A stretch of 34,285 bases of DNA from Gemmatimonadales bacterium (GTDB lineage: Bacteria > Gemmatimonadota > Gemmatimonadetes > Gemmatimonadales > JACORV01), in the NCBI GenBank assembly GCA_030697825.1, contig JAUYOW010000035.1, positions 1 through 34,285 on the forward strand. The letters are read 5' to 3'. The translations under genes and the position numbers were made by a program. This document shows positions 1-34,285 of the stretch, in pieces. Each line of letters begins with the position of its first letter. Within the stretch, counting starts at the first letter, position 1. The notes below the pieces were generated by a model. That model searched no databases and was not told the DNA's origin. It was given only the letters and a program-made list of their open reading frames with translations.

Positions 1-656
1 GGCGGGCGGAACACGCCGGCCGGACTCCCCACATGATGGTGGAGCATGAGGAACGCCGTGCCGCCCGAGCGCGGCCCCTGGCACAGATCGGTGATGCCTG
101 CGGCGCCGAGCACACCCTTCAGCGCGTCGGACTCGAACCACTCGTCCACCAGATCGGCCACCGACATCGGCAGGATGCGAAGCAGGTCCACCACTGCCTG
201 CTTTCCGAGCCGGCGGACCCGCCAGCCCAGTCCGGCGAGGCGCGCCAGCTCGCCCCGGTCGCGGCTCCTGATGGCGGGTGGGGGAGCGGTGTACAGCGCC
301 TCGAGGACCCGCGCCAGCCGTCCCATCCGCTCGCAGAACTCGGGCCACTTCGCGGCGTCGGCCGGGCTCAAGCGCTTGATCGCTTCGACGGATGTCGCCA
401 GGTCCCGAGACAGCTCCAGCCGGCCACCGTCGGGCAGCGTCGCAGCGATCCACGGGTCGGGGCGCCACACCTGGAGTCCGTGTGATCCCAGAGCGAGATC
501 GCGGGTGACCCGGGGCGGGATCCACCCGACGTCCGGCGATCCGTCCGTCACGCTCCGCCGCTCGAGCACCAGCACCCGGCGTCCGGCCTTCGCCAGCAGC
601 GCGGCCGTCACCAGCCCGTTGAGGCCGGCACCGATCAGGATCGCGTCGTAGGTCAC
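1..656 (-). CDS. Phytoene-dehydrogenase-like FAD oxidoreductase, C-terminus cut by window edge
   Basis: A GTG start at 656-654 opens a reading frame that stays open to the left edge (about 218 residues). The N-terminus reads TYDAILIGAGLNGLVTAALL followed by AKAGRRVLVLERR, a Rossmann FAD-binding GxGxxG-type fold ending in the usual acidic residue. Further motifs (LVDEWFESDALKG, GPRSGGTAFLMLHHH) also occur in near-identical form in the gene just upstream, so the two are tandem paralogues of the PYROXD2/carotenoid-desaturase-like family. The start overlaps the upstream stop as GTGA, which indicates translational coupling. After the FAD motif the usual GG-rich ERxxxxGG segment is altered (RRSVTDGSPDVG), so this copy may be divergent. 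The substrate is unknown; a carotenoid role is not supported by the neighbours. Confidence 0.85.
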   Translation of the reverse strand, partial: MTYDAILIGAGLNGLVTAALLAKAGRRVLVLERRSVTDGSPDVGWIPPRVTRDLALGSHGLQVWRPDPWIAATLPDGGRLELSRDLATSVEAIKRLSPADAAKWPEFCERMGRLARVLEALYTAPPPAIRSRDRGELARLAGLGWRVRRLGKQAVVDLLRILPMSVADLVDEWFESDALKGVLGAAGITDLCQGPRSGGTAFLMLHHHVGSPAGVFRP

Positions 657-2233
657 GCGCGGTCCTTCAGGATCTCGAGGGCCGCGAGCCGTCCCGACGC
701 GCCCATGATCCCGCCGCCGGGGTGCGTGCCCGAGCCGCACTGGTAGTACCCGCGCACCGGCGTACGGTACTTCGCCCACGCCGGTGCAGGCCGCAGGAAG
801 AACAACTGTTGCAGGGTCAGCTCTCCCTGGAAGATGTTCCCCTCGGAGAGCCCCGTGACCCGCTCGATGTCGGCCGGGGTGATCACCTGACGGTGCTCGA
901 TCGCCGACCGGATGTTGGGCGCGAAGCGGGCCAGTGCGTCGATCACCGCGTCGCCGAATGCCTCCCGGCGCGCGTCGGTCCAGCCGCCGTTCAAGCGATA
1001 AGGCGCGTACTGTACGAAGATGGACATCACGTGCTTGCCGGGCGGCGCCATTCCGGGGTCGATCATCGAGGGGATGACGATGTCCAGGTACGGTTGCCGA
1101 GAGAACTCGCCGTACTTCGCGTCGTCGTAGGCGCGCTCCACGTACTCGAGGCTCGGGCTGATGGACATCGCGCCGCGCAGGTGCGGCCCGTTGCCCGGCA
1201 TGCAGGTGAAGCTCGGCAACTCGCCCAGGACGAGGTTCACCTTGCCTGACGAGCCGCGGAACTTGAATCGCGTAATGGCTTCGACCAGCTCGCCGGGCAG
1301 CTCCTTCGCTTCGACGAGGTCGAGGAAGGTGCGCCGCGGGTCGAGCCCCGACACAACCACGCGGGCGCGGATCTCCTCGCCGTTCTCGAGGGCGACGCCC
1401 ACCGCTCGGCCGTTCTTCACCACGACCCGCGCCACCGCGGCGTCGGTACGGATCTCCACGCCGAAGCGCCGGGCCGCGGCCGCGATGGCCTCGCTCACGG
1501 AGCCAGTCCCGCCTTTCGGGAAGCCCCAGGCGCGGAAGACGCCGTCGATCTCGCCCATGTAGTGGTGCAGGAGCACGTACGCGGTGCCGGGAGAGCGGGG
1601 CCCGAGGAACGTCCCGATGATCCCGCTCGCCGACTTCGTCGCCTTGAGCACGTCGGTCTCGAACCACTCGTCCAGGAAGTCCGCCGAGCTCATCGTCATC
1701 AGCTTGTGGAGCGCGTGGAACTTCTCGGCGCCTAACGAGCGGAAGTGCCGGCCCAGGCGCAGCAGGCCGAGCAGATCGCCCGGCGAGAGCGACGTCGGGT
1801 CGGGCGGGACCATGCCGAGGATCGGCTTCACGGCCATCGCCATGTGGTGCATCAGCCGGCCGAACTCGTCGTAGGCGTCCGCGTCGCGCGGCGAGTGGCG
1901 GTACAGCTCGCGGCGGGTCTGGTCGTGGTCGCCCCACATCGCGAGGTGATCGCCGTTCAGCATCGGCGTCACAGTGCTCTCGAGCGGGAGGATATGCAGG
2001 CCGTGGCCGGGGAGGTCGAGGTCGCGGATGATCTCCGGCCTGAGCAGGCTCACGACGTAGGAGAACACCGCGAACTTGAACCCGGGGAACACCTCCTCGG
2101 TGATCGCCGCGCCGCCCACGCGCTCGCGACGCTCCAGCACCAGCACCCGCTTCCCGGCGCGCGCCAGGTAGGCCGCGTTGACGAGCCCGTTGTGCCCGCC
2201 GCCGATGACGATCGCGTCGTAACTCTTCGCCAT
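653..2233 (-). CDS. PYROXD2/phytoene-dehydrogenase-like NAD(P)/FAD oxidoreductase
   Basis: The product has 526 residues. The N-terminal dinucleotide motif is IVIGGGHNGLVNAAYLARAG (about residues 8-27), followed by VLVLERRERVGGAA, the classic FAD-binding pair of the amine-oxidase/phytoene-desaturase superfamily. The C-terminus has YQCGSGTHPGGGIMGASG, the second FAD-contacting motif of this group. Length and motif spacing match PYROXD2-like proteins rather than true CrtI. The ATG lies 4 nt after the stop of the GcvT-like gene, so the three minus-strand genes form one operon. Pairing with a folate-dependent GcvT-fold enzyme suggests oxidation and one-carbon transfer on an amine or methylated compound; that role is inferred from context only. 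Confidence 0.9.
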   Translation of the reverse strand: MAKSYDAIVIGGGHNGLVNAAYLARAGKRVLVLERRERVGGAAITEEVFPGFKFAVFSYVVSLLRPEIIRDLDLPGHGLHILPLESTVTPMLNGDHLAMWGDHDQTRRELYRHSPRDADAYDEFGRLMHHMAMAVKPILGMVPPDPTSLSPGDLLGLLRLGRHFRSLGAEKFHALHKLMTMSSADFLDEWFETDVLKATKSASGIIGTFLGPRSPGTAYVLLHHYMGEIDGVFRAWGFPKGGTGSVSEAIAAAARRFGVEIRTDAAVARVVVKNGRAVGVALENGEEIRARVVVSGLDPRRTFLDLVEAKELPGELVEAITRFKFRGSSGKVNLVLGELPSFTCMPGNGPHLRGAMSISPSLEYVERAYDDAKYGEFSRQPYLDIVIPSMIDPGMAPPGKHVMSIFVQYAPYRLNGGWTDARREAFGDAVIDALARFAPNIRSAIEHRQVITPADIERVTGLSEGNIFQGELTLQQLFFLRPAPAWAKYRTPVRGYYQCGSGTHPGGGIMGASGRLAALEILKDRA

Positions 2234-2237
2234 CCGG

Positions 2238-3425
2238 TCAGGCCCGCTTTCGTTCAGGATTGAAGAACGGTGTCTTCACCACGCGCGCGGAAGCCTGCTT
2301 GCGATGGTGCTCCACGGTCACCTCCATCCGGACCTCGGCGCCGGGCCGGCTGTGGGGCGAGCGCAGGTGGGCGAGCGCGAGGTACTTCTTGAGCAACGGC
2401 GACCAGCAGCCGCTGGTGGCGTAGCCGACCTGCTCGCTGCCCACGTACACCGGCACGCTGGTCCGCCACGCGACGGTGGGGAGCCTCGGCGGCAGCCCCA
2501 CCTCGGCGTAGAGCCGCTCCAGCGAGTCCCAGTCCACCTCGAGCCCCACGAACTGCCAATCCGGGCCGCGCCGTGCTTCGGCCGCGAGGGCGCCCCGGCC
2601 CACGAAGCGCTCCTTCTCCAGGCTCACCGTCCAGCCAAGGTTCAACTCGAACGGCGAGGACTTCTGGCTTTCGATCAACGCGTGGCGCGCGGAGAAGTAG
2701 TCCACCTCGATCAACATCAGTCCCGCCTCGATCCGCGCGATGTCGAGCGCCAGGATGCCCGCCGGCGTGATCCCGTAGGGTGTTCCGGCTGCGATCAGCG
2801 CGTCCCAGAGCGCGAGGGCGTTAGGCGCGTCCACCCAGATCTCGTAGCCGAGGTCGCCGGTGTAGCCGGTGCGCGAGATCGTGACTTGGATGCCGCGCAC
2901 GGTGGCCGGCGTCAGCCGGAAATACCGGAGTCCGCTGAGATCCGTGTCCGTGAGCTGCTGGAGGATCGTCCGCGAGGAGGGCCCTTGGAGCGCCAGCGCC
3001 GCGGTCGTCTCGGAGACGTCCTCGATGGTGACGCTCATGCCAACGGAGTTCTCGTGCAGCCACCGCAGGTTGGGATCAGCGGAGGTCATCCGGAAGGTCT
3101 GTTCGTCCAGACGCGAGATCGTGCCGTCGTCGATCACCTTGCCGGCGGCGTCGCACCAGGGGGTGTAGAGCACTTGGCCCACCTTGGACTTGGCGACGTG
3201 GCGTGTCACGATGCGGTCCAGGAGGCGGGCGGCGTCCTGGCCCCGCACCAGGTACTTGAAGAGCGGCGAGACGTCGAGCAGCGCCGCGGAACTGCGGATG
3301 GCGTGGTACTCGCGGTCGTGGAGCAGCTCGTAGGAGCTCGCCACCGTGTAGCCGGCCCAGCGCCGCCAGGCCTGGCTCACGCATAGGGCCGAGGTGCGCG
3401 GGTGGAACGGCGTGGTCTTCAGCAT
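2238..3425 (-). CDS. GcvT-fold aminomethyltransferase family protein
   Basis: The 395-residue product aligns by eye with the folate-binding GcvT/DmdA/sarcosine-dehydrogenase C-terminal fold. The N-terminus has LLDVSPLFKYLVRGQDA, then ALQGPSSR, the conserved SRTGYTGDLGYEIWV (about residues 180-195) and DIARIEAGL, with a C-terminal GcvT barrel domain after GRGAL. GcvT proteins move a one-carbon unit from an aminomethyl donor to tetrahydrofolate. No glycine-cleavage P or H gene is nearby; instead two FAD oxidoreductases follow in the same operon, so a stand-alone demethylase or dehydrogenase role is more likely than glycine cleavage. The start MLKTTPFHPRT fits homologues. No clear Shine-Dalgarno is visible. 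The 238 nt between this start and the end of the next operon hold nothing I recognise. Confidence 0.88.
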   Translation of the reverse strand: MLKTTPFHPRTSALCVSQAWRRWAGYTVASSYELLHDREYHAIRSSAALLDVSPLFKYLVRGQDAARLLDRIVTRHVAKSKVGQVLYTPWCDAAGKVIDDGTISRLDEQTFRMTSADPNLRWLHENSVGMSVTIEDVSETTAALALQGPSSRTILQQLTDTDLSGLRYFRLTPATVRGIQVTISRTGYTGDLGYEIWVDAPNALALWDALIAAGTPYGITPAGILALDIARIEAGLMLIEVDYFSARHALIESQKSSPFELNLGWTVSLEKERFVGRGALAAEARRGPDWQFVGLEVDWDSLERLYAEVGLPPRLPTVAWRTSVPVYVGSEQVGYATSGCWSPLLKKYLALAHLRSPHSRPGAEVRMEVTVEHHRKQASARVVKTPFFNPERKRA

Positions 3426-3663
3426 CGTGGCGGCACCAACACTACGACACCGAGGCGCATATTGGAAGCGCGACAGCGCTACCTATTGGCCCGCGAGAAA
3501 TCCCGACGGTCTCGCCCGCAGAAACCCTCGGTCGGCTATATGTGGTGATAGACACGATCCAGCACAGCATCCCGAGCCCGTCGCGCTCCGCGCCCGCGCC
3601 GCGACGACGGTGGATGTGGCTGGACGATCGGGGCGGCTGACGGGGCAGCTGGACCATCGCCGC

Positions 3664-4464
3664 TCAGGCAGCGCCGCCCCGCGCCGCGGCCAGCAGCCGC
3701 CGCGTGTACGGGTGCTGGGGATGATCGAGCACTCGCTCGGTGTCTCCCTCCTCCACGATCTTCCCCTGGTACATCACCGCGACCCGGTCCGCGATCCGCT
3801 CCACCACGGCGAGATCGTGGGTGATGAACAGCATCGCAATGCCGACCCGGCGCTGGAGCTCGAGCAGCACGTTGAGGATCTGCGCCTGCACCGACACATC
3901 CAGCGCCGACACCGGCTCGTCGGCCACCAGGAAATCGGGCTCCAGCGCCATCGCCCGCGCGATCGCCACCCGCTGCCGCTGGCCCCCGCTCATCTCGTGC
4001 GGATAGCGGTACATGAAGTACGGTTCGAGTCCCACCAGGCCCAGAAGCTCGAGCACCCGCTTCTCGATCTCGCCCTCGGGCACGATGTGATGCAACCGGA
4101 GCGGCTCGGCGATGAGCGACTGGATCTGCATCCGAGGGCTCAGCGACCGATACGGATCCTGAAACACGATCTGGAATCGCCGGCGCATCGTCCTGAGCTC
4201 GCGCCCGCGCAGCGCCAGGAGATCGATTCCATCGAATCGAACCGCGCCCGCCGTGGGTTCCACGAGGCGCAACACCGCGCGACCCAACGTGGTCTTGCCG
4301 CTCCCCGACTCCCCGACCAGCCCGAAGATCTCGCCACGCCGCACCTCGAGATCCACGCCGTCCACCGCGCGCACCCACTCCCTCCGTCCGAACCAGCGAC
4401 CACCAAACGGGAAATGGATCCGCAGCCCGCGGACCTCGAGCAGCGCGTCAGGTCGTTGTGCCAT
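3664..4464 (-). CDS. Peptide/nickel-type ABC importer ATPase (OppF/DppF-like)
   Basis: ATP-binding subunit, 266 residues from the chosen ATG. Walker A is GESGSGKT (residues 51-58), the signature is MSGGQRQR, Walker B ends FLVADEP with the D-loop SALD, and the switch His is in FITHDLAVV. The C-terminus ([11 protein letters not shown]) is the usual Opp/Dpp ending. Two adjacent ATGs exist at 4467 and 4464; I chose 4464 because AAGG lies 6 nt upstream. Either start overlaps the preceding ATPase gene by about 17-20 nt, so translation is coupled. This is the last gene of a four-gene importer cluster in the order permease, permease, ATPase, ATPase. Confidence 0.93.
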
Positions 4465-5419
4465 CATGGACCTTGTAACAGGCGCACAGCCGCCCAGCAA
4501 CGGGGTCGAGCGGCGGGAATGCCGCCGTACACGAGGCGTCGCCTAACGGGCAACGCGGATGAAATGAGCAGCCCGGGGGCAAGTCCAGCAGATCGGGCAC
4601 CACGCCTGGGATTCCGACCAGAGGGGTCTTCCGGCCCGCCCCGAGCCGCGGCACCGAGCGCAGGAGCCCCTGCGTGTAGGGATGCTTGGGCTCGCGAAAC
4701 ACCCGCTCGGCGTCCCCCACTTCGACGAGCTTCCCGGCGTACATCACCATCACCCGCCGCGCCAGCTCCTCCACGACGCCGATGTCGTGCGTGATGATGA
4801 GCAGCGACATGCCGAAATCCCGCTGCAGGCGCGCCAGGAGATCCAGGATCTCCCGCTGAATCGTCACGTCGAGCGCGGTGGTGGGCTCGTCGGCGATCAG
4901 CAGCCGCGGCCGCGCGCTGACGGCGATGGCGATCGTCGCGCGCTGCCGCATGCCGCCGGAGAGCTCGTGCGGATAGGCTTTGGCCCGCTTTTCGGGCTCC
5001 GGGATCTCCATCTCGCCGAGCAGGCGCACGGCCTCGGCGTCTGCCTCGCGCCGCGTCAGGCCCCGGTGCAGCTGCACCACGTCGGCGATCTGGCGGCCGA
5101 CGGTGTGCACGGGGTTGAGCGCCGCGCCCGGCTCCTGGAAGACGATGCCGATCCCCGCGCCGCGCACGCGCCGGAGCTCGGCCGGGCTCGCCCGCGCGAC
5201 ATCCACGCCGTCGAACCGCACGCTGCCGCCCACCACCCGCCCCGGCGAGGGGACGACGCCGAGCAGCGACAGCGCGACGATCGTCTTGCCGCACCCCGAC
5301 TCTCCCACCAGCGCGACTGTCTCGCCCGCGTCCACGTCGAACGAGAGGCCGTCCACCGCCTTGAGCACTCCTTCGTCGAGGAAGAAGTACGCCGCGAGGT
5401 CCCGCACCTCGAGCAGCAT
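4448..5419 (-). CDS. Peptide/nickel-type ABC importer ATPase (OppD/DppD-like)
   Basis: A 323-residue ATPase that would pair with the OppF-like subunit at the cytoplasmic face of the permeases. Walker A is GESGCGKT (residues 39-46), the signature is LSGGMRQR, Walker B is LLIADEP and the H-switch is IITHDIGVV. The C-terminal oligopeptide-transporter extension carries a cysteine cluster ([15 protein letters not shown] and a final RLCACYK). Such a cluster is typical of the DppD/OppD subgroup and in some members binds an iron-sulfur cluster. The ATG is 2 nt downstream of the permease stop. Confidence 0.93.
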
Positions 5420-5421
5420 GC

Positions 5422-6564
5422 TTACACGTACCGGCGCATCAGCGCCTTGGGATCAAGCGCGTCGCGCAACCCGTCGGCCAGCAGCGAGAACGCGATGAGG
5501 ATCGTCGCGAGGAGCGCACCCGGGAAGAACGCCACCCACCACGCGACGAGCAGCGCGTCCTGTCCCGCGCTCACCATGTTGCCCCACGACGGCGTGGGCG
5601 GGCGGATCCCTAGGCCGAGGAAGGAGAGCCCCGCCTCGGCGCCGATCATCCCCGCGACCGAGAAGGCGGCGCTCACCAGCACCGGCGAGAGCGCACTCGG
5701 GATCAGGTGCCGCAGGATGATCAACCGCGCCGGCAGCCCGATACCGCGGGCCGACTCGATGAACTCCTGCTCCCTGAGCGACAGGAACTCGCCCCGGATG
5801 AACCGGGCCGTTCCGGGCCAGGCGGTGAGCCCCAGAATCAGGACCAGCACCAGGATGTTCGCCTCGAAAACGCCCACGAGCATGAGCATCAGGTAAAAGG
5901 TGGGGAACGCGATGATCACGTCCACCCCCCGCATCATCACGTTGTCCACCCAGCCGCCCGCGTAGCCCGCGATGGCGCCATAGGTGGTCCCGATCAGCTT
6001 GGCCACGAGCATCGCGAGGAGCCCGATCGAGAGCGAGACCCGGGCCCCGTAGATGGCGCGGCTCAACAGGTCGCGGCCGAATTCGTCGGTGCCCATGAGA
6101 TGCGCCCAGGACGGCGCGAGGTACCGCGTCTCCATCACGTGCTCGATGGTCGCGGGGTCGTGGGGGGCGAGCAGCGGCGCCAGGATGGCGACGAGATAGA
6201 GGAAGAGAATCACGTACCCGGATGCCACGGCCAGCGAATTTGCCCGGAACCGCCGCATGGCGATGCGCATCGGGCTCTTCCCTTGGTGCCCCCGCGCGGG
6301 CTGCCGCGCGAGGCGCCGCACGTCCCACACCGAGAACCCCACCGCGCCGACGAGCGAGGCCACGAGAAACAGCGCGGCGACCCACTGGTCTACCGCCGTG
6401 GTCGTGAACGCGTGTGCGAACCGCCCCCACCGCCACCCGAGCACGCCGAGCACGATCAGCGTGTACGCGAGCAGGTGGACGCCGCGCTGCCGCATCCCCA
6501 GCACGAGGTGGCCCACGCCGGGCACCAGCGCCCAGCGCTCGGCGGCGGGCGCTCTATCGGGCAC
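5422..6564 (-). CDS. ABC importer permease (OppC/DppC-like) with extra N-terminal membrane domain
   Basis: I start this at GTG 6564, which overlaps the upstream permease stop by 11 nt and gives about 380 residues. A longer ATG reading would run deep into the upstream gene with an arginine-rich, implausible N-terminus. The C-terminal 270 residues are a standard BPD_transp_1 permease: OppC N-terminal segment ending in LAPLLAPHDP, HLMGTDEFGRDLLSR, and the EAA-loop region ESARGIGLPARLIILRHLIP. Ahead of this lies about 110 residues with at least two more hydrophobic segments starting WALVPGVGHLVLGMRQRG, which resembles small PGxGHxxxG membrane modules. OppC proteins usually have about 300 residues, so this is an extension of unknown function. 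Confidence 0.88.
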   Translation of the reverse strand: MPDRAPAAERWALVPGVGHLVLGMRQRGVHLLAYTLIVLGVLGWRWGRFAHAFTTTAVDQWVAALFLVASLVGAVGFSVWDVRRLARQPARGHQGKSPMRIAMRRFRANSLAVASGYVILFLYLVAILAPLLAPHDPATIEHVMETRYLAPSWAHLMGTDEFGRDLLSRAIYGARVSLSIGLLAMLVAKLIGTTYGAIAGYAGGWVDNVMMRGVDVIIAFPTFYLMLMLVGVFEANILVLVLILGLTAWPGTARFIRGEFLSLREQEFIESARGIGLPARLIILRHLIPSALSPVLVSAAFSVAGMIGAEAGLSFLGLGIRPPTPSWGNMVSAGQDALLVAWWVAFFPGALLATILIAFSLLADGLRDALDPKALMRRYV

Positions 6565-7549
6565 GCGGCTTCCCCTCCAGTGACACGCGCGGATCCACGA
6601 CCGTGAGCGCCACGTCCGCGAGCAGGTTGCCGAGCACCGTGAGCGTCGCGGCAATCAACGTCGTGGCCATTATGAGCGGATAGTCCCGGCCGCCCACGGC
6701 CTCCACGGTGAGCCGTCCCATCCCCGGCCAGGCGAAGATCGTCTCGATGATGGTGGCGCCGCCCAGAAGGAACGGCAGCGAGAGGCCGTAGATCGTGACG
6801 ATGGGGATCAGGGCGTTCCGGACGGCGTGCTTGACGATCACGGTGCGCTCGGGGAAGCCGCGGGCGCGGGCGGCGACCACGTACTCCTCGTTGAGGACTT
6901 CGAGCAGCCGGTTCCTCATGTAGCGCGCCGTCCCCGCCGCCGAGGCGACGCCCATCACGAACACCGGGAGGACGAGGTGCCACAGCCGGTCGAGCGCCTT
7001 TCCGCCCAACGACAGGAAGTCGTAGTCTATGGAGCGGGTCTGCGACGTGGGGAACCAGTTCAGCTGGACTGAGAACACCAGCACGAGCATCAATGCGAGC
7101 CAGAAGCCGGGGATGGCGTAGATGATGAGCGAGCTGAGCGTGACCGTCTTATCGAGCGCCGAGTACTGCTTGACCGCCGAGATGACGCCGAGGGCGATAC
7201 CGAACAGCGCGTCGAACAGGAGCGCCAGCACGGTGAGCTGGAGCGTATAGGGGATCGCTTCGGCGAGGAGCTTGCTCACCGGGCGGCGGTGCCGGAACGA
7301 CTCGCCGAAGTCGCCCCGCGCCACATTGGCCACCCACTTCACGTACTGCACGTGGATCGGCTGGTCGAGGCCGTACCGCTTGCGAATCAGCTCGATGACC
7401 TCGGGATCCAGCTGCCGCTGGCGCTGCGGCTCGAGGTACATGTCCATCGGGTCGCCGGGCGCGAGCCGGATCATGAAGAAGGTGACGGTGATGATCCCGA
7501 CGAGGAGCGGGATGGCCTGGAGCAGGCGCTTGAGGATGTAGCGGATCAT
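6554..7549 (-). CDS. ABC importer permease (OppB/DppB-like)
   Basis: An integral membrane permease of 331 residues from ATG 7549 (MIRYILKRLLQAIPLL), the canonical OppB/DppB start; the longer TTG reading only adds six residues. Family landmarks are FFMIRLAPGDPMD near the N-terminus, RYGLDQPIHVQYVKW, GDFGESFRHRRPV, and the EAA-type loop AARARGFPERTVIVKHAVRN. It would form the transmembrane channel with the OppC-like protein. It is the first intact gene of the importer operon; immediately upstream is the remnant of a binding protein, so the original operon probably began with that gene. Confidence 0.93.
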   Translation of the reverse strand: MIRYILKRLLQAIPLLVGIITVTFFMIRLAPGDPMDMYLEPQRQRQLDPEVIELIRKRYGLDQPIHVQYVKWVANVARGDFGESFRHRRPVSKLLAEAIPYTLQLTVLALLFDALFGIALGVISAVKQYSALDKTVTLSSLIIYAIPGFWLALMLVLVFSVQLNWFPTSQTRSIDYDFLSLGGKALDRLWHLVLPVFVMGVASAAGTARYMRNRLLEVLNEEYVVAARARGFPERTVIVKHAVRNALIPIVTIYGLSLPFLLGGATIIETIFAWPGMGRLTVEAVGGRDYPLIMATTLIAATLTVLGNLLADVALTVVDPRVSLEGKPRAR

Positions 7550-7580
7550 GGGACCGGTCGGCCGCAAGCCAGATGGTTCC

Positions 7581-8200
7581 TCATCTCTCCCTCGCCAGCC
7601 ACAACTCCTCCATGTGTGACACGGGGTCTACCCGCACCTGATTCCTGAGCCCCCGCACCCGGCGGTGGGCTACGGTCGTCTGGACGCCGGGGTAGAGGAA
7701 CAGGGCCGGCAGCTCCCGCTGGAAGATCGGGACTAGCTCGCGGTAGAGCCGGTCCTGCTCCTCCGGGCTCACCGTGGTCGCCGCCTCCTCCAGGAGCTCG
7801 GCCACCCTCGAGTTCCCATAGCCCGTGTAGGAGTCTTTCCCGAAATAGCGGTCGTGCCCGCGCGGATGCTGACCGACGGCGGTCACGACATCTCCGATCG
7901 CCGCATCGAAGTCGCCGTTCGCTACCCGCTCGCGGCCAGACTCCAGCTCGATGGTCCGAACGTCCACTCGGCCCGGAGAACTCCCTCCCGGCCCACCCGT
8001 GGATCGGCATGTTGAGGAGCACCGCGTCGAACTCTTCCGCCCTCACGCCGCAGCACGGCGCCGAACTCGAGCGGCAGGATGTCCATCTGGACGCCCACGG
8101 CGCGCAGCTGCGCCTGGATGATCACCATCCCCAGCGTGCTCCCATGAAAGGCGATAATGGAGGTCGGGTCCGCGACCAGCAAGTCAGGCTGGTGCGGGCT
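7581..8200 (-). pseudogene. Remnant of family-5 extracellular solute-binding protein(s), frameshifted and possibly chimeric
   Basis: Three reading frames carry pieces of a DppA/OppA-type binding protein. The first piece (about 8190-8055) reads IIQAQLRAVGVQMDILPLEF. The second (about 8046-7975) reads EEFDAVLLNMPIHGW. The third (7967-7581) reads from VRTIELESGRERVANGDFDA through YTGYGNSRVAELLEEA and EEQDRLYRELVPIFQRELPA to ELWLARER. The ...IELES...GDFDA segment of the last piece corresponds to the same family position as ILPLEF...EEFDA of the first two, so the homologous region appears twice. The N-terminal two thirds is missing; the HD-GYP-like gene lies just beyond. This looks like decay after deletion or recombination between two binding-protein genes. 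Sequencing error alone would not explain the duplicated segment. Confidence 0.75.
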
Positions 8201-8278
8201 GGCCGCCAGCGGCCGCGCGCAGCCAGGACATCACCGGATCGCGTCGCCCGTGGGTCGTCCGTGGGCCCCGGCCGCCCG

Positions 8279-9094
8279 CTAGTGCACCGAGCCTGCGTCC
8301 ACGGATTCCCACGCCGCCGGCAAGAGGTGCTGGACCGTCTCGCCGCTCCGCCAGCGCAGGCCCGGCAACACCCGCTCGAGGGCGCCCACGCACTCGGCGT
8401 CGAACTGGATGCCCGCGTTGATTTCCAACTCCAAAATGGCGGCGGACACCGGGAGTGAAGACCGGTAGGAACGATGGCTCGTCATGGCGTCGAACGCGTC
8501 CGCCACCGCGATGATCCGAGCCGCGAGCGGGATATCCTCGCCCGCCAGTCCGTCCGGTAGGCCCCGTCCGTCCATGCGCTCATGGTGCGATCGCACGATG
8601 TGGAGAACCGTGGGCCGATGGTGGATCAGCGGGGCGAGGATCCGCTCGCCGATCAACGGGTGCTGCATCACGCGCCGGTACTCGTCGGGGGTGAGCGGCC
8701 CCTCTTTGTGCAGCAGGTCGTCCGGCACGCCGATCTTCCCCACGTCGTGGAGCTCGCCGCCCAGGCGGATGTCGGCGCGCTCCCCGCGGCAAAGGCCCAG
8801 CTCCGCTGCCATGGCGGCGCCCAACGCGCTGACGCGCATCGAGTGGCCCCAGGTGTAGGGATCCTTGGCCTCCAGCGCTTGGCACAGGGCCCGCATGGCG
8901 GCGAGGAAGAGCTCCTGCGCGACTTCGCGGGCTCGCGTGGCTCGGTGGCCCGCGCTCGCCGCGCCCGCGCCCATTCGGAGCGTCCCCGAAGCGACGGTCT
9001 CGCCGCGGGACCGCGCCCACGACCTGAGCTCCGGCTTCTGGGTTCTCAGCCAGCCCCGTCTCGGCTCGAGCCGCAGCGGTCGCACCGCAGTCAT
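8279..9094 (-). CDS. HD-GYP-like metal-dependent phosphohydrolase
   Basis: The product has 271 residues. The start ATG 9094 is preceded by GGGAGG at ideal spacing. The HD domain spans roughly residues 60-230: HSMRVSALG helix, [14 protein letters not shown] with HD at 117-118, then [19 protein letters not shown] and [20 protein letters not shown]. The usual GYP triplet reads GLP (179-181), while the other HD-GYP landmarks are kept. HD-GYP proteins hydrolyse cyclic di-GMP or related dinucleotides; the Y-to-L change makes that activity likely but not certain. There is no receiver domain; the 50-residue N-terminus is basic. It is transcribed away from an enhancer-binding-protein gene across a 267-nt spacer with palindromes, so the two may be co-regulated. 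Confidence 0.9.
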
Positions 9095-9132
9095 GTCGTA
9101 AACCTCCCGGTCTTCACCTGTCGCTTGGACGC

Positions 9133-9161
9133 TTCGAACCGATTCGGCCGGTTCGAATCGG
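9133..9161. promoter_or_regulatory. Overlapping inverted repeats in divergent spacer (candidate operator)
   Basis: Two perfect inverted repeats interlock: TTCGAACCG (9133-9141) with CGGTTCGAA (9149-9157), and CCGATTCG (9139-9146) with CGAATCGG (9154-9161), each with a 7-nt spacer. The site lies 39-67 nt upstream of the HD-GYP-like start and about 200 nt upstream of the enhancer-binding-protein start. The symmetry fits a dimeric regulator binding site or two alternative hairpins in the HD-GYP leader. I found no convincing sigma-54 -24/-12 pair in the spacer. Confidence 0.5.
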
Positions 9162-9361
9162 CCCGTCAACACGTACCAGCAACGACCGGGCCAGCGCGCC
9201 CCGGGCACCAAGTGCTTGCCAGGCCGTTGGTTGCGCGAGCTAGCAGCGACGAGTATGCTGGTACACTTCGCGCTCCCCGGTTCAGAACGGCCCGGGCTAC
9301 CGAGAATCACGTTCCAACTCGTACCGGTGATCGAGGACTGCCGCGAGTACGGGAGCCTTGC

Positions 9362-10705
<1,344 letters not shown>

Positions 10706-10873
10706 GCCAAAAGCCCGGGTCAGACCGGCCCAAGTGGTTCAGTAAGGCCCACCAGTCGCCGGGGGGAGTTGCGCGCGTCGTTTTGCCTCCCAAGGACTTG
10801 CGGGCCGGAGAACTCGGGCACGGTGTTTGCGGTCGAGTATCTACGAGTCCGAATCTCGTTCAAGGGGGGCAGT

Positions 10874-11491
10874 ATGCGTAAACGGCTGGCAGTCACCATC
10901 GCCGCCGTGGCGCTGATCGCCGGGTGCACGGAGAGCACGGGACCTCCACGTGCGGCGCCGCCAAATTGGGCGGTTGCCGCTTCCTCCGGGGTGGAGCGCC
11001 ACATCCTCAGGCAGGCCGCGACCGCACCGCCGCTCGAGACGTACGAGACGCGCGTCTGGGTCGTTCAGGGCCGGCGGACGAGAGTCCAGGTCGACTACGT
11101 CGGTGGCCGGAACTTCCTGCGTCTGGAGTTCCCCGCGGACGCGCTGTTCCAGCGGCCTGACGGGACGCGGTTCAAGGAAGGGGAGGGGATCGAGATTACG
11201 CTGACGATCGATCCCACGCGGTTGCTCCTGTACCTGGAGCCCAGCGGGTTGGTCTTCAGTGACGAGTCCCCGGCGCGGCTCAACATCTGGTACGGAAACG
11301 CCGACGCTGACCTGAACCGTGACGGACTGGTCGACGGAACCGACTCCACGATCGAGCAGAGCTACCTGGGCATGTGGTACCAGGCGAGTCCTGGGGAGCC
11401 GTGGGAGACGTGGCCTGAGGACCACATCAAGTACCAGAAGCGGTTCCGGACGGATCTGTATCATTTCTCTGGCTACGCGGTGTCCTGGTAA
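10874..11491 (+). CDS. Predicted lipoprotein with a dockerin-like repeat
   Basis: The start ATG 10874 follows a strong GGGGGG ribosome site; the product has 205 residues. The signal peptide is MRKRLAVTIAAVALIAGC with lipobox IAGC and lipidated Cys18, so the protein should be anchored to a membrane facing the periplasm or outside. The middle of the protein is beta-rich (TRVQVDYVGGRNFLRLEFPA, IEITLTIDPTRLLLYLEPSG). Near the end, DADLNRDGLVDGTDSTIEQS matches one half of a type I dockerin: an EF-hand-like calcium loop followed by a short helix. Only one such repeat is visible, whereas true dockerins have two. Function unknown. Confidence 0.75.
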   Translation: MRKRLAVTIAAVALIAGCTESTGPPRAAPPNWAVAASSGVERHILRQAATAPPLETYETRVWVVQGRRTRVQVDYVGGRNFLRLEFPADALFQRPDGTRFKEGEGIEITLTIDPTRLLLYLEPSGLVFSDESPARLNIWYGNADADLNRDGLVDGTDSTIEQSYLGMWYQASPGEPWETWPEDHIKYQKRFRTDLYHFSGYAVSW

Positions 11492-11505
11492 CGGCAGGCT
11501 CATCT

Positions 11506-12507
11506 GTGAGGATGGACGTGCGTGAGTCACTTATGATCCTTCGCAAAGCCACGGAGTTCTCGGATACCGGCCAGCACGCGGCCGTCGTGGACTATCTCGC
11601 CGGGCTGCCCCCCAACGAGATCACCAGCTCGCCCACGCTGGCGCTGCTCTTCGGTATCGCGCTGGCACGGCTGGGCCGGCACGCGGAAGGTGCGCGCTGG
11701 GTCGATATCGCCCTCAAGCAGGCTCGGGAGCGCGGCGACCGGGCGATCGAGGCGCGCGCGCTCAACGTGCAGGGCGCGATCGCCCTCGAGGCCGGGCGCA
11801 TTGACGAGGCCGCCACGTACTTCTCGCGGGTGCTCGAGGAGGCTACGCGGGACGCCGATCACGCCGCCGTCGGGCGCTGCTCGAACAACCTCGGCATCAT
11901 CGCGAACCTCCGCGGGGACTACGGCCGCGCGATCGGCTCCTACACGATGGCGGTGGCGTCCTTCGAGCAGGTCGCCCTGCACCGGGGGGTCAGCGAGGCG
12001 CGCCACAACCTCGGGATCGCGTACCGCGACCAGGGCGATCTTGCCACGGCGCTCGCGACGGCCGAAGGCGCCGTGGAGGAGGCTGAGGTGGCAGGCGACC
12101 GCGCCCTTGCCGCGCAGACCCGCGCGGGCCGGGCGGAGGTCCGCATCCTGTCCGGCGAAGCGGAGCTCGGCCACCGCGAGGTGGAGCGCGCGCTCGCCAT
12201 GCACCGTGAGCTCGGCGACACCGTGGGCGAGGCCGAGGACCTCAGGGTGTTTGCGCTGGCGCTCGCGGCGTTGGGCGATACGGAGCAGGCCGAGAGCACC
12301 CTGCGCGCGGTGACCGAGCGGGCCGAAGCTAGCGAGCGCCCGCTGCTCGCGGCCCAGGCGCGGCGCGACCTGGCTCACCTGCTCAAGCGCTTGGGGCGCG
12401 TCGCCGAGGCCAAGGACTTCGCTCTGACCGGGCGCGCGCAGTTCAGCCAGCTCGGTGCCGCGGCCGAGGTGCGCAAGTTGGACGAGCTGATCAGGCAGCT
12501 CGGCTAG
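11506..12507 (+). CDS. Tetratricopeptide-repeat protein
   Basis: A soluble protein of about 333 residues made almost entirely of paired amphipathic helices with the TPR pattern, for example LGRHAEGARWVDIALKQARE, CSNNLGIIANLRGDYGRAIG and HNLGIAYRDQGDLATALATA. About eight repeats cover residues 10-330. No signal peptide, enzyme motif or DNA-binding domain is visible, so it is probably a protein-interaction scaffold. The start is uncertain among GTG 11506, ATG 11512 and ATG 11533; I give the longest. It lies 14 nt after the lipoprotein gene and is probably co-transcribed with it. Confidence 0.8.
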   Translation: MRMDVRESLMILRKATEFSDTGQHAAVVDYLAGLPPNEITSSPTLALLFGIALARLGRHAEGARWVDIALKQARERGDRAIEARALNVQGAIALEAGRIDEAATYFSRVLEEATRDADHAAVGRCSNNLGIIANLRGDYGRAIGSYTMAVASFEQVALHRGVSEARHNLGIAYRDQGDLATALATAEGAVEEAEVAGDRALAAQTRAGRAEVRILSGEAELGHREVERALAMHRELGDTVGEAEDLRVFALALAALGDTEQAESTLRAVTERAEASERPLLAAQARRDLAHLLKRLGRVAEAKDFALTGRAQFSQLGAAAEVRKLDELIRQLG

Positions 12508-12669
12508 GTTGTCCCGGCGCCCAGTTTGGCGCCCTTCGGAGGCAACGCGTCCCGCGTTCCAGCCCCTAACCGCCCACCCGTGTCTGCTGCGCCCTTTGGT
12601 CTTCCGGAAACGGGCCTGCTCGTGTATTCGTCCGTTGGACGCTGCGGCTTCACGACGACCGGAGCGACG

Positions 12670-14340
12670 ATGTCCATGACCCGAATGATGCTTCGGCTCA
12701 CGGCCCTAGGCCTTCCCGCGCTGGTCGGGGCGTGGGCGTGCGCGCGGGAGGCCGGGTGTCCTGACGGCTGGTGCGGCACGGCCGTGGTCGTGACGAGCGC
12801 CGAGCCGGACGTGCTGCTCCCGCCCGTGGCGAGCACCGACGTCGCGGTCGCGCTCAGCGACCTCGTCTTCGTCAAGCTGGCGGACGTGGGCGCAGACCTG
12901 GGCACGGTGGGCGACTCGGGGTTCGTCCCGGTGTTGGCTCGCTCGTGGCGCCGGGATGACTCGCTCACCGTCACGTTCTCGCTCCGGCCCGAGGCGCTCT
13001 GGCACGACGGGACGCCCGTGACCTCCGCCGACGTCGCCTTCACCTTCGACGTCTACCGTGACTCGCTGGTCGCCTCGCCCGCGCGTCCGCGGCTCGGGCG
13101 CATCGCCTCCGTCACCGCGAGCGACGCCCACACCGTGGTGGTCCGTTTCAGTGAGCGATACCCGGAGCAGCTCTTCGACGCCGTCTACCACATGCGCGTC
13201 CTGCCGAAGCACCTCCTAGACTCGGTGCCCCGTGGACGCCTGGCCTCGCATCCGTTCGGGCGAAACCCGGTGGGCGCTGGTCCGTTCCGCTTCGTGCGCT
13301 GGCGTCCGGGCGAGTCGGTGGAACTGGAGGGCGACGCCGCCTTCTTCGTCGCGCGCCCCGGCTTGCGCCGGATCGTCTGGCGGTTCATCCCCGTCCCCGC
13401 GATGACGCTCACGCAGCTCATCGCCGGGGAGGCGGACGTCCATGGCTCGGTGACCGGCCCGGACGACGTGCGTCGCGTGAGCGAGGCCGGCCACCTCAGC
13501 ACCGTGCGCTATCCGACGCCGGTGTACGGTTTCGTCGGGTTCAACCTGAGCGACCCGCGCGCCGAGGCGCGGCCGCACGCGCTGTTCGCGGACCGCGAGC
13601 TGCGGCGGGCCCTTTCGATGGGGATCGATCGGGAGGCCCTCGTGCGTGCCACGCTCGGCGACCTCGGCGAGGTGCCGGTAGGCCCGGTGAGCCGGAGCCT
13701 GTGGATCTGGACCGACAGCGTCGAGCAGATCCGGTACGACTCGGCCGCGGCGCGCGCGCGGCTCGCCGAGCTCGGGTGGCGTGACACGAATGGCGACGGC
13801 GTGCTCGACCGCGGGGGCCGGCGGCTCGCATTCCGTCTCATCGTGCCGTCGTCGAGCGGGCTGCGGCGCCGCGCCGCGGTCGTGCTGCAGGACCAGTTCC
13901 GGCGGCTCGGTGTCGCGATGGAGATCGAGGAGCTGGAGTTCAACGCCTTCATGAGCCGGGCGCGGGCGGGGCGCTTCGATGCCTACTTCGGCGCCTGGGC
14001 GCAGGACCCGAGCCCGGCGTCGATCCGGGACACGTGGACGAGCGCGGGTATCGGCGCGTTCAACTACGGCGGCTACGCGAACCCTGAAGTGGACCGGCTC
14101 GTGGACGAGGCGCTCGCGGCGCCAGACCGGGCCGCGGCGCGCGTGCGCTGGCGGGAGGCCGTCTCACGCCTCAACGCGGACGCGCCCGCGATCTGGCTGT
14201 ACGCGCCGGTCGCAGTGGCCGCCGTGCACCGGCGGTTCGAGGATGTCACGGTACGGCCCGACCAGTGGGCCGCGACGCTCTGGACCTGGCGCGTGCGGGC
14301 GTCGGAGCGGCTCGCGCGGGACTTGGTGGCGCAGCAGTAG
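12670..14340 (+). CDS. Family-5 extracellular solute-binding protein (peptide-type ABC)
   Basis: The 556-residue product starts at ATG 12670, with GGAG 5 nt upstream; the frame extends further upstream but without a plausible signal. The N-terminus is a signal peptide ending in a possible lipobox (VGAWAC). SBP_bac_5 landmarks are FSLRPEALWHDGTPVTSADV near residue 110, NPVGAGPFRFVRW, ADRELRRALSMGIDREALV, and RLAELGWRDTNGDGVLDRGG ahead of the C-terminal lobe. It would deliver peptides or similar ligands to an Opp/Dpp permease. The nearest such permease operon (3.7-7.5 kb) has lost its own binding protein, so this copy may serve it; that link is an inference. Confidence 0.9.
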   Translation: MSMTRMMLRLTALGLPALVGAWACAREAGCPDGWCGTAVVVTSAEPDVLLPPVASTDVAVALSDLVFVKLADVGADLGTVGDSGFVPVLARSWRRDDSLTVTFSLRPEALWHDGTPVTSADVAFTFDVYRDSLVASPARPRLGRIASVTASDAHTVVVRFSERYPEQLFDAVYHMRVLPKHLLDSVPRGRLASHPFGRNPVGAGPFRFVRWRPGESVELEGDAAFFVARPGLRRIVWRFIPVPAMTLTQLIAGEADVHGSVTGPDDVRRVSEAGHLSTVRYPTPVYGFVGFNLSDPRAEARPHALFADRELRRALSMGIDREALVRATLGDLGEVPVGPVSRSLWIWTDSVEQIRYDSAAARARLAELGWRDTNGDGVLDRGGRRLAFRLIVPSSSGLRRRAAVVLQDQFRRLGVAMEIEELEFNAFMSRARAGRFDAYFGAWAQDPSPASIRDTWTSAGIGAFNYGGYANPEVDRLVDEALAAPDRAAARVRWREAVSRLNADAPAIWLYAPVAVAAVHRRFEDVTVRPDQWAATLWTWRVRASERLARDLVAQQ

Positions 14341-14388
14341 CCGCTACTTGACGAGCTTCCGCCCGCGTGCGGCGGTGCCCGGACCGGC

Positions 14389-14502
14389 CTACAGCTTCAC
14401 CTGTGCGATCGTCTCCTGCACCGCCTTGGCGGACTTGCCCAGCGCGACCCGCTCGGCGCTCGTCAACTCCACCTCGAGAATCTGCTCCAGCCCGCGCGCG
14501 CC
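14389..14502 (-). pseudogene. 3' scrap of a malate dehydrogenase gene
   Basis: On the minus strand, 37 codons ending in TAG encode GARGLEQILEVELTSAER followed by VALGKSAKAVQETIAQVKL. This matches the C-terminal helix of NAD malate dehydrogenases: the GxxGVExIxExxL motif, then a KSAxAV helix. Homology stops abruptly at about 14502, and no Rossmann or catalytic part is present anywhere upstream on this strand, where the opposite-strand DmdA-like gene begins at 14596. It is therefore a truncated remnant left by a rearrangement. The rest of 14341-14595 holds only the spacer and the ribosome site of the next gene. Confidence 0.75.
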
Positions 14503-14595
14503 TCGGCCACGCTGCTTGCGGCGGAAGCTCGCTGGGCGCAGCTTACGGCCCGTTTGTCTCCGCGCCCAACTCCGACGACCCGACAGGACACGCGC

Positions 14596-15744
14596 ATGCG
14601 CACCCCCTTCGACATGAGCCTCATCCAGCGCGGCGCCCGGCTGCGCCGCACGCCGTTCTTCGAGGCCACCCAGCGCCACGGCGCCAAGGCCTACACGGTA
14701 TACAACCACATGCTGTTCCCCATCTGCTTCGACGACCTCGAGGCGGAGTACTGGCACCTCATCAACCACGTCACGCTGTGGGACGTGAGCGTCGAGCGGC
14801 AGGTGGAAATCACCGGCCCCGACGCCTTCGCGTTCACCGATATGCTCACCCCTCGGGACCTCTCCCGGTGCGCCGTCGGCCAGGGGAAATACGTGGTCAT
14901 CACCGCCGAGGACGGCGGCATCATCAACGACCCGGTGCTCCTGCGGCTGGGCGAGAACCACTTCTGGCTCGCGCTGGCCGACAGCGACGTGCTGCTGTGG
15001 GCGCGCGGTGTCGCGCTCAAGTCCGGGTTGAAGGTGCAGATCACCGAGCCCGACGTCTCCCCGCTCCAGATCCAGGGCCCCAAGGCCAAGGCGGTGGTGC
15101 AGACCCTGTTCGGCGACGGGGTGCTGAAGCTGGGCTACTACTGGTTCATGGAGACCGCGCTGGACGGCATTCCCGTGGTGGTGACCCGCACCGGGTGGAC
15201 GGGGGAAGTGGGCTACGAGATCTACCTGCGCGACGGCAGCCGCGGCGACGATCTCTGGGAGCGGGTCATGGCGGCGGGGAAGCCGCACGACATCCGGCCC
15301 ACCGGCCCTTCCGACATCCGCCGCATCGAGGCCGGAATCCTCAACTGGGGCGCGGACATGACGCTGGAGAACAACGTCTACGAGCTCGGCCTCGAGCGGT
15401 TGGTGGACGAGAACAAGTCGGGCGACTACATCGGCCGGGACGCCTTGCGCCGCATCAAGGCCGATGGCGTGGCGCGCCAGCTCGTCGGCGTGGAGATCGG
15501 CGGCGATCCGATCGAGTTCAACACCACCAAGTGGCCGGTGCGGGCGGGCGGCGCGGTGGTCGGGCACATCACGTCGGCGGTCCACTCACCTCGGCTCAAA
15601 CGGAACATCGCCTACGCCTGGGTTCCGGTGGCGCACGCGGCGCTGGGCACGCGCCTGGCGGTAGCGGCGCCCGGTGGCGAGCGCCCGGCCACGGTGGTGG
15701 CGAAGCCGTTCGTGGATCCGGAGAAGGCCATCCCCAAGAGCTGA
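14596..15744 (+). CDS. DmdA-like GcvT-fold (aminomethyltransferase family) protein
   Basis: The 382-residue product starts at ATG 14596, with AGGA 7 nt upstream. The N-terminal half strongly recalls the DMSP demethylase DmdA branch of the GcvT fold: RRTPFFEATQRHGAKAYTVY, WDVSVERQVEITGPDA, ADSDVLLWARG and EPDVSPLQIQGP, then the general GcvT signature TGWTGEVGYEIYL and a C-terminal barrel. DmdA moves a methyl group from dimethylsulfoniopropionate to tetrahydrofolate, but DmdA-like paralogues with other or unknown substrates are common and the key DMSP-contact residues cannot be verified here. It is only distantly similar to the other GcvT-fold protein in the window (2238-3425). Confidence 0.85.
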   Translation: MRTPFDMSLIQRGARLRRTPFFEATQRHGAKAYTVYNHMLFPICFDDLEAEYWHLINHVTLWDVSVERQVEITGPDAFAFTDMLTPRDLSRCAVGQGKYVVITAEDGGIINDPVLLRLGENHFWLALADSDVLLWARGVALKSGLKVQITEPDVSPLQIQGPKAKAVVQTLFGDGVLKLGYYWFMETALDGIPVVVTRTGWTGEVGYEIYLRDGSRGDDLWERVMAAGKPHDIRPTGPSDIRRIEAGILNWGADMTLENNVYELGLERLVDENKSGDYIGRDALRRIKADGVARQLVGVEIGGDPIEFNTTKWPVRAGGAVVGHITSAVHSPRLKRNIAYAWVPVAHAALGTRLAVAAPGGERPATVVAKPFVDPEKAIPKS

Positions 15745-15790
15745 GACCTCGCTATTTTGAGTCTGGGATTCCCCATCAGGGTGGGTAGCG

Positions 15791-17635
15791 GTGGCTGACG
15801 AGAAACGGCGTCCGCGCTTCAAGAACGCGTGGGCCGAAGCGCGCGTGATCATCTGGCGTCACCGTCGCCGGCTCGGCGTCGGGCTCGCGCTCCTGCTGGT
15901 GAACCGGGCTGCCGGCCTGGTGCTGCCGGCGTCCACCAAGTTCGTGATCGACGAGATCATCGGTCATCGGAGGGCGGACCTGCTGCCGCTCCTGGCGCTG
16001 GCGGCCGGTGGCGCCACCCTCATCCAGGCGGCGACGTCGTTCGCGCTGTCACAGGTGCTCGGCGTGGCGGCGCAGAAGGCGATCACCGACATGCGCCGCA
16101 CGGTTCAGGAGCACGTGGCGCGGCTGCCGGTCTGGTACTTCGACTCCACCAAGACGGGCGTCCTCATCTCGCGCATCATGACCGACGCGGAGGGGATCCG
16201 GAACCTCGTCGGCACCGGACTGGTGCAGCTCACCGGCGGGCTGGTGACAGCGGCGGTCGCGGTCGGCGTCCTGTTCTGGCTCAACTGGCACCTCACGACG
16301 ATCACGCTCGTGATGCTGCTGGCCTTCGGCGGCGGGATGGCGTACGCGTTCAGCAGGCTGCGGCCGCTCTTCCGGGAGCGCGGCAAGATCAACGCCGAGG
16401 TGACGGGCCGGCTGGCCGAGACGCTGGGCGGGATCCGGGTCGTGAAGGCCTACACCGCGGAGCGGCGCGAGCGCCTGGTCTTCGCGAAGGGCGTGAACCG
16501 TCTCTTCCGCAACGTGGCGCAGTCCATCACGGCGATTTCCGGTCTGGGCGCCTTCTCGGCGGTGATCGTCGGGGCTATCGGCGTGCTGATGATCGTGATC
16601 GGCGGGCGCGCCGTGCTCGCGGGGACGATGACGGTGGGCGATCTCTTCATGTACATCGTGTTCACCGGGCTGATGGTGGCGCCGATGATCCAGATCGCGT
16701 CCATCGGCACCCAGATCACCGAGGCGTTGGCCGGGCTGGACCGGATCCGCGAGATCCGGCTCATGGCCACCGAGGACCAGGAGGACGCGTCCCGCGCGCC
16801 GCTCGGCGACCTGCGCGGTGACGTGGCGTTTGAGGACGTGAGCTTCGAGTACAACCCCGGCACGCCGGTCCTGAAGCACGTGTCGTTCCTGGCGAGGGCG
16901 GGTTCCACCACGGCGTTGGTGGGCTCGAGCGGCTCGGGCAAGAGCACCTTCATCAGTCTGGTGATGACGTTCAACCATCCGAAATCGGGCCGCATCCTCG
17001 TGGATGCGCGCGACCTCGAGACGCTGCGCGTGCACGACTATCGGGGCCACCTTGGCGTGGTGCTCCAGGACAACTTCCTCTTCGATGGCACGATCGCCGA
17101 GAACATCAGCTTCGCTCGGCCCCACGCGACGATGGACGAGGTGCGGGCGGTGGCTCGCATCGCGCACTGCGACGAGTTCGTCGAGCAGTTCGAGAAGCAG
17201 TACGAGACCGTGGTGGGCGAGCGCGGGGTCAAGCTCTCCGGCGGTCAGCGGCAGCGCATCGCCATAGCGCGCGCGATCCTGGCGAACCCCCGGATCCTGA
17301 TCCTCGATGAAGCGACGAGCAGCCTCGACAGTGAGAGCGAGGCGCAGATCCAGGACGGGCTCCGGTCGCTGCGGCGCGGGCGTACCACGTTCGTGATCGC
17401 GCACCGGCTCAGCACCATCGTCAGCGCCGACCAGATCCTGGTGCTGGAGCACGGGGAGATCGTGGAGCGCGGGACCCACCACGAGCTGCTGGCGCTGGGG
17501 GGCCGGTACCGGCAGCTCTACGACCGGCAGTACCAGATCGAGCTGGACCGGTTCATCAATCCCGGGGAAGACTTCACGCCGGAGCAGGAGGCGCCGGCGG
17601 AGCCGGCCTCGGCCGCGCGCGGGGACGCGCTCTAG
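15791..17635 (+). CDS. MsbA/BmrA-type ABC exporter half-transporter
   Basis: A fused permease-ATPase of 614 residues that would work as a homodimer in the inner membrane. Residues 30-320 hold six transmembrane helices with typical exporter coupling helices (RRTVQEHVARLPVWYFDSTK and a GRLAETLGGIRVVKAY region). The nucleotide-binding domain has Walker A GSSGSGKS (about 378-385), Q-loop VLQDNFLF, signature LSGGQRQR (about 482), Walker B ILILDEATSSLD and H-switch IAHRLSTI. It could export lipid, peptide or drug-like substrates; the sequence does not decide. The start is GTG 15791, with a purine-rich AGGGTGGG upstream. Confidence 0.92.
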   Translation: MADEKRRPRFKNAWAEARVIIWRHRRRLGVGLALLLVNRAAGLVLPASTKFVIDEIIGHRRADLLPLLALAAGGATLIQAATSFALSQVLGVAAQKAITDMRRTVQEHVARLPVWYFDSTKTGVLISRIMTDAEGIRNLVGTGLVQLTGGLVTAAVAVGVLFWLNWHLTTITLVMLLAFGGGMAYAFSRLRPLFRERGKINAEVTGRLAETLGGIRVVKAYTAERRERLVFAKGVNRLFRNVAQSITAISGLGAFSAVIVGAIGVLMIVIGGRAVLAGTMTVGDLFMYIVFTGLMVAPMIQIASIGTQITEALAGLDRIREIRLMATEDQEDASRAPLGDLRGDVAFEDVSFEYNPGTPVLKHVSFLARAGSTTALVGSSGSGKSTFISLVMTFNHPKSGRILVDARDLETLRVHDYRGHLGVVLQDNFLFDGTIAENISFARPHATMDEVRAVARIAHCDEFVEQFEKQYETVVGERGVKLSGGQRQRIAIARAILANPRILILDEATSSLDSESEAQIQDGLRSLRRGRTTFVIAHRLSTIVSADQILVLEHGEIVERGTHHELLALGGRYRQLYDRQYQIELDRFINPGEDFTPEQEAPAEPASAARGDAL

Positions 17636-17677
17636 AGGCCGCGGCGCTACATCATCCACCTTCGCCAAAGCAAAGCG

Positions 17678-17713
17678 GGGCGGCCGCCGCCATCCTTCAA
17701 CCCTAGGCCGCCC
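17678..17713. terminator. Possible bidirectional hairpin between convergent genes
   Basis: GGGCGGCC (17678-17685) and GGCCGCCC (17706-17713) form a perfect 8-bp stem between two genes that converge here. The right arm overlaps the stop codon of the minus-strand gene. There is no U-run, so it would be at best an imperfect intrinsic terminator. Confidence 0.3.
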
Positions 17714-18683
17714 GCGCCGCCTCCGCGAACCTCCTAATGATCGTGCCCGCCGGCTCGACCGCCGCGATCCCCGCCACGCTCTTCCCCGCCTGCCAGTAGT
17801 CCGCCGAGGCCGTGCTGGCCAGCGAGTCCTTCTTGAGCTGCCGGAGCGAGCGCAGCGCGTAGAAGGTGCGCATCCAGTGCTTGGTCTTCCGCCCCCGGAA
17901 CAAGAGCCGCGAGAGCGGTCCGATCTTGGTGCCGATCCGCTCCACGTACGGCGTCCGGATCACCGCCAGCGGCACGCCGGTGATGCGCTCGGTGAGGACG
18001 ATGTCCTTCTCCGTGGCGCGCACGATCGCCTGCTTGTAGTCGGGGTGCGCGTTGCACTCCTCCGCCGCGATGAACCGCGTCCCCATCTGCACGCCGGCGT
18101 ACCCCATCTTCAGCGCGGCCACGAAATCCGGCGCGTCGCCGATCCCGCCCGCGCAGATCAGCGGCAATCCCAGGTCGGCGGTCTCGTCCACCAGCGCCCG
18201 CGGGCTCTTCGCCCCCGCGTGGCCGCCGGCGCGGTCGTTCACGCAGATGAGCCCTTGCACTCCGCCGTCCAGGGCCTTGAGCGCCCACTTCCGCTCGGTC
18301 ACGTCGTGGTAAACCACTCCTCCTACCGGCCGCACCCGGTCCACCACCCAGCGCGGATTGCCTAACGACGTGACGAAGAACCGCACCCCCTCCTCCAGCG
18401 AGATGTCGATCCAGCGCTCCATCCGCTCGCGGTAGATGCGGGACGACTGCTCGATCAGTGCGTTCATCCCGATGGGCTTGTCGGTGAGCCGGCGGATGAG
18501 GCGCAGCCCCTCGCGGTAGTCGTGACGGTGAACGTAGGTCATCGAGATCGGCTGGACGATGCCGATGCCGCCGGCGGCCGAGGCCGCGGCGACCAGCTCC
18601 GGGTTGCTGCACGGGTACATCGCACCGCAGATGAGGGGCACTTCGATGCCCACCTTCCGCGCGAACGGCGTCGTTAGGTCCAT
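17703..18683 (-). CDS. Nitronate monooxygenase / 2-nitropropane-dioxygenase-like FMN protein
   Basis: The product has 326 residues. It starts PFARKVGIEVPLICGAMYPC and continues with AAASAAGGIGIVQ, the N-terminal strand and FMN loop of the NMO/FabK TIM-barrel family. It also has CVNDRAGGHAGAKSP, which holds the His position of NMO, then ICAGGIGDAPDFVAALKMGY and GVQMGTRFIA for FMN phosphate binding. Members oxidise alkyl nitronates or, in the FabK branch, reduce enoyl-ACP; this one cannot be assigned more narrowly. The ATG overlaps the upstream DUF4442 stop by one base (TGATG), so the two are coupled. A lipid-related role is possible because DUF4442 is a hotdog-fold domain. Confidence 0.88.
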   Translation of the reverse strand: MDLTTPFARKVGIEVPLICGAMYPCSNPELVAAASAAGGIGIVQPISMTYVHRHDYREGLRLIRRLTDKPIGMNALIEQSSRIYRERMERWIDISLEEGVRFFVTSLGNPRWVVDRVRPVGGVVYHDVTERKWALKALDGGVQGLICVNDRAGGHAGAKSPRALVDETADLGLPLICAGGIGDAPDFVAALKMGYAGVQMGTRFIAAEECNAHPDYKQAIVRATEKDIVLTERITGVPLAVIRTPYVERIGTKIGPLSRLLFRGRKTKHWMRTFYALRSLRQLKKDSLASTASADYWQAGKSVAGIAAVEPAGTIIRRFAEAARAA

Positions 18684-19165
18684 CAAGCGACCGGCCCGAG
18701 CTTCCAGCGCACCGTGGCCTTCGCCACCACGTCGCCGCCGCCGTCCGAGATGGACGCTTCGAACTCGTACTCCCCTTCGTGGCTGAAGTCCGGCAGCGCG
18801 CAGCGACACTCGGCGGTCAGCGCACCGCGGGCCTTCTTGAGGTACGCGATCCTCAGCCCGACCGGGATCCCTCGCGCGTGGCTGGGCATCCCCGTGAGCA
18901 TCGCGAGCCCGCTCGAGAGCTCGGCGAGGTTGGCGAGCGCGATCGCGTGCACCGAGTTGAGATGGTTCCGGATACCCCGCCGGTCGCGCATCACCAGCTT
19001 GGCGTAGCCTGGCTCCAACTCGAGCACCCGCGCGCGGATCGTGCCGCTGTAGGGTGCCATCCAGCCAAGCACGATGCTGAACAGCGCTTTTCCACCGGGC
19101 AACGGCGCCAGCCGCCGCCAGGCGGTACGTATCCGTTCACCAGGTGAGGCGATCGCTGTTGACAT
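18683..19165 (-). CDS. DUF4442 hotdog-fold protein (thioesterase-like)
   Basis: A 160-residue single-domain protein. HLNSVHAIALANLAELSSGL is the central hotdog helix with the N/H-containing start typical of DUF4442 and PaaI-like folds, and VGLRIAYLKKARGALTAEC is the following strand pair. Related proteins act as acyl-CoA thioesterases or are uncharacterised. It precedes and is translationally coupled to the nitronate-monooxygenase-like gene. The start ATG 19165 lies 45 nt from the divergent pabB start. Confidence 0.82.
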   Translation of the reverse strand: MSTAIASPGERIRTAWRRLAPLPGGKALFSIVLGWMAPYSGTIRARVLELEPGYAKLVMRDRRGIRNHLNSVHAIALANLAELSSGLAMLTGMPSHARGIPVGLRIAYLKKARGALTAECRCALPDFSHEGEYEFEASISDGGGDVVAKATVRWKLGPVA

Positions 19166-19198
19166 GGAACGAATGTAGCCCGCGACCCGCGTCCTTCC

Positions 19199-19210
19199 TA
19201 CATTGCCGCC
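19199..19210 (+). promoter_or_regulatory. -10-like element directly before pabB (leaderless start)
   Basis: TACATT (19199-19204) lies 6 nt before the GTG start of pabB and no Shine-Dalgarno is present. In many GC-rich bacteria TANNNT at this distance marks a leaderless transcript. The whole divergent spacer to the DUF4442 gene is only 45 nt, so the two promoters must overlap. Confidence 0.45.
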
Positions 19211-20479
19211 GTGCTGGAGCGTCTACTCGCCATCGCCGCGGGCCTCTCGCCGCCATTCGTCCTGCTCGAGGACGGACGAGGTGCGGGCAAGAGCATGCTG
19301 GCCTGGGCGCCTCTGCACCGGGTGCGAATCGAGTGGACGGATGCCGCCGTGGGCACGCTCGACGCCCTCACGCTCGGCGACGACTACATCGGGGTGATCG
19401 CCTACGACCTCGGCATCCCGCCGCACGCGCGTCGCCGCGCGCCGATGATCGCGCAGCCGCTCGCTGACCTGTTCGTCCCGACGCAGCGGATCACGTTGCG
19501 GCCGGGGATGCGACCGGAGATCCGCGGAGACGACGCAAGAGATCGATGGGGGGTGGCAGCCGGCGAGTCGTGGCGCGGGGTGGACGAAGGCGGCAAGGGG
19601 GCGCGTGCCGCGACGGCGGGCGCCCTGCGTGCGGTCCGACCGCCGGAGCGGCAAGCGCCCCCGAGCCGCCGTTCGTTGGATCAGGCGCAGTTCGAAGCCG
19701 CGGTGCAACGCGCCCTCGAGTACATCCGCGCGGGGGACATCTACCAGGTCAACCTCAGCGTCGCCGAGCGCGCGCCGCTCGCGGAGCCGGCATTCGATGT
19801 CTACCGGCGGCTCCGCGCGATCAACCCGTCGCCGTGGATGGGCTACGCCGACTTCGGCGACTGGCAGCTCGTCTGCGGCTCGCCGGAGCTGCTGGTCGAG
19901 GTGCGGGACGGGACCGCGCGGGCCCGGCCGATCGCCGGCACCCGCAAGAAGACCGGGAAAAGCGTCCCGGACGCGGCGATGCGCCGCGAGCTGAGGACGG
20001 ACGCGAAGGAAGCCGCGGAGCACGTCATGCTGGTGGACCTGGCACGCAACGACCTCGGCCGCATCGCCGAGTTCGGCTCGGTGCGCGTCGCAGAGCTTGG
20101 CGCGGTCGAGGAGTACTCGCACGTGATGCACCTCGTGCGCGACGTCGTAGCGACGGTCGTCCCCGGCACCGCGCCGCTCGACGTCTTCCGCGCCATGTTC
20201 CCCGGCGGTACCATCACCGGCACGCCCAAGATCCGAGCTATGGAGATCATCGCGGAGCTCGAGCCGGTGGCGCGCGGCTTCTACACCGGCGCCCTCGGCT
20301 GGACGGGCCGGGACGCGGCGCAGTGGAACATCATCATCCGCTCGGCCGTGGTGCGCGACGGGGAAGTCGTCATCCAGGCCGGCGCCGGCATCGTCGCCGA
20401 CTCGGACCCCGCGCGTGAGTGGAAGGAATCGCTGCGCAAGGCCGCCGCGCTGCGCCTGGCGCTGAGGTTGGAAGAGTGA
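19211..20479 (+). CDS. pabB: Aminodeoxychorismate synthase component I
   Basis: The 422-residue product is a chorismate-using enzyme. The catalytic domain (about residues 155-420) begins QAQFEAAVQRALEYIRAGDI followed by YQVNLS and contains RPIAGTRKKTG, MLVDLARNDLGRIAEFGSV, YSHVMHLVRDV and GGTITGTPKIRAMEIIAELE (about 332-351), with a final FYTGALGW, QAGAGIVADSDP and EWKESLRKAAAL. The family converts chorismate plus ammonia to 4-amino-4-deoxychorismate. The adjacent pabC supports PabB rather than anthranilate synthase TrpE. No glutamine amidotransferase (pabA) is present in the window, so it must be supplied elsewhere. The start is GTG 19211, without a ribosome site (see the -10 element just before it). 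Confidence 0.92.
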   Translation: MLERLLAIAAGLSPPFVLLEDGRGAGKSMLAWAPLHRVRIEWTDAAVGTLDALTLGDDYIGVIAYDLGIPPHARRRAPMIAQPLADLFVPTQRITLRPGMRPEIRGDDARDRWGVAAGESWRGVDEGGKGARAATAGALRAVRPPERQAPPSRRSLDQAQFEAAVQRALEYIRAGDIYQVNLSVAERAPLAEPAFDVYRRLRAINPSPWMGYADFGDWQLVCGSPELLVEVRDGTARARPIAGTRKKTGKSVPDAAMRRELRTDAKEAAEHVMLVDLARNDLGRIAEFGSVRVAELGAVEEYSHVMHLVRDVVATVVPGTAPLDVFRAMFPGGTITGTPKIRAMEIIAELEPVARGFYTGALGWTGRDAAQWNIIIRSAVVRDGEVVIQAGAGIVADSDPAREWKESLRKAAALRLALRLEE

Positions 20480-20513
20480 GGATTCCCGCACGTCCGCCAC
20501 GTCTGCCCGTCTG

Positions 20514-21173
20514 ATGGCCGGCCTCTTCGAAACCATCCGCATCCGCGAAGGGCGCGTCCCGTTCCTCGCCGAGCACCTCGCGCGACTCGGCGCTGGTCTC
20601 TGGCGTCTCGGCGTCGAGGGCGCGCCGCCGGGCCTCGAGCAGCGGCTCAGGCAGTTCGAGGCCGAGGGCGAGGTCGTCGTTCGCGTCACCATCGACGAAA
20701 CCGGCGAGGTCATCACCGAACGTCCCGTGCCGGCGGCCGTCCCGATGCGCGTGGTCACCTCGACGGTCCCTCACGACGCCTACCCGGTGAAGAGCACGGT
20801 TCGGGCGCAGTTCGAGCGCGCGCGTGAGGAGGCGGAGGGGCGAGGGGCAGAGGAGGCCTTGCTTCTGACCGCCGGCGGTCACCTGGCCGAGGGGGCGATC
20901 ACGTCCCTTTTCTTCTGGAGCGACGAGCTGCTTTGCACCCCCGACCTCGGTCTCGGCATCCTGCCCGGGATCGGCCGAGCCCGGGTCATGACGCTGGCCC
21001 GGAGGGCAGGGATTCCGGTCGCCGAGGGGAGATTCGCGCCGGCCGCGCTCCTCCCGGGGGCTCCCTTCCTGGTCAACGCGGTCCGTGGGATCGTCGAGAC
21101 CCTGAGCCTTGATGACGTGGAGGTACGCCGCGACCCGCGGACGGCGGCGCTCAGGGCGGAGTTCTGGGGTTGA
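20514..21173 (+). CDS. pabC: Class IV aminotransferase, probable aminodeoxychorismate lyase
   Basis: A PLP enzyme of the branched-chain-aminotransferase fold, 219 residues, shorter than the usual 250-280 but complete. LFETIRIREGRVPFLAEHLA is the N-terminal motif, VKSTVRAQFERAREEA holds the likely Schiff-base Lys, and GAEEALLLTAGGHLAEGAIT plus GLGILPGIGRARVM bind cofactor phosphate and carboxylate. It lies 34 nt after pabB in the same direction, so it most likely releases pyruvate from aminodeoxychorismate to give p-aminobenzoate for folate. D-amino-acid aminotransferase is the alternative and is less likely next to pabB. Confidence 0.88.
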   Translation: MAGLFETIRIREGRVPFLAEHLARLGAGLWRLGVEGAPPGLEQRLRQFEAEGEVVVRVTIDETGEVITERPVPAAVPMRVVTSTVPHDAYPVKSTVRAQFERAREEAEGRGAEEALLLTAGGHLAEGAITSLFFWSDELLCTPDLGLGILPGIGRARVMTLARRAGIPVAEGRFAPAALLPGAPFLVNAVRGIVETLSLDDVEVRRDPRTAALRAEFWG

Positions 21174-21230
21174 GCCCCCCTACTGGCCCATGTAGCTTTG
21201 ATGGCTCTCGCGAACCGGGCGGGAGCCGTG

Positions 21231-21304
21231 GTGGCTGTAGCTCAATCGGTTAGAGCGCCGGACTGTGGCTCCGGAGGTTGCGGGTTCAATCCCCGTCAGT
21301 CACC
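21231..21304 (+). tRNA. tRNA-His(GTG)
   Basis: The acceptor stem is GTGGCTG/CAGTCAC, the anticodon loop CTGTGGC (anticodon GTG) and the T-loop TTCAATC. The discriminator is C and a G precedes position 1 at 21230, matching the special G-1:C73 pair of tRNA-His. CCA is not encoded. It is the first of four tRNA genes within about 400 nt. Confidence 0.95.
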
Positions 21305-21323
21305 CTGGTTCGAGGTCAGAATT

Positions 21324-21396
21324 AGGTCCGTAGCTCAATTGGTAGAGCACCGGTCTCCAAAACCGGGGGTTGGGGGTTCGATTCCCTCCGGGCCTG
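21324..21396 (+). tRNA. tRNA-Trp(CCA)
   Basis: The acceptor stem is AGGTCCG/CGGGCCT with one G-U pair, the D-arm GCTC..GAGC, the anticodon stem-loop CCGGT-CTCCAAA-ACCGG (anticodon CCA) and the T-loop TTCGATT. The discriminator is G, as required for tRNA-Trp. CCA is not encoded. Confidence 0.95.
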
Positions 21397-21405
21397 TTGG
21401 AAAAA

Positions 21406-21476
21406 GCAGCCGTTGGCTGTTGGCCGTTGGGGGGCACCCGGCCACCAACGGCTAACGGCTAACGGCCAACGGCTGC
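21406..21476. repeat. Heptad-built inverted repeat, copy 1 (intergenic)
   Basis: The left arm (21406-21430) is three heptads of the type GCCGTTG/GCTGTTG, and the right arm (21445-21476) is four reversed heptads (CCAACGG, CTAACGG). The outer 11 bp (GCAGCCGTTGG with CCAACGGCTGC) pair perfectly, so a long hairpin can form between tRNA-Trp and tRNA-Glu. The centre carries GGGGGGCACCC. Two related copies lie within the next 1.1 kb. Confidence 0.85.
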
Positions 21477-21481
21477 ACCAC

Positions 21482-21554
21482 GGCGGTATCGTCTAGGGGA
21501 CTAGGACGTGGCCCTCTCAAGGCCAAAACACGGGTTCGAATCCCGTTACCGCTA
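21482..21554 (+). tRNA. tRNA-Glu(CTC)
   Basis: The acceptor stem is GGCGGTA/TACCGCT, the anticodon stem-loop TGGCC-CTCTCAA-GGCCA (anticodon CTC) and the T-loop TTCGAAT. The discriminator is A. It begins 5 nt after the heptad repeat. Confidence 0.94.
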
Positions 21555-21566
21555 CTCCTCCCCGTC

Positions 21567-21638
21567 GGCCCCATCGTCTAACGGCTAGGACACCACCCTT
21601 TCAAGGTGGGAACAGGGGTTCGATTCCCCTTGGGGCTA
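21567..21638 (+). tRNA. tRNA-Glu(TTC)
   Basis: The acceptor stem is GGCCCCA/TGGGGCT, the anticodon stem-loop CCACC-CTTTCAA-GGTGG (anticodon TTC) and the T-loop TTCGATT. The discriminator is A. Its last three bases are the stop codon of the opposite-strand T2SS-F-like gene. Confidence 0.95.
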
Positions 21639-22457
21639 TGAGTACCCGCCGTCGTACAAGTCCGCCAGCCGCTTCAGCGTCTCCGAGTAATTCCCCGTTG
21701 CGTCCGCGATCTCCATCGTCGCCAGCATCTCCCGCGGGATCAGGTCGCACCCCGCGAAGGTCTTCGCCAACGGCTGGCAGCCAACGGCCAACGGCTGCTG
21801 TCTCGCTACGTGCGCGCTGATCACCGGGCTCGCCGCCGCGTCCACCGCCAGCTCCACGACCCGCCCCAGCGGCAGTCCAGCCTCCACGCCAAGCACTAGC
21901 GCGCGGGCCAGGCGGCCGCGTACGAACTTCGGCTTTCGTCCGTACCATGTCGCGGCGGCGAGCAGCAACGATCCACCCGCCGTCACCAGGATCGTCAACC
22001 CGCCCATCACGACCAGCAGGTACTGCGCCGTATGTCCGAAGAAAAGCAGCGGGAACGGCGCGATGAAGGTCGCCGCGAGCGCCTGGAACATGGGATAGCT
22101 CAGCTTCTTCTTGATCCACAGAATCATCCGGTGCTCGGCGGCGAAGAAGTCGGCGAGGAGCTTGAGGCAGGTCTCGAGCGAGCCGGACTCCTCGCCGAGG
22201 ACGAGCAGCGCCGCCTCGAACGGAACGAAGAGCCGCGGCTTGGCCTTCGTCAGCGACGCGAGCGCCGCGCGCCGCTTGGTGCCCGCGAGGAGGTAGCCGC
22301 GCAGCTTCTCGACGCTCGGCGAGCGCGTGAACTCGTGCATCGAGCCGAGCGTGGTAGGGTAGTCGAGGCCGGCATGGTAGCCCGCGTACCACATGCGGTA
22401 GAACTCCGCCTTGAAGCGGGCGACGTCGAGCTCGGCCCAGGCATGAGTGAGAAGCAT
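21636..22457 (-). CDS. T2SS-F-domain (GspF/PilC-like) membrane protein
   Basis: The product has 273 residues. The first domain has EFYRMWYAGYHAGLDYPTTL and GEESGSLETCLKLLADFFAA followed by EHRMILWIKKKLSYPMFQA, the hallmark of the GspF/PilC cytoplasmic domain leading into a membrane helix. Two or three hydrophobic helices follow (about 130-175), then a second, shorter F-domain ending ATMEIADATGNYSETLKRLA. Typical GspF/PilC proteins have about 400 residues, so this is a short variant, and no other secretion or pilus gene is nearby. A heptad repeat lies inside it and encodes QPLAVGCQPLA. Another copy begins 5 nt upstream of the ATG and contains an in-frame stop, so N-terminal trimming by repeat insertion is possible. 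The stop codon lies in the tRNA-Glu 3' end. Confidence 0.82.
   Translation of the reverse strand: MLLTHAWAELDVARFKAEFYRMWYAGYHAGLDYPTTLGSMHEFTRSPSVEKLRGYLLAGTKRRAALASLTKAKPRLFVPFEAALLVLGEESGSLETCLKLLADFFAAEHRMILWIKKKLSYPMFQALAATFIAPFPLLFFGHTAQYLLVVMGGLTILVTAGGSLLLAAATWYGRKPKFVRGRLARALVLGVEAGLPLGRVVELAVDAAASPVISAHVARQQPLAVGCQPLAKTFAGCDLIPREMLATMEIADATGNYSETLKRLADLYDGGYS
21766..21797. repeat. Heptad repeat, copy 2 (inside a coding sequence)
   Basis: This copy holds the same CCAACGG/GCCGTTG units as the intergenic copy, with two clusters separated by CTGGCAG. It lies in the T2SS-F-like gene, in frame, and encodes QPLAVGCQPLA. The flanking protein sequence reads as normal family sequence, which suggests an in-frame insertion that was tolerated. 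Confidence 0.75.
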
Positions 22458-22462
22458 GGGCG

Positions 22463-22557
22463 GCAGCCGCTAGCCGTTGGCCGTTGGGGGGCTCCGCCGC
22501 CGCCGTTTTGCGGCCATCGGGCACCCGCCGACGCCTAACAGCCAGCGGCCTACGGCC
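22463..22557. repeat. Heptad repeat, copy 3 (degenerate inverted repeat)
   Basis: The left arm 22463-22487 reads GCAGCC then GCTAGCCGTTGGCCGTTGG; the right arm 22534-22557 contains CTAACAG, CCAGCGG, CCTACGG. The centre again starts with a G-run. It fills the spacer between the AAA+ gene and the T2SS-F-like gene and abuts the latter's start codon. Confidence 0.7.
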
Positions 22558-22564
22558 ATCACGC

Positions 22565-24319
22565 TCATCTCCCCAAGGCCGCCCGCAGCTCCGCCAGCCT
22601 TCCCGCGATCGCCGCGTTCGACATCGCCGCGAGGTCAGGCGGGAGCAGCGCGCGCGACGTACACTCGACCGCCGCGATCAGTTTCTGATACTCGATCTCC
22701 AGCGGATAGGTGGGCGGCTGGAAATCCTGGATGAGCCCGGCCAGCAGCGCGGCGTTCATGGTCTTGAGGCCTGCCGCGGCCATGCGCCGGCTCGCGCGGA
22801 CCAGGATCGCCTCGATGTCCGCGGCCGAGAGCGAGGCCGCGTCGCCGAACAGCGTGGCCGGCTGCACGTCCGGCGCCAGCGGGATCTTGAGCCGCCGGCG
22901 CAGCGCCTCGAACACGACGGCGCGCTCCTCGGGAGTGGCAGGCGGGAAGAGCGCCAGGTGCTCCTCGGCGCGGCCCTGGCGCTTGAGGTCTACCGGCACC
23001 AGGTCGGGCCGGCTCGTCATCAGGAACCAGAGCACCCGGCCGCGGCGGCGCGTGTCGCCCATGAACGCGGCCAGCGACGCGAAGACGCGCTCGCTGACGC
23101 CCGAGTCGTGCCCGCCCACGTCACGGCTGCCGAGCGCCGCGTCCGCTTCGTCGATCACTACCGCCACCGGCCCGATCGCGTCGAGGATCCCGAGGATGCG
23201 CTCCAGGTTCGACTCCGTCTGCCCCTGCCACATCGAGCGGAAGTTCTGAAGCTCGACCACCGGTATCCCGATCTCCGCCGCGAAGCACCTGACGATGAAG
23301 CTCTTCCCCGTACCCACCGGCCCGCAGATCAGGAACCCCATCGGCACCACGTCGAGCCGCCCCTGCCGCAGCGCGTTCGCGGCTTCGCGCAGGAGCGCCT
23401 TCGCGTTCTCGTGCCCCGCCACCGCGTCGAGGCCCACGTCGCTCGTCATGAACTCCAGCAGTCCCCCGCTGGACTCCTCGATGAGACGCTTCTTCTCGCG
23501 CGTCAGGGCGTCCGGGTCGAGCGCAGCCCCTCCCGCCTCGGCCTCGGCGAGCAGGCTCTCGAGGTTCAGGCGCGTGAGCCCACCCGTGAGCACCGCCGCC
23601 CGCCGCGCATCGATCCGCGCGAAGGTGTCCGGCGTGCCGCCCCGGCCCGTGAGGTACGCATATCGTTCCTCCTCGCTCGGCACCGGGACTGCGATCTCGA
23701 CCGTCCGCGCGTCGGCGATCAGGGAGGCGTTGAGCGACGCCGTGCTCTCGGCGATGAGGCAGAAGGTCACCTCGCGCTGGAGGAAGAGCGGGTCGCTCGC
23801 CCAGCGGCGCAGCGTGACGATGGAGCCGCGGTCCTCCACCGACAGCTGGCCCGGCTCGCCCGCGGGCGCGACCGTCTCGCCATAGTCCACGATCACGCAG
23901 GCTGAAAAGCGCCGGTTCTCGGTCAGTTGGGCGCGGACGTAGCCCTCCACCAGCTGGAGCGCGCGGTCGGGGTCGCGCGGCTGCGACTGCGCGAGCGTAG
24001 TGCCGTTCTGCTTGTCGTAGGCTTTGAGGAGCGTCTTGAAGTCGTCCTCGACGCCGCTGTCGGTGAAGCGGATCCCGGCGCCGCGGTCGTAGGTGACCAC
24101 TGCGGCGCGGTCGGAGAAGACCGTCTCCGCCAGATACTCGCGCATCGCGCCATAGCGGCGCGCGCCGAGTGGATGGAGGTCACGGACGCCCGGGCCGTGG
24201 AGGATGAAGAAGTTCACGGCGCCCTGTTTCATGCGCTTGCGGAGCTTCTGTGCCCACTCGCCCTGGGGCGGGGCGTCGTAGCGCTCGCGCTCGGGTGGCG
24301 GGCCGCCGAAGAGCGGCAC
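22565..24319 (-). CDS. AAA+ ATPase with N-terminal degenerate P-loop-like domain
   Basis: The product has 584 residues. The C-terminal AAA+ module has Walker A GPVGTGKS (about 331-338), the second-region FRSMWQGQTESNLERIL pore-type segment, Walker B VAVVIDEADA (about 385), sensor 1 VLWFLMTSRPD and a following small helical domain. The N-terminal 280 residues (VNFFILHGPGVRDLHPLGAR, CVIVDYGETVAPAG, TFCLIAEST) resemble an inactive ATPase-like domain, as in Ycf46-type proteins; the overall layout suggests that group. The start is GTG 24319, 4 nt past the stop of the PAS gene, so the two are probably co-transcribed. The client is unknown. Confidence 0.85.
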   Translation of the reverse strand: MPLFGGPPPERERYDAPPQGEWAQKLRKRMKQGAVNFFILHGPGVRDLHPLGARRYGAMREYLAETVFSDRAAVVTYDRGAGIRFTDSGVEDDFKTLLKAYDKQNGTTLAQSQPRDPDRALQLVEGYVRAQLTENRRFSACVIVDYGETVAPAGEPGQLSVEDRGSIVTLRRWASDPLFLQREVTFCLIAESTASLNASLIADARTVEIAVPVPSEEERYAYLTGRGGTPDTFARIDARRAAVLTGGLTRLNLESLLAEAEAGGAALDPDALTREKKRLIEESSGGLLEFMTSDVGLDAVAGHENAKALLREAANALRQGRLDVVPMGFLICGPVGTGKSFIVRCFAAEIGIPVVELQNFRSMWQGQTESNLERILGILDAIGPVAVVIDEADAALGSRDVGGHDSGVSERVFASLAAFMGDTRRRGRVLWFLMTSRPDLVPVDLKRQGRAEEHLALFPPATPEERAVVFEALRRRLKIPLAPDVQPATLFGDAASLSAADIEAILVRASRRMAAAGLKTMNAALLAGLIQDFQPPTYPLEIEYQKLIAAVECTSRALLPPDLAAMSNAAIAGRLAELRAALGR

Positions 24320-24323
24320 CGGG

Positions 24324-25102
24324 TCAGCGCCTCGCCTGGCCGGCGACCAGCGCGGTGGCGGCCTCCGGCGTCGCGTACAACTCGCGAACCTTGCGCAAGA
24401 AGCCCTCGGGGTCCTTCAGCTGGTCGAGCACGAACTGGATTGCGCGCTCGTCGTCGCGCGAGGCGATGATCTCCTCGGGGATGTGCCACATCTCGACAAA
24501 CTTGCGGTTGAACTTGGCGATCTTGCCGGGGTCGTCCACGACCAGGATCCCGTCGGCTGTGGACTCGAGTGCCGCGGTGAGCACCGACAGCGTCTGGCGC
24601 TGATCCTGGGCGGCTCGCTGCCGGTCGGTGATGTCGACCAGGATGCCGTGGAAGAGGGTCTCGCCCGATTCCGGGTCCTGGACGGCAGTGCACGCGCGTC
24701 GAGGACCGTGCGGATCTCGCCGTCGAGCCGCCGGATCTGGAACTCGAACTCGCGCACCGCGCCGTCGTGCCTCAGCAGCTCCAGCTCCCGCGCCCGCTGC
24801 TCCGGGTCCACGAAAAGGTCGTAGGCGGTGAAACGCTTGAACTCGTCCAGCGACGAGACCCCGATCATCTCCAGGAACGCGCGGTTCGCGTCGAGAACCT
24901 CGCCCCTGACGTTCGACACGTAGATCCCCTCGCGCAGATTGCCGACCAGGGCGCGAAGTGTCTCGGCGTCGCTGAGGCTTCGAAGGCGGGTGCCGCCGGA
25001 GGTGCGGTTCACGGGCCGAATCTGCATTGCGGGGACGGTTTGCGACAGACCGGGCCATGCCTCTGGCCGAAATCGCCGGATGATCGCACCTTTCGTGGAC
25101 AT
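24324..25102 (-). pseudogene. PAS-domain sensor gene with a frameshift
   Basis: From ATG 25102 the first frame encodes a PAS domain (LRALVGNLREGIYVSNVRGE, DANRAFLEMIGVSSLDEFKR, then RRLDGEIRTVLDAR). Coding then switches frame near 24690: the other frame continues CTAVQDPESGETLFHGILVD and ITDRQRAA, a PAC ending, and a second PAS (ALESTADGILVVDDPGKIAK, FNRKFVEMWHIPEE). It stops at 24324. Read through the shift it would give about 259 residues with two PAS domains and no kinase or cyclase output domain. One missing base near 24690 explains the break; it may be a real mutation or a sequencing error. The start is uncertain (ATG 25027 is an alternative). Confidence 0.75.
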
Positions 25103-25127
25103 TCCCTCAACTCATGGCGGTTCTTCG

Positions 25128-25961
25128 ATGTCGGTCCCGGCCCGGCTCATGTGTGGCGTGATCACGGCAACCTGTCTCGCGGTCGTCGCTTGCGGGGCGC
25201 AGGCGCAGTCGCTCCCCGCCGACGGCGACAGCGCCCTCGCCCGCCTCAACGTTTCGCCCCGCCACGGGGAGTGGGTGAGAGTGGACGCCGGCGGCGGCGA
25301 CAGCGTCATGGCGTGGGTGGTGTACCCCGAGCGCCAGGGCCGCGCGCCTGTAGTCGTGGTGATCCACGAGATCTACGGCCTCACCGATTGGATCCGCGGC
25401 GTGGCGGACCAGCTCGCGGCGGAGGGGTTCATCGCCATCGCGCCGGACCTGTTGAGCGGGAAGGGGGCGAACGGCACCGGCACGCCGGCCGACCGGCAGG
25501 AAGCGGTGCGGCTGGTTCGGGCGCTGGCCCCGGACGAGGTGGCGCGTCGGCTGGCCTCCGCCGCGACCTACGCCACGCGTCTCCCGGCGGCCCGGGATCG
25601 GGTGGCGAGCATCGGCTTTTGCTGGGGCGGCTCGACCAGCTTCGCGTTCGCGACCAACTTCGCGAGCCTGCGCGGGGCGGTGGTGTACTATGGCACCGCG
25701 CCGGACTCCACGGCCCTTCCGCGCATCAACGGTCCGGTGCTCGGCCTCTACGGCGGCGACGATGCGCGCGTGACCGCGACGGTGGAGCCCACGCGCGGGG
25801 CGATGTCCCTTCTCAACAAGCGTTACGATCCGCGCGTGTACGACGGGGCGGGGCACGGCTTCCTGCGCGATCAGGCGGGCCGCGCCGGCGCGAACCGCCG
25901 CGCTGCCGAGCAGGCGTGGCCGGCGACGGTCGCGTTCCTGCGGGACGCCCTTGGCCGATGA
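25128..25961 (+). CDS. Secreted dienelactone-hydrolase-family protein
   Basis: An alpha/beta hydrolase of 277 residues with a signal peptide (MSVPARLMCGVITATCLAVV then ACGAQAQ), so it is exported. The DLH triad is visible: nucleophile Cys165 in SIGFCWGGS, Asp in LYGGDDARV (211/212) and His243 in GAGHGFLRD. VVVVIHEIYGLTDWIRGVAD near residue 80 is the usual DLH oxyanion segment. The natural substrate is unknown; many secreted DLH-like proteins act on esters or lactones. ATG 25128 is chosen for the signal peptide; ATG 25149 is possible. It is divergent from the PAS gene across only 25 nt. Confidence 0.9.
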   Translation: MSVPARLMCGVITATCLAVVACGAQAQSLPADGDSALARLNVSPRHGEWVRVDAGGGDSVMAWVVYPERQGRAPVVVVIHEIYGLTDWIRGVADQLAAEGFIAIAPDLLSGKGANGTGTPADRQEAVRLVRALAPDEVARRLASAATYATRLPAARDRVASIGFCWGGSTSFAFATNFASLRGAVVYYGTAPDSTALPRINGPVLGLYGGDDARVTATVEPTRGAMSLLNKRYDPRVYDGAGHGFLRDQAGRAGANRRAAEQAWPATVAFLRDALGR

Positions 25962-26014
25962 AGCGGTTACCGCGGGTTGCGCAACGGGTTTTGACTAGCG
26001 AGTTTTTCCTCCGC

Positions 26015-26087
<73 letters not shown>

Positions 26088-26124
26088 TTCCTCTAGCGGC
26101 ACATCAAACTAGCCCAACTCTTGC

Positions 26125-26152
26125 CGGTCGGCCGCCACACGGCCACCGACCG
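26125..26152. terminator. Possible hairpin after tRNA-Lys
   Basis: CGGTCGG (26125-26131) pairs perfectly with CCGACCG (26146-26152), and an inner CCG/CGG pair can extend it. There is no U-run, so it is a weak terminator candidate. The rest of 26088-26226 shows nothing recognisable except the ribosome site of the next gene. Confidence 0.3.
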
Positions 26153-26226
26153 CGATCCGGGGTGGCGCTGGACATCGCGGGCGAGGCGAGGAATGTTCTT
26201 CCGGTGAGGACCAAGGCGAGGTGCGT

Positions 26227-26694
26227 ATGCCCGTCCAACGCTTGAAGGAGTTCCTCGACGCTAACGGCGTCAAGTACGTCGAGATCAGCCACTCGCCGGG
26301 CTACACCGCGCAGGAGCTGGCCGCCGCGGCGCACGTCCCCGGCAAGGAGTGGGCGAAGACCGTCGTCGTGAAGGTGGACGGCCGGCTGGCGATGGCGGTG
26401 CTGCCCGCCTCGTCGAGGGTGATCCTCGACCTGCTGCGGCAGGCGACCGGCGCCAAGAACGTCGAGCTCGCGACGGAGCGTGAGTTCGCCGATCGGTTCC
26501 CCGGCTGCGAGCTGGGCGCGATGCCGCCCTTCGGCAACCTCTACGACATGGACGTCTTCGTCGAGGAGCGGCTCGCGAATGACGAGGAGATCGCCTTCAA
26601 CGCGGGCACGTACACCGAGGTGATCAAGCTCGCCTACCAGGACTACCAGCGGCTGGTGAAGCCGAAGGTCCTCAAGTTCGCGACGACGCACTGA
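26227..26694 (+). CDS. YbaK/ProX-type aminoacyl-tRNA deacylase
   Basis: A single YbaK/aaRS-associated domain of 155 residues from ATG 26227, preceded by GAGG at 5 nt. Motifs are YTAQELAAAAHVPGKEWAKT ending in the conserved Lys, GAMPPFGNLYDMDVFVEE, and IAFNAGTYTEVIKLAYQDY. Family members hydrolyse mischarged tRNAs: YbaK clears Cys-tRNA(Pro), and relatives clear Ala-tRNA(Pro) or other species. Which tRNA this one edits cannot be read from the sequence. Its position just ahead of a cysteine-controlled operon is notable, but the promoter of that operon lies after this stop codon. Confidence 0.85.
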   Translation: MPVQRLKEFLDANGVKYVEISHSPGYTAQELAAAAHVPGKEWAKTVVVKVDGRLAMAVLPASSRVILDLLRQATGAKNVELATEREFADRFPGCELGAMPPFGNLYDMDVFVEERLANDEEIAFNAGTYTEVIKLAYQDYQRLVKPKVLKFATTH

Positions 26695-26698
26695 GGCC

Positions 26699-26734
26699 TT
26701 GACCGCCGTCGGAGCCGCCGTTAAGTACCATCGT
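26699..26734 (+). promoter_or_regulatory. Promoter of the cysteine leader/operon
   Basis: TTGACC (26699-26704) is a near-consensus -35. After 16-17 nt comes a weaker -10 (TTAAGT at 26721 or TAAGTA at 26722). The predicted transcription start falls at or within one or two bases of the leader ATG at 26735, and no Shine-Dalgarno precedes that ATG, so the leader mRNA is probably leaderless. The -35 lies 5 nt after the YbaK-like stop. Confidence 0.6.
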
Positions 26735-26848
26735 ATGATCGATTGTTCCCTTTCACTGCCGGTCCAGCTGTGCGGGTGCTGCACCTGCTGCTGTTGCCCT
26801 GCCCCGACGGGAGTGGGGACCGGCTCGTGGGGGATGCGCGCTGTGTAG
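26735..26848 (+). CDS. Poly-cysteine leader peptide (attenuator)
   Basis: A 37-codon ORF, from ATG to TAG, whose product contains LCGCCTCCCCPAPTG. Codons 13, 15, 16, 18, 19, 20 and 21 (26771-26797) are Cys, seven of nine, and codon 4 is Cys as well. It lies between a promoter and an intrinsic terminator directly upstream of a cysteine biosynthesis operon. This is the layout of amino-acid leader peptides such as those of trp and his: ribosomes stall at Cys codons when Cys-tRNA(Cys) is short. Leaderless poly-cysteine leader ORFs that sense cysteine are known from mycobacteria; here the ORF is coupled to an obvious terminator. The peptide itself is not expected to have a further function. Confidence 0.8.
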   Translation: MIDCSLSLPVQLCGCCTCCCCPAPTGVGTGSWGMRAV

Positions 26849-26893
26849 GCGAGCATCGCCGCTAGAAAGAGCAGAGGCAACCGGCCCACCTCC
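26810..26893 (+). promoter_or_regulatory. Candidate antiterminator pairing
   Basis: Three 4-bp blocks pair in register: GGAG (26810-26813) with CTCC (26890-26893), TGGG (26814-26817) with CCCA (26885-26888), and CCGG (26820-26823) with CCGG (26881-26884), with bulges of one C on the right strand and GA on the left. The left strand lies inside the leader ORF just after the Cys run, and the right strand includes nearly the whole 5' arm of the terminator. The two structures therefore exclude each other. A ribosome stalled on the Cys codons would leave the left strand free. A competing short stem CCCC (26802-26805) with GGGG (26815-26818) could form after normal translation. Confidence 0.6.
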
Positions 26894-26914
26894 GAGTCAT
26901 CGAGGTGGGCTTTT
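26884..26914 (+). terminator. Intrinsic terminator before cysM (attenuator)
   Basis: GCCCACCTC (26884-26892) and GAGGTGGGC (26902-26910) form a perfect 9-bp GC-rich stem with a 9-nt loop, followed directly by TTTT (26911-26914). It ends 5 nt before the GGAGGAGG ribosome site of the cysteine synthase gene. It lies downstream of a complete leader ORF rather than right after the previous gene, which fits attenuation. Confidence 0.85.
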
Positions 26915-26932
26915 CATTTGGAGGAGGGGCGC

Positions 26933-27910
26933 GTGGCGGGCAGTCTCGCCGGAGCGACGCACCAGGCACTGACCGTCCCCGGCCGGCGCGAGCCGGCGCT
27001 GTGGGGGCTCGTCGGGAACACCCCGATCATTCCGCTCGAGCCACCGGAGGGTCCCGGGTCCGCCCGGCCCGCGCTGCTCCTCAAGGCGGAGTGGTTCAAC
27101 CCGGGCGGCTCGGTGAAGGACCGCCCGGCGCGGGAGATCCTGCGCAGCGGGCTCGCGATGGGCGCTCTGCCGCAGCGGCGCCTGCTCGACTCGTCCAGCG
27201 GCAACACGGCCGTCGCCTACGCGACGCTCGGCGCCGCGGCTGGGATCGGCGTGACGGTGTGCGTGCCCGCCAACGCCTCGCGGGCGCGACGCAACCAGCT
27301 CCGCCTCCTCGGCGCGGAGGTGGTCGAGACCGACCCGCTCGAGGGGAGCGACGGCGCCATCCGCCGCGCCCGGGAGCTCGCCGCCGCCGAGCCCGAGCGC
27401 TACTGGTACGCCGACCAGTACAACAACCCCGCGAATCCTCGGGCGCACGAGCGCACGACGGGTCCCGAGATCTGGCGAGACACGCGCGGCCGAATCACCC
27501 ACCTCGTGGCGGGCGTGGGAACGAGCGGGACGCTGGTCGGTGCGGGACGGTTCCTGAAGGCGCGGCGCGCGGACATCCGCCTCGTCGCCGTCCAGCCGGA
27601 GGGCCCGCTGCACGGCCTCGAGGGGCTCAAGCACCTGGCGACGGCGATCGCCCCCGGCATCTACGACCCCTCGATCGTGGACGAGACGGTGTTCGTGGCG
27701 ACGGAGGCCGCGGAGGCGAAGGTCCGCCAACTCGCGCGCGAGCGGGGAGTCTTCGTCGGCTGGTCCACGGGCGCGGCGCTCGTCGCGGCGGACCAGGTGC
27801 TCGCGCGCGCGGGCGCGCCGCGCGGCGGGCCGCCGGTCGTCGTGGCGATCGCGCCCGACGGTGGCGCCTCGTACCTCGCCGACGAGCGTCGCCTGCTCGG
27901 GGAGCCATGA
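26933..27910 (+). CDS. cysM: Cysteine synthase, CysM-like (sulfur-carrier type)
   Basis: A PLP enzyme of 325 residues. The start GTG 26933 is chosen because GGAGGAGG lies just upstream; a TTG at 26918 would put that site inside the gene. Motifs are LVGNTPIIPL, the PLP-Lys motif WFNPGGSVKDRP, DSSSGNTAVAYATLGAAAGI, the phosphate-binding loop GVGTSGTLVGAG, and STGAALVA. The middle (GLKHLATAIAPGIYD) resembles CysM of the mycobacterial CysO pathway, which uses O-phosphoserine and thiocarboxylated CysO as sulfur donor. The next two genes supply the Mec peptidase and the carrier-activating fusion, which supports that role. The ATGA overlap with the next gene indicates coupling. Confidence 0.9.
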   Translation: MAGSLAGATHQALTVPGRREPALWGLVGNTPIIPLEPPEGPGSARPALLLKAEWFNPGGSVKDRPAREILRSGLAMGALPQRRLLDSSSGNTAVAYATLGAAAGIGVTVCVPANASRARRNQLRLLGAEVVETDPLEGSDGAIRRARELAAAEPERYWYADQYNNPANPRAHERTTGPEIWRDTRGRITHLVAGVGTSGTLVGAGRFLKARRADIRLVAVQPEGPLHGLEGLKHLATAIAPGIYDPSIVDETVFVATEAAEAKVRQLARERGVFVGWSTGAALVAADQVLARAGAPRGGPPVVVAIAPDGGASYLADERRLLGEP

Positions 27911-28344
27911 GCGTGCGGATCGCCCCCGGTGTGCTGGCCGAGATCCGGCGGCACCTCGCCGCGGCGTACCCGAGCGAGGGGTGCGGCTTCCTGCTCGGCA
28001 CGCGGGGACCAAACGGCAACGTCGTCGTCGACCGCGAGCTTCCGGTCCCTAACCAGCGGGCGGCGGATGGCGGTGAGCGCACGCGCTACCTCATCGCGCC
28101 CGACGACTTCCTCACGGCCGAGCGAGAGGCGCGGCGGGCCGGCCTCGTAGTGGTGGGCACGTACCACTCTCATCCCGACGTGCCCGCGCGCCCCTCGGCG
28201 TACGACACCGAGCACGCCTGGCCGTGGTGGTGCTACCTCATCGCGTCGGTCGCCGGCGGCGACGTGCGCGAGGAGCGAGTGTGGGAGCTGCGCGACGATC
28301 GAAGCGGTTTCGTGGAACGCGAACTCGAAGTGAAGGAGTCATGA
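27907..28344 (+). CDS. mec: JAMM/Mpn+ metallopeptidase, Mec-like
   Basis: The 145-residue product carries a complete JAMM motif: Glu24 in YPSEGCGFLLG, then HSHPDVPARPSAYD with His87, His89, Ser97 and Asp100 (HSH-x7-S-x2-D), a zinc site. In the CysO pathway Mec cleaves the CysO-cysteine adduct after the carrier diglycine and frees cysteine. The start overlaps the cysM stop as ATGA. In this operon the carrier is part of a longer fusion, so this peptidase might also mature the carrier; that is an inference. Confidence 0.92.
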   Translation: MSVRIAPGVLAEIRRHLAAAYPSEGCGFLLGTRGPNGNVVVDRELPVPNQRAADGGERTRYLIAPDDFLTAEREARRAGLVVVGTYHSHPDVPARPSAYDTEHAWPWWCYLIASVAGGDVREERVWELRDDRSGFVERELEVKES

Positions 28345-28345
28345 T

Positions 28346-29776
<1,431 letters not shown>

Positions 29777-29783
29777 TCGCGTC

Positions 29784-30146
29784 TCAGCAGGTCACGTGGA
29801 ACAAGCCGATCGCGCCCTCCGGCGCCTCGTTCCAGGCGCTGAGCGCCTCGGGGGTCGGCAGCAGGCAGACCTCGCAGCGGTGGCGGCTGAGGTATGCTTT
29901 CGCCTCCGGCGAGAGGTGGACGTTGCCGTACTGGCCCGAGCCGATGACCAGCAGGCTCGCGGCGTCCTCGAAGATGTGCCTCGCTTCGTCGAGCGAGATC
30001 GTGTGCGAGGTGCCGTAGATGCGCTTGGAGAGCTTCTTCTTGCGCTTCTTGACGGCGCCGCCGAGGCGGATCAGGATGTCGTGCTCGTAGCGCTGGCCGT
30101 CGATCTCGAGCCACCCGAAGCCGGTGCGATCAAGGTGGGGCCGCAT
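29784..30146 (-). CDS. Mth938/NDUFAF3-like domain protein
   Basis: A 120-residue protein: DRTGFGWLEIDGQRYEHDIL near the N-terminus, SLLVIGSGQYGNVHLSPEAK in the middle and TPEALSAWNEAPEGAIGLFH at the end, matching the Mth938 (DUF498) fold of small proteins found in many bacteria and in the mitochondrial complex I assembly factor NDUFAF3. A basic RLGGAVKKRKKKLSKR segment is present. It converges on the CysO-MoeZ gene with a 7-nt gap and no visible terminator. GGAGG lies 9 nt before the ATG. Biochemical role unknown. Confidence 0.82.
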   Translation of the reverse strand: MRPHLDRTGFGWLEIDGQRYEHDILIRLGGAVKKRKKKLSKRIYGTSHTISLDEARHIFEDAASLLVIGSGQYGNVHLSPEAKAYLSRHRCEVCLLPTPEALSAWNEAPEGAIGLFHVTC

Positions 30147-30416
30147 AGCGGAGGGCCTCCGTGCCTGCCTTGACGGTAAGGTTGGATGCTCCGCGCAGGA
30201 AGTGCAAGGACGGCGGGCCTCCGATGCGAGAGCCTCCCCAAGAACCGCCGGGCGCTTTGACAGGACAACCGCCGGCCCGCGCGGTGCTGGAGATCGACGG
30301 CCTCGGCACGGCGGCGACCGTGGAGGGCGAGATCGCCCTCGGCTGACGGGCGAAGCCGGCGTTAGGAGAGTCGAGAAGACTGACCGAGAATAAGCCAGCT
30401 GACTCAGCTCTGCGCA
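30147..30416. other. Spacer at the edge of the restriction-modification locus, no gene recognised
   Basis: There are short open frames on both strands, but none has a recognisable motif, a convincing ribosome site or a plausible length. The region separates GC-rich housekeeping genes from the less GC-rich hsdR and may be the junction of an acquired segment. No direct repeats, integrase or IS ends were seen. Confidence 0.4.
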
Positions 30417-33400
30417 CTACGCCGCGGCGGCGAAGGTTCCGCTGGCGCTGCGCTCCCAGACGTAGTCGTAGATGCGGTACGCGAGAGCTTCGGCCTCTTG
30501 GTCTGAGAATGGCGGACGCGGCAGCGATTGCCAGAGGTTGTCGAGAATGAAAACCTTCACCTCCGCCTGGGTGCGCGTGTTCTGCGTCCAGTCGTGCATC
30601 GGCTTGAGAAGCTCTCGGAGCGACGCAAGCAGGGACCTGCTGGCTTGCTTCAGCCTTTCCCGGTCGGCTTTGCTGATGTTCGCCTTGAAGAGCAGGTCGA
30701 ACAACGCCAGCTCATCATCAGTCAAGCCTTCCTCCGCCGCGCGCTTCTCTTCAGCGTCGAGGCTGCCGGCAAGCTCGACCAGCTTCGCAAACGTCTGCTC
30801 CACCGTCACGCGATCCTTCTCGCGGTTATAGTCGCCGATGATCTCCTGGTATTTCTTGTAGTAGTCCATCCGCATCGGGTTGCTGGCGAGCATCTGCGCC
30901 AGTCTCTTCTCAACGACGTCCCGGATGTCCTGAAGCGCGGCGTGCTTGCGCTTTACCTTACTCGCGAACTCGTCGCGGAGCTTGGCGAAGTCGATCTGAC
31001 TCAGATCCACAGTCAGCCCTTCGGCGTGGTCCTCGCCGGGTTGCTGGGCGCGGATCGCCTCGTTGACGATCTGGTGCAGCTCCTTGAGGAGCGCGGTTAC
31101 GTCGGCGGTGTCACGTTTCTCCTGCAGCTTCCTGTAGATCGCTTCGATGTTGTCGTGCCGTTCGGCGAAAGCGAACGCGCTCGGCTCCATCAGCAGCGCC
31201 TTGAAGCGGACGAAGACCTGCCTCGCCATGATCTCGAAACGGCGCTTCGCCTCGTCTGAGGTGCAGAGCGCGTCCACGGCGTCCCGCAGCGCCTCGATGC
31301 GTGCGAAGCCAGTCGCGCCCGCAAGCCGCGACGGGTCGAAGCCCAAGCTCCTGAGATGTTTCTCCGCAGCCTCGATGGCTTGCGATAGAGCGGTAACCAG
31401 CTCCTCGATCGGCGCGACAATGTCGCCGCCGTCGCCGCCCTCGGTGTCATCGCCCATCGCGTACTGGGCAAGCGCCTCGCGCAGGCTCTTGAGCATCCCG
31501 TTGTAGTCCACGATGACGCCGCAATCCTTGCCTGGATAGACGCGGTTGGCACGGGCGATGGCCTGCATTAGCGTGTGTGCCTTCATCGGCTTGTCGATGT
31601 AGAGCGTGGACAGGCACTCAACGTCGAAGCCGGTCAGCCACATGGCGCAGATGATGGCGACGCGGAACGGGTGCTCCGGGTCCTTGAAAGCGTCTTCCAC
31701 GGCGACCCGCTTGCCGTCGGGCGTCTGGAAGCCGGTCTTCATCACCACGCGATGCGGGATGATGTCGATGTCCCACTTCTGAAAGTCGCGCACCTCGTTC
31801 TGCGCTTCGCTGATGATGATCTCGATGATCGTGCTTTCCATCCACTGCACCTGCCCGCGCAGTTGCTCCAGAGTCTTGACCAGACGCTCGCGTTGATCCG
31901 GGTCGGACGCCGAGTCCAGCTCCGCTTCCTTGACTGGAATCAGCGCCTCCAATAGGGACAGCTTCGCCTTCCAGCGAGGCTCGATGCGCTGGAACATCCG
32001 GGCGCACGTCAGCTTGTCGATGCACACCATCATGGACTTGCCGGTCTCCCAGCGGGTCGAGCAGTGCTCGACGAAGTCCTCGGCAAGTTTGTCCAGGCGG
32101 TCGTCTGCGGTGATGACCTCGTAGTCCTGCCCCAGCAGCTTCTCCAGCAGCGCGGTCTGGTCCGGGTCGAGTTCCGCCTCCTCGATCTTGGCGGCGATGC
32201 GGTCGTTGAGGTCCAACCGCGCGATACCGAGTTTCTCGCCCCGGTTCTCATAGACCAGCTTGACCGTGGACTGGTCCTCCTCGGAGCGCTTGAAGTCGTA
32301 GCGCGACACGTAGCCGCCGAAAATGCGACGGGTGAGGTGGTCATGCTTGAAGAGAGGAGTTCCGGTGAAGCCGATAAACGAGGCGTTCGGCAGCGCCAGC
32401 CGCATGTTGCGCGCGAACTTGCCCGCTTGGGTGCGATGCGCCTCGTCCGACACCACGATGATGTCATCCCGCTTGCTGTACGCTTCCTTCACATCCTGGT
32501 TGAACTTGTGAATCAGGCTGAACACAAAGCGATGATTCTCGCGGAGGCTTGCTTTCAATGCCTTGCCCGAGCCGGCCCGCGGCGTCTTCTCGTCGGTCAC
32601 GCCACAGCCGATGAAGGTGCGCCATATCTGGTCATCCAGGTCTTCTCGGTCGGTCATCACAACGAAGGTGAAGTTGCCCGGCACGACGCGTCGTACCTTC
32701 TCCGCGAAGAACACCATCGAGTAGGACTTGCCGCTGCCCTGCGTGTGCCAGAAAACGCCCAGGCGACCCAGGTCGGGATGGGCGCGTTCGACCAGGGGCA
32801 GAGCCAGACCGGTATCTTTGCCGGTATTCGCTGAGAATGACGGCGGTTTGCGTACGGCTTCAGCGGCGAGAGGCAGTGCCTCAGGCGAAATGTCTGCCGG
32901 CAAAGACAGGATCGCTGACGAGTTGCCGCGGTTCACACGGTACACGGGGCGCCGCCTGGTGCGCTCGGGATACTGGCGCTTCAATTCCCCCTGTCGGACA
33001 ACCGATGCGACCGCACTGTTCACGCCGAGCACTTGATGGTTTCGCGCCACGATCTTGCGCGTCCCGCCCGCCCGGCTGTCGTCGAACAGGATGAAGTTCT
33101 CCACCAGATCGAGCAGACGCTCCTTCGCCAGCATGCCGTCCAGCAACACCTCGGCGTCCACGCGACCCTTCTCCCTCTCGTCGTTGCGCTTCCACTCGAC
33201 GAAGTGCTCCCACATGCTGGTAATGGAGCCGTAGCGGGCATGGTCGCCGTTGCTGATCACGAGAAAGGCGTTGTGGTGGAAGGCGTGCGCGATGCTGTGC
33301 TCGTGCAGGTAGTCGGTCAGGTTCTCGTCGAAGCCGGCGCGGATGTTCTTGTAGACCGCCTTCAGTTCGATGAAGACCAGCGGCAGGCCGTTGACGAAGC

Positions 33401-33869
33401 AGACCAGGTCGGCGCGCCGGTTGTAGTGCGGCACCCGGACGCCCTGAACCTTCAATTCGCGCACGGCCAGGAACCGGTTCTTGGTGGCGTCCCGGAAGTC
33501 GATCACCCGCGCCAGCGCGTGGCGTGTCTCTCCCTGCGGATCGCGCCAGTCCACCGGCACGCCGCCCCGCATGAACGCGTAGAAGTCGCGATTATGCTGC
33601 ACCAGCGAGCGGGCGAAGTCCACGCGCGTGAGCTTCTCGATGGCCTGTTCGCGGGCTGATTCCGGCAGGTCAGGGTTGAGGCGCGCCAGCGCCGCGTGCA
33701 GGTCGCGCAGGAGGACGACCTCGCGCTCGGTGGCGCGCCCCAGCGTCCCGTTGGGGCCGAACGTCTCGGTGTTGTAGGCGTAGACGCTCTCCCAGCCGAG
33801 CGCGTCACGCAGGTGATCGGCGAAGGTCTGCTGGACCAGCCGGTCTTCGTTGTTGATGTCGGTGATCAC
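30417..33869 (-). CDS. hsdR: Type I restriction endonuclease subunit R
   Basis: A 1150-residue restriction and DNA-translocating subunit. The N-terminal nuclease has Asp154 in RRADLVCFVNG and VFIELKAVY with Glu168 and Lys170, the PD-(D/E)xK site. The SF2 helicase core follows with Walker A TQGSGKS, DEAHRTQAGKF and GFTGTPLFKHD in the first half and IARANRVYPGKDCGVIVDYN as motif VI. The C-terminus has the helical HsdR assembly region. The start is GTG 33869, overlapping the upstream AbiEii-like stop as GTGA. No hsdM or hsdS is in the window; they probably lie beyond the right edge. Base composition is less GC-rich than in the rest of the window, in keeping with transfer. Confidence 0.95.
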   Translation of the reverse strand: MITDINNEDRLVQQTFADHLRDALGWESVYAYNTETFGPNGTLGRATEREVVLLRDLHAALARLNPDLPESAREQAIEKLTRVDFARSLVQHNRDFYAFMRGGVPVDWRDPQGETRHALARVIDFRDATKNRFLAVRELKVQGVRVPHYNRRADLVCFVNGLPLVFIELKAVYKNIRAGFDENLTDYLHEHSIAHAFHHNAFLVISNGDHARYGSITSMWEHFVEWKRNDEREKGRVDAEVLLDGMLAKERLLDLVENFILFDDSRAGGTRKIVARNHQVLGVNSAVASVVRQGELKRQYPERTRRRPVYRVNRGNSSAILSLPADISPEALPLAAEAVRKPPSFSANTGKDTGLALPLVERAHPDLGRLGVFWHTQGSGKSYSMVFFAEKVRRVVPGNFTFVVMTDREDLDDQIWRTFIGCGVTDEKTPRAGSGKALKASLRENHRFVFSLIHKFNQDVKEAYSKRDDIIVVSDEAHRTQAGKFARNMRLALPNASFIGFTGTPLFKHDHLTRRIFGGYVSRYDFKRSEEDQSTVKLVYENRGEKLGIARLDLNDRIAAKIEEAELDPDQTALLEKLLGQDYEVITADDRLDKLAEDFVEHCSTRWETGKSMMVCIDKLTCARMFQRIEPRWKAKLSLLEALIPVKEAELDSASDPDQRERLVKTLEQLRGQVQWMESTIIEIIISEAQNEVRDFQKWDIDIIPHRVVMKTGFQTPDGKRVAVEDAFKDPEHPFRVAIICAMWLTGFDVECLSTLYIDKPMKAHTLMQAIARANRVYPGKDCGVIVDYNGMLKSLREALAQYAMGDDTEGGDGGDIVAPIEELVTALSQAIEAAEKHLRSLGFDPSRLAGATGFARIEALRDAVDALCTSDEAKRRFEIMARQVFVRFKALLMEPSAFAFAERHDNIEAIYRKLQEKRDTADVTALLKELHQIVNEAIRAQQPGEDHAEGLTVDLSQIDFAKLRDEFASKVKRKHAALQDIRDVVEKRLAQMLASNPMRMDYYKKYQEIIGDYNREKDRVTVEQTFAKLVELAGSLDAEEKRAAEEGLTDDELALFDLLFKANISKADRERLKQASRSLLASLRELLKPMHDWTQNTRTQAEVKVFILDNLWQSLPRPPFSDQEAEALAYRIYDYVWERSASGTFAAAA

Positions 33870-34285
33870 GGGGTTCGGCCGAGCGCGGCCGCCACCTCGG
33901 CCACGGTTGCGAAGGCCCGGCCCAGATCAAAGGCCGCAAAGTCCGCCGGGCGGAGCACGGGCTTGAGCTCGGTTTCGACCTGCGGGAGAAGGGCATCCAG
34001 CCGAGCGCGTGAGACATCGAGGGGCTCGTTTCCGGGAACGGCGAGCTTCTGCCGAACCAGCTCGAGCAGTTGCGCATCGTCCAGGCGAACGCCGAGTCGG
34101 CGGACGGCATGATCAATGTCGTAGAAGTCACGGATCGCCACGTCACGGCGGCATAGGGCCGCGCGGAGCTTCTCGGCCATCGCCTCTTGCTGGGAAAGGC
34201 ACGGCACGCGCAGAGCCGGTACCAGCGCGGAACCGGAAACCGGGTCGAGGAGAAGCGTCTTCGCCTCTCCTTGCACGACGGGCGT
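33866..34285 (-). CDS. AbiEii/AbiGii-like nucleotidyltransferase, N-terminus beyond the edge
   Basis: The reading frame is open to the right edge (about 139 residues shown). LSQQEAMAEKLRAALCRRDV followed by AIRDFYDIDHAVRRLGVRL is the hallmark of the C-terminal half of AbiEii (DUF1814) proteins: the AEKLRA helix and the RDxYDI motif. The nucleotidyltransferase GSxxxD motif would lie upstream, outside the window. AbiEii toxins act in type IV toxin-antitoxin and phage-abortive systems, usually with an AbiEi antitoxin gene. Here the gene is directly coupled to hsdR (GTGA overlap), so it may be a guard for, or part of, the restriction locus. Confidence 0.75.
   Translation of the reverse strand, partial: TPVVQGEAKTLLLDPVSGSALVPALRVPCLSQQEAMAEKLRAALCRRDVAIRDFYDIDHAVRRLGVRLDDAQLLELVRQKLAVPGNEPLDVSRARLDALLPQVETELKPVLRPADFAAFDLGRAFATVAEVAAALGRTP

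Follow-up and report, generated by a model that had tools for sequence, protein, structure and literature searches.

A 2005 study predicted leader peptides with runs of Cys ahead of cys operons and of cbs in Mycobacterium, Propionibacterium and Bifidobacterium (PMC1262725); this actinobacterial work found no conserved terminator hairpins and suggested Rho. Candidate polycysteine short ORFs on leaderless mycobacterial transcripts appear in Shell et al. 2015 (PMC4633059), and mycobacterial polycysteine leaders are reported to act as translation attenuation, as shown by Canestrari et al. 2020 (Mol Microbiol 114:93), according to the account in PMC13236596. The first-pass annotation of the locus treated here knew of no poly-Cys leader joined to a CysO-pathway operon outside Actinobacteria. 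The lineage is Gemmatimonadales, Gemmatimonadota, and our literature search, which was thin on subscription papers, likewise found no earlier description and nothing that joins Gemmatimonadota with leader peptides and attenuation.

The DNA analysed here (34,285 nt in full, referred to as the window) carries a leader ORF, MIDCSLSLPVQLCGCCTCCCCPAPTGVGTGSWGMRAV with its stop codon (26735-26848), on the plus strand, as are all features described below. The ORF is flanked by a YbaK-like aminoacyl-tRNA editing gene (26221-26694) and a cysM-like gene with its GTG start at 26933, which leave a gap of 238 nt. The product has eight Cys in total, seven of them within the nine codons of 26771-26797 (CGCCTCCCC), which form the putative sensor; translation thus bears out the seven-in-nine count made at first pass. 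The view that such a run is hard to explain by chance also holds for this gap, as none of 5,000 dinucleotide shuffles gave a start-to-stop ORF of up to 60 codons with even 5 Cys in 9. Across the 34-kb window, in six frames, no other stretch has at least 5 Cys in 9. Over the whole genome the codon pattern CCxCC is at chance level (18 sites vs 20 for the reversed pattern used as control). This would follow if CTG-rich genes yield Cys runs in other frames, and such runs are common in frames offset from Leu-rich coding. The run taken alone is therefore weak evidence, and the argument is carried by its place and its conservation. Of the 18 genomic sites, the one in the window is alone in falling within a short ORF that has a start upstream of it and an intergenic promoter context. 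A search of the same genome with CCxCC and TTGAC-N28-32-ATG-N0-30-CC, patterns that CxC spacing would escape, gave 26735-26848 as the only convincing intergenic case, and Rfam returned no family at the leader over 26000-28000. The best NCBIfam name for the YbaK-like gene, Cys-tRNA(Pro) deacylase, scores below cut-off; we rejected this gene as a component of the system, since it is not beside the operon in the relatives checked.

A promoter precedes the ORF, with a -35 element TTGACC at 26699-26704 and a -10 element TAAGTA at 26722-26727, identified from the sequence, promoter scoring and the spacing in relatives. This placement puts the predicted transcription start about 0-2 nt from the leader ATG, and no Shine-Dalgarno sequence is present before that ATG, in agreement with the good -35/-10 and missing ribosome site first noted for the locus. 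In six relatives (G018, G141, G119, G122, G120 and G005), as in the window, the first base of a TTGA/TTGG box is 34-36 nt ahead of the start codon, and G360 has TTGACG 35 nt before its start codon. The spacing kept in the window and these seven relatives supports leaderless initiation, and the leader ORF is probably translated from a leaderless mRNA. Other leaders, including those of G148, G003, G394 and G326, have a predicted 5' UTR; leaderless initiation seems to be common in the order and not universal among relatives. The leader of G394 (MGLAPNRWTRRVCRRLCCCACCCGCCAPRRGRPGGQALRL; L178 / L215) has 9 Cys in 14 codons and a Shine-Dalgarno-like GGGAGGTG before its ATG.

Downstream lie genes for a cysM-like cysteine synthase (26933-27910), a mec-like JAMM (Prok-JAB) protease (27910-28344) and a fusion of CysO (ThiS/MoaD) with MoeZ (ThiF + rhodanese; 28346-29776). 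Over its N-terminal 91 residues the fusion matches M. tuberculosis CysO (PDB 3dwg) as far as the C-terminal AGG of that protein. Directly behind the conserved PSIAGG (residues 86-96, PSIAGG followed by AVNV), a variable linker joins CysO in frame to MoeZ. The same fusion is found in nearly all relatives checked (L003, L005, L016, L017, L150, L151, L153, L154, L215-L217), while in G018 (L193) CysO is unfused and stops at AGG with a stop codon. Because the thiocarboxylate requires a free C-terminus, the neighbouring JAMM/Mec protease may cut the CysO-MoeZ fusion. Neither a PAPS reductase (PF01507) over cut-off nor a CysE over the NCBIfam cut-off was found in the window genome or the other leader-bearing genomes searched, the CysE point being soft, as 6 of 14 control genomes likewise gave no hit over the cut-off of the CysE model. 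This pattern fits a CysO route with another sulfur source, and without a full CysE or PAPS reductase in the genome the operon plausibly serves as a principal route to cysteine.

The cysM protein served as query to find relatives in three sets: 100 relatives, 288 genomes from the order and 395 from the phylum. Cys-rich leaders stand ahead of the orthologous operon in 18 genomes (the window and 17 others) from six families, each with a terminator. The first-pass annotation had proposed a search for similar ORFs ahead of CysM/Mec operons and had named a Cys run unconserved in close relatives as evidence against its reading; the search returned these 18 Gemmatimonadota leaders, and the loss did not occur. 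Within the order the window (G000) is joined by G018 (MSITRCCRCPKPLCCRRGEF...), G141 (...HCGCSRTSEEVGPS), G119 (MLISLSYPASKACCACCCPRASQEVWSG), G122 (MQNIRVPMTEMVSTCCCPQTSEEVGPG), G120 (MQISHVTLPMTGATCCCPQPSEEVGHG) and G148 (MSSQRAQVFCPCCCCRPMCM...). Other families of the class contribute G365 (TCRSCAC), G446 (MSFFCRCCRCC), G427 (MVKLCCKCRHCIC), G360 (SCACICTC), G394 (RLCCCACCCGCC), G326 (VNAACCLCCC), G457 (ACYC), G350 (GCRCPRYCC) and G342, G428 and G368 with CSC or CRC. The Cys motifs include CCACCC, CRCCRCC, CCKCRHCIC, CACICTC and CCCACCCGCC, and the number of Cys per leader runs from 2 to 9, with only two in some leaders (family f7, G004). In the orthologous leader loci checked, cysM is followed by both mec and cysO; the exception is G148, which gave a match to cysM only.

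A second cysteine-synthase operon, cysM'-tusA-dsrE (tusA and dsrE assigned by reading translations), also lies behind Cys-rich leaders in three genomes of the window's own family; with the 18 at the orthologous operon these make up the 21 leaders used below. For 12 out-of-order loci fetched blind to their upstream DNA, the summed best Cys density was 36 on the sense strand vs 8 on the antisense strand, and shuffles gave 13.1 +/- 2.4 (maximum 20 of 400); G394, incomplete in this test, was scored as lacking a leader. No Cys leader was found at the orthologous operons of G022, G153 and G332 or at the paralog-like genes of families f2 and f5 (L206-L210), and 80 loci of CysM relatives in other phyla had no convincing leader within 400 nt.

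Between the leader and cysM lies an intrinsic terminator (26883-26914; dG -20.3 kcal/mol), composed of region 3 (GGCCCACCTC, 26883-26892), a loop of nine nucleotides, region 4 (GAGGTGGGC, 26902-26910) and TTTT at 26911-26914, so that the terminator followed by cysM-mec-cysO/moeZ first described for the locus is confirmed. A terminator is present 16-47 nt past the leader stop codon in all 21 leaders. The candidate antiterminator strand, region 2 (ACGGGAGTGGGGACCGGC, 26807-26824), gives its best duplex with region 3 at -21.2 kcal/mol, and across the leader set this region begins 4-20 nt beyond the last Cys codon of the run. Over the 21 leaders the 2:3 pairing is better than in shuffles (Fisher p = 3e-8, with near-duplicates included and not all leaders independent). 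When partners were swapped among 17 non-redundant sets, own 2:3 pairs were better by a summed 55.9 kcal/mol vs 0 +/- 12.4 (p = 5e-5), a margin matched by none of 20,000 permutations. This set-wide match of the segment after the Cys codons to its own terminator 5' arm points to classical transcription attenuation that senses Cys-tRNA. In the window taken alone, the 2:3 duplex does not surpass shuffles (p = 0.40) and has no specificity in the swap test, whole-leader folding is not significant (z = -1.0), and at equilibrium the terminator is favoured even with a stalled ribosome (93%). Modelling with a stalled ribosome and region 4 not yet made leaves region 3 on average 72% paired to region 2 (85% in the window), while a ribosome placed at the stop codon brings region 3 to 92% in the terminator. 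The antiterminator proposed for the window thus rests on the relatives and on co-transcriptional timing. Region 1 (GCCGGTCC, 26758-26765) can form an 8-bp pairing with GGACCGGC (26817-26824) inside region 2; it may be a protector in the window (p = 0.043), and the set as a whole is without enrichment for it (p = 0.30).

Given these features, we read the locus as a cysteine-responsive, ribosome-mediated transcription attenuator of a CysO-type cysteine biosynthesis operon, to which we assign a probability of roughly three in four. The ORF and its Cys run, the placement of the promoter, the terminator, the operon, the conservation across the class and the set-wide match of region 2 to the terminator are all observed in the DNA; the leaderless start of translation, the stall when Cys-tRNA runs short and the switching itself are predicted from them. 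RNA polymerase would begin at or beside the leader ATG, and a ribosome would load on the leaderless 5' end and translate the leader. With ample Cys-tRNA the ribosome would reach the stop codon and keep region 2 off region 3, in which case the 3:4 terminator would form and transcription would end ahead of cysM. With scarce Cys-tRNA it would stall in the Cys codons and leave region 2 free to pair with region 3 once transcribed, and the polymerase would read through. The conserved leaders and terminators support the ribosome-mediated cysteine sensor suggested at first pass, the response to cysteine itself being deduced, and they refine it to what is likely a terminator/antiterminator control of transcription.

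Some features of the window could also be read as control of cysM translation, where a ribosome stalled in the Cys leader prevents a structure that hides the Shine-Dalgarno sequence and termination is not the main role of the hairpin. The cysM Shine-Dalgarno GGAGGAGG (26920-26927) begins 6 nt past the U tract and is able to base-pair with CACCTCC in region 3, this pairing is part of the minimum-energy fold of the whole leader, and the mycobacterial precedent is described as translational (PMC13236596, citing Canestrari 2020). Against this, a GC-rich hairpin has a T-rich stretch behind it in 21/21 leaders, and in most relatives the terminator arms (e.g. CGGCCGCGG and GAGCCGCGAGC) are not complementary to GGAGG. 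We consider translational control unlikely here, though the most credible of the alternatives to transcription attenuation.

Two other explanations question whether the Cys codons serve as a sensor at all, and both seem highly improbable to us. The run could be a by-product of a Leu/Val-rich +1 frame (GTG at 26770: VRVLHLLLLPCPDGSGDRLVGDARCVGEHRR), or of chance, and not be read as Cys; CTG runs do yield TGC runs in another frame, and the chance-level CCxCC count in the genome is what such an origin would give. Yet the relatives keep Cys in the ATG frame behind the promoter though the surrounding sequence changes, and the Cys enrichment in the blind set is confined to the sense strand. That the ORF product is instead a functional small Cys-rich protein, binding metal or thiol and heading the operon by coincidence, would agree with a translatable ORF in which Cys is the conserved residue. 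Such a protein hardly accounts for the wide variation in sequence, length and Cys spacing (2-9 Cys, from CxC to CCCACCCGCC), and the leaders nevertheless keep their position ahead of a terminator, with adjoining RNA that still matches it.

In other subclades an Rrf2 gene (Pfam PF02082) sits immediately ahead of either cysM or a rhodanese-cysM operon. This arrangement (L016-L020, L112, L114, L116, L118, L186-L189) also comes with a terminator, and G002, assigned to the window's genus, has Rrf2 in place of the Cys leader. Mapped on a cysM tree of 32 rows, the leader label requires 5 changes, of which well-supported branches force at least 3. It falls in separate lineages, and the Rrf2 label makes up other groups. 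The position of the two labels in different groups indicates that one operon has been fitted with either of two regulators. A short ORF upstream of cysM in G086 (MRTPELILVRPRCGSERVSVELHCDLHPVDPQRCSLGAAGN; L120 / L010) resembles the C-terminal Cys region of the relatives' Rrf2 proteins and may be a remnant of an Rrf2-type gene.

In a wider sense, we favour, with less assurance than the attenuator at this locus, the view that Gemmatimonadota possess a class-wide terminator-based cysteine attenuator, often with a leaderless polycysteine leader. Its mechanism would be independent of the mycobacterial translational one; it would control the CysO thiocarboxylate pathway and the second cysteine-synthase operon, and be interchangeable in evolution with an Rrf2-family regulator. 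If true, ribosome-based cysteine sensing extends beyond Actinobacteria to a little-studied phylum, the terminator-based form sought in vain by the 2005 actinobacterial study is supplied, and the leaders provide a ready marker of cysteine-controlled operons in uncultured Gemmatimonadota. The exchange of leader peptide and Rrf2 at one operon also makes the evolution of regulator replacement testable.

Compared with the mycobacterial polycysteine ORFs, the Gemmatimonadota leaders are likewise short and probably leaderless, have clustered Cys codons, come first in a cysteine/sulfur operon and are proposed to let the ribosome sense cysteine. The leaderless start, defining for the mycobacterial attenuator, is matched computationally by the promoter position, the missing Shine-Dalgarno sequence and the seven relatives. 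The two differ in phylum, in the cysM-mec-cysO/moeZ operon that follows the Gemmatimonadales leader, and in mode, as the mycobacterial leaders are reportedly translational and without obvious terminators whereas the Gemmatimonadota leaders all precede an intrinsic terminator with a candidate antiterminator. Sequestration of the ribosome-binding site without an intrinsic terminator, as in mycobacteria, does not describe this group, in which every leader has a terminator and the Shine-Dalgarno pairing, possible in the window, is not general. The actinobacterial cys leader peptides (PMC1262725) are similar in being Cys-run leaders before cys operons found by comparative genomics, but no conserved terminators were seen there vs 21/21 here. 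With the trp, his and ilv attenuators the locus shares a leader peptide rich in the end product, clustered Cys codons here lying before a cysteine operon, together with an intrinsic terminator between leader and first gene and a place upstream of a biosynthetic operon; a competition between antiterminator and terminator, supported over the leader set, would be a further likeness. It differs from them in its signal, cysteine rather than Trp, His or branched-chain amino acids, in the likely leaderless start in the window and in having only a putative 1:2 protector hairpin. We strongly predict that the locus behaves as an attenuator of the classical type that responds to cysteine, the nearest described precedents found being only in Actinobacteria.

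Follow-up and report, generated by a model that had tools for sequence, protein, structure and literature searches.

The attenuators of E. coli trpL and of other proteobacterial amino-acid operons combine a leader peptide carrying regulatory codons with four pairing strands (strands 1 to 4) and an intrinsic terminator, and operate through kinetic competition. According to the accessible part of a 2010 survey, leader peptide systems had, to its authors' knowledge, been demonstrated in no phyla other than Proteobacteria and Actinobacteria until the survey itself added Firmicutes (PMC2965389). For cysteine, several designs have been described. Leaderless poly-Cys ORFs of mycobacteria are reported, in the available portions of the sources, to act at the level of translation (Canestrari et al., 2020, via PMC9031893, PMC13236596), while the candidate cys leaders of actinobacteria place runs of Cys codons 5' of cys operons and, in the excerpt available, have no conserved terminator hairpins (PMC1262725). 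Another example is uORFC-8-2, located before cysS in Rhodobacterales, which the available text presents as a predicted ribosome-mediated attenuator that relies on Cys codons and has an intrinsic terminator (PMC8632094). In the open-licence literature, as far as it was accessible, attenuation in Gemmatimonadota was not recognised, which is weak as evidence of absence.

The locus described here lies upstream of a cysM gene in a stretch of 34,285 nucleotides from a Gemmatimonadales bacterium (contig JAUYOW010000035.1, positions 1 to 34,285), referred to as the window. From its sequence and from folding models, the region is very probably a cysteine-responsive, ribosome-controlled transcription attenuator of the cysM operon, kinetic, of the trp type and probably leaderless, and the best reading is that it is one of a family in Gemmatimonadota. 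Like E. coli trpL, the cysM leader has regulatory codons, strands 1 to 4, a terminator and the same behaviour in masked folding; unlike trpL, it lacks a Shine-Dalgarno sequence, has its ATG at the predicted 5' end of the mRNA, would sense cysteine, and matches no Rfam leader family at the gathering threshold. Like the cysteine-responsive mycobacterial ORFs it is a poly-Cys leader 5' of cysteine genes, here probably leaderless and presumed to respond to cysteine, but those ORFs are described as attenuating translation in another phylum, whereas a terminator-like hairpin follows each leader found here. Runs of Cys codons upstream of cysteine genes are likewise common to the actinobacterial leaders, which differ, in the excerpt available, by the absence of conserved terminator hairpins and by runs placed near the stop codon (PMC1262725). 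The window leader resembles uORFC-8-2 in combining Cys codons with an intrinsic terminator; the latter precedes a tRNA synthetase gene, has tandem Cys codons at positions 14-15 and belongs to Alphaproteobacteria, and a leaderless start is not mentioned in the available text (PMC8632094). Cys-run leaders were already known; the leaderless start of a poly-Cys leader and a switch based on an intrinsic terminator have so far been encountered separately in the parts of the literature surveyed.

The cysM leader and its surroundings

The elements of the locus, all on the forward strand, are the following.

26699 to 26704, forward: -35-like hexamer TTGACC, a pattern match immediately following the upstream gene's stop codon
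26722 to 26727, forward: -10-like hexamer TAAGTA, a pattern match 17 nt past the -35 and separated from the ATG by 7 nt
26735 to 26848, forward: leader ORF, MIDCSLSLPVQLCGCCTCCCCPAPTGVGTGSWGMRAV and stop, 37 codons from translation, without Shine-Dalgarno
26744, forward: Cys4 codon of the leader, from translation
26758 to 26765, forward: strand 1, GCCGGTCC, perfect 8-bp partner of strand 2
26771 to 26797, forward: regulatory Cys codons 13, 15, 16 and 18-21, from translation
26810 to 26826, forward: strand 2, 5' strand of the antiterminator, beginning about 11 nt past the last Cys codon
26880 to 26893, forward: strand 3, 5' arm of the terminator and 3' strand of the antiterminator, from pairing analysis
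26902 to 26910, forward: strand 4, 3' arm of the terminator, from the inverted repeat
26911 to 26914, forward: TTTT of the terminator U-tract, read in the sequence
26920 to 26924, forward: Shine-Dalgarno GGAGG of cysM, 5 nt past the TTTT
26933 to 27910, forward: cysM-like cysteine synthase with PALP domain and GTG start (PF00291, E 3.3e-62)
27907 to 28344, forward: JAB/MPN-domain metallopeptidase (Mec-like), presumed second gene of the operon (PF14464, E 3.5e-24)
28346 to 29776, forward: ThiS-ThiF-rhodanese fusion, presumed third gene (PF02597, PF00899, PF00581)

Translation gives eight Cys codons among the 37 of the leader ORF, which stands directly 5' of cysM. No SD-like motif occurs from -18 to -4 of its start, and a Shine-Dalgarno sequence was found in 0 of the seven cysM leaders identified in this analysis, the window included. 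In six of the seven, with G242 as the exception, TTGAC lies 29-30 nt 5' of the ATG, and the window's arrangement of -35, -10 and ATG recurs in relatives. Because of this placement of TTGAC and the lack of a Shine-Dalgarno sequence, the cysM leader is probably leaderless, the mRNA of the window leader starting at about its ATG. In a wider set of 23 leaders, 20 have TTGAC 29-33 nt upstream of the start, as opposed to 130 of 22832 ATGs in all the DNA examined, and none has an SD-like motif. The more specific pattern TTGAC-N16..18-TAAGTA-N5..8-ATG occurs five times in 287 genomes of the order, three of these being the very Cys leaders from which the pattern was written; in the two remaining occurrences the ATG begins a long frame, antitoxin-like and methyltransferase-like as named from reading, and the reversed control pattern gave two matches.

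Two observations concern the neighbouring genes. The third gene (28346-29776) encodes a ThiS-like sulfur carrier with an internal GG, fused ahead of a ThiF-type activating enzyme and a rhodanese. The gene upstream of the leader (26221-26694) encodes a protein with a tRNA_edit domain (aminoacyl-tRNA editing), a suggestive neighbourhood for a leader that would sense Cys-tRNA.

Predicted terminator and antiterminator strands

The original prediction had placed a perfect 9-bp stem followed by TTTT at 5 nt before the cysM ribosome site, and this structure is present as described: GCCCACCTC (26884-26892) pairs with GAGGTGGGC (26902-26910) across a loop of 9 nt. The terminator scan of the window did not list the hairpin at 26884-26910; the loop of 9 and the U-tract CTTTTCATTT lie outside the stated limits of that scan. 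The U-tract is short and weak, and this, with the missing call by the scan, counts against the attenuator reading.

The same prediction proposed that the 5' arm can alternatively pair over 12 bp with a strand inside the leader ORF, after the Cys codons. Both the position of that strand and the count of 12 are right, but the best pairing consists of three blocks with bulges (GGAG at 26810-26813, (U)GGG at about 26814-26818 and CCGG at 26820-26823, against 26880-26893) and not of one continuous helix. The antiterminator duplex has an energy of -21.2 kcal/mol, or -19.3 in a narrower segment, and the terminator duplex of -20.3. A further pair, absent from the original prediction, joins strand 1 to strand 2 over a perfect 8 bp (26758-26765 with 26817-26824).

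At the gathering threshold, Rfam returned only tRNAs in the window, with no T-box, riboswitch or leader family, and no match in seven related loci. In the window and its relatives, strands 2 and 4 resemble Shine-Dalgarno sequences (GAGGAGGT, GGAGGTGG) and strand 3 resembles the anti-Shine-Dalgarno of 16S rRNA, given as CACCTCC in the accessible part of PMC10783764; a bearing of this likeness on ribosome pausing is possible.

Folding with a masked ribosome

The leader was folded with the positions covered by a ribosome masked, under the assumption of a footprint reaching 12 nt downstream from the start of the A-site codon. Before the 3' arm exists, pairing of strand 2 with strand 3 in the window reaches 0.85-0.87 with the ribosome at Cys18-21, and it is 0.00 at the stop codon and likewise without a ribosome. 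This agrees with the expectation that stalling frees the antiterminator strand and normal translation does not, and the antiterminator is thus competitive before the 3' arm is transcribed, which had been named as the point on which the prediction could fail. A stall at Cys13-16 gives only 0.00-0.07, so the first Cys codons do not free strand 2. When the full leader including the 3' arm is folded, the terminator prevails under every mask (0.93-0.94).

The E. coli trp leader, treated by the same method, gives 0.71 at the Trp codons and 0.01 at the stop codon, and its terminator stands at 0.96-0.98 at equilibrium. Since the terminator wins at equilibrium both in the window and in E. coli trp, the switch must be kinetic; and because the E. 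coli trp leader behaves alike, the equilibrium result does not refute a kinetic switch. Across all seven cysM leaders, pairing of strands 2 and 3 is 0.69-0.99 (best value over the last Cys codons) versus 0.00 at the stop codon. In the wider set, all 23 leaders show more upstream pairing of arm 3 with the ribosome stalled on the regulatory codons than with it at the stop codon (means 0.81 and 0.31), a difference that is expected to be positive for shuffled sequence as well.

cysM leaders in related genomes

The genome of the window measures 3.37 Mb and is 98% complete. Of 288 genomes of the order, 41 carry CysM orthologues at E <= 1e-85, which occupy 42 places; the upstream DNA was inspected at all 42, at least four of which have little of it (L010, L152, L153, L155). 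A Cys-rich leader ORF followed by a hairpin with a T-run is present at seven of these places: G000 (the window), G018, G412, G274, G401, G229 and G242. The geometry of a classical attenuator, which had been claimed for the window, is therefore present there and kept 5' of cysM in six other species with diverged sequences, as exemplified by the leaders MQNIRVPMTEMVSTCCCPQTSEEVGPG and MSITRCCRCPKPLCCRRGEFAATAGGMT. The terminators of the seven fall into distinct sequence groups (CCCACCTCC, CCCGCCCACC, GGTCGCGAAT). Each of the seven has a strand that lies 7-17 nt past its last Cys codon, ahead of the stop codon, and pairs with the 5' arm of the terminator, so that every leader-bearing place keeps both terminator and pairing. 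Loss of the pairing where the terminator is kept, the second point on which the original prediction could fail, is therefore not seen among them. Certain other cysM genes, located behind an rrf2-like gene, are preceded by a terminator but by no Cys leader, which is a different arrangement.

In a tree of 36 CysM proteins, the seven leader-bearing ones fall within one clade of nine (support 91/87). The CysM of G022 and G223 lie inside this clade, yet no such leader precedes their cysM, and the distribution fits one origin of the leader and two losses. Among the 36 genes, with labels given from reading, 18 stand directly behind a rhodanese-like gene, five behind an rrf2-like gene with an intervening terminator, and six have none of leader, rhodanese-like or rrf2-like gene, G385 with its 92 nt of upstream DNA being one of these six. 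At L011-L015 an rrf2-like regulator gene is followed by a terminator shortly before the cysM start, with little room for a promoter; this is possibly another regulated terminator.

A nucleotide search with the window leader over 395 genomes of the phylum returned, beyond the leader itself, only short matches at chance level; L112 and L118, matches of the leader search, look on reading like ordinary coding sequence. A separate match to the Cys-leader model (L183, G022:C31:15505-15629, E = 5.6e-11) lies 5' of a ferredoxin-like gene. As read, it has no start codon in the Cys frame, and the cysM of G022 is on a different contig; L183 is perhaps a decayed copy of the Cys leader.

Comparison with shuffled and permuted sequences

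The whole window leader folds better than its shuffles (z = -3.3). Its individual elements stand out less: pairing of strands 2 and 3 in the window alone is no better than in dinucleotide-shuffled versions of that segment (p = 0.49), and the stall/stop switch alone gives p = 0.14. The elements named in the original prediction are thus present, but the evidence from the window by itself is weaker than was implied.

It is the relatives, rather than the window alone, that carry the case for an attenuator. Over the seven leaders including the window, with terminator arms set by hand for the pairing tests, the duplex of strands 2 and 3 compared with dinucleotide shuffles gives a Fisher p of 9e-6, with p < 0.01 individually in four of the seven, and the stall/stop switch gives a Fisher p of 4e-5; because the seven rows are related species, these combined values overstate independence. 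When cognate strands 2 and 3 were permuted among the seven leaders, 95 of 5040 permutations were as good. A synonymous-codon null for strand 2 over the same leaders was not rejected (Fisher p = 0.17). This null is considered too strict, as the C-terminal residues of the leader are likely dictated by the RNA, and its survival still weighs against a strong antiterminator claim.

Candidate leaders for other amino acids

A covariance model built from the 3' half of five Cys leaders was used to search 287 genomes of the order and 394 genomes of the class. The model also returned, at low scores, Trp, Phe and His leaders of other pathways and a Cys leader before a gene other than cysM, the downstream genes being named from reading their translations. 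These candidates, together with those from direct inspection upstream of trpE and pheA, are the following.

G400, G401, G462 and G224: Trp leaders (WWW) before trpE
G180: Trp leader (WWW) before trpD
L198, L184, L271, L281, L284 and L285: Trp leader loci with terminators before trpE or trpD
G034: Phe leader before pheA, the locus being also a PF00800 match
G107 (L283): His leader MIVCLAHAHHYHIPGHLPESEASG upstream of a hisG-like gene, with TTGAC 30 nt 5' of the ATG
G138 (L282): Cys leader MSRTECACCCCRQAAPREGRLGADCT upstream of a siroheme-synthase-like gene, in a different family of the class
L242, L245, L249, L251, L252, L256, L260 and L262: Phe leader loci

Both kinds occur in one genome, G401, where the Cys leader of cysM and the Trp leader of trpE have nearly identical terminators. 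Phe-rich ATG leaders with terminators were found 5' of prephenate dehydratase (pheA) genes at the eight Phe loci listed, out of 30 inspected; L239, possibly a real Phe leader but without an ATG start as read, stands outside this count, and L241 and L275 were dropped as doubtful. A direct upstream scan of 30 trpE loci found no Trp leader, and nine further trpE regions yielded one WWW leader with a GTG start (G004, L271, from the window's own family). In the genome of the window itself, trpE (L263) has no WWW leader and no match to prephenate dehydratase was obtained.

When 96 loci were scanned on both strands for a codon run, a terminator and TTGAC together, five Cys leaders were obtained, all at cysM, and seven Phe leaders, all at pheA, with no mismatch between sensor residue and pathway. 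Several weak model matches (L185, L186, L190, L196, L197, L280, L286, L287) proved on reading to be only terminators or ordinary coding sequence, and the reading of model matches leaves out L187, L189, L191-L195 and the three weakest matches, which have no locus, and covers one region (L278) of G400:C108.

In related bacteria, leaders of this design seem to serve as sensors of tryptophan, phenylalanine and histidine. A broader proposal, which can be put forward only tentatively, is that Gemmatimonadetes possess a home-grown, modular family of leaderless attenuators in which one chassis, its sensor codons swapped among Cys, Trp, His and Phe, has spread to several biosynthetic operons. The chassis, as tentatively drawn, would comprise a TTGAC promoter with the ATG at +1, a run of sensor codons, an antiterminator strand of the GAGGTGG type and a terminator of the CCCACCTCC/GGAGGTGGG type.

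Proposed mechanism and alternative explanations

In the proposed mechanism, transcription would begin at or beside the A of the leader ATG, and a ribosome would initiate on the leaderless mRNA. With ample Cys-tRNA, the ribosome would reach the stop codon and cover strand 2, leaving strand 3 to pair with strand 4, and RNA polymerase would terminate before cysM. When Cys-tRNA is scarce, the ribosome is expected to stall at Cys18-21 with strand 2 free just ahead of it; strand 2 would capture strand 3 ahead of the synthesis of strand 4, and RNA polymerase would proceed into cysM, with read-through extending to the JAB peptidase and the fusion of sulfur carrier and activating enzyme. If no ribosome is present, the helix of strands 1 and 2 may sequester strand 2.

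The same leaderless poly-Cys design is reported to serve translational control in mycobacteria (Canestrari et al., as far as available), and strand 3 (CCACCTCC) is complementary to the Shine-Dalgarno region of cysM, so a stall could instead free the cysM ribosome site, with the hairpin not acting mainly as a terminator. Folding, however, gave no sign of control by sequestration of this site: the predicted unpaired fraction of the cysM Shine-Dalgarno is 0.54 with the terminator allowed and 0.42 in the antiterminated form, hardly any shift. As accessibility barely changes and a terminator-like hairpin with a T-run follows all seven cysM leaders, while the cys leaders reported for mycobacteria have no conserved terminator hairpins in the excerpt available (PMC1262725), the mycobacterial route is unlikely here. 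That hairpin in seven of seven leaders also speaks against control by Rho, in which translation of a real leader would shield Rho sites; such control has been proposed for actinobacterial cys leaders lacking terminators (PMC1262725, in the same excerpt), and for the window it has the smallest probability of the explanations considered.

It could also be argued that the hairpin is a constitutive terminator of the upstream gene and the Cys-rich ORF a product of chance, with cysM expressed from its own promoter or by partial read-through. The chance-level pairing in the window alone would suit this explanation, as would the genomes in which an rrf2-like gene and a terminator precede cysM. Nevertheless, the 5 nt between T-run and Shine-Dalgarno leave no space for a promoter, 190 nt separate the end of the upstream gene from the hairpin, seven species share the combination of Cys leader and terminator, and elsewhere the sensor residue agrees with the pathway, all of which make a constitutive terminator very unlikely. 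A kinetic attenuator of transcription, read by a ribosome translating the Cys codons, is accordingly the preferred explanation, at the confidence given at the outset.

Implications

If the attenuator reading holds, ribosome-controlled transcription attenuation would extend to a phylum for which none was found described in the accessible literature. The candidate leaders would also represent natural variants that sense different amino acids on a similar scaffold, and the evolutionary swapping of sensor codons and antiterminator strands therefore becomes testable. Finally, this reading predicts a regulatory use of leaderless translation in Gemmatimonadota.
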